This document shows, piece after piece, positions 1 through 64,000 of a DNA stretch of 64,000 nt (positions are counted from its first letter, which is position 1; each line of letters opens with the position of its first letter). The position numbers and the translations under genes were made by a program. This DNA comes from Vibrio sp. JPW-9-11-11. GTDB lineage: Bacteria > Pseudomonadota > Gammaproteobacteria > Enterobacterales > Vibrionaceae. The stretch is taken from contig NZ_SZQJ01000007.1 in NCBI RefSeq assembly GCF_013369335.1, forward strand, positions 124,001-188,000, written 5' to 3'. The notes under the pieces were generated by a model that was given only the letters and a program-made list of their open reading frames with translations, made no database searches and was not told the DNA's origin.

Positions 1-75
1 CCATAAAAAAGCAATCATCCATGCGTCTATTGGCGGTGCAAATAAAAGAATACCATCCTATAAAATAGCGGATTT

Positions 76-103
76 ATAAAAAACGCCGGGCAAGCCCAGC
101 GCA
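76..103 (-). terminator. Rho-independent terminator downstream of dapB
   Basis: Read on the minus strand, an 8-bp GC-rich stem (CGCTGGGC / GCCCGGCG, one G-T pair) with a 2-base centre is followed by a run of six T. It lies about 60 bases past the dapB stop and would end that transcript. The remaining bases to the window edge hold no gene; in relatives carA often follows dapB, so they may be part of its upstream region. Confidence 0.8.
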
Positions 104-163
104 TAATTATTTAAATACCAGCTTTTTTCAGCTTAATTTCGGTGTTGAGGAATCTCACTATGG

Positions 164-1033
<870 letters not shown>

Positions 1034-1063
1034 CTATCAACATTCACCTAGGGTTACTAGACG

Positions 1064-1462
1064 TTAAGCAAACTCTTTTATCACTCGCTCGACAATCGCA
1101 ACATTGGCTTCTGGAAATACGTAATCACTCAGTGCCGCGACGGCAACCCACTCACCTTGTTGACCTTCTTTGCCAAAGGGCTGTCCTTCAAACTGAGTGA
1201 CGGTCATAAAGTCAAATTTTAAGGCTTTGTCTGAGTAATCAAATTCTAAGTGTTCAAACAGACGTTGCTCAGTAGTGGTGATACCAATTTCTTCTTCTAA
1301 CTCACGAACCATCGCTTGTTCGATCGTTTCACCTTGCTCTACTTTCCCCCCAGGAAACTCCCAAAAGCCGCCTTTGTGTTTGTCATCGGGACGTTTAGTA
1401 ATAAACACTTGGGATTTATCTTGGTTAAAGATAATAGCCGCAACAATATGGACTCTTTTCAT
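1064..1462 (-). CDS. mutT: 8-oxo-dGTP diphosphatase MutT (Nudix hydrolase)
   Basis: MutT sanitises the nucleotide pool by hydrolysing 8-oxo-dGTP to the monophosphate, preventing A:T to C:G transversions. The 132-residue protein carries a full Nudix signature at residues 39-61 (G-x5-E-x7-RE-L-x-EE-x-G-I), with metal-binding glutamates at about 54, 57 and 58. The length matches E. coli MutT (about 129). AGGAAA precedes the ATG. It lies downstream of secA, as in E. coli, but a terminator between the two suggests it has its own promoter in the 230-base gap. Confidence 0.96.
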   Translation of the reverse strand: MKRVHIVAAIIFNQDKSQVFITKRPDDKHKGGFWEFPGGKVEQGETIEQAMVRELEEEIGITTTEQRLFEHLEFDYSDKALKFDFMTVTQFEGQPFGKEGQQGEWVAVAALSDYVFPEANVAIVERVIKEFA

Positions 1463-1533
1463 CGGATTTCCTATTTACTTTCTCTTGCCATGCCCTGCAT
1501 AGTGGCTGACTTATGTTTAGATAACCATTAGAT

Positions 1534-1562
1534 ACAAAAAGAGCCGCCTAAGCGACTCTTAA
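1534..1562 (-). terminator. Terminator between secA and mutT
   Basis: On the minus strand a 9-bp stem (AAGAGTCGC / GCGGCTCTT, one T-G pair) with a 4-base loop is followed by five T. It lies about 130 bases past the secA stop and 70 bases before the mutT start. Confidence 0.8.
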
Positions 1563-1692
1563 TTAGTGTTATAAGTTTTGCATGAAACTAAGCTGTAACG
1601 CTATCAATGCTAGGCGATGGCACAGAGCTTACGCCAGTAAGTGAGCACCATCAACACAGCAGTTATGTGTTACAGCAACGATTCATCAAACC

Positions 1693-4419
1693 TTATGCGA
1701 TTTTACCGTGACACTGCTTGTACTTCTTACCACTACCGCAAGGACAAGGTTCGTTACGGCCAACTTTACGCTCTTCACGAACCATCGGCTGATGTGCCCC
1801 CTCTGAAGATTCTTCACCATCGGCCAGTTGGTTTTCAGCACTAGCATGTTGAGCTTGTGCCCGACGCGCCGCTTCTTCCGCTTGCGCTCGACGTTGCTCT
1901 TCCATACGCTCCACTTCTTCTTGCTGCTGAACTCGTACTTTAGACAAAATCGTAATCACATCTGACTTGAGCGCTTCTAATAACCCTTCAAACAGTTCAA
2001 ACGACTCTCGCTTGTACTCCTGTTTTGGGTTTTTCTGAGCATAGCCACGCAGATGGATGCCTTGACGAAGATGATCCATTGCGGCTAAGTGCTCTTTCCA
2101 CAATGTATCGAGTGTTTGCAGCATCACAGACTTCTCGAAATTACGTAGCACTTGAGCACCTACCACTTCTTCTTTCTGTTTGTATACTGCCACAGCGGTA
2201 TCGATGATCTTCTCGCGTAGTGCTTCTTCGTAGAGCTTATCATCTTCTTCAAGCCATTGTTTAACTGGCGCGTCGATATCAAAATCGTTTTTCAGACGTT
2301 CTTGCAGCCCTTCAATATCCCACATATCTTCTAATGATTGCGGTGGGATATATTCGTCAATAACGGCGGTCAAAACATCATGACGGTTGTGGTCGATCAT
2401 CTCGCTGATATCTTCCACACTCATAAGCTCATCACGAAGTTCGTAAACCACTTTACGTTGATCGTTAGCCACGTCATCGTACTCGAGTAGCTGTTTACGG
2501 ATATCGAAGTTACGACCTTCCACTTTACGTTGAGCTTTTTCAATTGAACGAGAGAGCATCTTGGATTCGATCGCTTCACCTTCATCCATACCGCTTTGGA
2601 TAAGGCTCGCCATGCGATCTGAGGTGAAGATGCGCAATAGCGAGTCTTCCATTGATAGATAAAAACGTGAAGAGCCTGCATCACCCTGACGACCAGAACG
2701 GCCACGTAACTGGTTATCGATACGACGCGATTCATGTCGCTCAGTACCGATAATGTGCAGACCACCCGCTTCTAGCACTTGGTCATGGACAATCTTCCAC
2801 TGCGCCTTGATCTCATCGATCTGCGCTTGAGTTGGGTTATCCAGCGCTTCAAGCTGTGCCTGCCAACTGCCGCCCAATACGATATCGGTACCGCGACCAG
2901 CCATGTTAGTCGCGATGGTCACCGCACCAGGCGTACCTGCCTGAGCAACAATTTCAGCTTCACGCTCATGGAACTTAGCATTCAGAACGTTGTGCTTAAT
3001 TTTGGCTTTCTTGAGTGCATTGGATAACAGTTCTGATTTCTCAATCGAAACCGTACCCACCAACGTCGGTTGACCTTTAGCCACACGCTGTTTGATGTCT
3101 TCAATAATCGCGTTGAACTTTTCCGCTTCGGTTCGGTACACCATATCCGGCATATCGTCACGAATCATAGGTTTGTTGGTTGGGATAACCACGGTTTCCA
3201 AACCATAGATAGACTGGAACTCAAATGCTTCGGTATCTGCAGTACCTGTCATACCTGACAGCTTTTCATACAGACGGAAGTAGTTCTGGAAAGTAATAGA
3301 CGCCAGCGTCTGGTTTTCATTCTGGATCTTAACGCCTTCTTTGGCTTCTACCGCTTGGTGTAAACCTTCAGACCAACGACGACCAGGCATCGTACGACCC
3401 GTATGTTCATCGACGATCACGACTTCGCCATCTTCATTAACGATGTAGTCGACGTTCTTCTCGAACAACACGTGCGCACGCAGTGCAGCATTGACGTGAT
3501 GCAAAAGGCTAATGTTAGTAGGAGAGTATAAGGTATCGCCTTCTTCCATTAGGCCATTATTGATCATCAGCTCTTCGACAAATTCTTGTCCCGTCTCGGT
3601 CAGGTAAACCTGTTTTGACTTTTCATCAACGGTATAGTGGCCATCGCCGCGGTACTCTTCTGAATCTTCTTTGTCTTGCTGTTTGAGCTGGGGAATGAGC
3701 GTGTTGATACGCGTATAGAGGTCCGAGCTATCCTCTGCAGGACCGGAGATAATCAATGGGGTACGGGCTTCGTCAATCAGGATAGAGTCCACTTCGTCGA
3801 CCACAGCGAAGAAACGCTCGCGTTGGACACGGTCTTCTGCGCGAAACGCCATGTTGTCGCGCAAGTAGTCGAAGCCAAACTCATTGTTGGTTCCGTATAA
3901 GATGTCTGCTTGGTAGGCGGCTTTCTTTTCATGCGGCGGCATGTTTGGTACGTTGATACCAACCGTCATGCCTAAAAATTCGAACAGGACGCGGTTGGTT
4001 TCTGCATCACGCTTCGCTAAGTAGTCGTTGACAGTGACAACATGCACTGCACCTTGTAATGCATTGAGGTATGCTGGCAAGGTCGCGGTCAAGGTTTTAC
4101 CTTCACCAGTGCGCATCTCCGCGATCTGACCTGCGTTTAACACCATACCACCAATCAACTGAACGTCGAAATGGCGCATGCCGTAAACGCGCTTAGAGGC
4201 TTCACGTACAGTCGCGAAGGCTTCTGGTAGAAGTTTATCTAGAGTTTCACCCTGTTCTAAACGCTGACGGAATTCAACAGTTTTTGCTTTTAGCTCTTCA
4301 TCGGAAAGTGCTTCAAACGTAGGTTCGTAATTATTAATCTCTTTTACAATTTTTCTCAGGCGGCGCAGTGTTCGGTCATTGCGACTGCCAATTACCTTTG
4401 TCAGTAGCTTAGTTATCAT
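1693..4419 (-). CDS. secA: Protein translocase ATPase SecA
   Basis: SecA is the ATP-driven motor that pushes unfolded preproteins through SecYEG. The 908-residue protein has Walker A GEGKT (105-109), the DEVD Walker B variant (208-211), the preprotein-crosslinking and second nucleotide-binding domains, and the C-terminal SecB/lipid-binding zinc motif [13 protein letters not shown] (Cys892, Cys894, Cys903, His904). Length is normal for Gammaproteobacteria. The gene is divergent from dciA. No SecM-like arrest peptide is seen upstream; the leader instead holds a perfect 16-base palindrome and a larger hairpin (see findings). E. coli secA is controlled by secretion-responsive translation, so a leader device would be plausible here. 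Confidence 0.98.
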
Positions 4420-4739
4420 TTGCTATGAATCTCTCTTTATTCAGATCGGGCCCGATCTACTTTTAATGCCTTCAGTCTCTAACAGTTTTGAACTAAGAAT
4501 ACTGAGATAAATCACTTTACTCAGATATTGAGATGAGAATGATAGATTTCAAGGCTTGTATTGCTATAAGTGGCGCATAGTTTATGAAATTTTCCCTCGA
4601 ACAACCAATAACATGACGATTTGTTTGAACCACTCTTAATTTTTGGCTGCTATCTGAGGTAACTTTATTCAACCTTTGCTCTATCTTCGATGCAAACCAT
4701 TGACTAAAATAGCAAGGTTCACTGAAATTGAGGCATGTC
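4420..4739. promoter_or_regulatory. secA-dciA divergent intergenic region with leader hairpins
   Basis: This 320-base AT-rich region separates the divergent secA and dciA starts and must hold both promoters. Two symmetric elements lie on the secA side. One is a perfect palindrome AGATCGGGCCCGATCT at 4443-4458, 24 bases upstream of the secA ATG. The other is a hairpin at 4502-4524 whose arms are CTGAGTAAA and TTTATCTCAG (read toward secA), with one bulged T. I could not settle on convincing -35/-10 boxes for either gene. Confidence 0.5.
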
Positions 4740-5189
4740 ATGAGAGATCACCGCCCCACGCTTGGCGATGAAATAATCGCCGATTCAAGATTGTCACAAC
4801 TCCAGCAACACGCTCAAGAGATCTTAATGATCAACAAGGCACTTCGCACGATCCTTCCCAGAGGCACGGAACAACATTGCCGCGCGGCAAACCTTCGCGA
4901 CAACCAACTGATCCTTGAAGTTGCCAGTGCCTCGATCAAAATGAAGATCGACTATGAACGACTCAACATTCTTAGCCAGTTAAGGGCGCAAGGTTTCGCT
5001 CGTTTGATTGCCGTCTCGGTACAGATCAACCCAGAACTTTATCGTGCAGAACAAGAACGGCAGCAAACGGCTAAACCGCGAGACCCTATCTCGGCCACCG
5101 CGGCGCAATATCTCGAGATGATCGCAACTGGCGCATCACCGAAAGTCAAAGCACGTTTAGAAAGCTTGGCGAAACTCGCCAAACGATAG
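4740..5189 (+). CDS. dciA: DciA, DnaB helicase-loading factor (DUF721)
   Basis: This 149-residue basic protein belongs to the DUF721/DciA family. In bacteria without DnaC or DnaI, DciA interacts with the replicative helicase DnaB and helps load it at the origin; Vibrio cholerae DciA is a studied member. The family domain covers the N-terminal two thirds (about residues 10-105), and the C-terminal tail is rich in Lys, Arg and Ala, consistent with a disordered DNA-contacting extension. The ATG at 4740 is preferred over the in-frame TTG four codons upstream because GAGG lies 6 bases before it. It diverges from secA, a common gammaproteobacterial arrangement, and ends at a bidirectional terminator shared with lpxC. 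Confidence 0.9.
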   Translation: MRDHRPTLGDEIIADSRLSQLQQHAQEILMINKALRTILPRGTEQHCRAANLRDNQLILEVASASIKMKIDYERLNILSQLRAQGFARLIAVSVQINPELYRAEQERQQTAKPRDPISATAAQYLEMIATGASPKVKARLESLAKLAKR

Positions 5190-5195
5190 CAACAA

Positions 5196-5224
5196 AAAAA
5201 GCCAGACAAGTGTCTGGCTTTTCA
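5196..5224. terminator. Bidirectional terminator between dciA and lpxC
   Basis: An inverted repeat AGCCAGACA / TGTCTGGCT is flanked by seven A on the left and TTTT on the right, so it can act for dciA (plus) and more strongly for the lpxC end of the cell-wall cluster (minus). Confidence 0.88.
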
Positions 5225-5240
5225 ATCGTTTAATTTGGTT

Positions 5241-6158
5241 TTACGCAACAACCATATTAGGTTCAGCAAACGCCACTGGCGAGGTTTCTTCTTCTTCGAA
5301 TGTAACCCACTCCCACGCTTCTTGATCTGCTAGAACAGAGCGTAGTAGTTGGTTGTTTAGGCCGTGTCCTGATTTGAACGCACGGAACTCACCGATAATA
5401 GGATGACCACACATGTAAAGGTCACCAATCGCATCTAAAGCCTTATGGGTCACAAACTCATTGTCGAAACGCAGGCCTTCTTCGTTGAGGATACGGTACT
5501 CATCGAGGACAATGGCACAATCGAAGCTGCCACCCAGACATAAGTTTTGCGACTGAAGATACTCAATATCGCGCATGAAACCAAAGGTGCGTGCGCGAGA
5601 GATCTCTTTAACGAAGCCCTGAGAAGAGAAGTCAAAACGCAAATGCTGTTCGTCAGATTCAATCGCCGGATGGTTGAACTCGATTTCAAAGTCCATACGG
5701 AAACCGTTAAAAGGCACAAACTCCGCCCATTTGTCACCGTCTTCAAAACGGACAGGTTTTTTGATGCGAATGAAACGTTTAGGTGCGTTTTGTTCTTCGA
5801 TACCTGCTTGCTGCAGTAGGAAAACGAACGGACTCGCACTGCCATCCATAATTGGAATTTCTGGAGCGTCCACTTCGACAACGATATTGTCAATTCCCAT
5901 GCCTGATAGTGCGGCATTTAAGTGCTCAACAGTAGAGATACGCACACCCGCGTCGTTGACCAGTGCGGTACACAGCATGGTATCGCGAACAGACTCAGGA
6001 TCCGCAGGAAAATCAACTGGCGGATTGACATCAGTACGACGATAAATGATACCTGTGTTAGCAGCGGCTGGGCGAAGAGTCAGCGTGACTTTACGACCAG
6101 AGTGGAGACCCACACCAGTTGTTTTCACTATTTCTTTCAGAGTACGTTGTCTGATCAT
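5241..6158 (-). CDS. lpxC: UDP-3-O-acyl-N-acetylglucosamine deacetylase LpxC
   Basis: LpxC is the committed zinc-dependent step of lipid A synthesis. The 305-residue protein, identical in length to the E. coli enzyme, has the zinc ligands His79, His238 and Asp242, catalytic Glu78 in STVEH, and His265. The start at 6158 is chosen because GAGG lies 8 bases upstream and the N-terminus [11 protein letters not shown] matches the family; the frame stays open for 20 more codons. The C-terminus ends in small apolar residues (...MVVA), recalling the E. coli tail recognised by FtsH, so turnover by FtsH is plausible but unproven. It lies at the 3' end of the dcw cluster with its own strong promoter. Confidence 0.98.
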
Positions 6159-6188
6159 CTGCTTTGCCTCAGTAAAAGTGCTACATAT

Positions 6189-6215
6189 CACGGTCAATAG
6201 GCGATATTGACCGTG
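6189..6215 (-). promoter_or_regulatory. Inverted repeat over the lpxC transcription start
   Basis: A perfect 11-bp inverted repeat (CACGGTCAATA / TATTGACCGTG) with a 5-base centre lies immediately downstream of the lpxC -10 box. The predicted +1 falls inside its promoter-proximal arm. It could be an operator, or a hairpin present only in read-through mRNA from ftsZ. There is no T-run, so it is not a standard terminator. Confidence 0.6.
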
Positions 6216-6216
6216 C

Positions 6217-6244
6217 ATGCTACCACAAAATTGAACAGTGTCAA
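6217..6244 (-). promoter_or_regulatory. Sigma-70 promoter for lpxC
   Basis: On the minus strand a consensus -35 TTGACA (6239-6244) is followed after 16 bases by -10 TAGCAT (6217-6222). The predicted start is near 6210, about 50 bases before the lpxC ATG. The -35 box lies just past the ftsZ stop. Confidence 0.7.
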
Positions 6245-6256
6245 ATTGTAGCTATT

Positions 6257-7486
6257 TTAGTCAGCTTGACGACGCAAGAACGCAGGGATATCGAGATAAC
6301 CGCTCTCTTTATCGGCTTTAGGTGCTGCACTTTGGCCGGCACCTGAGCTCGACGGTGTTGTCGTTGGCTGAGGAGTAACCTGAGGTTTCTCTTGCAAAGT
6401 TGATGCCGGCTTTTCTTCCACTTTATTGACACTCTGCTGAGCAGCGGTCGATTGTGGTTGAGCTTGTGGCTGGGCAACAGGAGCGACTTTCGCTTTGCCA
6501 CCCGCAACTAGCGTGATGTCAGGTTTCTTCTCATTGCCAATCCCGGTGGCAACCACTGTTACGCGGATTTCATCAGCCATATCTGGGTCTAATGAAGTAC
6601 CGATAACAACGGTAGCGTTGTCTGATGCAAAAGCTTTCACCGTATTACCTACAGTTTCAAACTCATCTAAACGCATGTCTAGACCTGCGGTGATGTTGAC
6701 TAATACACCGCGTGCACCAGCAAGATCGATATCTTCTAGAAGTGGACTAGAAATAGCCATTTCTGCCGCTTCTTCAGCGCGATCTTCACCTTTAGCAACA
6801 CCGCTACCCATCATGGCATGACCCATTTCCGACATCACTGTGCGGACATCCGCAAAGTCGACGTTGATCATGCCCGGACGAGTAATCAGTTCAGCAATAC
6901 CTTGTACTGCATTCTTTAATACATCGTTCGCACTCGCAAAGGCTTCGAGTAGTGTAATACCACGACCAAGTACTTTGAGTAGCTTCTCGTTTGGAATCGT
7001 AATTAACGAATCTACGTGTTTTGAGAGCTCTTCAATACCCTGCTCAGCAAAAGCTAAACGCTTTTTACCTTCAAAGCTAAATGGTTTAGTTACTACAGCA
7101 ACAGTCAAGATGTTCAGTTCTCTTGCTACTTCTGCAATCACTGGGGCTGCACCTGTACCAGTACCACCACCCATACCAGCTGCGATAAATACCATATCGG
7201 CACCACTCAGCTCTTCTTTAATGCGATCGCGATCTTCGAGAGCTGCGTCACGGCCAACTTGAGGGTTTGCACCTGCACCAAGTCCTTTAGTGATATCGCC
7301 ACCAATCTGAATAACGCTATTCACGCTGGTTTTACGAAGTGCCTGCGCATCAGTATTAATACTAATGAACTCAACACCTTCGATGGATTCACGCACCATG
7401 TGTTCAACGGCGTTACCGCCACCGCCACCAACCCCAACGACTTTAATTACTGCATCGTCAGACATTTCCATCATCGGTTCAAACAT
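6257..7486 (-). CDS. ftsZ: Cell division tubulin homologue FtsZ
   Basis: FtsZ polymerises with GTP into the mid-cell ring that organises the divisome. The 409-residue protein has the tubulin signature GGGTGTG (106-112), a core GTPase to about residue 318, a long Gln/Pro/Ala-rich flexible linker, and the C-terminal peptide [14 protein letters not shown] that binds FtsA, ZipA and other partners. GGAG lies 8 bases before the ATG. It follows ftsA by 30 bases and is the last division gene before lpxC. Confidence 0.99.
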
Positions 7487-7516
7487 GTGTTATCTCCGTT
7501 TTTCCTGCTGCTCAGG

Positions 7517-8779
7517 TTAAAACTCTTTTTGTATCCAATTACGCAAGCGATCAAACAAACTGGTCACAGAGCTACGAGCGGGCTCGTTATACTCAGTCTC
7601 ATCATTTATTTGTGCATCCCTCGCATAATGAAGTAAACCAACTGCCGTAGAATGATACGGCTCTTTGACGTAATCGGTTAGGCCGCTTACCTCTAATGGC
7701 TTGCCGACTCTAACTTGGTTGCGGAATACACGCTCCGCACACTCTACCAATCCTTCAATTTGTGCCGCTCCACCTGTGAGCACCACACCTGCGGCGAGAT
7801 GGTGTTTAATCCCCTCTTCACGCAGTTTTTCTTGCACGGTATCGATAGTTTGGTTAACCAGTCCCATAAGCTCAGTATAACGAGGCTCAATCACTTCAGA
7901 CAAAGTTTGTCTTTGTAAACTGCGTGATGGGCGTCCGCCAACACTTGGAACGTTAACCGTATCATCTTTACTGACTAACTCACTCAGTGCGCAGCCATAC
8001 TTCACTTTAATCTCTTCAGCGTCGCTCACTGGCGTGCCAAAAGCAAAAGCGATATCGCTGGTGACCGCATTCCCCGCATAGGAAAACACTTCTGTGTGAC
8101 GCAGAGCGCCGCCGGTCCAAATAGAGACATCCATCGTACCAGCACCAATATCAACGACACAAACACCGAGTTCACGTTCGTCTTCAGTAATGACGGCGTT
8201 ACTTGCCGCTAAACCGGAGTAAACGAGATGTTCAACTTTCAGCCCACAACGTTCTACCGCTTTGATGATATTTCTTGCCATATCATTATGACAAGAGATC
8301 AAGTGCACACTCACTTCCATGCGCACTCCTGATAAACCTAGCGGGTTTTTAATCCCTTCTTGGTAATCAATCGTAAATTCTTGAGGGATAACATGCAGAA
8401 TGCGTTGCTCATCGCCAATCTTGATCGATTTGGCGGTATGAATCGCTCTATCCATGTCCTCTTGAGAAACCTCTTCATCTGAAATGGTTCCCATCCCCTT
8501 TTCGATACGGCTGGCGATATGTTTACCTGAAAGTGAAATAAACACATTGGTAATATCACATTCAGCCATCAATTCAGCTTGGTCGACTGCTCTTTGCACC
8601 GACTTTACGACGGACTCGAGGTCATTCACGCCGCCCTTATCCATCCCTCGGGAAGGGCTACTGCCTGCGCCAATTATATTGATTTGACCATCAGGCAATA
8701 CTTCACCTACGAGAGCCGATACGGTTGCAGTGCCTATATCAAGACCAACAATAATGCTGTCATCAGCGGTCTTAGTCAT
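7517..8779 (-). CDS. ftsA: Cell division actin homologue FtsA
   Basis: FtsA is an actin-fold ATPase that tethers FtsZ to the membrane and activates later divisome proteins. The 420-residue protein has the phosphate-binding segments VGLDIGTATVSALVGE near the N-terminus and DIGAGTMDVSIW in the middle, plus the SHS2/FtsA-specific domain between them. The C-terminus ends in an amphipathic stretch (about FDRLRNWIQKEF) that fits the membrane-targeting sequence. It overlaps the end of ftsQ by 8 bases, which suggests coupled translation. Confidence 0.99.
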   Translation of the reverse strand: MTKTADDSIIVGLDIGTATVSALVGEVLPDGQINIIGAGSSPSRGMDKGGVNDLESVVKSVQRAVDQAELMAECDITNVFISLSGKHIASRIEKGMGTISDEEVSQEDMDRAIHTAKSIKIGDEQRILHVIPQEFTIDYQEGIKNPLGLSGVRMEVSVHLISCHNDMARNIIKAVERCGLKVEHLVYSGLAASNAVITEDERELGVCVVDIGAGTMDVSIWTGGALRHTEVFSYAGNAVTSDIAFAFGTPVSDAEEIKVKYGCALSELVSKDDTVNVPSVGGRPSRSLQRQTLSEVIEPRYTELMGLVNQTIDTVQEKLREEGIKHHLAAGVVLTGGAAQIEGLVECAERVFRNQVRVGKPLEVSGLTDYVKEPYHSTAVGLLHYARDAQINDETEYNEPARSSVTSLFDRLRNWIQKEF

Positions 8780-9554
8780 CTGTATTCTCTTGTTCTAACT
8801 CTTGTTCAGGGAACCAACCAATGGCGGCACCCGTATCATACCTGAGGTCGATGTAGCTCACTTTTTGAGTGTCACTACCCAAATTCTTATAAAGAGAGAC
8901 AAATCTTTCGATCCGCTCTTGTAACGACTCTTTACCTAGTTCAAGACGAATACCATTATCGAGAATGATCTGCCAAGCTCGGCGGTCGTTTAAAACCAAA
9001 GAGGTAATGGTCAAGTTCAACGTAGTAAACTTGGGGCTGATATCGCGCCAAACATCGAGCACCTCTTGGTTTGTATCAATAGGACCGTACAGTTTGACCC
9101 GTTCTTGCTCGAGTTTACCAATGTCACCATCAAATATTTGACCTTGGTCGTTAAGTAGTGCGTTGCCATTCCATATCGCCTGGGCTTGGTGTTCCGTTAA
9201 AAACACTTTAACGGTATCTGGCCACTGCTTGCGAATCGATGCATGAGAAACCCACGGGATTGACTCAGCAACCTGCTGCAACACATTGACATCTTGTGAC
9301 ATAAATGTGCCCACATGCCCCAGTTGCGCGAACGCTCGCTGGACATCGAGTGCAGACACATAATGTAACTCACCTTGCAGTACGATTTTCGAGAGAGGGA
9401 GACGCTGGTCATCCCACATCCAAGAGATTGTTGAATAGAGGAGAGAGCCAATTAACAACAAAACCACCAGTAAAAAGCCGCCTCCGGCGAGATGCTCTTT
9501 TACTCGTGGTGCAGAGGTCATGCGACGGCTTTCATTAAAAGCACTTTTAATCAA
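8772..9554 (-). CDS. ftsQ: Divisome bitopic protein FtsQ
   Basis: FtsQ joins early and late divisome parts by binding FtsL-FtsB and FtsW-FtsI. The 260-residue protein has a short cytoplasmic N-terminus, one membrane segment (about residues 28-47, rich in Leu and Val), a POTRA domain beginning near residue 55, and the beta domain. The start appears to be TTG at 9554, preceded by AAGGA with a 9-base gap; an internal ATG at codon 12 (9521) is the alternative. In many relatives ddlB sits between murC and ftsQ; here the 184-base gap carries a promoter instead. Confidence 0.95.
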   Translation of the reverse strand: MIKSAFNESRRMTSAPRVKEHLAGGGFLLVVLLLIGSLLYSTISWMWDDQRLPLSKIVLQGELHYVSALDVQRAFAQLGHVGTFMSQDVNVLQQVAESIPWVSHASIRKQWPDTVKVFLTEHQAQAIWNGNALLNDQGQIFDGDIGKLEQERVKLYGPIDTNQEVLDVWRDISPKFTTLNLTITSLVLNDRRAWQIILDNGIRLELGKESLQERIERFVSLYKNLGSDTQKVSYIDLRYDTGAAIGWFPEQELEQENTDD

Positions 9555-9640
9555 AGTCCATAGTCCTTGCTGTTCGCTCGCTTATTATCCCTATTCCGTC
9601 TCGTAAAAACAGAGGCAAAAGCACTTACTTTAACCTTCGG

Positions 9641-9668
9641 ATTATACTGGCGTCACTCAAAGTATCAA
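9641..9668 (-). promoter_or_regulatory. Strong sigma-70 promoter for ftsQAZ
   Basis: On the minus strand -35 TTGATA (9663-9668) and a perfect -10 TATAAT (9641-9646) are 16 bases apart. The predicted start is near 9634, about 80 bases before the ftsQ start. It lies in the 184-base gap between murC and ftsQ that otherwise holds no gene, and would allow ftsQAZ expression independent of upstream dcw transcription. Confidence 0.8.
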
Positions 9669-9738
9669 ACACTGAAAGTGATAAATCTCTACTTAAAATG
9701 CAATAAGTGACGCAAAGTGTTAAAAATCGCTGTTTAAC

Positions 9739-11199
9739 TTACGCCTTTGCCATCTTATCGATATTTAACTCAAAAGCAGCGAGCTGTTTGGCCACTTTAC
9801 CCACATCGCCAGCACCTTGAGTAAGCACTAAGTCACCATCTTGTAAAACATTGGCGAGCACAGCAGGTAGAGCTTGACTGTCAGGGACAAAAATAGGGTC
9901 AAGCTTACCGCGACAGCGAATCGTGCGGCACAAAGCGCGTCCATCGGCTCCGGCAATGGGCTTTTCTCCCGCGGCATAGACATCGAGCATGATCAGAACA
10001 TCAACTTGCTCAAGGACGTTAGCAAAATCGTCATACAGATCGCGAGTACGGCTATAACGGTGAGGTTGAAAGATCATGACTAAACGTTTCTCTTGCCAAC
10101 CATTGCGCGCCGCTTGAATCGTCACGTCAACTTCGGTTGGGTGATGACCATAATCATCGACCAGCATTGCGACGCCATTACCCGTATCAAACTCGCCCAA
10201 ATGGTCAAAACGACGCCCCGTTCCCTGCGTGCCCGCCATCGCACGTAGGATAGCGTCATCGTCAACGTCATCCTCTGTCGCCACCGCAATCGCCGCCGAA
10301 GCGTTAAGAGCATTATGACGACCAGGAATATTTAGCGTGATATCAAGATCCGCTTTTCCCTGACGAATAACGGTAAACTTGCCTTGCTGCCCTTCCTGAC
10401 GGTAGTTGTCAATTCGCACATCGGCATCGGATGAAAAACCATAAGTAATCACTTGGCGACTGATATTTGGAATCAACTCACGTACAACGGGGTCATCAAC
10501 ACAAACGATCGCCTGACCATAAAACGGCAAGTTATGCAGAAAGTCGATAAACGTCTGTTTCAGCGTTTCAAAGTCACCACCATAAGTGTCCATGTGGTCC
10601 GCTTCGATGTTAGTGACGATGCTTACCATCGGCTGAAGGTGTAAGAAAGAGGCATCACTCTCATCCGCTTCAGCAATCAAAATTCGGCTCGAACCTAAAC
10701 GAGCATTGGTTCCAGCGCTCTTAACTAGACCACCATTCACAAAGGTAGGATCGAGACCCGCTTCTGAGTATATTTGTGTGACCAGCGCTGTGGTGGTGGT
10801 TTTACCATGAGTACCAGCAACCGCAATACCGTGGCGAAAACGCATCAGTTCTGCCAACATTTCTGCGCGGCGCACCACAGGCGTGCGGGCCGCTCGGGCT
10901 GCGATGACTTCTGGGTTTTCCTCATTGATGGCAGTAGAGACCACCACAACGCTCGCTTGGGCAACGTTTTCTGGTGCATGACCAATGTAAACCTTGGCGC
11001 CTTTCTCTGTTAGGCGTTGCGTAACGGGGTTTTCTGCAATATCTGACCCTGAAATCTGGTAGCCTTCATTGAGTAGCACTTCGGCAATGCCACTCATTCC
11101 TGCCCCGCCGATACCAATGAAGTGAATGCATTTTACCCGGCGCATTTCAGGTACTATCGCTCGAATCTGAGCTAAATCTTGTCTGTGTTGAACTGTCAT
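9739..11199 (-). CDS. murC: UDP-N-acetylmuramate--L-alanine ligase MurC
   Basis: MurC adds the first residue, L-alanine, to UDP-MurNAc, using ATP. The 486-residue protein shows the N-terminal UDP-binding motif [14 protein letters not shown] and the Mur ligase ATP motif AGTHGKTTT (129-135), followed by the central and C-terminal ligase domains. Length is typical for Gammaproteobacteria. It is 11 bases downstream of murG, within the cluster, and is the last precursor gene before ftsQ. Confidence 0.98.
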
Positions 11200-11210
11200 A
11201 AATCTTCTCG

Positions 11211-12272
11211 TTACTGGGTCAGAGTAATAATCGCCTGAGCCACGACTTTGTCTGCATCTAGTTTCGCTGCCGAGCGCGCTCGTTCCGCCATGTCAATTAA
11301 CATGCTACGGTCTAGAGCTTGAATCTCTGCTGTAAGTGTCTCCACGGTCAAATCGGCCTGTTCGATCATCTTAGCGCCACCACAGGCAACGAGATGATCA
11401 GCATTGAGCGCTTGCTGTCTATCTTTGTGCATAAACGGAATAAAGATCGCCCCCACGCCAGCCGCAGAGACTTCTGACACCGTCAATGCGCCTGAGCGGC
11501 AAACCAATAAATCGGCCCACTGATAAGCCTCTGCCACATCATCGATAAACTCGACGGTGTCAGCAGTGGCCACTTGATGCTGCGAATACGCATCTGCCAC
11601 TTGCTGTTGGTTATTTTTTCCTGCTTGGTGGCGAACTTGATAACCCGCGCCAAGTTGGCCCATAACTTCAGGTAGAGTACGGTTTAGGATTTGCGCGCCT
11701 TGACTGCCGCCCATGACCAGAATTCGTATCTCCCCATCGCGCTGCGTCATTCGTTTCGCAGGGGATTCAATCGCTACCACGTCTTCACGCACCGGATTTC
11801 CAACCACTGGAGCATTTGGAAAAGCCCCGGGGAAAGCCTGAAACACTTTACGAGCAATTTTTGATAGCCATTGATTGGTTAGCCCAGCCACCGCATTTTG
11901 CTCATGCAGCACGACCGGAATTCCCAAAGTCCATGCAGCGACACCACCCGGGCCACTGACATAGCCGCCCATCCCTAGCACCGCATCAGGCTGCCAACGT
12001 TTTATATGCAATCTCGCTTGAAAGATCGCATTGATTATCTGCCATGGTGCTTTAATCAATCGACCAATACCTTGACCTCGTAGACCTTTAACCTGGATAA
12101 AATCGATATCGATACCGTGCTTGGGCACTAAATCGGCTTCCATTCGGTCTGCGGTGCCAAGCCAACGGATTTCCCACCCTTGTGACTGAAGTTGCTTGGC
12201 GACTGCAAGCCCAGGAAATACGTGACCGCCAGTTCCTCCGGCCATCACCATCAATCGTTTATTCTGTTTCAT
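11211..12272 (-). CDS. murG: Lipid II synthase MurG
   Basis: MurG is the GT-B glycosyltransferase on the inner face of the inner membrane that adds GlcNAc to lipid I. The 353-residue protein begins with the glycine-rich motif [19 protein letters not shown] and has the second nucleotide-sugar motif region [12 protein letters not shown]. The 5' end overlaps the 3' end of ftsW by 14 bases, consistent with translational coupling of lipid II synthesis and the division glycan polymerase. Confidence 0.98.
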
Positions 12273-13452
12273 CTATCTGTTGCTTCTTTTCTGTGGTGTG
12301 GGTAAGGCGACACTCATGGTCGATACGGAGTAAAATGGACACCGCAACCGACATAACGATTAAACTCGAGCCGCCGTAACTGATCAGCGGTAACGTTAAT
12401 CCTTTCGTCGGCACCATGCCTGCTGCGGCACCGACGTTGACGAGCGACTGGAACGCAAACCAAATACCAATCCCAAACGCCAAGTACCCGCCAAAAAGCT
12501 GACCACTATCAAATGCTTTACGGCCAATAAAAATCGCTTTGATCACCATACTGAATATCAACACCAGTACCAATATCACACCGATGTAGCCAAGCTCTTC
12601 TGCAAGTACAGCGAACACAAAATCGGTATGCGCCTCTGGTAAATACTCAAGTTTTTGAATCGAATTGCCTAAACCTTGGCCAAACCATTCACCACGACCA
12701 AACGCCATTAGTGACTGAGTTAGCTGATAGCCACTGCCAAAAGGGTCTTCCCACGGGTCCATGAACGACGTGACTCGACGCATTCGATAGGGCTCGATGT
12801 ATATTAAGGTCGCCACAGCCACCAGCCCCACCACCATTAAGGCTAGGAACTGAGTGAGCTTAGCACCGGCAATGAACAGCATGCCAAATAGCGTCACCAA
12901 CATCACGATCACGGTACCCAGGTCAGGCTGAAGCAGCAGCAGGCTCGCTAAAGTAGCAAACACAATAATCGGCTTAATGAAGCCGCCAAAGAAACTTGAA
13001 CGGACTTCTTCACTCTTGCGCACTAAATAACCGGACATGAAAATAAACAGCGACAACTTGGCGACCTCAGCGGGTTGCAAATTGAACAAACCCAAGGGAA
13101 TCCAACGCGACGCGCCATTGACTGACTTACCGGCAACCAACACAACAATCAGCAGTAAAATCGACAACAAGAGCAACCACGTACTGTACTCTAGCCAGCG
13201 TTTGAGCGGAATTTGTAGGATGACCACCGACGTCGAAATCGCCAACACTAAGAAAATGGCGTGGCGGAACATAAAGTGAAAGGGCTGGTCAGTAAGACGG
13301 GAGCTGATCGGAAACGACGCCGACGTTACCATAACCAGCCCCGTTAGCATCAAGCCAAGCGAAATCCACACCAGTTGACGATCATACAGTACCTCTGGAG
13401 ACGCCGTGGCCATCCAGGTTTTAATACTGGTGAAAAACTTTCGAATCTGCAT
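12259..13452 (-). CDS. ftsW: Division peptidoglycan glycosyltransferase FtsW (SEDS)
   Basis: FtsW is a SEDS-family glycan polymerase that works with FtsI at the septum. The 397-residue protein is highly hydrophobic with about ten membrane segments. It contains the conserved long extracytoplasmic loop around [20 protein letters not shown] and [16 protein letters not shown], and the C-terminal [10 protein letters not shown] motif. It follows murD by 15 bases and overlaps murG. Confidence 0.98.
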
Positions 13453-13467
13453 AGTTCCTTATGTCTT

Positions 13468-14790
13468 TCAGGCGTAGGTCTGAGCGAGCTGAGTAAACGC
13501 GTCTCCACGCGCCATGAAGTGATCAAACTGATCAAAACTCGCACAAGCAGGAGAAAGCAACACCATATCACCCGATTGCACTCTAGGAGCTAACCACTGA
13601 ATGATTTCGTGCATCGTGTCAAATCGTCTTGCACTAGGGTGCAGTGTCATAAACTGCTCAGCATCTTGACCAAAACAGCACAACTGGACATCAAGAGGGG
13701 CGAGCACTGGCCCGAGTTGACTAAAGTCAGCTCCTTTACCGACACCACCAACCAACAGATAGAGCTTCCCCGCCAGTTCGAGCCCAGCCAATGCTGCCAT
13801 GGTACTGGCCACGTTGGTCGCTTTGGAGTCATTAACCCATTTAACACCTTGATTATCTACAACAACTTGACACCTATGTGTCAGTCCGTTGTAAGATTTT
13901 AGTGCCGACAAGCCCTTGTCTATCTCAATCCCCGCTTCAGTCAGTAAAGCGACAACAACCAAAGCATTGGCCACATTGTGTCGCCCAACCAGAGACAACG
14001 CCTCGGTAGCACAAATCGGCTGTTGACCCTTGAACAGGTATTCAATTCCAGATTGACTTGCTAAGTGGTACTGACAGTGCTGGGTTAAGCTAAACTCAAC
14101 CAGTTTTTTATCACCCTGTGGATAGGTCTGCTTATCATCGGCGTTAACGATACACGCCTGAGCGTGGTTGAAAATGCGTAGCTTAGCTTGGCGATAATCG
14201 TCCATGCCTTGGTAGCGATCCATATGATCTTCAGACAAGTTCAAAAACGCCGCAGCCACAGGCGTCAAAGATGATGTGGTCTCTAGCTGAAAGCTCGATA
14301 GTTCTAACACGTACAAGTCTGCGTCTTGAGTCAGCAAGTCGAGCGCTGGAACGCCAATATTGCCGCCGACCGCAACCTTAACTCCAGACGCTTTGGCCAC
14401 CTGACCAGTCCAGTCGGTAACCGTACTCTTGCCGTTTGAACCAGTAATGGCGATCACTGGCTTGTCCACTTGCCAGGCAAAGAGCTCAATATCACCCACG
14501 ACTGGAATCCCTGCTTGCAGTACTTGCTGAATCTGATCAGTGGCCAACGCAATACCGGGGTTGGCCACCACTAAATCAGCGTTGAGCAGCCAATCCATAC
14601 GCCAACTGCCGCTATGCAGCTCTACATCTGTAGGTAATTGTTCGCGTCCTGGCGGCTCCGCACGCGTATCAATAACTTGTATCTGAATACGGTGGGGCAA
14701 TTGAGCAATGTGCTTAACGACAGAGAGCCCGGTCATGCCGAGCCCTACTACCACTACTTTATCTATCCCTTGCCAGCGTGCTGTGGCCAT
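13468..14790 (-). CDS. murD: UDP-N-acetylmuramoyl-L-alanine--D-glutamate ligase MurD
   Basis: MurD adds D-glutamate to UDP-MurNAc-L-Ala. The 440-residue protein shows the N-terminal motif [12 protein letters not shown], the ATP-binding loop TGSNGKST (about 116-123), the LELSSFQLE segment characteristic of MurD, and the C-terminal [10 protein letters not shown] motif. It lies 13 bases downstream of mraY in the cluster. Confidence 0.98.
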
Positions 14791-14803
14791 AGTGACAAGA
14801 TCC

Positions 14804-15886
14804 TTAACGTACTTTCAGTGTCGCTAGACCAACGAGGACTAGCACAATAGAGATAATCCAAAATCGCACGATCACGCGTGGCTCAGGCCAACCTTTCAGC
14901 TCATAATGATGATGGATTGGAGCCATGCGGAAAATGCGCTGACCACGTAACTTGTATGAGCCGACTTGCAAAATAACCGACAGGGTTTCCATTACAAAGA
15001 CACCGCCCATGATAACCAGCACAAATTCTTGTCGTACCAACACGGCAATCGTTCCTAGCGCTCCCCCCAATGCCAACGAGCCAACATCGCCCATAAAGAC
15101 TTGCGCTGGGTACGTGTTAAACCATAAGAAACCTAACCCCGCGCCGACAATCGCGGTACACACGACAACCAACTCTGAAGCTTGCGGTATATATGGAATA
15201 TGCAGATAGTTAGCAAAATTAACGTTGCCCGTTGCCCAAGCGATGGCCGCAAAGCCCGCCGATACCAATACGGTCGGCATGATCGCTAACCCATCTAGGC
15301 CGTCAGTAAGGTTGACGGCGTTACTGGTTCCGACAATCACAAAATAGGTCAACACAATATAGAATAATCCGAGCTGTGGCATGACCTCTTTAAAGAACGG
15401 CACGACCAACTGAGTCGCAGCGGTATCTTGACCATGGACATAAAGAGCGAATGCGACAACCAGAGCGATGGCGGATTGCCAAAAGTACTTCCAGCGCGCA
15501 ATAAGGCCATCGGTATTCTTGTGCACGACTTTGCGATAATCATCAACAAAACCGACCACACCGTACCCGGTCAACACTGCCAGTACCGCCCAAACGTATG
15601 GGTTAGTTAAATCAGTCCAGAGCAACACTGTGGTAATGATCGCCGCTAAAATCATAATCCCCCCCATAGTCGGGGTTCCACGTTTGCTAAAGTGAGATTC
15701 TGGCCCTTCATTACGAACCACTTGACCAATTTGCAACAACTGCAAACGACGAATCATAATTGGCCCCATCCACAACGAAATACCGAGCGCGGTCAACACA
15801 CTGACAATGGCACGAAACGACAGGTATTCGAATAAGCGGAAGAATGAAAAATATGGCTGTAGCAGCTCTGCGAGCCAAATAATCAT
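14804..15886 (-). CDS. mraY: Phospho-MurNAc-pentapeptide translocase MraY
   Basis: MraY transfers phospho-MurNAc-pentapeptide to undecaprenyl phosphate to form lipid I. The 360-residue polytopic protein has about ten membrane segments and the catalytic cytoplasmic loops, including [18 protein letters not shown] and the HHHYELKGW segment near the C-terminus. Length equals that of E. coli MraY. The start overlaps the end of murF by 4 bases. Confidence 0.98.
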
Positions 15887-17244
15887 GGATACATCTCCTT
15901 GACAGCAGTCGCAACCTGACTCATCCCCGCACTGTTCGCCCCTTTGACCAACAGTGTTTGTGGTTGATGAGGATGCTGAGTGATCTGCTGTTTAATATAA
16001 TCAATCATGCTTTGGTGACTCTCAAAATGAAGTCCACCGCACTCTTGGCTGATCGCTTTCGCATCGTCGCCATAAGTCAGCACATATTCAAATTTGAGTG
16101 GGGCAGCATGTTCTCCGACTTGACGGTGAAGTGCAAGACTTTCGTCGCCTAACTCGGCCATATTACCCAAAATTAACCAACGAACCCCCTCAAAGCCTGC
16201 TAAGAGATCAGCAGCCGCTTTCATAGCCGGAACACTGGCATTGTAGCTATCATCAATGAGCTTAAGCTGGTCAGTCAGGTTAATAAGCTCAACCCGTCCT
16301 TTCACTTTACTCAGCAGCGCCAACCCCGATTGCACCATCTCGAGCGTAGCGCCTAGTTCACGTGCCAACGCGGTGGCGGCAAGCGCATTGGCGACGTTGT
16401 GCTGACCTATGATACCCAGCTTAATCGACAACTCAGAGTCTGGAGTGACCAAGGTAAACTGGGCTTCACCGATCGCATTCAAGCTCACCTGCTTAGCAAA
16501 ATAGTCAGCGCTTGGGTCGGTAACAGAAAAGGTTTTGACTTGTTTATCGGCTAACACTTCAGTCCAGTAGTCACCGCCATTGCTGTCGAGGTTAACAATC
16601 GCCACCGCCCCTGGTTGCAGCCCCTGGTAAATTTCACCTTTGGCTTGCTTAACTCCGTCGATAGAGCCAAATCCTTCGAGGTGCGCCGCTGCCACGTTAT
16701 TAACCAACGCCACATCAGGCTTTACTAAACTGGTGGTGTAGGCAATCTCACCGATGTGGTTTGCCCCCATTTCAATTACGGCAAAATCATCTTCTGGCGT
16801 GGAACGCAGCAAAGTCAATGGTACACCGATGTCGTTATTGAAATTGCCCGCGGTAAACAGTACTTGGCCTTGTTGTGCCAAAATACTCGCGACCATTTCC
16901 TTGACGGTGGTTTTCCCTGCACTTCCCGTGATGCCAGCCGTCGGTGTTTGACACGTTTGATGCACAAGTGAGCCTAACTGGCCGAGCGCTAATTTGGTGT
17001 CAGCGACGAGTAACTGAGGAACGTCGGATTCAACCACTCGACTGACCAATAGTGCCCCCGCACCATTTTCAACCGCTTGCGCAGTAAAATCATGGGCGTC
17101 AAATCGCTCACCGACTAATGCGACAAACAGTGCACCTGGCTCGATCGCGCGAGTATCGGTTGAAACTGACTCAATCGTTTTATCCCCGCCGACCAGCTCA
17201 GCGTCAATGACTTCGGCTACCTGACTAAGCATCAATGGAATCAT
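15883..17244 (-). CDS. murF: UDP-MurNAc-tripeptide--D-Ala-D-Ala ligase MurF
   Basis: MurF adds the D-Ala-D-Ala dipeptide to complete the UDP-MurNAc pentapeptide. The 453-residue protein has the ATP loop TGSAGKTT, the [14 protein letters not shown] segment diagnostic of MurF, and the ligase C-terminal domain. Four-base overlaps with murE and mraY on either side indicate tight translational coupling. Confidence 0.97.
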
Positions 17245-18725
17245 AAGGCTTGCTCCAACAGTTTTACTGCAGACTCTCGATCAGAGTAGTGAATGGTTTG
17301 ATCGCCCACCACTTGATAGTCTTCGTGGCCTTTGCCCGCGAGCAAAATAATGTCTTGATCGCCGCTGTGGCGAAGCGCATGCTCAAGGGCGGCAAATCGA
17401 TCATGCTCGACCACCGCGCGCTTGGGGTGTTGCATGCCCGCCAACATATCGTCAACGATCGTCTGTGGAGACTCACTACGAGGATTGTCGTCTGTGAGTA
17501 CTTGGTAGTCGGCCAATTGCTCAGCAATTTTTGCCATCATTGGCCGCTTACCCGTATCTCTGTCACCACCACAACCAAATATCGCCCACAGTTTCCCCTG
17601 GCAATGAACACGTAACGCCATCAGCGCTTTTTCTAACGCGTCTGGAGTATGAGCATAATCGACGACCACTTTCGCTTTACCTGGAGCGGTAAACAACTCC
17701 ATACGTCCTAACACTGGCTTCAGCTCGCTGGCGGTCTCTAATAAGCGCTGTTTATCAACACCTAACATAAGCAGTGTTGTCATCGCCAACAACACATTGC
17801 TGGCATTAAATTCACCAATCAGCGGCGCGGTCATTTCACCTTGACCGAAAAGACCATCAAACTCCACTGAAATACCAGCCTCAGAGTAGTGCACTCTCTT
17901 TGCCCACACCGCGCGGGGATGCTGGCTTGGCTGCAACGAGACAGCAACAGCGTTATCTAAGCGCTCGAGCCAATTGGCTCCCACAGGATCGTCACTATTA
18001 ATCACAGCGTGATGACAGTGATGATCGCCAAACAGCATAAATTTGGCTTCAGCGTAGTCGTGCATGGTGCCATGATAATCAAGATGATCGCGACTCAGAT
18101 TGGAAAAGACACCGACGGAAAACGGTAACGCTCTCACACGCCCTTGCACTAACCCATGTGATGAGACCTCTAGCGCCGTGTATTCTGCCCCTTGCTGTTG
18201 CAGTGAATAAAGGGTGTGTTGAATTTCTATCGCATTGCCAGTGGTGTTAACCGCAGGTTGCAGATCGGCCAAGAAGCCATTACCTGTTGTTCCCATCACC
18301 GCCGCTTTGTGGCCAGTGAGTTCTAGCCATTGAGCAATTAATTGAGAAATAGTGGTCTTACCGTTAGTCCCAGTAACACCAATCAAGCGATTATCTTGAA
18401 GAGGATATAGACGCCCCGCTAACTCAGACAGATGCAGTGATAACTGTTCCACGTAGATAACGGCGACATGTGCGTAATACTCGACGCTCGCGTGCGGATG
18501 ATCGGGACAAGCCTCGGCAATCACGGCATTGGCACCTTTTTCAATCGCCGCCGGAATAAAGCGGCGACCATCGAGCGCGTGACCTCTTATCGCCACAAAA
18601 GTCTGACCTGGAGTGACCTTACGGCTATCAAGTTCAAGACCACTCACGATTGTTTGTGCTGCATCATCTGCAGCTAAATCCAGCCACGGAGAGAGCAAGG
18701 TCGATAACGTCATTTCCTTGGACAT
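17241..18725 (-). CDS. murE: UDP-MurNAc-dipeptide--meso-DAP ligase MurE
   Basis: MurE adds the third stem residue. The 494-residue protein has the ATP motif TGTNGKTT and the DNPR motif in [11 protein letters not shown], which marks meso-diaminopimelate-adding MurE rather than the lysine type. This agrees with dapB at the other end of the window. An in-frame ATG four codons into the gene is an alternative start. The gene is 11 bases downstream of ftsI and overlaps murF by 4. Confidence 0.97.
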
Positions 18726-18736
18726 GGTTTACTCAC

Positions 18737-20461
18737 TTAATCTTGTTTAAAACGGTTTTCATCAGGTGCGACATTCAGAATTTGCAGCGTACCTTTGAGG
18801 ATTTCAGCAAATACAGGCCCGGCGACCGAACCACCGTAGTAGTTGTCACCTTGAGGCTCATTGACCACCACGACCATCGCAACCCGAGGATCACTGGCGG
18901 GAGCGACACCCGCCGTGTAAGCGAAATATTCATCCCCATAACCGCCCGCTATCGCCTTACGCGATGTCCCAGTTTTTGCTGCCACACGATAGCCAGGTAC
19001 GGCGGCTTTCGTTGCGGTCCCTCCTGGTTGAGTGACGGTTTCGAGCATCGCTAACACTTTGCGCGCATTGTCGCGGTCAATAACCTGCTTTGAGAGGTCA
19101 CGTTGATTGTTTTCGATAATATGAACGGGTTGATACTCACCCAAGTTACCTAATGTTGCGTAGGCGTGGGCAAGTTGCAGCGGCGTAATCGTCAATCCAT
19201 AGCCAAACGCTAGGGTAGCAATTTCAAATTTTGACCAACGGCGTCGATTAGGAAAAATGCCCTGGGTTTCACCGATAAGGTTTAGCCCTGAAAGTTCACC
19301 AAACCCGACCGAACTATACATACCCAGCAGGGCTTCGAGAGGCATATCGAGCGCCAGCTTAGCCACACCGATATTACTCGATTTTTTCAGTATCGTGGTC
19401 AAATCGGCTTTACCGACTTTCGAGGTATCCCGCACGCGACTGCCGCCAATTTGCATAATCCCGTTACCAGTATCGATCACCGTACCATCATCCGCCACGC
19501 CATTTTCAAGCGCAGCCAAGACGACAAAGGGCTTGACTGTCGAACCCGGCTCAAACGCGTCGGTAATCACTCGGTTACGCATTTTCGCTGATTGCAGGTC
19601 TGAGCGGTTGTTGGGGTTATAAGAAGGTGCATTCACCATGGCTAATACCGCGCCAGTCTTCACATCGAGAACCACTACCGACCCCGATGTGGCCCGGTAG
19701 TCAGCGACCGCTTGTTTAATCGCACGATAGGCAATCGCTTGAACACGTTGATCTATGGTCAACTCAAGGGGCTTACCTTCTTCACGCTCCTCTAGCGAAA
19801 TATTCTCTACCACCCGGCCATAACGGTCTTTACGAATAATGCGTTTACCCGCTTCTCCGGTGAGCCATTTGTCATAACTGCGCTCAACGCCCTCTAGACC
19901 ATGACCGTCGATACCGGTCACACCCACCAAGTGAGCACTTACCTCGCCCGCTGGATAGTAGCGTCGAGACTCCGCTTTTAGGCCAACACCAGAGAGCTTC
20001 AACTCTCGAATATAGTTTGCCATCGCTGGGCTAACTTGCCGCTGCAAGTAGATAAATCGGCGATTCTTATTGCGATTGATTTTGTCGACTAGGACTTGGC
20101 GTTTCAAACCGAGAACATCCGCGAGTGCGTACCAACGGTTAATGTCTTGCAGGCCACCTTTTTTAAAAATGGTCGCCGGGTCTGCCCACACTGCTTCAAC
20201 GGGCACACTGACAGCCAATGGCTCACCGTTGCGATCAGAGATAATTCCTCGAGCAGAGTGTAAGGTTTTAGCCCGAATCGAGCGCATATCACCTTGCTTG
20301 ATCAAGTTATCGGGTTCAATGATTTGAATATACGCAATACGCCCTGCCAGCGCAGCAAAAGCGGCAAACACAAACACTAGCAATAGGTAAAAACGCCAAC
20401 GGATCAACGTTGGACGCTCGGGTTGCTTTTTCGCTTCGACAGCGGTGACTTTTTTGCTCAT
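18737..20461 (-). CDS. ftsI: Septal transpeptidase FtsI (PBP3)
   Basis: FtsI crosslinks septal peptidoglycan and partners with FtsW. The 574-residue class B PBP has one N-terminal membrane segment (about 22-43), a dimerisation/pedestal domain, and the penicillin-binding domain with active-site STVK (nucleophile Ser307, the same number as in E. coli), SSN near residue 361 and KTGT near 495. No disruption of these motifs is seen. The gene overlaps ftsL by 4 bases. Confidence 0.98.
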   Translation of the reverse strand: MSKKVTAVEAKKQPERPTLIRWRFYLLLVFVFAAFAALAGRIAYIQIIEPDNLIKQGDMRSIRAKTLHSARGIISDRNGEPLAVSVPVEAVWADPATIFKKGGLQDINRWYALADVLGLKRQVLVDKINRNKNRRFIYLQRQVSPAMANYIRELKLSGVGLKAESRRYYPAGEVSAHLVGVTGIDGHGLEGVERSYDKWLTGEAGKRIIRKDRYGRVVENISLEEREEGKPLELTIDQRVQAIAYRAIKQAVADYRATSGSVVVLDVKTGAVLAMVNAPSYNPNNRSDLQSAKMRNRVITDAFEPGSTVKPFVVLAALENGVADDGTVIDTGNGIMQIGGSRVRDTSKVGKADLTTILKKSSNIGVAKLALDMPLEALLGMYSSVGFGELSGLNLIGETQGIFPNRRRWSKFEIATLAFGYGLTITPLQLAHAYATLGNLGEYQPVHIIENNQRDLSKQVIDRDNARKVLAMLETVTQPGGTATKAAVPGYRVAAKTGTSRKAIAGGYGDEYFAYTAGVAPASDPRVAMVVVVNEPQGDNYYGGSVAGPVFAEILKGTLQILNVAPDENRFKQD

Positions 20462-20775
20462 GGCAGATTAATAATGACTTCTTTATCAGAATCAGGACGT
20501 TTCATTTCGAGCTCGCCTTTAGCAATATCTTGCACTCGACTGTGCTCTGCAAGCGCGGTTTCCTCTAACAGCAAGTTACGCCATTCGTTATCTAACCTCT
20601 CCCGCTCTACCAAGGCTTGATCTTTTTCGGTAACCGCTTGACGGGTATGGTGAGTGGTGAAAACGACGCCCATCGCACTGGCAAAAATCAGCACCAGCAT
20701 GATCAAAGGCACACGACCGACCCCAAGCAGGTCGAGGGCGATCAGTTTGGCGAGATTAGGCTTGGCAGTGCTCAT
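20458..20775 (-). CDS. ftsL: Cell division protein FtsL
   Basis: FtsL is a small bitopic protein that forms a coiled coil with FtsB and links FtsQ to FtsWI. The 105-residue product has a short cytoplasmic head, one membrane segment (about residues 20-38) and a periplasmic heptad-rich region (about 45-85). Family sequence conservation is low, so identity leans on size, topology and position between rsmH and ftsI. Confidence 0.93.
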   Translation of the reverse strand: MSTAKPNLAKLIALDLLGVGRVPLIMLVLIFASAMGVVFTTHHTRQAVTEKDQALVERERLDNEWRNLLLEETALAEHSRVQDIAKGELEMKRPDSDKEVIINLP

Positions 20776-20781
20776 GGTATC

Positions 20782-21732
20782 TTAGAGTTTCTCTGCGATG
20801 CGAAGTACTGAGCTGCGAGAGCGGGCATTCTCCTCAACTTCTTGTTTTGAGGGTTTTATTGCTTTACCCACAGGCTTTAAATTGGCACTGCCAAGAGCGC
20901 TAATCTGCGCTTCGGTCATGGGAATACCATGAGGCACTTCCGGACCTTTGCTCTCTTTGCGAATAAAGCGTTTCACCATGCGGTCTTCTAGCGAATGGAA
21001 ACTGATCACCGACAAACGCCCTTGCGGCGCGAGAACGCTCGCCGCGCCTTTTAAGGCCGTATCGATCTCTTCTAGCTCACTGTTGATATAAATGCGGAAT
21101 GCTTGGAATGAACGCGTCGCTGGGTGTTTTTTCTCTTTAAAGCTCTTTGGCGCAGCCTCAGAGATCAACTTAGCGAGCTGACTCGTGCGTGTTAATGGTT
21201 CGTTTTCTTCATTATCACGATAGGCCACGATCGCTTTGGCAATACGACGCGCATGTTTATCTTCACCAAACTCACGGATCACCCAAGTGATGTCATCAAG
21301 GTCCGCTTCTAGTAGCCACTGCGAAACTGGAATGCCCGACGTTGGGTCCATACGCATATCAAGCGGGCCATCTTTCATGAAACTAAAGCCACGCTCCGCA
21401 TCATCCAACTGTGGTGACGAGACACCAAGATCAAGTAACACACCATCGACTTTACCAACAAGACCGTAGTCAGCTGCATATTCAGCCATGCCCGAAAAGG
21501 GACCGTGAATAATGGTAAAACGAGGATCATCAATTTTACCCGCTTCAGCAATCGCTTGAGGATCGCGATCAATACTGTACAAGCGACCATTTTCACCTAG
21601 CTTAGAGAGAATCGTGCGGCTATGACCACCGCGACCGAACGTACCATCAATATAGATACCGTCTGGCTTAATGGCTAAACCATCGATGGATTCATTTAGA
21701 AGTACGGATATGTGTTTAAATGCTTCGGTCAT
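20782..21732 (-). CDS. rsmH: 16S rRNA (cytosine1402-N4)-methyltransferase RsmH
   Basis: RsmH (MraW) methylates N4 of C1402 in the 16S rRNA decoding centre. The 316-residue protein begins [19 protein letters not shown] and has the SAM-binding motif [10 protein letters not shown] plus the conserved [12 protein letters not shown] and [11 protein letters not shown] segments. The ATG at 21732 (GAGATAACT upstream) gives the family N-terminus; an in-frame ATG eight codons earlier is less likely. It is the first gene of the dcw cluster here because mraZ, which usually precedes it, is not present. Confidence 0.96.
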
Positions 21733-21868
21733 AGTTATCTCATGTGGCTGTCGCATTGACGAGTTCAGATTCTCCAGTGTACTGATTTAGCGGCTTATCG
21801 CCACCACTAGCGAGTGAGAACACGTGATTTTGCGCTAAGTTTAATCTCAAGAAAATTAATTTGGTCAA
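21733..21868 (-). promoter_or_regulatory. Upstream region of the dcw cluster, no mraZ
   Basis: The gap between the rsmH start and the rnpB terminator is only about 140 bases, with no coding potential resembling MraZ. A possible promoter has -35 TTGACC (21863-21868) with a weak -10 ATTAAA 17 bases on (21840-21845). No TGGGA-type MraZ boxes are seen on either strand. Confidence 0.4.
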
Positions 21869-21912
21869 TAAAAAGCAAAAAACCCATCATAACCGATAAC
21901 GTTACGATGGGT
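21869..21912 (-). terminator. Terminator of rnpB
   Basis: On the minus strand a 12-bp stem (ACCCATCGTAAC / GTTATGATGGGT, one G-T pair) is followed by six T. It lies just past the 3' end of RNase P RNA and separates it from the rsmH promoter region. Confidence 0.85.
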
Positions 21913-21920
21913 CTCGAATA

Positions 21921-22350
<430 letters not shown>

Positions 22351-22357
22351 ATGGCGG

Positions 22358-22386
22358 ATTGTATAGAGTTAAGGGGGAAGTGTCTA
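22358..22386 (-). promoter_or_regulatory. Promoter of rnpB
   Basis: On the minus strand -35 TAGACA (22381-22386) and -10 TACAAT (22358-22363) are exactly 17 bases apart. The implied start near 22351 agrees with the RNA 5' end inferred independently from the P1 helix. The segment after -10 is GC-rich (CCGCC), as in stable-RNA promoters under growth-rate or stringent control. Confidence 0.8.
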
Positions 22387-22504
22387 GCGCGATCACAGAA
22401 TTGCTGCAAAGCAAAGGTTGAATGGTGAAGGATTGTCCAAAATGCTGCGCATAGTTAGATAATTCGAACACTTTGCAATGGAAAGCAGACTTCCGTTTTC
22501 GCTT

Positions 22505-23368
22505 TTATTCCAGGTTTTCCAACCCCCACTTATACAGAGCATTCTTCTTCAAGTTGTAGATTTCAGCCGTCATAGCCGCCGCTTTCTTCAGCGGGAGTTC
22601 TTTGACTAAAATAGCCAGTGTGCGCTTTACTTCTTCAGGGATTGCGCCCTGTTCTGAAGATCGGTAACCGTGGATCAACAACGCCATTTCGCCGCGCTGT
22701 TGGTTTGAGTCTGACTTCACCCACTCCACCAACTCACCTAAAGGCAACCCTTGGATCGTTTCGAACGTTTTGGTCAGCTCGCGCGCCAGCACAACTTCTC
22801 TATCAGGGCCCAAAACTTCGAGCATATCGTCGAGTGAGTCCAGAATACGGTGTGGGGATTCATAGAAAATACAAGTACGTTCGGCTTTGGCGATCTCCAA
22901 AAACTTGTCTTTACGGCCCTTGCTCTTCGCTGGCAAAAAACCTTCAAAACTGAACCTATCCGATGGTAATCCAGACGCACTCAGGGCCGTAATAACCGCG
23001 CAAGCGCCAGGAAGTGGCACAACTTTAACGCCTGCCTGACGACATTGTGTAACTAGATGGTATCCTGGGTCACTGATCAGTGGGGTACCGGCATCAGAAA
23101 CGAGTGCAATTGCGTGCCCCGCCAACAATTTATCGACTAACACTTGCGCTTTCTGCTGTTCATTATGATCATGGAGGGCGAAAGTTTTGGTTTGGATATT
23201 GAAGTGTGACAACAATTTACCGGTATGGCGGGTATCTTCTGCAGCGATCAGATCGACGTTGTTAAGCACCTCGATTGCTCGCTGAGTTATATCACCCAAG
23301 TTCCCAATGGGAGTGGGTACGATATAAAGAGTCGGAACCTCATTTGGTAAGGTTTTATTATCTGTCAT
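22505..23368 (-). CDS. rsmI: 16S rRNA (cytidine1402-2'-O)-methyltransferase RsmI
   Basis: RsmI adds the 2'-O-methyl group to the same nucleotide, C1402, that RsmH modifies on N4. The 287-residue protein has the tetrapyrrole-methylase-like fold with [14 protein letters not shown] near the N-terminus, [23 protein letters not shown] and [17 protein letters not shown]. RsmH and RsmI genes are separated only by rnpB here. It diverges from lpoA with a 62-base shared upstream region. Confidence 0.97.
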
Positions 23369-23430
23369 TTGTTTACCATCACTTCAACGATTAATATAGA
23401 CACAATTTTATACGGATTTGATAAGAACTC

Positions 23431-25242
23431 ATGGCTAACAATAACCACAAGCGTCGCATTGTAACACGCTTACTGACTCCTGTAGCACTCGCTGTCACTC
23501 TGGCGGCCTGTTCTTCTGCACCTAAGACGCCACAAAGTGTTGATATTACCTTAGATCCTAACCAGCCGATTCAAACTTACTTGATGCGCGCTGACAGCAG
23601 CCAAGGAGCATTGCAAAACGACTGGCTAATTATGGCGCTGAAAGCGTCGATAGAGGCAGGGGATGGCTCTCAAGCGCAGCTACTGATCAAGCGCCTGGCT
23701 CGTCAATCATTGAGCGAAATGCAACAAGCTGAATGGCAACTAGCACGTGCCGAGCTGCTGGTCGCGCAAGAAGAGTACACACAAGCGCTCGAGTCCCTCA
23801 GTTTTAAACCAAACTGGCAACTCGCTGATGAACAGTGGCTAAGCTACCATCAAATACGTAGCTCTTTGTTTAATCAGCAGAATGACTTGTTCAATGTGGC
23901 ACGTGAAACCTCTCTCGCTAGCCGTTATCAGGCAGAAGCTGACCAAGCGTTGGCTTCCGATCTCATTTGGAAAAACCTCAACCAATACCCAGCACTCGAC
24001 TTACAGCAGTATCAAGCGCAAGAAACCAATCGTCGCTTTTACGCTTGGCTTGAACTCGCCGCCACCAGCAAAGAATTGGCCAGTAATCTGCCAGAGCTAA
24101 AAACGTCACTAGAAGAGTGGCTGGAAAGTAATCCAACTCATCCCGCAGCAGTTTACACCCCACAAGCGATCCTCGATATTCTCGCTTTGGAGATCACCAA
24201 ACCCGTCAATACTGCGCTATTACTGCCATTAAGCGGCAAGTTTGCCAAACAAGCTAAACTGATTCGTGACGGGTTCATCGTAGAAATGATGAATGACCAG
24301 ACGCGAAACCAAGATGCAACACTGACGGTCATCGACACCAATACCATTTCGATAGAAGAGCTAGAAGCCAAACTCGTCGAAAAGCAGATCGACTCAATTG
24401 TTGGGCCATTGCTTAAGGAAAACATTGAAAAGCTCCAAGCGGCGCAAACCAGCTTTAGCCAACCTCTCCCCACCCTTGCGCTCAACATTCCGGAAGACAT
24501 TCAAGCCGGCAATAACACTTGCTATTTAGCGCTCTCTCCAGAGCAGGAAGTGGCCCAAGCGGCGAAACACCTCGCTAAGCAAGGCTATCAATATCCCTTG
24601 ATTTTGGCGCCACAAGGTCGACTGGGCAGTCGAGTAGTCGAAGCTTTTGAACAAGAGTGGCAGAACTACAGTGATAACCAAGTTGCCGTCAACTTATTTG
24701 GGGATAAGCGTCAGTTACAACGAGACATCAACAAAGTGTTTGGCCTGCAAAGTAGCCAACAAAATATCGCCCAAATGGAAGCACTGCTTGATATTCCACT
24801 CGAGAGTCAACCACGCAGTCGCCGCGACATTGATGCGGTTTACATCGTTGCAAAAAGCTCAGAGCTGACCCTGATCAAACCTTTTATTGAAGTCGCGATC
24901 AACCCAGATACCTTGCCACCAAAACTGTACTCAAACTCTCGCAGCAACAGCGGTCGTCAGCAATATGAGGACCTCTCTGGGGTCATGTACAGCGATATCC
25001 CCTTGCTGATCCAGCTAAACGATGCACTGCAAGCGCAAATGGACAAACTGTGGCCAAAAGACTCCAACGCAGAGAAACGTCTCCAAGCACTCGGAATGGA
25101 TGCGTACCGCTTAATGGAACACTTGCCGCAGATGAAAGTGGTCAATGGTTATAGCGTCGACGGTAATACAGGTATTCTCAGTATCGATCAAAACTGCATC
25201 GTCCAACGAGAGCTCAGTTGGGCCGAGCATAGTGCCGAATAA
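23431..25242 (+). CDS. lpoA: Outer-membrane lipoprotein LpoA, activator of PBP1A
   Basis: LpoA spans the periplasm from the outer membrane to stimulate PBP1A peptidoglycan synthesis. The 603-residue protein has a signal peptide with lipobox LAAC (lipidated Cys27, followed by Ser, so outer-membrane sorting is expected). An N-terminal TPR-like helical domain runs to about residue 240, and a C-terminal periplasmic-binding-protein-like domain begins at KPVNTALLLPLSGKFAKQAK. First gene of an apparent operon with yraN, diaA and dolP; this order is conserved in enterics. Confidence 0.96.
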   Translation: MANNNHKRRIVTRLLTPVALAVTLAACSSAPKTPQSVDITLDPNQPIQTYLMRADSSQGALQNDWLIMALKASIEAGDGSQAQLLIKRLARQSLSEMQQAEWQLARAELLVAQEEYTQALESLSFKPNWQLADEQWLSYHQIRSSLFNQQNDLFNVARETSLASRYQAEADQALASDLIWKNLNQYPALDLQQYQAQETNRRFYAWLELAATSKELASNLPELKTSLEEWLESNPTHPAAVYTPQAILDILALEITKPVNTALLLPLSGKFAKQAKLIRDGFIVEMMNDQTRNQDATLTVIDTNTISIEELEAKLVEKQIDSIVGPLLKENIEKLQAAQTSFSQPLPTLALNIPEDIQAGNNTCYLALSPEQEVAQAAKHLAKQGYQYPLILAPQGRLGSRVVEAFEQEWQNYSDNQVAVNLFGDKRQLQRDINKVFGLQSSQQNIAQMEALLDIPLESQPRSRRDIDAVYIVAKSSELTLIKPFIEVAINPDTLPPKLYSNSRSNSGRQQYEDLSGVMYSDIPLLIQLNDALQAQMDKLWPKDSNAEKRLQALGMDAYRLMEHLPQMKVVNGYSVDGNTGILSIDQNCIVQRELSWAEHSAE

Positions 25243-25597
25243 CCACCGCGCTGAAGGCGCGCACTATGAAGCCGCAGCAGAAAAGCATCTTATCAGTTGC
25301 GGCTTGTCGCCAATTGAGCGAAACTTCACGGTCAAAGGTGGAGAAATAGACCTGATAATGCGCGATGGTCACACTATTGTGTTTGTCGAGGTTCGTTACC
25401 GACATAATCGGAGTTTCGGACACGCCGCCGAAACCGTTACCCGGAACAAAATCAATAAATTGATCAAGGCAGCCAACCTGTGGCTGCTCAAACAGGGACT
25501 GTCGGTTTATTCAACAGATTTTCGCTTCGATTTAGTGGCTATTCATCAGCAGGGCGACCAAGTCGAGTGGATAAAAAACGCAATTACTCAAGGATAA
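25232..25597 (+). CDS. yraN: YraN family protein (UPF0102, nuclease-like fold)
   Basis: YraN proteins have a restriction-endonuclease-like fold; their cellular role is not firmly established. The 121-residue product shows the family core GGEIDLIMRDGHTIVFVEVRYR, with the acidic and basic positions typical of a PD-(D/E)xK fold. The GTG at 25232 is chosen, giving VPNNHRAEGAHYEAAAEKHL at the N-terminus and an 11-base overlap with lpoA. The frame stays open upstream for 29 codons inside lpoA, but those residues do not resemble the family. No good ribosome site is visible, so translation may be coupled to lpoA. Confidence 0.85.
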   Translation: MPNNHRAEGAHYEAAAEKHLISCGLSPIERNFTVKGGEIDLIMRDGHTIVFVEVRYRHNRSFGHAAETVTRNKINKLIKAANLWLLKQGLSVYSTDFRFDLVAIHQQGDQVEWIKNAITQG

Positions 25598-25600
25598 TCG

Positions 25601-26191
25601 ATGCTAGACAGCATTAAAGATAGTTTCACAGAAAGCATTCAAATTCAGATCGCAGCGGCAGAAGCCTTACCAGATGCGATCACACATGCCGCCCAAGCAA
25701 TGGTCGCTAGCTTGCTCAACGGCAACAAAATTCTTTGCTGCGGCAACGGTGGTTCTTCTTCAAACGCACAACAGTTTGTCTCTTGTCTTCTTAACCGTTT
25801 TGAAACTGAACGCCCTAGCTTGCCAGGAATGGCACTCACCGCCGACAACACCACACTGACGGCTGTCGCCAATGACTACCATTATCAAGAAATCTTCTCC
25901 AAGCAAGTACGAGCTTTCGGTCAAGCAGGAGATATTCTTTTAGCGATTTCGACCAGTGGCAACAGTAAAAATATCATCAAAGCGATGGAAGCCGCCGTGA
26001 CCCGCGACATGACAATCATTGCCTTAACTGGCAAAGACGGCGGTGAAATGGCCGGGCTGCTCGGAGAACACGATGTTGAAATTCGTATACCTTCTCACAG
26101 AACCGCAAGAATTCACGAGGTGCATATGGTGACGCTGCACTGCTTATGCGACCTTATCGACCAAGTCCTATTCCCTGCACACGAAGAGTAA
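25601..26191 (+). CDS. diaA: DnaA initiator-associating protein DiaA (SIS domain)
   Basis: DiaA is a homotetrameric SIS-domain protein that binds DnaA and promotes timely assembly at oriC. The 196-residue protein has the phosphosugar-isomerase-like segments [22 protein letters not shown] and [18 protein letters not shown]. It is closely related to GmhA but keeps the operon context lpoA-yraN-diaA-dolP, which favours DiaA. It begins 3 bases after yraN, with AAGGA inside the yraN end. Confidence 0.93.
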
Positions 26192-26194
26192 GCC

Positions 26195-26761
26195 ATGCAA
26201 CGATGTAAGCTAATCGCTATATTCCTTGTCACCCTCACTTTAACGGGCTGTGCGGGATTGCTTGTGGCTGGAGCGGCAACCACAGCGAACATTGTTATTG
26301 ATCCCCGCTCAACACAAGAGATTTGGAACGATAATAACATCGAATTCGAAGTCGCAGGTATCAGTAACAAAGCGCCGTTTCGTGGCAATGCACGTATCAC
26401 AGCCAGTTCATACGACGGTACTGTGGTGTTGATGGGGCAAGCCAACAGTGAAAAACTAAAGCATAAGTTTGAGAATCAAGCACGCGATATCCAAGGTGTG
26501 AAGACGATTCATAACCAACTGCGTGTTAAAGCGCCACTGTCGGTCGGTGAAATCAGCCACGACAGCTGGATCACGACAAAAGTGAAATCAGCCTTGCTGG
26601 CCGATTCTGAACTCAGCGGCGTCAAAATTAAAGTGATCACCGAAGACAAAGAGGTATTTCTGCTCGGATATGTCTCTCAGCAACACGCGGATATGGCGAC
26701 AGAGATTGCACGCAACATTTCTGGAGTCAAACAAGTCATACGTGCTTTTTACCAAGAGTAA
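26195..26761 (+). CDS. dolP: Division- and outer-membrane-associated BON lipoprotein DolP
   Basis: DolP (YraP) is an outer-membrane lipoprotein with two BON domains that supports outer-membrane integrity and localises to division sites in E. coli. The 188-residue protein has lipobox LTGC (Cys19, then Ala) and two BON domains at about 45-115 and 120-187. It starts 3 bases after the diaA stop and is the last gene before a terminator. Confidence 0.94.
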   Translation: MQRCKLIAIFLVTLTLTGCAGLLVAGAATTANIVIDPRSTQEIWNDNNIEFEVAGISNKAPFRGNARITASSYDGTVVLMGQANSEKLKHKFENQARDIQGVKTIHNQLRVKAPLSVGEISHDSWITTKVKSALLADSELSGVKIKVITEDKEVFLLGYVSQQHADMATEIARNISGVKQVIRAFYQE

Positions 26762-26778
26762 GCATAAGCAGTAGGCAA

Positions 26779-26812
26779 TAAAAAAGCAGCGATTAAACGC
26801 TGCTTTTTTTAT
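26779..26812. terminator. Bidirectional terminator between dolP and sspB
   Basis: The stem AGCAGCG / CGCTGCT is flanked by A6 and T7, so it serves the convergent dolP and sspB transcripts. The sspB stop codon (26809-26811) lies inside its T-run, leaving sspB almost no 3' untranslated sequence before the stem. Confidence 0.9.
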
Positions 26813-27288
26813 TTTACAACCCGTAGGCTCGGACGCCCTTTCGGTCTAGATGATTCGTGTTCATCAGAGTCGATGTCGACATCTTCATTTTCAGTCGCGA
26901 CAGTCAGCGGTAGTGACTCTTCACTCTCTTCGATCTCCGTCTCTAGATACTCTTCCGAGTAGGCTTCTTCTGGTTCAAACATAGTTCCTGCACCGTTTTC
27001 ACGGGCATAAATGGCTTGAACGGCGTAGAGAGGGACAATTACAGAATGAGGACGCCCACTAAAGCGAGCGTTAAAGGTGATCGCTTCGTTGCCAAGCTCT
27101 AAATTACCCACAGCTCTTGGCGCGATATTCAAGATAATTTGCCCATCCTGGACAAACTCCAGGGGAACACGTACGCCTGGCATTTCTGCCGCTACAACAA
27201 GGTGAGGGGTTAAATCGTTATCCACCAGCCACTCATAAAACGCACGAAGCATATATGGGCGGCGTGGAGTCATATTTACAATATCCAT
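26809..27288 (-). CDS. sspB: ClpXP adaptor SspB
   Basis: SspB delivers ssrA-tagged peptides and other substrates to ClpXP. The 159-residue protein has the N-terminal substrate-binding domain (about 1-110, starting near MTPRRPYMLRAFYEWLVDN), a long acidic linker rich in Glu and Asp, and the C-terminal ClpX-binding tail GRPSLRVVK. The start is 12 bases downstream of sspA, as in the conserved sspAB operon. Confidence 0.97.
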   Translation of the reverse strand: MDIVNMTPRRPYMLRAFYEWLVDNDLTPHLVVAAEMPGVRVPLEFVQDGQIILNIAPRAVGNLELGNEAITFNARFSGRPHSVIVPLYAVQAIYARENGAGTMFEPEEAYSEEYLETEIEESEESLPLTVATENEDVDIDSDEHESSRPKGRPSLRVVK

Positions 27289-27300
27289 CTTCTCGGCCGA

Positions 27301-27936
27301 TTAACGAGCCAGACGCATTTCACGTTCTGCTTCAGTCAATGAAGCCAGGAATGAATCACGCTCAAACACACGGTTCATGTAAATTTTCAGCTCTTTCGAA
27401 CCCGGGCCAACCAGTTCAATACCAAGTTGTGGTAAACGCCATAGTAACGGCGCTAAGTAGCAGTCAATCAAGCTAAACTCTTCGCTCATAAAGTACTCGT
27501 ACTCGGCGAAAACTGGGCCTAGAGTCAACAGATCGTTACGCAGTTTATTGCGCGCGGCTTCTGCTTCTTCCGCATTGCCCTTAACTACTTTTTCAGCCAA
27601 TGTGTACCAGTTTTTTTCGATACGGTAGATCATTAGACGACTATTACCACGTGCCACTGGGTAGACTGGCATCAATGGTGGATGAGGGAAACGCTCATCT
27701 AGGTATTCCATGATGATCTTTGAATCGTAAAGCGCTAGTTCACGGTCAACTAAAGTTGGCACGGTTTTGTATGGGTTAAGTTCAATCAATTCTGCCGGCA
27801 GATTTGCCTCATCGACAAGCTCAACTTCAACACTTACACCTTTCTCTGCTAGAACAATACGTACCTGATGGCTATACATATCAGATGCACTTGAGAATAG
27901 AGTCATCACAGAACGTTTATTGGCAGCTACAGCCAT
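27301..27936 (-). CDS. sspA: Stringent starvation protein SspA
   Basis: SspA is a GST-fold protein that binds RNA polymerase with sigma-70 and alters transcription during starvation and stress; it lacks GST activity in studied homologues. The 211-residue product has an N-terminal thioredoxin-like domain (SVMTLFSSASDMYSHQVRIV) and a helical C-terminal domain. The start at 27936 follows GGAGG by 6 bases; an in-frame GTG five codons earlier overlaps that ribosome site. Confidence 0.96.
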   Translation of the reverse strand: MAVAANKRSVMTLFSSASDMYSHQVRIVLAEKGVSVEVELVDEANLPAELIELNPYKTVPTLVDRELALYDSKIIMEYLDERFPHPPLMPVYPVARGNSRLMIYRIEKNWYTLAEKVVKGNAEEAEAARNKLRNDLLTLGPVFAEYEYFMSEEFSLIDCYLAPLLWRLPQLGIELVGPGSKELKIYMNRVFERDSFLASLTEAEREMRLAR

Positions 27937-27957
27937 GGAGCCCTCCAGCACACTTAC

Positions 27958-27993
27958 AAATATAAAAACAATGGAGGCTAAGCCTCCATTGTT
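27958..27993 (-). terminator. Terminator of petABC
   Basis: A perfect 13-bp inverted repeat (AACAATGGAGGCT / AGCCTCCATTGTT) around a single A is followed on the minus strand by TTTTTATATTT. It lies about 40 bases past the petC stop and 30 bases before sspA. Confidence 0.88.
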
Positions 27994-28033
27994 AAGTTCA
28001 AAAATTGGGAATTAGCACGGTATATTAGCACAA

Positions 28034-28771
28034 TTAGTGCACATCGCGCCAATACTCTTTCTTCAGCAGAACCACGACGATAGTGAAGATCACCAAGAAA
28101 GCCATCACCCACCAACCTAGGGCATGACGCTCTAGTTTCACGGGATCGCCAGAATATTCAAGGAAGTTAACCAGATCACGTACAGCGTTATCGTACTCTT
28201 CGCTGTTCAACTCACCCGTTCCATCGGTCTCTACCCCAACCACTTTCGTTACTTCTTCACCATCAATAACATGCGTTTCGTAGACAGGAGTAGGAATACC
28301 TTGTAGCTCTTCGAGCACATGTGGCATACCAACACTTGGGAAAACAATGTTGTTCACACCAAATGGACGACTCGGGTCTGAATAGAAAGAGCGTAAGTAG
28401 GTGTACAACCAATCCGTACCACGTACTCGCGCAACCAAAGTAAGATCAGGTGGTGGAGCGCCAAACCACTTAGCTGCGGATTCATCTGGAATAGCGTTTT
28501 CCATTAGATCGCCCACTTTCGCATTTGGGTCGAAAATCAGGTTCTCTTTCAGTAGGTCTGTCGGAATACCGATATCACGAGCCACACGCTCATAACGTTG
28601 GTATTGCGCGGAATGACAACCGAAACAGTAGTTCATGAACAACTTGGCACCATTTTGCAATGAGGCTTGGTCGGTCAAGTCGTTGTTTGCTTTATCAAGC
28701 GGTACGTTAGCACCCGCTGCCATCGCCAATGAAGGCAGCATTGCAAATAAAATTACAATCCATTTTTTCAT
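28034..28771 (-). CDS. petC: Cytochrome c1 of the bc1 complex
   Basis: Cytochrome c1 passes electrons from the Rieske protein to soluble or membrane cytochrome c. The 245-residue protein has a signal peptide (first 19 residues, ending AMA), the haem motif CFGCH (Cys49, Cys52, His53) and a C-terminal membrane anchor (about 221-240) near WWVMAFLVIFTIVVVLL. It overlaps petB by 4 bases. Presence of a bc1 complex distinguishes this organism from E. coli and fits Vibrio. Confidence 0.97.
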   Translation of the reverse strand: MKKWIVILFAMLPSLAMAAGANVPLDKANNDLTDQASLQNGAKLFMNYCFGCHSAQYQRYERVARDIGIPTDLLKENLIFDPNAKVGDLMENAIPDESAAKWFGAPPPDLTLVARVRGTDWLYTYLRSFYSDPSRPFGVNNIVFPSVGMPHVLEELQGIPTPVYETHVIDGEEVTKVVGVETDGTGELNSEEYDNAVRDLVNFLEYSGDPVKLERHALGWWVMAFLVIFTIVVVLLKKEYWRDVH

Positions 28772-30033
28772 TTGAATGTCACCCTTTCTGGTAGTGGCTT
28801 AGTCGCTTCGTTCTTACTGTAGAAGTACAGCAGCACGAAGAACATGAAGTAAGCTAAGCTGAAGATCTGAGCTAGCAGCGTGTAAGTTGGTGTTGCTGGA
28901 AGCGCACCAAGAATCCCTAACGCGATAAAGCTGATCGTGAACTGGATGATATTAAACAAATGGAACTTACTGCGGTAACGGTAAGAGCGCACACGACAAC
29001 GGTCTAGCCAAGGCAGTACAAATAGCACCGCAATCGACGCGCCCATCGCGATAACACCTAATAACTTATCAGGAACCGCACGCAGAATCGCGTAGAACGG
29101 CGTGAAGTACCACACTGGAGCGATGTGCTCAGGTGTTTTGAGTGGGTTAGCCGCTTCAAAGTTAGGTGGCTCAAGGAAGTAACCGCCCATTTCTGGGTTA
29201 AAGAACAGCACGTAGCAGAACAGGAATAGGAAGCCAGCGACACCGACCATGTCCTTCACAGTCCCATACGGGTGGAAAGGAATTGAATCGATGATATCGT
29301 ACTTCTTAGTGTAGTAGTCGTGGAACTTGAACTGAGTCTTGTAATCGTCGCCCATCGAACCTTTGGGTAGTTTGGTTTCGATACCGTCTGGGTTGTTTGA
29401 ACCCACTTCGTGCAGTGCTAGGACATGAAGAACGATTAGCAGCAACAGAACGATAGGCAGCGCAATTACGTGCAGTGCGAAGAAACGGTTCAGCGTCGCA
29501 CCAGAGATAACGTAGTCACCACGAATCCATAGTGTTAAATCATCACCGATAACTGGGATCGCACCGAATAGAGAGATAATTACCTGAGCCCCCCAGTAAG
29601 ACATCTGCCCCCAAGGTAGCAGATAACCCATGAACGCTTCTGCCATCAACACAAGGAAGATAAGCATACCGAAGATCCACAGTAGCTCACGAGGCTTCTG
29701 GTATGAACCGTAGATGAGACCACGGAACATGTGCAGGTAAACCACGACGAAGAAGGCCGATGCGCCGGTGGAGTGCATGTAACGCAGTAACCAACCATAC
29801 TCAACATCACGCATGATGTATTCGATAGAAGCAAACGCACCATCACCAGAAGGTACATAGTTCATTGTTAACCAAATCCCCGTTAGGATTTGGTTTACCA
29901 ATACAAGCATCGCTAATGAGCCAAATAGATACCAGAAGTTAAAGTTCTTCGGCATCGGGTACTCAGAAAGGTGCTTCTTGTACGCATTCATTGCGGGTAT
30001 GCGTTTTTCTACCCAATCAAGTAGAGCTTGCAT
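28768..30033 (-). CDS. petB: Cytochrome b of the bc1 complex
   Basis: This 421-residue polytopic subunit holds the two b haems and both quinone sites. Visible motifs include the haem-binding His pairs in RYMHSTGASAFFVVVYLHMF and FFALHVIALPIVLLLLIVLH, and the PVWYFTPFYAILRAVPDKLLG segment; the PEWY loop of the Qo site reads PVWY here, a variant also known in some Proteobacteria. It overlaps petA by one base and petC by four. Confidence 0.97.
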   Translation of the reverse strand: MQALLDWVEKRIPAMNAYKKHLSEYPMPKNFNFWYLFGSLAMLVLVNQILTGIWLTMNYVPSGDGAFASIEYIMRDVEYGWLLRYMHSTGASAFFVVVYLHMFRGLIYGSYQKPRELLWIFGMLIFLVLMAEAFMGYLLPWGQMSYWGAQVIISLFGAIPVIGDDLTLWIRGDYVISGATLNRFFALHVIALPIVLLLLIVLHVLALHEVGSNNPDGIETKLPKGSMGDDYKTQFKFHDYYTKKYDIIDSIPFHPYGTVKDMVGVAGFLFLFCYVLFFNPEMGGYFLEPPNFEAANPLKTPEHIAPVWYFTPFYAILRAVPDKLLGVIAMGASIAVLFVLPWLDRCRVRSYRYRSKFHLFNIIQFTISFIALGILGALPATPTYTLLAQIFSLAYFMFFVLLYFYSKNEATKPLPERVTFK

Positions 30034-30626
30034 TATGCCTCCCCTTCTTCGTCAATACCGACAAGAATTCTAGTATCGCTAAGATACATGTGCTTAGGAA
30101 CAACTAGGTTTAATGGCGCAGGAACGCCTTGGAAAACACGTCCAGCCATATCGAACTTTGAGCCATGACATGGACAGAAGAAACCGGATTTCACACCCTG
30201 AACTTGTTCGCTAAAACTGTCAGGTAAATAAGTCGGTGAACAACCAAGGTGTGTACAGATACCAACAGCAACAAAATACTCTGGCTTAATTGAGCGATAA
30301 GCGTTCTGAGCATAAGTCGGTTGCTGTTCTTCACCTGAAGATGGATCACGTAACTGACCGTCAAGTTCTTTTAGCGTGTCAACTACTGACTGTGCACGAC
30401 GAACCACCCATACAGGCTTACCTCGCCACTCGACACGTACCATTTGCCCTTCTTCAAGTTTACCGATGTCAACTTCAACAGGGGCACCCGCCGCTTTGGC
30501 TTTTTCACTTGGGTTCCAAGATTTGATAAAAGGAACGGCGACAGCAGCTGCCCCTAAACCACCCACAACAGCTGTTGTAGCAGTTAAGAAACGTCTGCGA
30601 CCGTTATTTAAAGGCGCATTGCTCAT
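30033..30626 (-). CDS. petA: Rieske iron-sulfur protein of the bc1 complex
   Basis: The Rieske subunit takes the first electron from quinol. The 197-residue protein has a twin-arginine-like uncleaved N-terminal anchor (GRRRFLTATTAVVGG and a hydrophobic stretch to about 33). The cluster motifs are CTHLGC (ligands Cys124, His126; disulfide Cys129) and CPCHGS (ligands Cys151, His154; disulfide Cys153). It is the first gene of the petABC operon, behind a strong promoter. Confidence 0.98.
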   Translation of the reverse strand: MSNAPLNNGRRRFLTATTAVVGGLGAAAVAVPFIKSWNPSEKAKAAGAPVEVDIGKLEEGQMVRVEWRGKPVWVVRRAQSVVDTLKELDGQLRDPSSGEEQQPTYAQNAYRSIKPEYFVAVGICTHLGCSPTYLPDSFSEQVQGVKSGFFCPCHGSKFDMAGRVFQGVPAPLNLVVPKHMYLSDTRILVGIDEEGEA

Positions 30627-30724
30627 CCAAACATTCTCCCATTTGCTCCTTGTGGATTGTTGTTATTCCGCTTAAAGAGCATGGCTAACAAAATACGAAT
30701 TTAGTTGTATTTATTTGATGGCAA

Positions 30725-30753
30725 ATGATAAATAAAACCCTACTTTTTGACAA
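30725..30753 (-). promoter_or_regulatory. Promoter of petABC
   Basis: On the minus strand -35 TTGTCA (30748-30753) and -10 TATCAT (30725-30730) are exactly 17 bases apart, each one mismatch from consensus. The predicted start is near 30718, about 92 bases before petA. Confidence 0.75.
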
Positions 30754-30873
30754 GATAAAGCTACCTTTTTGTAACATTTGTGAGGGGAATCGCCTATGAG
30801 GTCACAAAAGCGGTATAACTGCGATAAAACAATCAGTAAGTACGGGTGAGATAGGATTTTTTTAGAAGTGAAA

Positions 30874-30904
30874 AACAAAAAAGCCTGGCAATATGCCAGG
30901 CTTT
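30874..30904 (-). terminator. Terminator of rplM-rpsI
   Basis: A 9-bp GC-rich stem (AGCCTGGCA / TGCCAGGCT) is followed on the minus strand by TTTTTTG. It lies about 55 bases past the rpsI stop, after two further hairpins. Confidence 0.9.
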
Positions 30905-30955
30905 TGACGCCACATTCCAATACGAATATTGGAAGCGAATCTTTTCGAAAAAAGA

Positions 30956-31348
30956 TTAACGCTTTGAGAACTGTGGACGACGACGTGCTTTACGTAGACC
31001 AACTTTCTTACGTTCAACGCAACGAGCGTCACGAGTAACGTAACCAGCTGCACGTAGAGTAGGACGTAGAGACTCATCGTATTCCATTAGAGCGCGAGTG
31101 ATACCGTGACGGATAGCACCTGCTTGACCTGAAATACCGCCACCTTTAACAGTAACGTATAGGTCTAGTTTCTCAGTTAGTTCAACTAGCTCTAGAGGCT
31201 GTTTAACAACCATGCGAGAAGTTGGACGACCGAAGTACTCATCAAGGCTACGCTTGTTGATTACGATGTTGCCGCTGCCTGGTTTGATGAAAACACGTGC
31301 AGCTGAGCTTTTGCGACGGCCAGTGCCGTAGTATTGATTCTCTGCCAT
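30956..31348 (-). CDS. rpsI: 30S ribosomal protein S9
   Basis: S9 (130 residues, the standard length) sits in the 30S head and its C-terminal tail reaches the P-site tRNA. The sequence starts [19 protein letters not shown] and ends with the conserved basic tail ...[14 protein letters not shown]. It follows rplM by 15 bases in the conserved L13-S9 operon. Confidence 0.99.
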
Positions 31349-31363
31349 TTTCGAAATCCCCGA

Positions 31364-31792
31364 TTAGATGTCTAGTACTTGTGGTTGTTGAGCAACATGG
31401 TTGTGCTCAGCGCCAGCGTAAACTTTTAGCTTACGGTACATAGCACGGCCTAGAGGACCACGTGGAAGCATACCTTTAACCGCTAGTTCAAGCGCCATTT
31501 CAGGCTTACGATCGATCAACTTTTCAAAAGTGATTGATTTTAGGCCGCCAGGGAACTCAGAGTGACGGTAGTACACTTTGTTTTTAGCTTTGTTGCCTGT
31601 TACAGCAACTTTCTCAGCATTGATAACGATGATGTAATCACCTGTGTCAACGTGAGGAGTGTATTCAGCTTTGTGTTTGCCACGTAGGCGAGATGCAATT
31701 TCACTTGCTAGACGGCCAAGAGTTTTACCTTCAGCGTCTACAACGTACCAGTCGCGTTTTACAGTTTCTGGTTTAGCAACGAAAGTTTTCAT
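31364..31792 (-). CDS. rplM: 50S ribosomal protein L13
   Basis: L13 (142 residues) is an early-assembly 50S protein. Conserved segments include [31 protein letters not shown] and the [19 protein letters not shown] block. In E. coli L13 represses its own operon through the mRNA leader; the leader here is long and structured. Confidence 0.99.
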
Positions 31793-31945
31793 GCTAACAA
31801 TAACCCGTTAATATTTAGATTTACACTTAAGGAGCTTTCGCTCCCACTGACTAAGAGTCCAGTCAACACCCCTTCGAGTGGTTGGCACTCTCGACCCGTT
31901 ATGTCGAAATACCTTCGATAATCAAGGTCTGCAGTAACGGTGGGT
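31793..31945 (-). promoter_or_regulatory. Structured leader of rplM-rpsI
   Basis: The predicted transcript has about 150 bases before the rplM ATG. Read on the minus strand, successive hairpins are possible: CGAC / GTCG, CGAGAGTG / CACTCG, GACT / AGTC, and a perfect GGAGC-GAAA-GCTCC hairpin at 31830-31844 about 40 bases from the ATG. Such a leader fits autogenous control by L13, which is documented for the E. coli operon; the exact fold is inferred. Confidence 0.5.
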
Positions 31946-31951
31946 CGCAGG

Positions 31952-31980
31952 ATTATAGAGAAGTCAGTTGAAAAAATCAC
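31952..31980 (-). promoter_or_regulatory. Promoter of rplM-rpsI
   Basis: A perfect -10 TATAAT (31952-31957 on the minus strand) lies 150 bases before rplM. The best-placed -35 (GTGATT, 31975-31980, 17 bases apart) is poor. Flanking A/T tracts upstream resemble an UP element, and the post-(-10) sequence is C-rich, both common in ribosomal-protein promoters. Confidence 0.6.
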
Positions 31981-32037
31981 CTCTTTTTGGCAAAAAAATT
32001 CATTTTTTTTCAACCCGCAACCTAGATATTCTCGAGC

Positions 32038-33141
32038 TTAAGCCAAGTGTTCCTTGGCTAGGTATTCATGACTTTGCATTTCGATCAGTCGCGACTGACA
32101 ACGCTTGAATTCAAACTCCAATTGACCACTACTATAAAGCGCCGACAAAGAAACCTCTGCAGAGATAATCAACTTAACATGTCGCTCGTAGAACTCATCG
32201 ACCAATGCGATAAACCGTCTTGCAGCATCATCAATACTTCTGTCCATCTGTTTGACATCAGCCAAAAGCACAGTGTGATAAATTCGCGACATTTCGATGT
32301 AGTCGTTTTGACTACGTGCTGACTGGCATAACTGCTCAAAACTGGCGTGCAATACCCCATCCGAAGCTTGTATTACGTCAATTTGACGATGATTAATCTC
32401 CACTGTCTTTTGCACCTGTTTGTTGTCCGCCACTAACTGCTCATAGTAGTGGCGCAAATTTTTATTGGCTTGGTCATCCAGTGGAAAATGGTAGATTTCC
32501 GCCTGCTCTAATGTACGCAGCCGGTAGTCAATGCCACTGTCCACATTAAGCACGTGACAGTTGGCTTCAATCAAGTCAATCGCTGGCAAAAAACGTGCTC
32601 GTTGTAATCCGTTGCGGTACAGTTCCCTAGGCGGAATATTCGATGTGGCCACAAGTATCACGCCACGCTGGAACAGCGCTTGGAATAAAGTGCCCAAGAT
32701 CATGGCATCGGTAATGTCAGAAACAAAAAACTCATCAAAACAGATGATATCGGCTTCGGCTTTAAATTTGTCCGCCACAATTTCCAGAGGATCATTCACC
32801 TCACCTAAAGCATTCAGTTCATCATGAACTCGGTACATAAAACGGTGAAAATGGACACGCATTTTCTTGTCGCTAGGCAGCGCAGTGAAGAAAGTGTCGA
32901 CTAAGTAGGTCTTACCGCGTCCAACACCGCCCCAGAAATAGATACCTTTAGGGACTGGGACTTGTGGTTCATTTTTCCCAAACCATTTTCGCCACCCCGA
33001 CGTTTTTTCGACGGGCGTCGCCATGTAATCGATTAACTCATGGTAAAGTCTATCTAGGGCTGAAACTGCTTGAAGTTGAGCCGCATCCTTTTGAAAACCG
33101 TGTTCTTTTATATCTTTTTGGTAGATTTCTAATGGCGTCAT
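32038..33141 (-). CDS. zapE: Cell division ATPase ZapE (AFG1 family)
   Basis: ZapE is an AFG1-like P-loop ATPase that acts on the Z-ring during constriction, under stress or low oxygen in E. coli. The 367-residue protein has Walker A GGVGRGKTYLVD and Walker B ICFDEFFVSD, followed by the VATSNIPPRELYRNGLQR segment. It is upstream of rplM on the same strand and divergent from zapG. Confidence 0.93.
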   Translation of the reverse strand: MTPLEIYQKDIKEHGFQKDAAQLQAVSALDRLYHELIDYMATPVEKTSGWRKWFGKNEPQVPVPKGIYFWGGVGRGKTYLVDTFFTALPSDKKMRVHFHRFMYRVHDELNALGEVNDPLEIVADKFKAEADIICFDEFFVSDITDAMILGTLFQALFQRGVILVATSNIPPRELYRNGLQRARFLPAIDLIEANCHVLNVDSGIDYRLRTLEQAEIYHFPLDDQANKNLRHYYEQLVADNKQVQKTVEINHRQIDVIQASDGVLHASFEQLCQSARSQNDYIEMSRIYHTVLLADVKQMDRSIDDAARRFIALVDEFYERHVKLIISAEVSLSALYSSGQLEFEFKRCQSRLIEMQSHEYLAKEHLA

Positions 33142-33234
33142 CGCTTCGTTACCTGATGAAGAAGACTGTTAAACTGCTATGTAGAGCACATGCATTTTGC
33201 TTTATTGGCTGAAGCACTCATAGTACCATGTCGA

Positions 33235-33262
33235 TTGAACATGTGTAACTAACCAGTAAAAA
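33235..33262 (+). promoter_or_regulatory. Probable promoter of zapG (yhcB)
   Basis: TTGAAC (33235-33240) and TAAAAA (33257-33262) are 16 bases apart, with the predicted start about 25 bases before the zapG ATG. Both boxes are imperfect. Confidence 0.45.
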
Positions 33263-33293
33263 ACATGTTAAATAACAATGATAAGGAGCAATT

Positions 33294-33755
33294 ATGCCTT
33301 GGATTTATGCCCTAGTAGGTATGCTTGTTGGTCTGGTACTTGGTGTCGCTATCTCTCGTCTCACCACGCCAAGCTACAAAAAACAAAAAAGCGTACAGAA
33401 AGATTTAGAGAGCGCGAAGTTTGAGTTAGAGCAACAGAAACAAGATCTGACCGATCACTTTGCACAGACGTCTGAGATGTTAGATTCATTAGGCAAAGAA
33501 TACACCAAGCTATATCAACACATGGCTAAAACCTCTACTGAATTACTACCCAACATGCCTGATCAAGACAATCCGTTTGTAAAAAAAATCACTCAGCAAG
33601 AGAGTGATGATAATGTCGACATTAGCCACACTGTGGATATCCAGCCACTCAACGAAGCACCAAAAGATTACGCCTCAGGCTCGACAGGCTTGCTCAAAGA
33701 GCAACAAAAAGAGATTCTCGACTCTCAGGATGTGGTTTCAGCCAAGGCGTCATAA
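33294..33755 (+). CDS. zapG: Inner-membrane coiled-coil protein ZapG (YhcB, DUF1043)
   Basis: The family has one N-terminal membrane segment and a cytoplasmic coiled coil; E. coli YhcB links envelope biogenesis and division. The 153-residue product has a membrane segment at about 2-22 (WIYALVGMLVGLVLGVAISR), heptads at about 30-75, and a Gln/Asp-rich tail of low conservation. AAGGAG precedes the ATG. It is upstream of degQ-degS and divergent from zapE, as in other Gammaproteobacteria. Confidence 0.88.
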   Translation: MPWIYALVGMLVGLVLGVAISRLTTPSYKKQKSVQKDLESAKFELEQQKQDLTDHFAQTSEMLDSLGKEYTKLYQHMAKTSTELLPNMPDQDNPFVKKITQQESDDNVDISHTVDIQPLNEAPKDYASGSTGLLKEQQKEILDSQDVVSAKAS

Positions 33756-33773
33756 TCACAATCTTAGTATGCT

Positions 33774-33801
33774 GAACTTTGCAAAGGTTTTTGAGTCATA
33801 A
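33774..33801 (+). promoter_or_regulatory. Palindromic motif upstream of degQ
   Basis: A CTTTGCAAAG core (33777-33786) within GAACTTTGCAAAGGTTTTTGA lies about 95 bases before degQ. The same core with matching flanks occurs upstream of tolC. GAACTT followed after 16 bases by TCATAA also loosely resembles an envelope-stress sigma-E promoter. Function is inferred. Confidence 0.4.
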
Positions 33802-33881
33802 CTCCTGATAACCGTCCCTTGAATTCTGATATTTCGTACAAATATTCGTCATATGGGATGTTAATTAATTAGGAGTCTCCG

Positions 33882-35249
33882 ATGAAAAAACCTTTGCTCG
33901 CGTTAACAGTTCTCTCTCTTAGCTTAAGTTCAATCATCACCCCCATCCAAGCGACAGCAGCGCTGCCAGTTGCTGTAAATGGTGAACAGATGCCAAGCTT
34001 GGCACCTATGCTTGAAAGGGTCACCCCCGCCGTCGTCAGCATTTCTGTGGAAGGCACACAGGTATCTAGGCAACATATCCCTGAGCAGTTCCGCTTTTTC
34101 TTTGGTCCTGATTTTCCTACTGAGCAACTTCAAGAACGCCCATTCCGAGGGTTAGGCTCAGGGGTCATCATTGATGCAGACAATGGCCATATCGTCACCA
34201 ACTATCACGTAATCAACGGCGCTGAAAAAATTCGTGTCAAATTGCATGATGGACGCGAGTACGACGCCGAACTTATCGGTGGGGATCAAATGTCTGATGT
34301 CGCGTTGCTCAAACTTGAGAAAGCCAAAGATCTGACTGAAGTAAAAATCGCCGATTCAGATCAATTGCGAGTGGGTGATTTCGCAGTCGCAATCGGTAAC
34401 CCGTTTGGCCTTGGTCAAACGGTCACCTCAGGTATCGTCTCAGCGCTGGGCCGCAGCGGACTTAATATCGAAAACTTTGAAAACTTCATTCAAACGGATG
34501 CCGCGATCAACAGTGGTAACTCAGGCGGCGCATTGGTTAACCTTAACGGTGAGCTGATCGGTATCAATACTGCTATTCTGGGACCAAATGGCGGCAACGT
34601 CGGTATCGGTTTTGCCATTCCGTCTAACATGATGAACAATCTTACCGCGCAAATTTTGGAGTTTGGTGAAGTCAAACGCGGTATGCTTGGCGTGCAAGGC
34701 GGAGAGATCACTTCTGAGTTGGCAGAGGCACTTGGGTATGAATCGAGCAAAGGGGCGTTTGTTAGCCAAGTAGTCCCAGATAGCGCCGCTGATAAAGCAG
34801 GCTTAGAAGCCGGTGATGTCATCGTTTCCGTCAATGGTAAATCGATCAACTCCTTTAGCGAGCTGCGCGCTAAAGTCGCGACATTAGGTGCAGGAAAAGA
34901 GATCACATTGGGTATCGTTCGTGATGGAAAAGAGCGCGCTTATGATGTGGTACTTGGGGAGCAAATCAATGTCAAAACCACCGCAGATAAGCTACATCAA
35001 GGTTTATCGGGGGCTCAACTGACCAACACGAATGCTAGCGATAAAGTGCAAGGGGTTAAGGTCAGTGCGATTGAGGCAGGCTCCAAAGCCGAAGCGTACC
35101 AGCTACAAAAAGATGACATCATTATCGGCGTTAACCGTAAACGTGTGAAAAACTTGGCCGAGTTTAGAAAGGTGCTCGATAAACAACCAGGTGTGCTGGC
35201 ACTCAACATTCAACGTGGTGACCGCAGCATTTACCTGGTCATTCGTTAA
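33882..35249 (+). CDS. degQ: Periplasmic serine endoprotease DegQ (DegP/HtrA family)
   Basis: DegQ degrades and chaperones misfolded envelope proteins. The 455-residue protein has a signal peptide (cleavage near residue 26, after ATA), a trypsin-like domain with triad His109, Asp139 and Ser214 (GNSGGALVN), and two PDZ domains (about 265-350 and 370-455). The short Q-loop region and length fit DegQ better than DegP, though many vibrios have only one of the two. AGGAG lies 7 bases before the ATG. It is followed by degS. Confidence 0.94.
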   Translation: MKKPLLALTVLSLSLSSIITPIQATAALPVAVNGEQMPSLAPMLERVTPAVVSISVEGTQVSRQHIPEQFRFFFGPDFPTEQLQERPFRGLGSGVIIDADNGHIVTNYHVINGAEKIRVKLHDGREYDAELIGGDQMSDVALLKLEKAKDLTEVKIADSDQLRVGDFAVAIGNPFGLGQTVTSGIVSALGRSGLNIENFENFIQTDAAINSGNSGGALVNLNGELIGINTAILGPNGGNVGIGFAIPSNMMNNLTAQILEFGEVKRGMLGVQGGEITSELAEALGYESSKGAFVSQVVPDSAADKAGLEAGDVIVSVNGKSINSFSELRAKVATLGAGKEITLGIVRDGKERAYDVVLGEQINVKTTADKLHQGLSGAQLTNTNASDKVQGVKVSAIEAGSKAEAYQLQKDDIIIGVNRKRVKNLAEFRKVLDKQPGVLALNIQRGDRSIYLVIR

Positions 35250-35283
35250 CTTTTTCGCTCAATAAAACGCGATATCGCTTGTA

Positions 35284-35316
35284 AAGGGACAGCCTAGCAC
35301 TCGGCTGTCCTTTTCT
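35284..35316 (+). terminator. Terminator of degQ
   Basis: The stem GGACAGCC / GGCTGTCC with an 8-base loop is followed by TTTTCTTCTT. It separates degQ from degS, so degS should have its own promoter in the remaining 65 bases. Confidence 0.82.
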
Positions 35317-35380
35317 TCTTCACTTATCTAATGCTATTCTTCTCCAACTTATTCACTTTATTACCATTGATGAGGGAAGT

Positions 35381-36445
35381 ATGCTGCAATTCCTATTGCG
35401 TTCTGTTGGCTTAGGCTTAGCAACAGCAGCCTTATTGTTAGTCACAGTCCCCTCTTTGCGCTCCAGCATTCTTCCAGAAGAGGTAGAACAAAGCAGCGTT
35501 GCAAGCTCTCCAATGCCAATCTCTTTTAATCACGCCGTGCGTAAAGCGGCCCCTGCTGTGGTCAATATCTATAGTCGCAAGTACACCGAAAACGACCGTT
35601 CAGAGCTTTCGATTCAAGGGCTAGGCTCTGGTGTTATTGCCAGTGAGAAAGGCTATATAATCACCAACTACCATGTCGTAGCTCAAGCCGATCAAGTGAT
35701 CGTCGCGCTTCAAGATGGTCGCTTAGCCGCTGCTCAGTTGGTAGGCAAAGACCGCCGCACCGACATTGCAATACTGCGCATCGAAGGGGAAAACCTTCCG
35801 GTTATCCCACTTAATCCAGACTATCAACCTCAAGTGGGCGATGTGGTCCTAGCGATAGGTAACCCCTACAACCTTGGTCAAACCACTACCTTTGGCATTA
35901 TTTCGGCAACAGGGCGTTCATCCATCAGTGCGGACGGCCACCAAGCGTTCATTCAAACCGATGCCGCGATCAATGAAGGGAACTCTGGGGGCGCTCTAGT
36001 CAATACTCGTGGGGAGTTGGTCGGCATCAACACCGCCTCATTCCAACAAGCGACTGAACTTGAAACTTACGGGATCTCTTTTGCCATTCCCTATTCACTC
36101 GCCAACAAAATCATGCAAAAGATCATTGCTGATGGGCGGGTTATTCGTGGCTATATCGGTATCGATGGCCAAGACATCAATTCGGTGACATCACGACTCC
36201 TAGGGAGTGAACATATAGGTGGGATTGTCGTGCTCGGTGTCGACCCGAATGGACCTGCTGCAGAAGCAGGCTTCGAGCCACAAGACATCATCCTTAAGAT
36301 TGATGGCCAGAAGATCAATGGCCGCCAGAGTGTGATGGATTTAGTCACTGAACTCAGACCGGGGACAACCGTTGATGTCCTGGTTTTGCACAAAGGCAAA
36401 GAAAAAACGTTGCAAGTGACGATTGAAGAAGATACTCGCGAATAG
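35381..36445 (+). CDS. degS: Site-1 envelope-stress protease DegS
   Basis: DegS senses unfolded outer-membrane porins through its PDZ domain and cleaves RseA, starting release of sigma-E. The 354-residue protein has an N-terminal membrane anchor (about 5-24), the triad His98, Asp128 and Ser202, and a single PDZ domain (about 250-350). The single PDZ and uncleaved anchor distinguish it from DegQ. GAGGGAAGT precedes the ATG. Confidence 0.96.
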   Translation: MLQFLLRSVGLGLATAALLLVTVPSLRSSILPEEVEQSSVASSPMPISFNHAVRKAAPAVVNIYSRKYTENDRSELSIQGLGSGVIASEKGYIITNYHVVAQADQVIVALQDGRLAAAQLVGKDRRTDIAILRIEGENLPVIPLNPDYQPQVGDVVLAIGNPYNLGQTTTFGIISATGRSSISADGHQAFIQTDAAINEGNSGGALVNTRGELVGINTASFQQATELETYGISFAIPYSLANKIMQKIIADGRVIRGYIGIDGQDINSVTSRLLGSEHIGGIVVLGVDPNGPAAEAGFEPQDIILKIDGQKINGRQSVMDLVTELRPGTTVDVLVLHKGKEKTLQVTIEEDTRE

Positions 36446-36452
36446 AGACCTA

Positions 36453-36487
36453 ATAAAAAACCCATGCTAGGCATGGGTTTTTTTATT
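36453..36487. terminator. Bidirectional terminator between degS and parC
   Basis: The stem CCCATGC / GCATGGG is flanked by A6 and T7, serving both convergent transcripts. It overlaps the first bases of the parC stop region. Confidence 0.9.
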
Positions 36488-38759
36488 ACTCTTGGTGATT
36501 CGATTCGCTCATTGTCGACTCAACATCGATACGGGTCACGCGCTGTAAACCTCTTGGAAGCAAGCTACCACGTCGGCCTCGTTCACCACGGAAATTATCC
36601 AAATCAGACGCTTTTAGACCTAATTTACGTTTACCTGCATAAAGAGTCACCGCACTCCCTTGTGGCAAAGCGATTAAGTGCGAGACATACTCTTCACGCT
36701 CTTTCGCCTTGGCCGCTGGTATATTGATGATCTTATTCCCTTTACCTTTGCCTAACTGAGGCAGGTCTTTGATTGGGAACAATAGCATTCGTCCTTGATT
36801 GGTGATTGCCAGTATTTCATCGTGATCTAAGTCACCAACGGATTGCGGCGTGAGCACTTCAGAATTTTGTGGCAACGTGACCAAGGCTTTACCGCTACGG
36901 TTCTTCGATAGCAGATCACTGCCTTTACATACAAAGCCATATCCAGCATCGGATCCTACGAGCCATACTTGATTCTCTTCCCCCATGACCACATGGCGGA
37001 TGCTAGTGCCCGCATTGATATTAAGCCGCCCTGTGATTGGCTCCCCTTGACTGCGCGCTGAAGGCAAGGAATGAGATTCAAGCGAATAGCTGCGTCCGTC
37101 ACTGCCAAGGAATACCGCTTGTTGATTACTCTTACCACGGGCAGCGGCAAGGAACTGGTCTCCAGACTTGTAATTTAACCCTTCAGCATCTACCTCATGC
37201 CCTTTGGCATGACGAATCCAGCCTTTTTCGGATAAAACGACAGTGATAGGTTCACTTGGCACCAAGTCACGCTCGGTCAGAGCTTTAGCTTCAGCACGCT
37301 CAACCAAAGGCGAGCGGCGAGCGTCACCGTATTTCTCAGCGTCCGCTTTGATCTCTTTTTTCAACAATGTATTCAAACGTCGCTCAGAGCCGAGCAGTTG
37401 TTCGAGTTTTTCACGCTCTTTTTCTAGCTCTTCTTGCTCACCGCGAATCTTCATCTCTTCTAGTTTAGCGAGATGACGAAGTTTGGTATCTAGAATGGCG
37501 TCGGCTTGAATGTCAGTAATACCAAATCGTGCCATTAACACGGCTTTCGGGTCGTCTTCAGTACGAATAATTTCAATCACCTCATCGAGATTGAGGTAAG
37601 CGACTAATAGACCTTCTAAAATATGTAAGCGTGCCAAGACTTTATCGAGGCGATGTTGCAAGCGACGACGAACGGTTGCACGGCGGAACTCTATCCACTC
37701 CGCAAGCACCTGCACTAACCCTTTAACCTGAGGACGATTGTCTAGACCAATCATGTTCAGGTTAACTCGGTAATTCTTTTCTAGGTCAGTTGAAGCAAAC
37801 AGATGATTCATCAACTGCTCGCAATCGACGCGATTCGAACGCGGAACCACGACAATTCGAGTTGGGTTTTCGTGATCGGATTCGTCGCGTAGATCGTCCA
37901 CCATAGGCAGTTTTTTCGCCCGCATTTGGCTAGCGATCTGCTCAAGTAGTTTGGCGCCAGAAACCTGATGCGGCAGAGCAGTAATAACGATATCACTGCC
38001 CTCTTTGTGCCAGACCGCACGCATTTTGATGCTACCACGTCCGGTGCGGTAGATTTTCTCAAGATCCACCTTCGGTGAGATGATTTCCGCTTCAGTTGGG
38101 TAGTCCGGGCCTTGAACAAAGTTCATCACCTCAGCCAACTCAGCTTTCGGATTGTCGATTAAATGAATCGTCGCATCCGCCACTTCACGCACGTTATGAG
38201 GTGGAATGTCGGTGGCCATACCCACGGCGATCCCGGTCACACCATTGAGCAATATGTGTGGGAGCCGAGCAGGCAACATTTGCGGCTCTTTCATTGTGCC
38301 ATCAAAGTTAGGTTGCCACTCTACCGTGCCTTGACCAAGTTCACCCAGCAACACTTCAGCAAACTTAGATAGTTTAGCTTCGGTATAACGCATCGCTGCG
38401 AACGATTTTGGGTCATCGGGCGCGCCCCAGTTACCTTGACCGTCGACTAAAGGGTAACGATAAGAGAACGGCTGTGCCATCAACACCATGGCTTCGTAAC
38501 AAGCTGAATCGCCATGCGGATGGTACTTACCCAACACGTCACCGACGGTACGTGCTGACTTTTTGTATTTTGCGGCCGCCGAGAGCCCAAGCTCCGACAT
38601 CGCATAGATAATGCGTCGCTGAACCGGTTTGAGACCATCGCCAATATAAGGCAATGCGCGGTCCATGATAACGTACATTGAGTAGTTGAGATAGGCGTCT
38701 TCTGTGAACTTGCGCATCGGCAATTGTTCAACGCCATCATAAGTAATTTCTGTCGACAT
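36486..38759 (-). CDS. parC: DNA topoisomerase IV subunit A
   Basis: ParC is the DNA-cleaving subunit of topoisomerase IV, which decatenates daughter chromosomes. The 757-residue protein has catalytic Tyr125 in MRYTEAKL and a quinolone-determining region [12 protein letters not shown] with Ser85 and Glu89 unchanged, the usual susceptible state. The C-terminal beta-pinwheel starts near residue 500. It lies 3 bases after parE on the same strand. Confidence 0.98.
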
Positions 38760-38762
38760 TCG

Positions 38763-40643
38763 TTAAACCTCTGCCATATCGCCGTTGTTTTGTAACCAAG
38801 AACGACGGTCATCTGCACGCTTCTTACCTAACAACATATCCATCATTTCCATGGTGGCTTCATTGTCATCAATAGTGAGTTGAACTAGACGACGTGTGTT
38901 CGGATCCATGGTGGTTTCACGCAGCTGCAGTGGGTTCATCTCACCCAACCCTTTGAATCGCTGGACATTGATCTTGGTTTTCTTCTTCGACAAGCGCTCT
39001 AAAATGCCCTCTTTCTCATCATCATCTAAGGCGTAGAACACTTCTTTACCACAGTCGATACGGTACAGAGGCGGCATCGCTACGTAGATATGCCCAGCTT
39101 CAACCAGCGCTCGAAAGTGGCGAGTAAACAATGCACATAAGAGGGTGGCGATGTGAAGACCATCGGAGTCCGCATCGGCAAGGATACAAATTTTCCCGTA
39201 ACGTAACCCTTCTAGGTTGTCGCTATCAGGGTCAATGCCTAGAGCAACGGAAATGTCGTGAACTTCTTGTGATGCGAGCACCTGGTCGGGTGACACTTCC
39301 CAAGTATTGAGAATTTTACCACGCAGTGGCATCACGGCTTGAAATTCACGATCACGTGCTTGCTTAGCACTGCCGCCCGCCGAGTCACCCTCGACGAAGA
39401 AAATCTCGGTTCGGCTTAAGTCTTGCTGCGAACAATCGGTTAATTTTCCGGGTAATGCCGGGCCCGACGCCACTTTCTTACGCACCACTTTTTTGCTGGC
39501 ACGCATGCGGCGGTGAGCGTTGGCAATACACACTTCGGCTAACTGTTCAGCCAATTGTGGCTTCTCATTGAGCCATAAGCTGAACGCATCTTTAACCACA
39601 CCAGAAACAAACGCCGCGGTTTGACGAGAAGAGAGGCGCTCCTTCGTTTGACCAGCGAACTGTGGGTCTTGCATTTTCACCGATAATACGTACGAACAGC
39701 GCTCAAAAACATCATCCCCGGTCAGTTTCACGCCACGGGGAAGCAAGTTGCGGAACTCACAGAATTCACGCATCGCATCCAATAATCCTTGGCGCAAGCC
39801 GTTAACATGGGTGCCGCCTTGTGCCGTCGGGATCAAGTTAACGTAACTTTCAGTGATCATCTCGCCGCCTTCAGGCTGCCAAATTACAGCCCAGTTAGCG
39901 GCTTCGGTTTCAGCAGAGAATTCACCGGTAAAAGGCTCTTCAGGCAGAACCATATAGCCTTTGACCCCTTCTGCTAAATAGTCTTTTAAGCCGTCTTCGT
40001 AGCGCCACTGGTGCTCGTTACCATTAACCTTATCGCTAAAGGTAATCTCAAGGCCCGGACAAAGCACGGCTTTCGCGCGTAAGTTGTTTACCAAACGCGT
40101 GACAGAGAAATTAGCAGAATCGAAGTAACTCTCATCAGGCCAGAAGTGTACGCTGGTACCTTTATTGCGACGACCACAAGTCCCGGTTACCGTAAGCTCT
40201 TCAACTTTATTACCGTTTTCAAAGGCCATTTCATATACTTGGCCATCACGGCGAACCGTCACTTCAACACGCTTAGATAGAGCATTTACAACGGAGATCC
40301 CCACCCCGTGGAGACCACCGGAAAACTGATAGTTTTTGTTGGAGAACTTACCACCTGCGTGAAGCTTACAGAAAATCAGTTCCACACCCGAGATTTTCTC
40401 TTCTGGGTGAATATCAACAGGCATACCACGACCATCATCGATCACTTCAAGTGACTGGTCGGCATGCAGAATTACTTGAACTTTGGAAGCGTGGCCGGCA
40501 AGCGCTTCATCGACACTGTTATCGATGACCTCTTGGCCCAAATGGTTCGGGCGCGCTGTATCCGTATACATCCCAGGGCGGCGACGTACTGGCTCCAAAC
40601 CATTAAGAACCTCAATGGCTCCTGCATTATATTGTTCAGTCAT
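38763..40643 (-). CDS. parE: DNA topoisomerase IV subunit B
   Basis: ParE is the ATPase subunit of topoisomerase IV. The 626-residue protein has the GHKL ATP site (VIDNSVDEALAG, DDGRGMP and GGLHGVGISVVNALS) and the TOPRIM domain with EGDSAGGSAKQARDR and DADSDGLH. Downstream partner parC follows directly. Upstream, 224 bases separate it from yqiA, where TTGACA and TTGACG hexamers on the minus strand (40812-40817, 40825-40830) may belong to a parE promoter. Confidence 0.98.
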   Translation of the reverse strand: MTEQYNAGAIEVLNGLEPVRRRPGMYTDTARPNHLGQEVIDNSVDEALAGHASKVQVILHADQSLEVIDDGRGMPVDIHPEEKISGVELIFCKLHAGGKFSNKNYQFSGGLHGVGISVVNALSKRVEVTVRRDGQVYEMAFENGNKVEELTVTGTCGRRNKGTSVHFWPDESYFDSANFSVTRLVNNLRAKAVLCPGLEITFSDKVNGNEHQWRYEDGLKDYLAEGVKGYMVLPEEPFTGEFSAETEAANWAVIWQPEGGEMITESYVNLIPTAQGGTHVNGLRQGLLDAMREFCEFRNLLPRGVKLTGDDVFERCSYVLSVKMQDPQFAGQTKERLSSRQTAAFVSGVVKDAFSLWLNEKPQLAEQLAEVCIANAHRRMRASKKVVRKKVASGPALPGKLTDCSQQDLSRTEIFFVEGDSAGGSAKQARDREFQAVMPLRGKILNTWEVSPDQVLASQEVHDISVALGIDPDSDNLEGLRYGKICILADADSDGLHIATLLCALFTRHFRALVEAGHIYVAMPPLYRIDCGKEVFYALDDDEKEGILERLSKKKTKINVQRFKGLGEMNPLQLRETTMDPNTRRLVQLTIDDNEATMEMMDMLLGKKRADDRRSWLQNNGDMAEV

Positions 40644-40867
40644 AATACGGAATATCGTTATAGAGAATAAAAAGAATAACTTGGTGGGCGATTTATAAGG
40701 CGTTCGCTCTCAATCAGCTATCAGGTGTGTTCAGTACACCAGGCAGCGAAAAACAATCGCATCAAATCCACACAAGTACTGGTGAGACATAGTCTGGAAC
40801 AGACCTAATTATGTCAAGAGAGAGCGTCAAGTAACAAGCAAATTTATGACTCTTCCCTCAATGAGGG

Positions 40868-41449
40868 TCAAAGCTCAAGGAAGTCGATGATTTGGGCCGG
40901 ATAGCGTTCGAAGTCAACAAAACTATGATCGCCCCCCTGCTCTACCGTTTGTTTTGCACCAGAAAAGTGACTCACTGCTTGACGATAATCGAGCACTTCG
41001 TCGTTGGTTTGTTGCAATAGCCAGAAGTCTTGTGGACGCTTCAGTTGGGGAGTATCAAGTGCTTTGAGCTCGTCGATATGCTGATTTTCTAGAAAATAGC
41101 GTTCATGCGTATAGGGGTTTTGCTGTTCACCCAAAAAATCCACCAGCAACTCATATGGCTTCACGGCAGGGTTAACCACCACCGCCTTAAAACCGAATTG
41201 GCCATTTAGCCACATCGAAAGATAACCACCAAGTGAGCTTCCAACTAAGCCAATACGATAATCTTCTTTATGTTGCTTGACGATATCCAGTAGATGCTGA
41301 GCGGCTTGCTCGGGAAAACAAGGCAGTTGAGGGACCACAACTTTTATATCAGGTCGATGGCTCGCGCAATAATCGCGCATTAGACTCGCTTTCACGGAGA
41401 GTGGCGAGCTATTGAAACCATGGATATAGAGCAATAAAGAGGGGCGCAT
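40868..41449 (-). CDS. yqiA: YqiA family alpha/beta-hydrolase (esterase)
   Basis: YqiA is a small carboxylesterase with activity on acyl-CoA and p-nitrophenyl esters in E. coli; its physiological role is unclear. The 193-residue protein has the N-terminal LLYIHGFNSSPLS, nucleophile elbow GSSLGG, and a C-terminal GGDHSFVDFE carrying the catalytic His. It belongs to the conserved nudF-yqiB-cpdA-yqiA-parE string. Confidence 0.93.
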   Translation of the reverse strand: MRPSLLLYIHGFNSSPLSVKASLMRDYCASHRPDIKVVVPQLPCFPEQAAQHLLDIVKQHKEDYRIGLVGSSLGGYLSMWLNGQFGFKAVVVNPAVKPYELLVDFLGEQQNPYTHERYFLENQHIDELKALDTPQLKRPQDFWLLQQTNDEVLDYRQAVSHFSGAKQTVEQGGDHSFVDFERYPAQIIDFLEL

Positions 41450-41480
41450 ACGATATCCTTTTGCGTGTTAGCCTCTGTGT

Positions 41481-42302
41481 TTAATAGCCAGCAGAGGTAA
41501 AGTCAGGCTGAAAGCTGCCCGGGGCCAGTCGCTTAACTTCAGTGGTCAGGCTTCCATCTGGGAAAAGCGCTAACTCTCTCCAACCCGGAGATAACGTGTC
41601 GAGGGCAAAGTCGTCGCTGTTTGGCTTAAACTGTACACAAGTGGAAGGCGTAGCCATCACGCGAACACCTTGGTGTAGCACGTTCATATCTTGGTGGACA
41701 TGACCGCACAGTACGGCTTTCACATTACTGTGCTTTTCAAGTAGTTGCCAAAAATACTCCGCGTCTTTTAAGGTATGCTGGTCCAACCAACGACTACCAA
41801 CTAACAGCGGATGGTGGTGGAGTAACACCAACGCATGGCGCTGTGGGTATTGAGAAAGTTTGTCTTCCAGCAACTGCAGCTGTTGATCACTCAGGCGTCC
41901 ATGAGGTACACCGACCACTTGCGAGTCGAGCAAGATCATTTGCCAATGCTCCCCCAGCAACACATGCGACACTTGTTCAATCTGCTGAGATGGAAGGACC
42001 GATGCCATACTCGGCTTAAAATCGTGATTGCCCGGCAACCAATAACAGGTCTTCTTAAGTGGCTCAATCCCAGTCGCGAAACGTTGATAAGACTCCGCGC
42101 TATGATCTTGTGAAATATCACCAGTCGATAGGATGGCATCAAACGAGTTTCCTTGTTCGATAATCGCTGAAACGACCGCATTAAAGCTATCCAGTGTCTT
42201 GACGCTGAGTAGGCTCCCATCGGCGGGCTCAAACAAGTGAGTATCTGTGATTTGGACCAGCTTAATCGTGCTGCTGTCTGCTGAACTTGACGCTACTTTC
42301 AA
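41481..42302 (-). CDS. cpdA: 3',5'-cAMP phosphodiesterase CpdA
   Basis: CpdA hydrolyses cAMP and so tunes CRP-dependent transcription; it shapes growth and biofilm in Vibrio. The 273-residue metallophosphoesterase has all metal motifs: ITDTHLF, STGDISQDH, PGNHDF and LCGHVHQD. It follows yqiB by 9 bases. Confidence 0.96.
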   Translation of the reverse strand: MKVASSSADSSTIKLVQITDTHLFEPADGSLLSVKTLDSFNAVVSAIIEQGNSFDAILSTGDISQDHSAESYQRFATGIEPLKKTCYWLPGNHDFKPSMASVLPSQQIEQVSHVLLGEHWQMILLDSQVVGVPHGRLSDQQLQLLEDKLSQYPQRHALVLLHHHPLLVGSRWLDQHTLKDAEYFWQLLEKHSNVKAVLCGHVHQDMNVLHQGVRVMATPSTCVQFKPNSDDFALDTLSPGWRELALFPDGSLTTEVKRLAPGSFQPDFTSAGY

Positions 42303-42311
42303 AACATAAAC

Positions 42312-42752
42312 CTAAATATTCAATGGAGTGCGACTGATACCCTGTCGCAAACAAAACGAAAGCCAATCGCCCAAAAAGCGATTCAGTTGTACTTTCTCAT
42401 CTTGCTGCAGCATTTTGTCATTGGGATAATTATACCGAGCATGGATACGTTTCAGGTGCTCACAGCCACTAACTTCTGCTACGCGAGCATCGTGGTAGAG
42501 CCTGACAGACATCGTAGGCAATGGAAATACGGGAACGTCATCACTTTGACAAATATCGACCAAAGTTGTGTACTTTGTGACTTCTACCACTTGAATCTGA
42601 TAGGTCATCTGCGCGGCTTGATAGCAGCGTACATCACCCACGTTCGGTTGGCTGGGCAACAGAGCGTTGAGCTTAGCGTAATTGGTCTCATATGTACGCA
42701 TCAAATCTGATAAATCAACATGATACGGTCTTTTTTCTGCTACTTGTGCCAT
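42312..42752 (-). CDS. yqiB: YqiB family protein (DUF1249)
   Basis: A 146-residue protein of the DUF1249 family with no known biochemical function; in E. coli it sits in the same operon position. The start at 42752 (GAAGAAA upstream; product MAQVAEKRPYHVDLSDLMRT) matches the family. Its first 13 bases overlap the nudF end, suggesting coupled translation. No membrane segment or signal is seen. Confidence 0.88.
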   Translation of the reverse strand: MAQVAEKRPYHVDLSDLMRTYETNYAKLNALLPSQPNVGDVRCYQAAQMTYQIQVVEVTKYTTLVDICQSDDVPVFPLPTMSVRLYHDARVAEVSGCEHLKRIHARYNYPNDKMLQQDEKVQLNRFLGDWLSFCLRQGISRTPLNI

Positions 42753-43369
42753 TGTTTCTTCAATCGTTGATGATTCAGCTCCAACCACTGCAGTGCAATG
42801 ATTGATGCGCCGTTTTCAAACTTCCCGTCGACGACCCATTGATACGCTTGCTGACGAGAAATTACATGCACGCGAATATCCTCTCCTTCATAGTCTAAAC
42901 CATGAACGCCATGTGCAGTACTCGCATCGACTTGTCCGACATAAACATCCAACAATTCTGAACAGCCACCTGATGAGGGATAATACGAGGTCACTTTCTC
43001 AATCGCGCCAATATCAATCCCCGCTTCTTCTACAGCTTCGCGGCGAACAACCTGCTCGGCATCTTCAGCTCGATCTATGATGCCCGCAACAATTTCCAGT
43101 TGCCAAGGGTGTTGATGCTCTAGTGCGCCCACTCGAATTTGTTCGATGATCACAACGTTGTCGGTCACTGGATCATAAGGTAGCAATGCCGCAGCGTGGC
43201 CTCGTTCGAACATCTCACGTTCAATAATTTCGCTCCACCCTCCAGCAAACAGCTTATGTTTGAAGCGATACTTAACCATGGAGAAAAAACCTTGAAAGAG
43301 TATTTCTTTTGAGATTATTTCCACATCTTGTGCAGTAAACTGTCGATGTTGCTTGTCAGACTGTTGCAT
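42740..43369 (-). CDS. nudF: ADP-ribose diphosphatase NudF
   Basis: NudF hydrolyses ADP-ribose to AMP and ribose-5-phosphate. The 209-residue protein carries the Nudix box G-x5-E-x7-REAVEEAGI (starting GIIDRAEDAEQ). The ATG at 43369 has GAGG six bases upstream; an in-frame GTG four codons earlier is less likely. It is the first gene of its operon and divergent from tolC. A 26-base imperfect dyad (CTGAGTGAA / TTTACTCAG, 43381-43406) lies just upstream. Confidence 0.95.
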   Translation of the reverse strand: MQQSDKQHRQFTAQDVEIISKEILFQGFFSMVKYRFKHKLFAGGWSEIIEREMFERGHAAALLPYDPVTDNVVIIEQIRVGALEHQHPWQLEIVAGIIDRAEDAEQVVRREAVEEAGIDIGAIEKVTSYYPSSGGCSELLDVYVGQVDASTAHGVHGLDYEGEDIRVHVISRQQAYQWVVDGKFENGASIIALQWLELNHQRLKKQWHK

Positions 43370-43511
43370 TTGGCACCTCACTGAGTGAATCTTATAGTTT
43401 ACTCAGACAGATACTTAACTTCCAAGGACATGGCTCAACTTTTTGTACAATTTTTGTAGAATATTTTAAATTGACGAATTAAATATATTGCACAAGTGGA
43501 TAGTTAAGTGT

Positions 43512-43529
43512 AAAACTTTGCAAAGTTTT
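43512..43529 (+). promoter_or_regulatory. Perfect 18-base palindrome, possible CpxR box, upstream of tolC
   Basis: AAAACTTTGCAAAGTTTT is a perfect palindrome about 75 bases before tolC. Together with the preceding GT it reads GTAAA-N5-GCAAA, one mismatch from the CpxR consensus GTAAA-N5-GTAAA. The Cpx envelope-stress system is known to act on efflux genes in Vibrio and enterics, but binding here is inferred. Confidence 0.45.
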
Positions 43530-43602
43530 TGAACGAGTTGCCATCAATTAAGTTAAACTCTTGAAGACTAAACTTTTTCATAATTTGGTAGGAATAGGAC
43601 CT

Positions 43603-44928
43603 ATGAAGAAACTGCTTCCACTCGTTATTAGTGCAGCCCTAGGCAGTATCAGCACCAGTGCTGTAGCTGACACATTAGCGGAAATCTACAATCAAGCGAA
43701 AGAAAACGACCCGACACTACTGAGCGCCGCTGCACAGCGTGATGCCGCCTTTGAAGCAGTGAACTCTAGCCGCTCAACCTTGTTACCTCAAATCAATCTG
43801 ACCGCAGGTTACAACTTAACTCGTGGTGACACTGATCTTGATGCCGGCTCAACCGTTGATAATGACAAGAACGCGCTGTCAGGTGGCATCAGTTTTTCTC
43901 AAGAGCTTTACCAACGCTCAAGCTGGCTAACGTTGGATATATCTGAAAAGAGTGCTCGCCAAGCAGACGCGTCTTACGCCGCTGTGCAACAGGCTCTAAT
44001 TTTACGCGTCGCAACCGCCTACTTCGACGTACTGCGCGCCCAAGATAACTTAGAGTTTGTTCAAGCAGAGAAAGCCGCGGTTGGTCGTCAGCTAGAGCAA
44101 ACCAAACAACGTTTTGAGGTAGGTTTGTCAGCCATTACCGACGTGCACGACGCGCAAGCTCAATACGATGCGGTTCTTGCCGATGAAGTGTTAGCGCAAA
44201 ACAGCTTAGTCAACAGCTACGAAGGGTTGCGTGAAATTACTGGTCAACAACACGACAATCTTGATGTGTTAGATACCCAACGTTTCTCTGCAAGTAAAAC
44301 CCAAGCTGCAATTAATGAGCTACTTGAAGAAGCGCAACAGAAAAACTTAAGCCTGTTGTCAGCACGCATCGCTCAAGATGTGGCAAAAGATGGCATTTCA
44401 CTGGCCAGCTCCGGGCATCTACCCTCGTTAAGCTTGGATGGTGGATACAACTATAGTGATATTGCACATAGCGCCACGACTGACGGCACAACCAACAATT
44501 TCAACATTGGTATAAACCTTAATGTGCCGCTTTACACGGGTGGTAACATTACCTCGCAAACCAAGCAGGCTGAGTTTAACTATGTCGCGGCGAGCCAAGA
44601 TCTTGAAGCCTCGTACCGCAATGTGGTCAAAGACGTTCGCGCCTTTAACAACAACATTAGTGCTTCAATCGGCGCACTACGTGCTTATGAACAGACCGTT
44701 GTCTCGGCGCGATCAGCACTCGAAGCCACTGAAGCGGGCTTTGATGTGGGCACCCGAACAATTGTTGACGTTCTAGACTCCACTCGTCGTCTCTACGATG
44801 CCAACAAAAACTTATCAAACGCACGTTACGACTATATTCTCAGCGTTCTGCAGTTGCGTCAGGCAGTCGGCACCTTGAGCGAACAAGATATTCTCGATAT
44901 TAACGCAGGCTTAAAAAAAGCGAGTTAA
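43603..44928 (+). CDS. tolC: Outer-membrane efflux and secretion channel TolC
   Basis: TolC is the trimeric outer-membrane exit duct for RND and ABC efflux pumps and type I secretion. The 441-residue protein has a signal peptide (MKKLLPLVISAALGSISTSAVA, longer hydrophobic core) and two repeats of the outer-membrane efflux domain (about 25-210 and 235-425). The ATG at 43603 follows a purine-rich ribosome site (GGAATAGGA); an in-frame TTG 14 codons upstream lacks one and would disturb the signal peptide. It diverges from nudF, as in E. coli. Confidence 0.97.
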   Translation: MKKLLPLVISAALGSISTSAVADTLAEIYNQAKENDPTLLSAAAQRDAAFEAVNSSRSTLLPQINLTAGYNLTRGDTDLDAGSTVDNDKNALSGGISFSQELYQRSSWLTLDISEKSARQADASYAAVQQALILRVATAYFDVLRAQDNLEFVQAEKAAVGRQLEQTKQRFEVGLSAITDVHDAQAQYDAVLADEVLAQNSLVNSYEGLREITGQQHDNLDVLDTQRFSASKTQAAINELLEEAQQKNLSLLSARIAQDVAKDGISLASSGHLPSLSLDGGYNYSDIAHSATTDGTTNNFNIGINLNVPLYTGGNITSQTKQAEFNYVAASQDLEASYRNVVKDVRAFNNNISASIGALRAYEQTVVSARSALEATEAGFDVGTRTIVDVLDSTRRLYDANKNLSNARYDYILSVLQLRQAVGTLSEQDILDINAGLKKAS

Positions 44929-44944
44929 TGTTCGGGGGATAAAA

Positions 44945-44977
44945 CAAAAGGCTTGCTCCTCTGAGCAAGCCTTTTTG
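44945..44977. terminator. Bidirectional terminator between tolC and the lipoprotein gene
   Basis: The stem AGGCTTGCTC / GAGCAAGCCT with a 4-base loop is flanked by AAAACAAA and TTTTTG, serving both convergent transcripts. Confidence 0.88.
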
Positions 44978-44992
44978 CTTTTTGTTCGTCGG

Positions 44993-45439
44993 TTAATAAA
45001 CTTTGTCGATTGACACTTGCTTATTAACCAACCAAGTCGACTGCTGTTGGTCGTTGAGCTGAACGGCAACATCGATTGGACGCTCAGGATCGACAGGCAC
45101 TTGCCACTCAAATACCACTTCCCACTGAGTCGGACTGTGAGTGCGTAACTCCAGAGCATCACCTTCTACCAGCCACTCCTGATCGCTTTGCTGCAACGAG
45201 ATTGAATCAACCCGAGTACTTGGGTCCAAGGCCTGCTCGGATTCCAGCAGTACAGAGCCGTGTAATATTGTTTCTTGTTCAACCCCCACCGATGGCATCA
45301 TATCCATCCACATTGAGCTTTTCATTGTAACCACTGTATCGGCGAACTGCGCTTGTTGATCTTGTTGCCAGTCAATCGCGGGGCAGCTGCACCCAACCAG
45401 TAAGCTGCTCGCCAAACAGATCAATGCTAACTGTTTCAT
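44993..45439 (-). CDS. Uncharacterised outer-membrane lipoprotein
   Basis: I do not recognise this family. The 148-residue product has a clear type II signal peptide with lipobox LVGC (Cys17) followed by Ser, which predicts outer-membrane sorting. A second Cys two residues later is unusual. The mature part is acidic, Gln-rich and lacks further membrane segments; alternating hydrophobic residues suggest a beta-sandwich. It starts 9 bases after arcB on the same strand and probably shares its transcript, and it converges on tolC. A role tied to the envelope is likely from location only. Confidence 0.75.
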   Translation of the reverse strand: MKQLALICLASSLLVGCSCPAIDWQQDQQAQFADTVVTMKSSMWMDMMPSVGVEQETILHGSVLLESEQALDPSTRVDSISLQQSDQEWLVEGDALELRTHSPTQWEVVFEWQVPVDPERPIDVAVQLNDQQQSTWLVNKQVSIDKVY

Positions 45440-45448
45440 TGTATCACC

Positions 45449-47803
45449 TTAGCCGTCGGCTCTTTGCTTGAGCCACTGTTTAAGAATTTGGATATCATTG
45501 TCATATTCATTCTTGATCTCTTCAACCCAATCATCGATGTTTTCCCACCAAGCTGGCAAGTCTGGAGATTGGGCCTTTTGCGCGACACTTTGGATGCGCT
45601 TGAGTCCGATGGAGCCGGCTGCACCTTTTATCTTATGTGCTTCAGATACAATCCCCTCTTGGTGCTTGGCCACCATATTGGAGTCGAGCACTTGCAGATA
45701 CTCCGGCATCATGTCTTCAAACATGGTAATGCTGTCTACAACCGGTTGTGGCCCAACAATTCCCACATAAGACTCCAGCATATCCAAGTCAAGCAAACGC
45801 GTATAAATCTCATTGCCATCATCGGTCTCGGGGTCACACACTGTTTTTTGTGGCGCAGCCTGCTCAGGTACGCCTTGACTGAACTTCGCTAGCACTTCTT
45901 GGACCGCGGTGACCGATAACGGTTTACTGATCGCGTCATCCATCCCTTTGTCGAGATACTCCCGCTTGTTCTTCAACACGTTTGCTGTCAGTGCAACTAA
46001 AGGCGGTAAATTCGAGTATGTGCGCCTAAAATAGTCGGCAACATCAAAACCGGTCATGTCCGGTAACTGGATATCTAAGAACACCAGATCGTAAATCTCT
46101 GGATCGAACATTTCCATTGCTTCGCTGCCTGTCATCGCTACCGACACTTCATGGCCCATACTTTCGAGTAGTGACCGAGCTACCGTGATATTGAGTTCAA
46201 TATCTTCAACCATAAAAATGTTCAGCTCTTGGTTAGCGTGCATGTCGACAGTTTGCATTGCTGGTAGGTCGGCAATAGGAACACGAATGCTAACGGTAAA
46301 AGTGCTGCCAAAGCCCTCTTCACTGGAGACGGAAATATCACCATCCATCATATTGATCAGTTGCTTAGAGACCGCCAAACCAATTCCAGTCCCCACGGCA
46401 TGCAAGTTATCTTTATCTGATTTCACCTGATAATACATCGCAAAGATCTTATCGAGCTCCGCCTCTGGAATCCCAACCCCGCTGTCTTCTACCTCCATCA
46501 CTATGTGGGCGTAACCCTGCTCCACCTCAGCGCTAACCGTCATTACCACACCGCCTTCTTTAGTAAACTTCATCGCATTACTGATCAAGTTCCATAACAC
46601 TTGACGCAGGCGTGTCGCATCGACTTCGATTGCATTAGGAAGCTCACTTAGGCGCTCCAAGTCAAAACGGAGCCCTTTTTGAGAAGCCATCAAAGCGGAG
46701 ATACTTTCCATTTCGGCGACAAACTCTTCAAAGTTAAGAGGCGCTGGATAGAGTTCGAGTTTACGTCGATCAAACTTATCCATATCAATGATATCGTTAA
46801 AGATATTACCTAACGTGATCGCGCTGACGTTAATGGTCTGCATATGGTTGCGCTGCTCAGGGCTCAGCGGAGTATCGAGTAACATTCGGCTTAAACCGAC
46901 AATACCGTTCAACGGTGTTCTTAACTCATGACTAATGGTCGAAATAAAGGTGGTTTTGTCGCGACTGGCTTTCTCCAGCGACTCCTCATGGCGTTTACGC
47001 TCGGTGATGTCGCGACCAAATCCGACTAGACCCAAATGGCGGCCATCCTTGCTGTAAAAAGGCACTTTACGCAGTTCAAAATAATTACGTCTGCCGTCGG
47101 GGTATTCCAGCCACTGCTCGTAGGTGATAGCCTGATTATCGGCAAAGACTTTCTGGTCAGTATCCACGATTTGTTGGGCGACTTCTTTGCTGTACACATC
47201 CCAAGGGGTAAGACCGACCAGTTGACTCTCTTTTTTGCCTGTCAGCTCTTCCATGGCACGGTTGCAACCAGAGAAAACCCCATCCGCGTTGCGGTAATAG
47301 ATTAGATCGGGAGAAGCATCGATAAAAGAGCGCAGTAGCGCGGTTCGTTCGGCTAACTCAACCTGAGTTTTTTCACGTTGAAACACCTCGTTTTCGAGGT
47401 CTTTCATTGCTTCTTCACGGGCTTCTTCAGCCTTAATTCTCTCTTCGATCTCTTGATTAAGCTTAGCGATATTTTGCTGCAGCTTATGATTGAGCTCCTG
47501 GTCTCGTGAGCGCATATCTTTCAGTTTAGAGACAAGCTTAGACAAGCGTTGACGCGACTCTTCCAGTTGATCGACAACCACAGACAAAAAGTAGACCGCC
47601 CAAGGAGTAATCAACAGACCAAAAAAGACCGAGCGGACAATATCGATATCATCCACATGCCCACTAAGAACCAGCGTGATCCCCACTTGCACCACAACAG
47701 CCAGCGCCACCAACGCCAAAGCAAGCAGTATCGAAAAACGTAAAATGCCTAACTTAACAAGCAGATCAACATAATATTGGGCGAGATTTTTTATCGGCTT
47801 CAT
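45449..47803 (-). CDS. arcB: Aerobic respiration control hybrid sensor kinase ArcB
   Basis: ArcB senses the quinone redox state and phosphorylates ArcA through a His-Asp-His relay. The 784-residue protein has two N-terminal membrane segments (about 23-46 and 57-77), a coiled-coil linker (80-150), a PAS domain (155-270), the H-box SHELRTPLNG with His292, an ATPase domain (400-510), a receiver with Asp577 and an Hpt domain with His723. The relay residues correspond to E. coli positions. Cys180, one of two redox cysteines in E. coli, is present; the position of the second (241) is Tyr. Confidence 0.96.
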   Translation of the reverse strand: MKPIKNLAQYYVDLLVKLGILRFSILLALALVALAVVVQVGITLVLSGHVDDIDIVRSVFFGLLITPWAVYFLSVVVDQLEESRQRLSKLVSKLKDMRSRDQELNHKLQQNIAKLNQEIEERIKAEEAREEAMKDLENEVFQREKTQVELAERTALLRSFIDASPDLIYYRNADGVFSGCNRAMEELTGKKESQLVGLTPWDVYSKEVAQQIVDTDQKVFADNQAITYEQWLEYPDGRRNYFELRKVPFYSKDGRHLGLVGFGRDITERKRHEESLEKASRDKTTFISTISHELRTPLNGIVGLSRMLLDTPLSPEQRNHMQTINVSAITLGNIFNDIIDMDKFDRRKLELYPAPLNFEEFVAEMESISALMASQKGLRFDLERLSELPNAIEVDATRLRQVLWNLISNAMKFTKEGGVVMTVSAEVEQGYAHIVMEVEDSGVGIPEAELDKIFAMYYQVKSDKDNLHAVGTGIGLAVSKQLINMMDGDISVSSEEGFGSTFTVSIRVPIADLPAMQTVDMHANQELNIFMVEDIELNITVARSLLESMGHEVSVAMTGSEAMEMFDPEIYDLVFLDIQLPDMTGFDVADYFRRTYSNLPPLVALTANVLKNKREYLDKGMDDAISKPLSVTAVQEVLAKFSQGVPEQAAPQKTVCDPETDDGNEIYTRLLDLDMLESYVGIVGPQPVVDSITMFEDMMPEYLQVLDSNMVAKHQEGIVSEAHKIKGAAGSIGLKRIQSVAQKAQSPDLPAWWENIDDWVEEIKNEYDNDIQILKQWLKQRADG

Positions 47804-47884
47804 TAATAGCTCCGCACGGAAACAGTGTTAAAATCTTACCTTTTTTCCTAAGTGACAGCTAAAAAAACCTAGACTAACAATCGG

Positions 47885-49633
47885 TTAATTTTCTGATGTG
47901 TGATGCACACAGGTTTGGTTTCGTCCGTTCGCCTTTGCTTGGTACAAGGCACTGTCGGCCAAAGCGACGATGGTTTCACTGCTATCTAACGGCTGGGGCG
48001 TTAAGGATACCAAACCGATGCTAATGGTTACTTGGGTTGCGACATCAGACGCTTGATGCTCTAGCGATAGCTCGGCAATGCCGTGGTGAATACGCTCAGC
48101 CACACTCAATGCACCGGCAGTGGTCGTGTTGGGAAGGATAAAAGCAAACTCTTCACCGCCATAGCGGGCGACACAGTCACTCGATCGGGTAAGCACTTGC
48201 TTGAATACGCTGGCGACTTTAATGAGCGCTTCATCACCGCGCTGGTGACCATAGAAGTCATTATAATGTTTGAAGTAATCGATATCACATAACATGACCG
48301 TCATCGGCTGCTTTTCACGAATATGCAGATACCAGAGCATGTCTAACTGCTCGTTAAAACGACGGCGATTCGCGATTTGGGTTAGGCCATCAATAAAACT
48401 CAATCGCTCTAGTTCTTGGTTGGCTTCTTCAAGTTTCTTCTCAACCAGATAGCGCTCTGATACATCACGCGCCATGATTAAGACACCATTCGTTCCCGAC
48501 GCAGGATCGCGAAACGGCGACTTCACCACATCATACCAAATGTACTCACCATCTCGGCCCATCACTTGGTCGATGTAACGCAACGACTTACCTTCATACA
48601 GCACCTTGTTATCGGTATCAGACAATCGTTGATAATCTTTATTGGCTATCACATCCTGTAAGCGCTTACCGATCAAGTCATCGACATGGTCGATTCCCAG
48701 CGCTTCAACAAACGGTTGGTTACACGCTTGGTAAACCATGTTCTCATTAAAAATACCGATAGAGTCCGGACTCGACTCTAGAATGTTCTGCAGTATGGTA
48801 TCGCGCTGAGCGAGCGCCACTTCTGTATCTCTGCGCTTTTCCATCTCATCACGTAAACTCTTTTGCATGTTGTGCCAATCGGTCACATCATGACTGATAC
48901 CCAATGTGCCTATGGTCTCCCCTTCGGGAGAAATTAAAACACTTTGATAGCTTTCAAGCAGGCAACTTCGGCCATCGGGTGTAATGGTCCAGCGTCGACT
49001 ACTCGCGCGCCCTTTGATGACACCCTGAATATCTGCACTTCCCTCTTGTTCACGATCTTTCCAAAACTGCTGATACGCTCGATTACTCGAAACCACTTGC
49101 CCTGCTTGGTTTTTAATGAAGATCAGTTCTGAAAGATTATCAAAGGCACTTTTGATCACAGATAGCGATTCAACCTGTGACTGAAGCTCTTGCGTCGTGC
49201 TCTGATGCATAGAAAAATGCAGCGCCCAGACCGTCCGGCGTCGATACCAAGTAGGCCGGCCAGTCACATCCAGTTTGACACTTTTATTTTCCGAAATCGG
49301 CCAAGATAACAGATGGAAGTCAAGTGGCTGCTGTTGCAATGGCGGAATGATGGATAATAGAAATTGACGGGTAACCAAATCGGGCAGTACAAACTGCTTG
49401 CCTACCACCCTGACTGCCAGCAGCTGACTGGCTACGGCATTGGCAAGCAGCAACTCCCCATTGTTACTATCGATTACGAGGACGGCATGTGGAGAGGACA
49501 AAACCAGTTGTGCAATATTATTTTGAGCTCGAATATAGATCCATAGAGATACGCATGCACACAAGACAAGAAAGACAAAATCAATGCCATGCCCTTGCGA
49601 TGCATCCCACAACCACAATAAGAGTTGATCCAT
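47885..49633 (-). CDS. PAS-domain diguanylate cyclase
   Basis: The 582-residue protein should make cyclic di-GMP from GTP. It has one membrane segment near the N-terminus (about 18-36), then PAS-like domains at about 40-145, 160-255 and 275-395, and a C-terminal GGDEF domain. The active-site motif is GGEEF (492-496), and an inhibitory I-site RSSD (483-486) lies five residues upstream, so feedback inhibition is expected. No EAL domain is present. The gene lies between yhcC and arcB on the same strand; in E. coli nothing separates these two. The sensed signal is unknown. Confidence 0.93.
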   Translation of the reverse strand: MDQLLLWLWDASQGHGIDFVFLVLCACVSLWIYIRAQNNIAQLVLSSPHAVLVIDSNNGELLLANAVASQLLAVRVVGKQFVLPDLVTRQFLLSIIPPLQQQPLDFHLLSWPISENKSVKLDVTGRPTWYRRRTVWALHFSMHQSTTQELQSQVESLSVIKSAFDNLSELIFIKNQAGQVVSSNRAYQQFWKDREQEGSADIQGVIKGRASSRRWTITPDGRSCLLESYQSVLISPEGETIGTLGISHDVTDWHNMQKSLRDEMEKRRDTEVALAQRDTILQNILESSPDSIGIFNENMVYQACNQPFVEALGIDHVDDLIGKRLQDVIANKDYQRLSDTDNKVLYEGKSLRYIDQVMGRDGEYIWYDVVKSPFRDPASGTNGVLIMARDVSERYLVEKKLEEANQELERLSFIDGLTQIANRRRFNEQLDMLWYLHIREKQPMTVMLCDIDYFKHYNDFYGHQRGDEALIKVASVFKQVLTRSSDCVARYGGEEFAFILPNTTTAGALSVAERIHHGIAELSLEHQASDVATQVTISIGLVSLTPQPLDSSETIVALADSALYQAKANGRNQTCVHHTSEN

Positions 49634-49682
49634 TCAATTACTCTAATTCATTGCTACCCATTCACTAATGGTACAAAAGATA

Positions 49683-50642
49683 TCAGGTTATTGCGCAATC
49701 ATCAGCCTTTATTATTGGTTTTGTATATATAAACGGTTGATTTATCAACGACCCTTGAGCCCCATCTCGACTTAATGCGCGTCCTATTTCGGTCATCGCT
49801 AGCCAGCGATTTTCACACCACAAGGGGGCGAGTAACGTGGGTCTGCGCGCCGCCGAAGAAACTCGATGATAGACCACCTCTGGTGGGGTGAGTCGGATCA
49901 TTTCACTAGCAATGGCAACGTACTCATCCAGCTCAGGGGCTTGCATTCGCCCCGCTTTCCACGCTTTGGCCATGGTACTTCCCTCAACAATATGAAGACC
50001 ATGAAGCTTGATGCCATCGGTCTCCACCGCCAAAACCTGCGTTAACGTGTCGAGATTATCGGTTCGCGTTTCTTTGGGTAGGCCAACAATTAGGTGAGTG
50101 CAAACTTTGATGCCCAGTGCGCGAGCACGTCGAGTAATTTCAGCGTAACACGCGAAATCGTGGCCACGGTTAATCCGTTTAAGCGTCTGGTCATTGGCCG
50201 TCTGCAACCCCAGCTCAAGCCAAATTTCATAGCCTTGTACAACATAATCCGCCAGTAAATCTAGTACCGCATCAGGCACGCAATCAGGGCGAGTACCCAC
50301 GCACAGTCCCACAATATCGGCAGCTTCTAACGCCTGCTCATACATAGTTTTTAAAACCTGCACTTCAGCATAGGTACTGGTATAAGCTTGAAAATAGGCG
50401 AGATACTTTTTCGCTCGAACAATCTCCCCTGCTCGCTCAGTTAACTGCTGCTCGATGCTCTTAATCTGAGCTTGCTCATCGGCAAAAGAAGCCACATTGC
50501 AAAAGGTGCAGCCGCCGCGACCAATGGTGCCGTCTCTATTGGGGCAGTTGAATCCACCATGTAACGTCAGTTTATGTACTTTCTCTCCATAACGGCGTTG
50601 TAGATCTTGTCCTATGGTATTGACCAATTGATGAAGTTGCAT
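49683..50642 (-). CDS. yhcC: YhcC-type radical SAM protein (TIGR01212)
   Basis: YhcC belongs to a radical SAM family of unassigned reaction. The 319-residue protein has three clustered cysteines Cys33, Cys45 and Cys48 (C-x11-C-x2-C). This spacing differs from the classic CxxxCxxC and is a mark of the family; a radical SAM TIM-barrel follows. The gene precedes and diverges from gltB, as in E. coli. Confidence 0.9.
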   Translation of the reverse strand: MQLHQLVNTIGQDLQRRYGEKVHKLTLHGGFNCPNRDGTIGRGGCTFCNVASFADEQAQIKSIEQQLTERAGEIVRAKKYLAYFQAYTSTYAEVQVLKTMYEQALEAADIVGLCVGTRPDCVPDAVLDLLADYVVQGYEIWLELGLQTANDQTLKRINRGHDFACYAEITRRARALGIKVCTHLIVGLPKETRTDNLDTLTQVLAVETDGIKLHGLHIVEGSTMAKAWKAGRMQAPELDEYVAIASEMIRLTPPEVVYHRVSSAARRPTLLAPLWCENRWLAMTEIGRALSRDGAQGSLINQPFIYTKPIIKADDCAIT

Positions 50643-50915
50643 TGCGCACCACTAAAACGAAATAAATCTCATTAAGGTTGGTGTAATTAAATTACACTAC
50701 TGAAAAAAACCGAGGGCGAAATGTAACGATTTCAAACAGCTTGAGGGTTAAGCAAAGTCAATAAACATGCAGAAAAACTCGCTGTTAAGTAAATTGTTAC
50801 GCAAAAGTTAAACATATTAACGTTTAAAACGCGAAAAACATGGGCAACAAGCACGAGTTTTGATTGCATTGCAGGCCCAGTAAATTGTAGGATACTTACA
50901 GATTTCGCCAAATTT

Positions 50916-50931
50916 TGTGACTTTTATTACA
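50916..50931 (+). promoter_or_regulatory. CRP-like site upstream of gltB
   Basis: TGTGA-N6-TTACA differs from the CRP consensus TGTGA-N6-TCACA at one position and has A/T-rich flanks. Its centre is about 62 bases before the start predicted from the TATAAA box at 50974-50979, a distance typical of class I CRP activation. Confidence 0.45.
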
Positions 50932-51027
50932 CATTAATTCGGTGAAACGTCGGCGAAACCCTACTCCCACCTATATAAATCACTAAATTGTGAACATAAA
51001 AACAGGGTTTCCACCAAGGATTGTTTT

Positions 51028-51134
51028 TCTCGCCATATTTTTCAGCGAGAGACGGAAAGGAATCAAAGTCGCCAACCCAGGTCGACTTCGAATCATAAAA
51101 ATAATGGACAGGACGTAGAACTAGTTTCGACTAG
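51028..51134 (+). ncRNA. Structured 5' leader of gltB
   Basis: Three hairpins follow in order. TCTCGC / GCGAGA (51028-51033 with 51045-51050). AAGTCG / CGACTT (51066-51071 with 51083-51088). A perfect CTAGT-TTCG-ACTAG stem with a stable TTCG loop (51121-51134). The last one ends about 23 bases before the ribosome site. I do not recognise a known riboswitch class. The elements could simply stabilise the mRNA. Confidence 0.45.
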
Positions 51135-51170
51135 CACAATTGCGCCTATTTGAACTGGAAGGATGTATCC

Positions 51171-54100
51171 ATGGTAGATAGAGAGCAAAGTTCACAAGGT
51201 CTATATACTCCAGAGCTGGAGCATGACGCTTGTGGTATCGGTTTTGTTGCTCACCTAAAAAACCGCAAATCGCACGAGGTAGTGACGCAAGCCCTCGATA
51301 TGCTTGCAAGAATGGAGCACCGTGGTGGCCAAGGATGTGATCCTTGCTCAGGCGACGGCGCTGGCATCTTGCTGCAAAAACCGCACGAGTTTCTATTAGA
51401 AGAAGCCGTTAAGCTTGGCATTAAGCTGCCTTCTTTCGAGAAGTATGGTGTCGGTGTGGTGCTTTTCCCTAAAGACGAGCACAAACGTGCGCAATGTCGC
51501 GACATTTTAGAACGTAACGCACAGCGACTAGAGCTAGACGTAATTGGTTACCGCGTGTTACCAACCGATAACTCAATGATAGGTGCAGATCCACTGAGCA
51601 CTGAGCCACAATTTGAGCACGTATTCATTTCTGGTGGCCCAGGTATCACACCTGAAGAGCTTGAGCGTAAGCTGTACGTACTACGTAACTACACCGTTCG
51701 CGTATGTCTCGAAAGCGTGTCGAATATTGGTGATGACTTCTACATCAACTCAATGTCTTACAAGACACTGGTGTATAAAGGTCAGCTCACCACAGAGCAA
51801 GTCCCGCAGTACTTCCTCGACCTACAAAACCCAACCATGGTGACGGCACTTGCGCTTGTTCACTCTCGTTTCTCTACCAATACATTCCCGAAATGGCGTC
51901 TAGCACAGCCTTTCCGTTATATTGCTCACAACGGTGAAATCAACACAGTTCGCGGTAACCTGAACTGGATGAAAGCCCGTGAAGCGATCATCGAATCAGA
52001 TCTCTTTACTCAGGCAGAGATCGATATGCTACTGCCTATCTGTCAGGAAGGTAGCTCAGACTCATCAAACTTCGATATGGCGCTAGAGCTCCTAGTTCTA
52101 TCTGGTCGTAGCCTGCCACATGCCTTGATGATGATGATTCCTGAAGCGTGGCAAGAAAACAAAAACATGGATCCAACACGTCGTGCGTTCTACCAATACC
52201 ACGCTAATGTCATGGAACCGTGGGATGGTCCGGCATCGGTGTGTTTCACCGACGGTGTTCAAGTCGGTGCAACCCTTGACCGAAACGGTTTGCGCCCTTC
52301 TCGCTACACAGTAACCAAGGATGACTTCTTGGTAATGGCGTCTGAGTCTGGTGTTGTTGATATCGCACCAGAGAACGTTGAGTTCCGTGGCCGCCTCCAA
52401 CCAGGGCGTATCTTCGTTGCTGACCTAGAGCAAGGCCGCATCATTTCTGATGAAGAAGTGAAAGATGGCATTGCCTCTGCACAACCATACGAGAAATGGG
52501 TCGAAGAGAACCTGCTCAGCTTGAAGAAGCTTCCTGACGCGAGCAACGAATTCAACCAGCCTTCTCCAGAAAAGCTACTCCACAAGCAGCAAGCATTTGG
52601 TGTCAGCTCCGAAGAAGTGAACGAAATTATCGTACCTATGGCGAAAGACGGCAAAGAGCCACTTTCTGCAATGGGGGCTGACTGGCCGCTTGCGATTCTG
52701 TCACATCAATCTCAGCACCTATCTAACTACTTTAAACAGTTGTTTGCTCAGGTAACCAACCCGCCAATCGACCCGATTCGTGAGCGCATGGTGATGTCGC
52801 TGAACACTTACCTAGGTAAAGATCAGAACCTGCTTGCAGAGTCACCAGAACACTGTCAAAAAGTTGAACTTGAGTCTCCAGTTCTTTCTAACTCAGAACT
52901 AGAGAAGCTGCGTGCTATCGATAATGAGCACCTTCAAGCAAAAACTCTGGATATTGTATTCCAAGCAAGCGAAGACGAAGGCAAGCTAGAGCGTGCACTC
53001 AAGCGAATTTGTCAGTACGCAGAAGATGCGGTTATCGATGGTTACTCAATCATCCTTCTAACTGACCGTGCGGTTAACTCTAACCACGCTGCTATCCCAG
53101 CCATGCTGGCGGTTGGCGCAGTTCACCACCACTTAATCCGTAAAGGGCTACGTGCTAAGTGTGACATCGTAGTCGAGACGGGTGATGCGCGTGAAACACA
53201 CCATTTCGCCACTCTGGTTGGTTACGGTGCTAACGCAGTGAACCCATACCTAGTGATCGAAACTATGGTTGAGTTGCAGCGCACTAAGAAGCTTGACCCA
53301 GAAACAGACATTCGCGACCTATTTGAGAACTACCGCAAATCCATCAACGGTGGTCTACTGAAAATTTTCTCGAAGATGGGTATCTCGACCCTGCAGTCTT
53401 ACCATGGTGCACAGATCTTTGAAGCTCTGGGTATCAGCAAATCTGTCGTCGACAAATACTTCACGGGTACAGTTTCACGTATCCAAGGTCTAACCATCGA
53501 TGACATCGCAAAAGAGGTACTGGTGCGTCACCGTATCGGTTTCCCGACTCGTGAAATCCCAGTTCAAGTACTGGATGTAGGTGGTGTCTATCAGTGGAAA
53601 CAGCGTGGTGAGAAACACCTGTTTAACCCTGAGACTATCTCACTACTACAACAGTCAACTCGCAACAAAGATTACGCCCAGTTCAAGCAGTACGCGAAAG
53701 CCGTGGATGATCAAGGCGACAACGCTGCAACACTACGTAGTCAGTTAGATTTTGTTAAGAACCCAGCAGGCTCCATTCCGCTTGAAGAAGTCGAACCTAT
53801 CGAAAACATCCTCAAGCGTTTCGCGACAGGTGCGATGTCGTTCGGTTCTATCTCTTACGAAGCGCACTCTACACTAGCAGTCGCGATGAACCGCATCGGC
53901 GCGAAATCAAACTCTGGTGAAGGTGGTGAAGACCCAACGCGTTTTGAACGCAAAGAAAACGGTGATTGGGAGCGCTCTGCAATCAAACAGGTAGCGTCTG
54001 GCCGCTTTGGTGTAACCTCATACTACCTAAGCAACGCAGATGAGCTGCAGATCAAGATGGCTCAAGGCGCGAAGCCAGGTGAAGGTGGTCAGCTACCAGG

Positions 54101-55718
54101 TGATAAAGTAGATGACTGGATCGGTGCAACGCGTCACTCGACTCCAGGGGTTGGCCTTATCTCGCCACCGCCACACCACGATATCTACTCTATCGAAGAT
54201 TTAGCTCAGCTTATCTACGACTTGAAGAACGCCAACCGCGCTGGTCGTGTCAACGTCAAGCTAGTATCGGAAGCGGGTGTAGGTACCATCGCCTCTGGTG
54301 TTGCCAAAGCGAAAGCTGACGTAGTCCTAATTGCAGGTTTCGATGGTGGTACAGGCGCATCACCGATGTCGTCTATCCGTCACACAGGTCTGCCTTGGGA
54401 GCTAGGCTTGGCAGAAACACACCAAACTCTTCTGAAGAACGGCCTACGTAACCGTATCGTGGTTCAATCTGACGGTCAGATGAAAACGCCTCGAGACCTT
54501 GCAGTCGCAACGCTACTGGGTGCTGAAGAATGGGGCGTGGCAACAGCAGCGCTAGTTGTTGAAGGCTGTATCATGATGCGTAAGTGTCATAAGAACACTT
54601 GTCCTGTGGGTATCGCAACTCAGAACAAAACCCTACGTGAGCGCTTTGATGGCCGCGTAGAAGACGTTGTGACTTTCTTCCAGTACATGGCTGAAGGTCT
54701 CCGTGAAGTGATGGCAGAGCTCGGCTACCGCACTATCGATGAGATGGTGGGCCAGTCGCACAAATTAAAAGTGCGTGAAGACATCAAACACTGGAAATAC
54801 AAGAACCTAGATCTGTCTCCTGTTCTTCATATTGAGCACGCTCGTGAAGACGATGGCGTTTACAACCAGACAGAGCAAAACCACAACTTAGAAGACGTTC
54901 TCGATCGCAAGTTGATTCAAGCCGCGATTCCAGCGCTTGAGAAAGGTGAAGCCGTTAATGCGGAATTCCCTATCATCAACACCGACCGCTCTGCGGGCAC
55001 TATGCTGTCGAACGAAATCTCTAAGGTCTACAAAGACCAAGGCCTACCACAGCCAATGAACGTCAAGTTCACAGGTTCTGCCGGACAGTCATTCGGCGCT
55101 TTCCTTGCTAAGGGCGTGAAGTTCGAAGTGGAAGGCGATGCAAACGACTACTGGGGTAAAGGTCTATCTGGCGGTACGCTCGTACTTTACCCAGATGCAA
55201 ACTCAACCATAGTCGCTGAAGATAACATTGTGGTTGGTAACGTCTGCTTCTACGGTGCCACTTCGGGTGAATCTTACATTCGCGGCATGGCGGGGGAACG
55301 TTTCTGTGTTCGTAACTCAGGCGCGAAAGTCGTCGTTGAAGGTGTCGGTGACCACGGTTGTGAATACATGACCGGTGGTGTGGCTGTCATCCTTGGCTCA
55401 ACAGGTCGTAACTTCGCGGCGGGTATGAGCGGCGGTGTAGCTTACGTTTGGGATAAGTCTGGTGACTTTGAAACCAAACTCAACCCAGAGCTCGTCGACC
55501 TCGACCCAATCGAAGCAGAAGATCGTGAACTACTGAAAGAGATGCTAACCAAGCAAGTTGAATTCACAGGAAGTGAAGTCGCTAAGTCTTTCCTAGACAA
55601 CTTTGAAGCAAGCCTAGCCTCTATGGTTAAGGTGATGCCGCGTGATTATAAAGCAGTACTTCAAAAACGTAAGGCAGAAGCGCAGCAAGCACAAACGGAA
55701 CAAGTGGAGGCAGTATAA
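51171..55718 (+). CDS. gltB: Glutamate synthase large subunit, first copy (non-enteric subfamily)
   Basis: GOGAT alpha subunit: an N-terminal glutaminase domain frees ammonia that is channelled to the FMN/3Fe-4S synthase domain, where 2-oxoglutarate becomes glutamate. The 1515-residue protein begins with a short propeptide, so the mature N-terminal nucleophile should be Cys21 in HDACGIGFVAH. The 3Fe-4S cysteines are Cys1133, Cys1139 and Cys1144 (CIMMRKCHKNTC). The start at 51171 follows GGAAGGA; earlier in-frame codons lack a ribosome site. The sequence style (ELEHDACGIGF, EHRGGQGCD) is that of Gram-positive, Bacteroidetes and cyanobacterial-type GltB rather than the E. coli type. It ends overlapping gltD by one base. 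Confidence 0.95.
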   Translation: MVDREQSSQGLYTPELEHDACGIGFVAHLKNRKSHEVVTQALDMLARMEHRGGQGCDPCSGDGAGILLQKPHEFLLEEAVKLGIKLPSFEKYGVGVVLFPKDEHKRAQCRDILERNAQRLELDVIGYRVLPTDNSMIGADPLSTEPQFEHVFISGGPGITPEELERKLYVLRNYTVRVCLESVSNIGDDFYINSMSYKTLVYKGQLTTEQVPQYFLDLQNPTMVTALALVHSRFSTNTFPKWRLAQPFRYIAHNGEINTVRGNLNWMKAREAIIESDLFTQAEIDMLLPICQEGSSDSSNFDMALELLVLSGRSLPHALMMMIPEAWQENKNMDPTRRAFYQYHANVMEPWDGPASVCFTDGVQVGATLDRNGLRPSRYTVTKDDFLVMASESGVVDIAPENVEFRGRLQPGRIFVADLEQGRIISDEEVKDGIASAQPYEKWVEENLLSLKKLPDASNEFNQPSPEKLLHKQQAFGVSSEEVNEIIVPMAKDGKEPLSAMGADWPLAILSHQSQHLSNYFKQLFAQVTNPPIDPIRERMVMSLNTYLGKDQNLLAESPEHCQKVELESPVLSNSELEKLRAIDNEHLQAKTLDIVFQASEDEGKLERALKRICQYAEDAVIDGYSIILLTDRAVNSNHAAIPAMLAVGAVHHHLIRKGLRAKCDIVVETGDARETHHFATLVGYGANAVNPYLVIETMVELQRTKKLDPETDIRDLFENYRKSINGGLLKIFSKMGISTLQSYHGAQIFEALGISKSVVDKYFTGTVSRIQGLTIDDIAKEVLVRHRIGFPTREIPVQVLDVGGVYQWKQRGEKHLFNPETISLLQQSTRNKDYAQFKQYAKAVDDQGDNAATLRSQLDFVKNPAGSIPLEEVEPIENILKRFATGAMSFGSISYEAHSTLAVAMNRIGAKSNSGEGGEDPTRFERKENGDWERSAIKQVASGRFGVTSYYLSNADELQIKMAQGAKPGEGGQLPGDKVDDWIGATRHSTPGVGLISPPPHHDIYSIEDLAQLIYDLKNANRAGRVNVKLVSEAGVGTIASGVAKAKADVVLIAGFDGGTGASPMSSIRHTGLPWELGLAETHQTLLKNGLRNRIVVQSDGQMKTPRDLAVATLLGAEEWGVATAALVVEGCIMMRKCHKNTCPVGIATQNKTLRERFDGRVEDVVTFFQYMAEGLREVMAELGYRTIDEMVGQSHKLKVREDIKHWKYKNLDLSPVLHIEHAREDDGVYNQTEQNHNLEDVLDRKLIQAAIPALEKGEAVNAEFPIINTDRSAGTMLSNEISKVYKDQGLPQPMNVKFTGSAGQSFGAFLAKGVKFEVEGDANDYWGKGLSGGTLVLYPDANSTIVAEDNIVVGNVCFYGATSGESYIRGMAGERFCVRNSGAKVVVEGVGDHGCEYMTGGVAVILGSTGRNFAAGMSGGVAYVWDKSGDFETKLNPELVDLDPIEAEDRELLKEMLTKQVEFTGSEVAKSFLDNFEASLASMVKVMPRDYKAVLQKRKAEAQQAQTEQVEAV

Positions 55719-57187
55719 TGGGTAAGCCTACTGGATTTTTAGAACATGGTCGTGAGCTTCCTGGCAAGATCGATCCATCCGTTCGTATTGAAAACAACAA
55801 AGAATTCGTTCTGAACGAAGAGTTTGGTGACAAGATCAATACTCAGGCTTCTCGTTGTATGGACTGTGGTGTGCCTTTCTGTCACAACGGTTGCCCGATT
55901 GGTAACATCATCCCTGAGTTCAACGACGCCGTATACCGTGACAGCTGGGAAGAAGCGTGGAACATTCTAAGTTCAACCAATAACTTCCCTGAGTTTACGG
56001 GGCGTGTCTGTCCTGCTCCATGTGAAAGTGCGTGTGTTCTTGGCATTAACCAAGATCCAATCACCATCTGTAACATCGAGAAAACCATTGTTGAAACAGC
56101 GTACCGTGAAGGGTACGCAAAACCTAAGACGCCTCGTTCACGCACGGGTAAAACGGTTGCAATCATTGGTAGCGGCCCTGCAGGTCTTGCCGCAGCAGAG
56201 CAGCTAAACAGCGCTGGTCACTCAGTAACGGTATTTGAGCGTGACGAAAAAGTCGGTGGTCTACTGCGCTTCGGTATCCCAGATTTCAAACTGGGTATGG
56301 ACGTGATTGATCGTAAAATCAACCTAATGGCAGAAGCTGGCGTTGAGTTCAAGGTCAACCAACACATCGGTGTGGATGTCAATGCGCAGCAACTACGTCA
56401 AGAGTTCGATGTGGTGCTTCTAACGGGCGGCTCTACTGTGCCACGTGACCTACCGGTTCCGGGACGTGAGTTGAAAGGCGTTCACTTCGCAATGGAGTTC
56501 CTTGGTCAAAACAATCGCCGCGCAAACAACATGGATCTTAAAACTGAAGAGATTCATGCCAAAGGTAAGCATGTTGTGGTTATCGGTGGTGGTGATACGG
56601 GTTCTGACTGTGTGGGTACCTCAAACCGTCATAAAGCCGCAAGCGTGACTCAAGTGGAAATCATGCCGATTCCACCAGAGAAGCGCCCAGCAAATATGCC
56701 TTGGCCTCAGTACCCAATGATTCTTCGTACTTCGACTTCTCACGAAGAAGGTGTCGATCGTCATTGGAATATCTTAACTAAAGAGTTCATCGGTAACGAT
56801 AAAGGTGAAGTCACAGGTCTACGTCTTGCTGATATCGTTTGGGAAGACGCTAAACCAGGTGAGCGTCCAAGCTTTAAAGAAGTGGAAGGCAGCGAGCGTG
56901 TCATTCCTTGTGATATGGCGTTCTTAGCAATGGGCTTCCTACATCCAGAACCAACCGGTGTACTTGCTCAGCTAGATATCAAACTTGATGAGCGCGGTAA
57001 TGTCGCAACCGAAGGATACGCGACGAACCAAAAAGGCGTGTTTGCCGCAGGTGATATGCGCACCGGTCAATCTTTGGTGGTGCGTTGTATTAACGAAGGC
57101 CGTGAATGTGCCATTGCGATAGACCAATATCTGATGGGAAATTCTCATCTAGAGGCAAAAGCAGATTCACTCATGCTCTCTGCTTAA
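55718..57187 (+). CDS. gltD: Glutamate synthase small subunit, first copy
   Basis: GOGAT beta subunit feeds electrons from NADPH through FAD and 4Fe-4S centres to GltB. The 489-residue protein has the N-terminal cysteine set Cys47, Cys50, Cys55 and Cys59 (CMDCGVPFCHNGC), a second set near 98-106 (CPAPCESAC), the FAD motif GSGPAG (151-156) and the NADPH motif GGGDTGSDC near residue 290. The GSDCVGTSNRH segment and the length place it in the Bacillus/Bacteroidetes-type subgroup, matching its GltB partner. The start codon shares a base with the gltB stop (TAATG). Confidence 0.95.
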   Translation: MGKPTGFLEHGRELPGKIDPSVRIENNKEFVLNEEFGDKINTQASRCMDCGVPFCHNGCPIGNIIPEFNDAVYRDSWEEAWNILSSTNNFPEFTGRVCPAPCESACVLGINQDPITICNIEKTIVETAYREGYAKPKTPRSRTGKTVAIIGSGPAGLAAAEQLNSAGHSVTVFERDEKVGGLLRFGIPDFKLGMDVIDRKINLMAEAGVEFKVNQHIGVDVNAQQLRQEFDVVLLTGGSTVPRDLPVPGRELKGVHFAMEFLGQNNRRANNMDLKTEEIHAKGKHVVVIGGGDTGSDCVGTSNRHKAASVTQVEIMPIPPEKRPANMPWPQYPMILRTSTSHEEGVDRHWNILTKEFIGNDKGEVTGLRLADIVWEDAKPGERPSFKEVEGSERVIPCDMAFLAMGFLHPEPTGVLAQLDIKLDERGNVATEGYATNQKGVFAAGDMRTGQSLVVRCINEGRECAIAIDQYLMGNSHLEAKADSLMLSA

Positions 57188-57614
57188 CCTTAACCACCTA
57201 GTCTGTTATTTACTAGATACTAGGTGGTAAAACATTAATAATCATTCCTTCCAATCTTTTCCATTTGACCAGCACAATGTGCTGGTCTTTTTTATTTTCT
57301 CGATAGTATTTTTGTTGCAATATTGTAACAATTAAAAAACTAACCCTCTGAATTATAAAGATTATTGCAGCGTATTTAGTGGTAAATCGCATATCAGCGC
57401 GATTTTCTACCAAGAACTTGACCTTTTTTATAATAAGCTATACGTTGTGAGGTCGATGAAAATGAATTTGTCCATTTTTGTTAAGCTTTTTAACAACATT
57501 CAATGCATATCTATTCGATAAATAACAATTAAAACGCATAGTTAGTCATACATACCAACCCTTTTGATGTTGGTAGTTCTGTCGGGATGACAGAGAAGCA
57601 AAGGGAGAATTGCA
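57188..57614 (+). promoter_or_regulatory. Intergenic region between the two GOGAT operons
   Basis: This 427-base region holds no gene. It has a long inverted repeat CCACCTAGT / ACTAGGTGG (57194-57227) without a T-run, then the gltD terminator, then an AT-rich promoter region. TTGACC (57418-57423) with TATACG 15 bases on is a weak promoter candidate. Just before the second gltB are two hairpins, ACCAAC / GTTGGT (57554-57574) and CTGTC-GGGAT-GACAG (57579-57593). Confidence 0.5.
57267..57297 (+). terminator. Terminator of the first gltBD operon
   Basis: A perfect 9-bp stem GACCAGCAC / GTGCTGGTC with a 3-base loop is followed by TTTTTTATTTT, 80 bases past the gltD stop. Confidence 0.92.
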
Positions 57615-60600
57615 ATGGCTCTATATGATCCTCGTCTTGAGAAGGACAACTGTGGATTTGGCTTGATTGCACACATGGAAGGTGAGCCTAGCCACAAACT
57701 AGTCCGCACCGCTATTTCAGCACTTGATCGCATGACACACCGTGGTGGTATCGCCGCCGACGGAAAAACCGGTGATGGTTGTGGTCTATTACTACAAAAG
57801 CCCGATTCCTACTTACGCCTAATTGCCGAAGAAAACGGCTTTAATCTTGGCAAACAGTATGCTGTAGGAATGATTTTCTTTAGCCAAGACGCCGACAAAG
57901 CAGCTCAGGCTCAGCAGGTTGTGAATCAAGAGTTGGCCAAAGAGACCTTAACTGTTGCAGGGTGGCGAGAGGTTCCAATCAATCCAAGTGTGCTTGGCCC
58001 GATCGCAGTAGACTCGTTACCGAATATTCAGCAAGTCTTTATTTCCGCGCCAGCAGGATGGCGCGAGCGCGACATTGAACGACGCCTGTATATCGCTCGC
58101 CGCCGTATTGAAAAACAGATTGTTGAGGATAATGATTTCTATATCTGTAGCCTATCCACTCAAGTGATGGTCTACAAAGGTTTGTGCATGCCAGCCGACC
58201 TGCCAAGATTCTATCTTGACCTCGCAGATCTGCGCATGGAATCAGCCATCTGTTTGTTCCACCAGCGTTTTTCAACCAATACTCAGCCGCGTTGGCCGTT
58301 AGCGCAACCGTTCCGCTACTTAGCGCATAACGGTGAAATCAACACCATCCAAGGTAACCGTCAATGGGCGCGGGCGCGAGCTTATAAATTTGCCTCTCCG
58401 CTATTGCCAGATCTGCAAACCGCAGCCCCCTTTGTCAACGAAACTGGCTCGGATTCCTCTAGCTTAGATAATATGCTGGATCTGTTTCTATCCGGTGGCA
58501 TGGATATTTTCCGTGCGATGCGCATGCTGGTTCCGCCAGCTTGGCAAAACCACCCAGACATGGATCCTGACTTACGCGCCTTCTACGATTTCAACTCCAA
58601 GCATATGGAACCGTGGGATGGCCCTGCCGGTATTGTTCTGTCTGACGGTCGTTATGCCGCTTGTAACCTCGACAGAAACGGCTTGCGCCCTGCTCGCTAT
58701 GTGATCACCAAAGACAAACTGATCACCCTAGCTTCTGAAGTCGGCATCTGGGACTACGCGCCTGATGAAGTGGCCGAGAAAGGTCGGGTTGGCCCGGGCG
58801 AACTATTGGTGGTGGATACTCGCCGCGGCAAACTGTGGCAATCGAGCGAGATCGATAACGATCTCAAAGGACGTCACCCTTATCGCGAATGGATGGACAA
58901 TAACGTTCATAAATTAACGCCTTTCTCACAGCTGCCAGAAGATCAAGTCGGCGAACGCAGTTTCGACGATGATCAACTCAAGACCTTCCAAAAGCAATTT
59001 GCAATGAGCAATGAAGAGGTCGACCAAGTTCTTCGCGTACTCGGTGAAATGGGTCAAGAAGCGGTGGGCTCGATGGGTGACGATACGCCAATGGCCGTAC
59101 TCTCTTCTAAAGAGCGTTTGGTCACTGACTACTTCCGTCAAAAATTCGCTCAGGTGACCAACCCGCCTATCGATCCGTTACGTGAAAAGCACGTCATGTC
59201 ACTGGCAACCAGTGTCGGACAAGAGATGAATGTGTTCTGCGAAACTGACGGTCACGCTCATCGAGTGACATTTGACTCGCCAGTGCTGCTGTACTCCGAC
59301 ATGAAACAGCTATTAGAGCTGAGCGATGATCACTATCGCAGCAGCGTGATCGATATTAACTATGACCCGAGCGAAAAAGATCTCAAACAAGCGATCCTAG
59401 ACCTCTGTGATCACGCAGAAAGTCTAGTTCGTGACGGGACCGTATTGGTGGTTTTATCCGATCGCAACTTGAGCAAGTCAACGCTTCCTATTCCTGCAGC
59501 GATGGCTGTCGGCGCAGTACAAACTCGCTTAGTCGAAACAAACCTGCGTTGCGATGCCAATATCATCGCCGAAACTGGTTCGGTGCGCGACCCTCACCAA
59601 TTTGCGGTTCTACTCGGTTTTGGCGCAACCGCTGTCTACCCTTACCTCGCATATGAAGCATTAAGTAAGATGATTGATGATGGTGGCCTCAATAAGAGCT
59701 ACCGCGAAGTCATGCAAAACTATCAATACGGGATCAATAAAGGCCTGTATAAGATCATGTCTAAGATGGGCATCTCGACTGTCGCCTCTTATCGCTGCTC
59801 ACAGTTGTTTGAAGCAGTTGGCCTTGGCCAAGAACTGGTTGACCTTTGCTTCAGTGGGGTAACCACCCGTATTCAAGGCGCGAGTTTCGAGGACTTCCAA
59901 CAAGACTTGTTTAACCTGTCGCGCAAAGCTTGGGCTAAGCGTAAACCGATTGAACATGGTGGCCTGCTTAAGTATGTCCATGGCGGCGAATATCATGCGT
60001 ATAACCCCGATGTCGTCAGTACACTGCAGCAAGCGGTGAAATCTGGCGAATCATCAGACTACAAAACCTTTGCAAGCCAAGTAAATCAACGTCCTACCGC
60101 GATGCTGCGTGACTTGATGCAATTGAAAAAGTCGGACAAACCTTTACCACTCGAAAAAATTGAGCCGAGTACTGAACTGTTCAAGCGTTTTGACTCAGCT
60201 GCAATGTCGATTGGTGCGTTGAGCCCTGAAGCTCACGAAGCGCTAGCGACGGCGATGAACCGTTTGGGTGGATACTCCAACTCTGGTGAAGGTGGTGAAG
60301 ATCCAAGACGCTTTGGTACCGAACGCAACTCGCGTATTAAACAGATCGCCTCTGGGCGTTTTGGTGTCACACCTCACTACCTAACCAACGCAGACGTGTT
60401 GCAGATTAAGGTGGCACAAGGGGCTAAGCCAGGTGAAGGCGGACAGTTACCGGGGCATAAAGTCACCGCTGAAATTGCCAAACTGCGCTACTCAGTTCAA
60501 GGCGTCACACTAATTTCACCGCCGCCTCACCACGATATTTACTCTATCGAAGATTTGGCCCAGCTGATCTTCGATTTAAAACAGGTCAATCCTAAAGCCC

Positions 60601-62078
60601 TCGTCTCGGTGAAATTGGTTTCAGAGCCCGGTGTCGGCACCATCGCCACCGGTGTGGCTAAAGCCTATGCCGATTTAATTACCATTTCAGGTTACGACGG
60701 CGGTACTGCGGCGAGCCCACTCACCTCGGTCAAATATGCTGGCAGCCCTTGGGAACTGGGACTGGCAGAAACTCAACAAGCGCTGGTTGCCAACGGTCTG
60801 CGCCACAAGATTCGCCTGCAAGTTGATGGCGGCCTTAAGACCGGACTCGACGTCGTTAAAGCCGCAATTTTAGGCGCAGAAAGCTTTGGCTTTGGTACCG
60901 CACCTATGGTGGCGATGGGATGTAAGTTCTTGCGCATTTGTCACCTCAACAACTGTGCAACGGGTGTCGCGACTCAAGATGACACCTTACGTCGCGAGTA
61001 TTTCAAAGGCTTGCCAGAAATGGTGATGAACTACTTTGTTGGCCTTGCTGATGAAGTACGCGAGCTACTTGCAGAACTTGGGGTAGAGAAGCTAACCGAT
61101 CTGATTGGCCGAACAGACTTGCTTGAAGCAGTTGAAGGCATGACAGCCAAACAGAGCAAGCTCGACTTATCGAGCATTCTTGAAGCTCCCGTTTCTGGAC
61201 AAGGGCATCCACTGTTCTGGAGCGAGCCAAACGCACCCTTTGATAAAGCAGAGCTCAACAGCAAGATTGTCGATGAAGCCATGCACGCCATTGAAGCTAA
61301 ACAGTCGATTGATTTGTTTTACAAGATCATCAACACCGACCGCTCGGTTGGTGCGCGCTTATCGGGTGAGATTGCAAAACGCTACGGCAACCAAGGGATG
61401 GCGGCCTCGCCGATCAAACTTCACCTTGATGGTACCGCAGGCCAGTCATTTGGTGTATGGAATGCTGGCGGAGTTGAACTGTATCTCACCGGCGATGCCA
61501 ACGACTACGTCGGAAAAGGCATGGCTGGCGGTAAAGTAGTGATCAAACCTCATCAAGGTACGGCGTTTAAATGTAATGAAGCAACCATTATCGGTAACAC
61601 CTGTCTATACGGCGCTACGGGTGGCAAACTATTTGCTGCTGGCACCGCAGGCGAGCGTTTTGGCGTTCGTAACTCTGGCACCATTGCCGTCATTGAGGGT
61701 GCAGGCGACAACGCCTGTGAATATATGACAGGCGGTATTGTTGCCATTCTTGGCGCTACTGGGGTGAACTTTGGCGCGGGGATGACGGGTGGTTTCGCCT
61801 ACGTGCTCGACCAGAATGATGACTTCCAAGGTCGTGTCAATAATGAATCGGTCGAAGCAGTTGCGTTGTCGGACCTTTATATCCATCAAGAACACTTGCG
61901 TGGTTTGATTGCCGAACACCTTGAAGAGACAGGGTCGGTACATGCCGAGGACATATTGGCCAACTTTGATGAATGGATTCCAAAGTTCTATTTAGTGAAA
62001 CCGCAAGCGGCTGATCTAAATACGCTGCTCGGTCACCAAAGTCGCAGCGCTGCTGAACTGCGCGTTCAAGCCCAGTAA
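57615..62078 (+). CDS. gltB: Glutamate synthase large subunit, second copy (enteric type)
   Basis: A second GOGAT alpha subunit of 1487 residues. The catalytic nucleophile is Cys13 ([12 protein letters not shown]), so a 12-residue propeptide is removed. The 3Fe-4S cysteines are Cys1103, Cys1109 and Cys1114 ([12 protein letters not shown]). Sequence blocks throughout, and the C-terminus [13 protein letters not shown], match E. coli GltB as I recall it far better than the first copy does. AGGGAGAA lies about 5 bases before the ATG. Transcription is probably independent, since a terminator lies upstream. Confidence 0.96.
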
Positions 62079-62096
62079 GTCATGGAGGATGTATAA

Positions 62097-63512
<1,416 letters not shown>

Positions 63513-63529
63513 CCGATTCAGCAAAAATA

Positions 63530-63560
63530 AAAAAAGGATCCGCTATTTGGATCCTTTTTC
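63530..63560 (+). terminator. Terminator of the second gltBD operon
   Basis: An inverted repeat AAAAAGGATCC / GGATCCTTTTT with a 7-base loop, followed by CTTTTT, lies about 20 bases past the gltD stop. Confidence 0.9.
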
Positions 63561-63605
63561 TTTTTAAACCATATAATTAAGTCATTATCTTCGAGGAGTC
63601 ATCAC

Positions 63606-64000
63606 ATGAACAAAGCGCTACTACTCGCCTTTTCTCTCATCACTTTGACCGCCTGTAGCCAAGGAGTGACGACTATGACAGACCGAACCGACGTTCCGTG
63701 CGGTGATAAGCCCAATTGCGTATCGACTCAGGACCAACGTGAAAAGTTTGCTCTTGCGCCTTTCTCTTTGACACCGCAAGCTAATATCGAGTCCATTGAA
63801 CAAGTCGCTTTGCAGCTACCTGGCGCCAAAACTGCTGTCAAAGAAGACGACTATCTAAGAATCGAGTGTACGTCTAAGATCATGCGCTTTGTCGATGATT
63901 TGGAGTTAAGAATCGAAGGCTACAAACTGATTGTTCGATCTGAATCTCGCGTTGGTTATTCTGACTTTGGCGTCAACCGTAAACGTGCTGAACAGCTAAG
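63606..64000 (+). CDS. DUF1499 lipoprotein (cut by the window end)
   Basis: The reading frame starts at 63606 after GAGGAG and stays open to the window edge, giving 131 codons. It encodes a lipoprotein signal peptide with LTAC (Cys17, then Ser). DUF1499 features follow: PCGDKPNCVSTQ at about 31-43 and the FVDDLELRIEG...RVGYSDFGVNRKRAE block. The molecular function of DUF1499 is unknown. By family length only a few residues should be missing. It has its own ribosome site and follows a terminator, so a separate promoter is likely. Confidence 0.85.
   Translation, partial: MNKALLLAFSLITLTACSQGVTTMTDRTDVPCGDKPNCVSTQDQREKFALAPFSLTPQANIESIEQVALQLPGAKTAVKEDDYLRIECTSKIMRFVDDLELRIEGYKLIVRSESRVGYSDFGVNRKRAEQL

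Follow-up and report, generated by a model that had tools for sequence, protein, structure and literature searches.

The first glutamate synthase gene of Vibrio sp. JPW-9-11-11 is preceded by a long leader, located downstream of a site resembling the target of CRP. The locus raises the question of whether the gene is controlled at the promoter or on the mRNA, and by which factor. The analysis was centred on a stretch of 64,000 nucleotides, called here the window (contig NZ_SZQJ01000007.1, positions 124,001 to 188,000 of the forward strand).

The gltB1 operon and the structure of its leader

The genes following the leader encode the two subunits of glutamate synthase.

51171..55718, plus strand: gltB1, glutamate synthase large subunit (NF008730), with an ATG behind a conserved Shine-Dalgarno sequence
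55718..57187, plus strand: gltD1, glutamate synthase small subunit (TIGR01317)

A second operon made by gltB and gltD (57615-63512) resides directly 3' of gltD1. A similar tandem gltB pair, Vc2373 and Vc2376, is described for V. cholerae in the available passages of PMC2374795, according to which mRNA was detected, in one study, only for Vc2373, the first gltB of the pair. The 80 closest named loci encoding GltB1 relatives (88-98% identity) belong to Vibrio, Aliivibrio and Photobacterium, one being assigned only to Vibrionales. The comparisons rest on 124 upstream sequences (123 loci and the window); 14 of these, with a query identity of 80% or less, were left out. The remaining 110 gltB1 upstream regions, the window among them, yielded an alignment of 75 leaders, after removal of those sharing at least 95% identity with a retained sequence.

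A block well kept across the gltB1 upstream regions marks the far side of the promoter.

50885..50900, minus strand: conserved block TTGTAGGATACTTACA, reading TACAAT, promoter-like, on this strand

The block is probably part of the promoter of the divergent gene at 49683-50642, which encodes a radical-SAM protein of the MnmL/YtqA type (TIGR01212). The first-pass annotation had placed cpdA, the gene for 3',5'-cAMP phosphodiesterase, inside the window, and the gene was indeed found at 41481-42302 on the minus strand (NF008359). The window also hosts arcB (45449-47803) and a bacterial class A RNase P RNA (21920-22349, minus strand).

Most of the gltB1 leader is an already known family, Rfam RF02982.

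51009..51112, plus strand: full-length match to the RF02982 (gltS RNA) model, 97.7 bits, E 2.7e-14 (gathering cut-off 47.5)

The family was reportedly described in a 2017 paper, and the match precedes, in the window, a glutamate synthase gene. In a literature search that left most subscription papers outside reach, no paper was found pairing the term gltS RNA with glutamate synthase, naming RF02982 or a gltS motif, riboswitch or leader, or joining RF02982 or gltS RNA to CsrA. Among 196 genomes of 48 genera, searched with stricter filters by which weak matches can be lost, RF02982 was identified in 108, once in each, and all of them belong to the genus of the window (118 genomes). Of the 110 genomes of the genus in which gltB1 was found, 108 have the element ahead of it, and in all loci retrieved for these matches gltB1 lies 3' of the element. 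Ten members of the genus have no RF02982 match. In seven of them, one of which is 73% complete, the only GltB shares 35-40% identity with GltB1, another has no match at all, and two (G094 and G111) keep GltB1 (87 and 92% identity) behind a degraded leader. The RF02982 element and gltB1 thus occur together.

Three hairpins were delineated in the leader, with pairs counted on a sequence-only alignment of the 75 leaders, less than 95% identical to each other.

51028-51034/51044-51050, plus strand: P1 hairpin, 94.5% of cells paired, 5 of 7 pairs with double changes
51022-51024/51052-51054, plus strand: outer extension of P1, three pairs predicted by RNAalifold, the whole of P1 measuring 51022..51054
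51066..51088, plus strand: P2 hairpin, the weakest helix, 72.3% of cells paired, 8 of 8 pairs with double changes
51112-51117/51141-51146, plus strand: closing stem of P3 (element 51112..51146), 82.8% of cells paired, 6 of 6 pairs with double changes

Standard pairs fill 82.8% of the cells of the three helices together, versus 25.8-45.8% in slid controls. Double changes were counted in 204 cells, against a mean of 70.3 in shuffles made without correction for relatedness; none of 500 shuffles reaches 204. Of the 21 pairs, 19 show double changes, a number that 3 of 500 shuffles reach; for two of the five measures used, 3 and 16 of the 500 shuffles, respectively, came up to the observed value. 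RNAalifold, run on the same alignment, recovers P1, and not P2 and P3. The P3 stem resides outside the RF02982 match, which ends at 51112, and features one A x C mismatch in the window.

The first-pass annotation was thus right in placing ahead of gltB1 a three-stemmed leader of about 185 nt. The idea that it is a post-transcriptional element is strongly supported by the RF02982 match, the covarying stems and the genus-wide presence. The same annotation had proposed to search relatives for the leader and for compensatory changes, and the stems proved to be conserved. The third stem, described there as capped by TTCG, exists, but its conserved part corresponds to 51112-51117/51141-51146, and the interval 51121-51134 is a variable tip, of which the TTCG hairpin is the form found in the window. 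Two further pairings were noticed by eye. In predicted folds of some leaders (L030, L058), the U-rich P1 loop could pair with the GGAAAG found after P1, replacing P1 (51034-51060 in the window), and a Shine-Dalgarno hairpin might be formed by 51156-51159 with 51168-51171.

GGA triplets and the CsrA reading

The hairpins alternate with GGA triplets, conserved in most leaders.

51018..51020, plus strand: GGA1, putative CsrA site, GGA in 72 of 75 leaders
51059..51061, plus strand: GGA2, putative CsrA site, GGA in 73 of 75 leaders
51106..51108, plus strand: GGA3, putative CsrA site, GGA in 66 of 75 leaders
51157..51163, plus strand: GGAAGGA, GGA4 and GGA5 over the gltB1 Shine-Dalgarno sequence, both GGA in 75 of 75 leaders

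The order of the elements is GGA1-P1-GGA2-P2-GGA3-P3-GGA4/5, the last at the Shine-Dalgarno sequence, and the distance from GGA1 to the ATG varies from 137 to 204 nt in the 110 upstream regions. Linkers beside the GGA are nearly constant in length (standard deviation 0-0.9 nt, 1.6 nt between P2 and GGA3). Hairpins vary in length by a standard deviation of 0.8 nt (P1) and 2.9 nt (P2), and P3 measures 21-86 nt (75 leaders). GGA accounts for five of the 13 triplets most conserved in the leader. Another four share letters with the GGA pair of the Shine-Dalgarno sequence, and the remaining ones are GAA at 51055, kept in 73 of 75 leaders, and GTA, TAT and ATC, located 3' of the Shine-Dalgarno sequence (67-68 of 75). 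Two more GGA of the window show lower conservation (at 51054, 54 of 75 leaders; at 51111, 19 of 75), and the letters preceding the three upstream GGA are variable in the 75-leader alignment. The loops of P1-P3 hold no GGA in the window, the upstream triplets being all found between stems.

The sequence ANGGA occurs five times in the 185 nt of the window leader, the highest number among 299 sampled leaders of the genome; when its dinucleotides are shuffled, 11 of 2000 sequences reach five. Plain GGA occurs seven times, a count reached in 3 of the 299 sampled leaders, itself included, and in 82 of 2000 shuffles. The sampled leaders, drawn from 400 kb of genome stretches and from the window, precede ORFs of at least 150 codons starting from ATG; the leader of the second gltB features two GGA and one ANGGA. 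The GGA count alone is only moderately unusual, and conservation is the stronger point. One leader (L031) has lost GGA1-3 and retains gltB1; it comes from one of the two gltB1 genomes under the Rfam cut-off. The mean unpaired probability in the 75 folded leaders is 0.53, 0.45, 0.66, 0.56 and 0.40 for GGA1 to GGA5, versus 0.45 overall. The predicted exposure is accordingly mixed, GGA1, GGA3 and GGA4 being above the mean and GGA5 below.

From this pattern we infer that the conserved GGA triplets, GGA1 and GGA2 included, are contacts for CsrA. The gltB1 leader can be viewed as a gltS RNA prolonged up to the start codon, and it seems likely, by analogy with V. alginolyticus, that it serves this RNA-binding repressor as an array of binding sites. 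Four GGA stretches, the last on the Shine-Dalgarno sequence, would alternate with three hairpins serving as spacers. CsrA dimers would hold the Shine-Dalgarno GGA and one upstream GGA, presumably bridging them, and CsrA, once bound, would block ribosome binding and speed mRNA decay. GltBD levels would be low until CsrB-type small RNAs titrate CsrA away. The genome of the window encodes one CsrA, and CsrB-family RNAs (RF00018) were identified in it, three above the cut-off and one below.

CsrA was first suggested by the GGA pattern, and reports on V. alginolyticus were found afterwards. According to the available passages of PMC12298160, CsrA of this species binds with high affinity gltB RNA from -100 to +100, and in the csrA R6H mutant gltB and gltD are increased more than 10-fold as RNA and more than 70-fold as protein. 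In corresponding passages of an earlier paper (PMC8624728) the rise is more than 8-fold, and the gltD mRNA remaining at 4 min is 23.2% in the wild type versus 3.1% when CsrA is overexpressed. Neither Rfam nor gltS is mentioned in the main text of the two papers; gltB is absent from the main text of a V. cholerae CsrA paper (PMC7858070), as from that of PMC8989286. The source strain presumably behaves as V. alginolyticus with respect to CsrA and gltB. The V. alginolyticus gltB is taken here as the orthologue of gltB1, an assumption, because the passages of the two CsrA papers leave the gltB copy unstated.

Leaders of two other genera were also compared. In Aliivibrio, the GGA linkers are kept in all six leaders fetched. 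The four of these compared with Rfam at the gathering cut-off gave no RF02982 match; by a permissive scan four leaders, two of which are identical, scored 42.9-44.8 bits (E 0.0025-0.0062; cut-off 47.5). In Photobacterium, where 8 of 19 leaders were compared with Rfam at the gathering cut-off, none of the eight matched RF02982, nor did the six of them that were also submitted to the permissive scan. Yet in all 19 (L176-L202, about 740-1000) a segment of 27-29 nt before the Shine-Dalgarno sequence is predicted to fold alone into a hairpin with GGA in the loop, the stem sequence of which differs between species. A second stem, GRAC...GUYC, is also found in 19 of 19 leaders, with GGA in the loop in 14 of 19, and Photobacterium leaders share an invariant TAGGGA linker. 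CsrA classically recognizes GGA displayed in the loop of a hairpin, a placement that is frequent though not required. The GGA sites thus persist across genera, whose helices differ.

Some points weigh against the CsrA reading, among them the mixed exposure of the GGA, the loss of GGA1-3 from L031 and the gltB copy left unstated in the CsrA papers. GAA at 51055 and the triplets ATC, TAT and GTA are kept as well as the upstream GGA, and GGA4 and GGA5 weigh less as evidence, because a Shine-Dalgarno sequence contains GGA in any case. The leader might be recognized by a partner other than CsrA, such as Hfq together with small RNAs or some further RNA-binding protein, or might form a ribosome stand-by structure, CsrA acting only at the Shine-Dalgarno sequence or indirectly. 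The U-rich P1 loop, which is likewise well kept, would fit this possibility, as would the exposure of GGA1 and GGA2, not clearly predicted, and the published gel-shift fragment, which from the passages cited spans, at the spacing of the window, only the 3' part of the array (GGA3-GGA5). We hold it to be unlikely: it leaves unexplained both the GGA kept at three upstream places and the GGA-loop hairpins found in 19 of 19 Photobacterium leaders.

The gltB1 promoter and other modes of control

Upstream of the leader, the following elements were examined.

50916..50931, plus strand: CRP-like site TGTGACTTTTATTACA, matching the consensus at 9 of 10 positions and with its centre at about -62.5 from the predicted start
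50941..50948 and 50952..50959, plus strand: two copies of GGYGAAAC, GGTGAAAC and GGCGAAAC, 11 bases apart, with no conservation of the pair
50972..50980, plus strand: predicted -10 element TATATAAAT, with TATAAA at 50974-50979

Transcription would start near 50986, as predicted from the TATAAA sequence, and TATATAA is found close to the -10 position of the window in 62 of 110 gltB1 promoters. The near-consensus CRP-like site at a class I distance that had been noticed earlier is real at the sequence level, a 9/10 match being reached by none of 100 base shuffles of the window promoter. A recognizable -35 is missing, as also noticed: the best hexamer of the window matches at 3 of 6 positions (spacer 16-18), and the best hexamers of the 110 promoters match at 1 or 2 positions in 78, at 3 in 27 and at 4 in 5. 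CRP matches were counted in full-length promoters, as taking 300 nt upstream of gltB1 would cut 34 of the 110 short. Sites with a score of at least 8/10 are found in 40 of 110, all located 93-96 nt before GGA1 (94 in the window), and a score of 8 is attained anywhere in 430 of 11000 shuffled promoters. The mean best match is 7.1 in the 110 promoters versus 6.1 in the shuffles. Since they occupy one fixed position, the CRP-like sites of those 40 promoters are likely real.

A promoter-level explanation would have CRP, bound at about -62, activating a promoter devoid of a -35, the leader being a passive structure. The 9/10 site, the fixed distance to GGA1 and the poor -35 featured by nearly all promoters are in line with it. 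However, 70 of 110 promoters have no match better than 7/10. In six V. cholerae-like promoters the best match is 6/10, at another distance and without TATATAA, while the leader persists, and a passive structure would not retain the GGA. We therefore consider this explanation distinctly improbable. A CRP ChIP site of V. cholerae labelled gltB appears, without the CRP-regulated mark, in the source table of PMC6050953, as far as the accessible part of that paper goes. The site, at first sight similar to the first GGYGAAAC repeat, was considered as support for CRP at gltB1 and discarded, as its 16-mer starts 141-142 nt before gltB2 in four of six V. cholerae-like genomes and is absent from the other two. 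The peak most likely belongs to the second gltB, and is therefore uninformative on the gltB1 promoter.

The CRP-like site lies where a class I site would, and CRP activation is plausible for the source species, not as a general rule. Hence the activator-dependent promoter of the first-pass annotation holds only in part, the site being confined to 40 of 110 promoters and missing from the V. cholerae-like clade. A CRP-class promoter may set transcription in the source and some related species; to see CRP control of gltB1 as an extra of the source species is reasonable but unproven.

The GGYGAAAC repeats, to which the same annotation had drawn attention, are present in the window at a distance of 11 bases, but they are not conserved as a pair among relatives. 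In promoters in which the eight columns align without gaps, the full 8/8 sequence is found in 5 of 77 for the first copy and in 3 of 103 for the second, and agreement between the two 8-mers at six positions or more is seen in 8 of 70. The phased repeats hardly look like a functional pair; the notion of an OmpR/PhoB-type box replacing the -35 was dropped, as the pair is not conserved. Well kept within 50950-50982, instead of the repeats, are TCGGTGATAT (columns at about 60-80%) and CCCACC.ATATAA (mostly about 90%) in the 110 promoters. We know of no regulator for either sequence, the -10 part being the only one for which we have a reading.

The proposal of the first-pass annotation to probe the leader with glutamine, glutamate and 2-oxoglutarate suggests a metabolite-sensing element. 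A riboswitch for one of these compounds, or a similar one, would control gltB translation. Riboswitches typically look like this leader, which is structured, covaries, occurs throughout the genus and precedes a single biosynthetic operon, and RF02982 is typed by Rfam only as cis-regulatory. Conserved sequences in the leader are, however, largely GGA in linkers, the length of P3 varies between 21 and 86 nt, only 1 of 75 leaders features a terminator-like hairpin, and Photobacterium has GGA hairpins yet gave no RF02982 match at the 8 of 19 loci compared with Rfam. The riboswitch is in our view highly improbable; the GGA in the linkers and the CsrA binding described in the V. alginolyticus passages point to CsrA instead. 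Transcription attenuation via a leader peptide is next to negligible: an open frame of at least 8 codons is found right after GGA1 in 52 of 75 leaders, but its length varies widely, its start abuts the GGA with no space for ribosome binding, and neither a leader peptide nor an intrinsic terminator found support, the terminator-like hairpin being confined to the one leader mentioned.

Significance and comparison with known systems

The CsrA reading can be carried further, in a tentative form to which we give a modest chance. The gltS RNA might be an ordered CsrA scaffold, in which the hairpins act as rulers only and the helices are swapped between genera, and the gltB mRNA may even function as a CsrA sponge. 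If this were true, hairpins would bring successive GGA linkers together for bridging by CsrA dimers, helices would have been exchanged between Vibrio/Aliivibrio and Photobacterium with retention of the CsrA sites, and an abundant, multi-site gltB mRNA may couple the assimilation of nitrogen to the entire Csr network. With CsrA as the candidate partner, an Rfam family lacking a stated regulator gains a specific, testable function, and the published CsrA effect on glutamate synthase gains a candidate RNA element. The case also suggests caution with orphan cis-regulatory RNAs, as covarying stems can mimic a riboswitch when much of the conservation is made by protein-binding tags.

Among the closest known systems is CsrA control of gltB in V. 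alginolyticus (PMC12298160, PMC8624728), where the operon is of a like kind and the regulator is the one that we propose. In that species direct binding was demonstrated, for a region limited to -100 to +100 of a gltB copy that the passages do not specify.

The gltS RNA of Rfam is the same element, its full-length match being well over the cut-off and followed by a glutamate synthase gene. The RF02982 entry names no regulator, and its model stops at 51112, the P3 stem and the Shine-Dalgarno GGA pair of the window lying beyond.

Class I CRP-dependent promoters are exemplified by the lac type. The window is alike in having a near-consensus site at about -62 and a poor -35; it differs in that the gltB1 site, predicted from sequence, is present in only part of the genus.

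Leaders repressed by CsrA/RsmA, such as those of E. coli glgC and pgaA, have several GGA sites, one of which lies on the Shine-Dalgarno sequence. The window leader resembles the E. coli leaders in carrying several GGA, one at the Shine-Dalgarno sequence. It differs from them because its upstream GGA reside between stems, not in loops, and because the whole set is kept as an ordered array.
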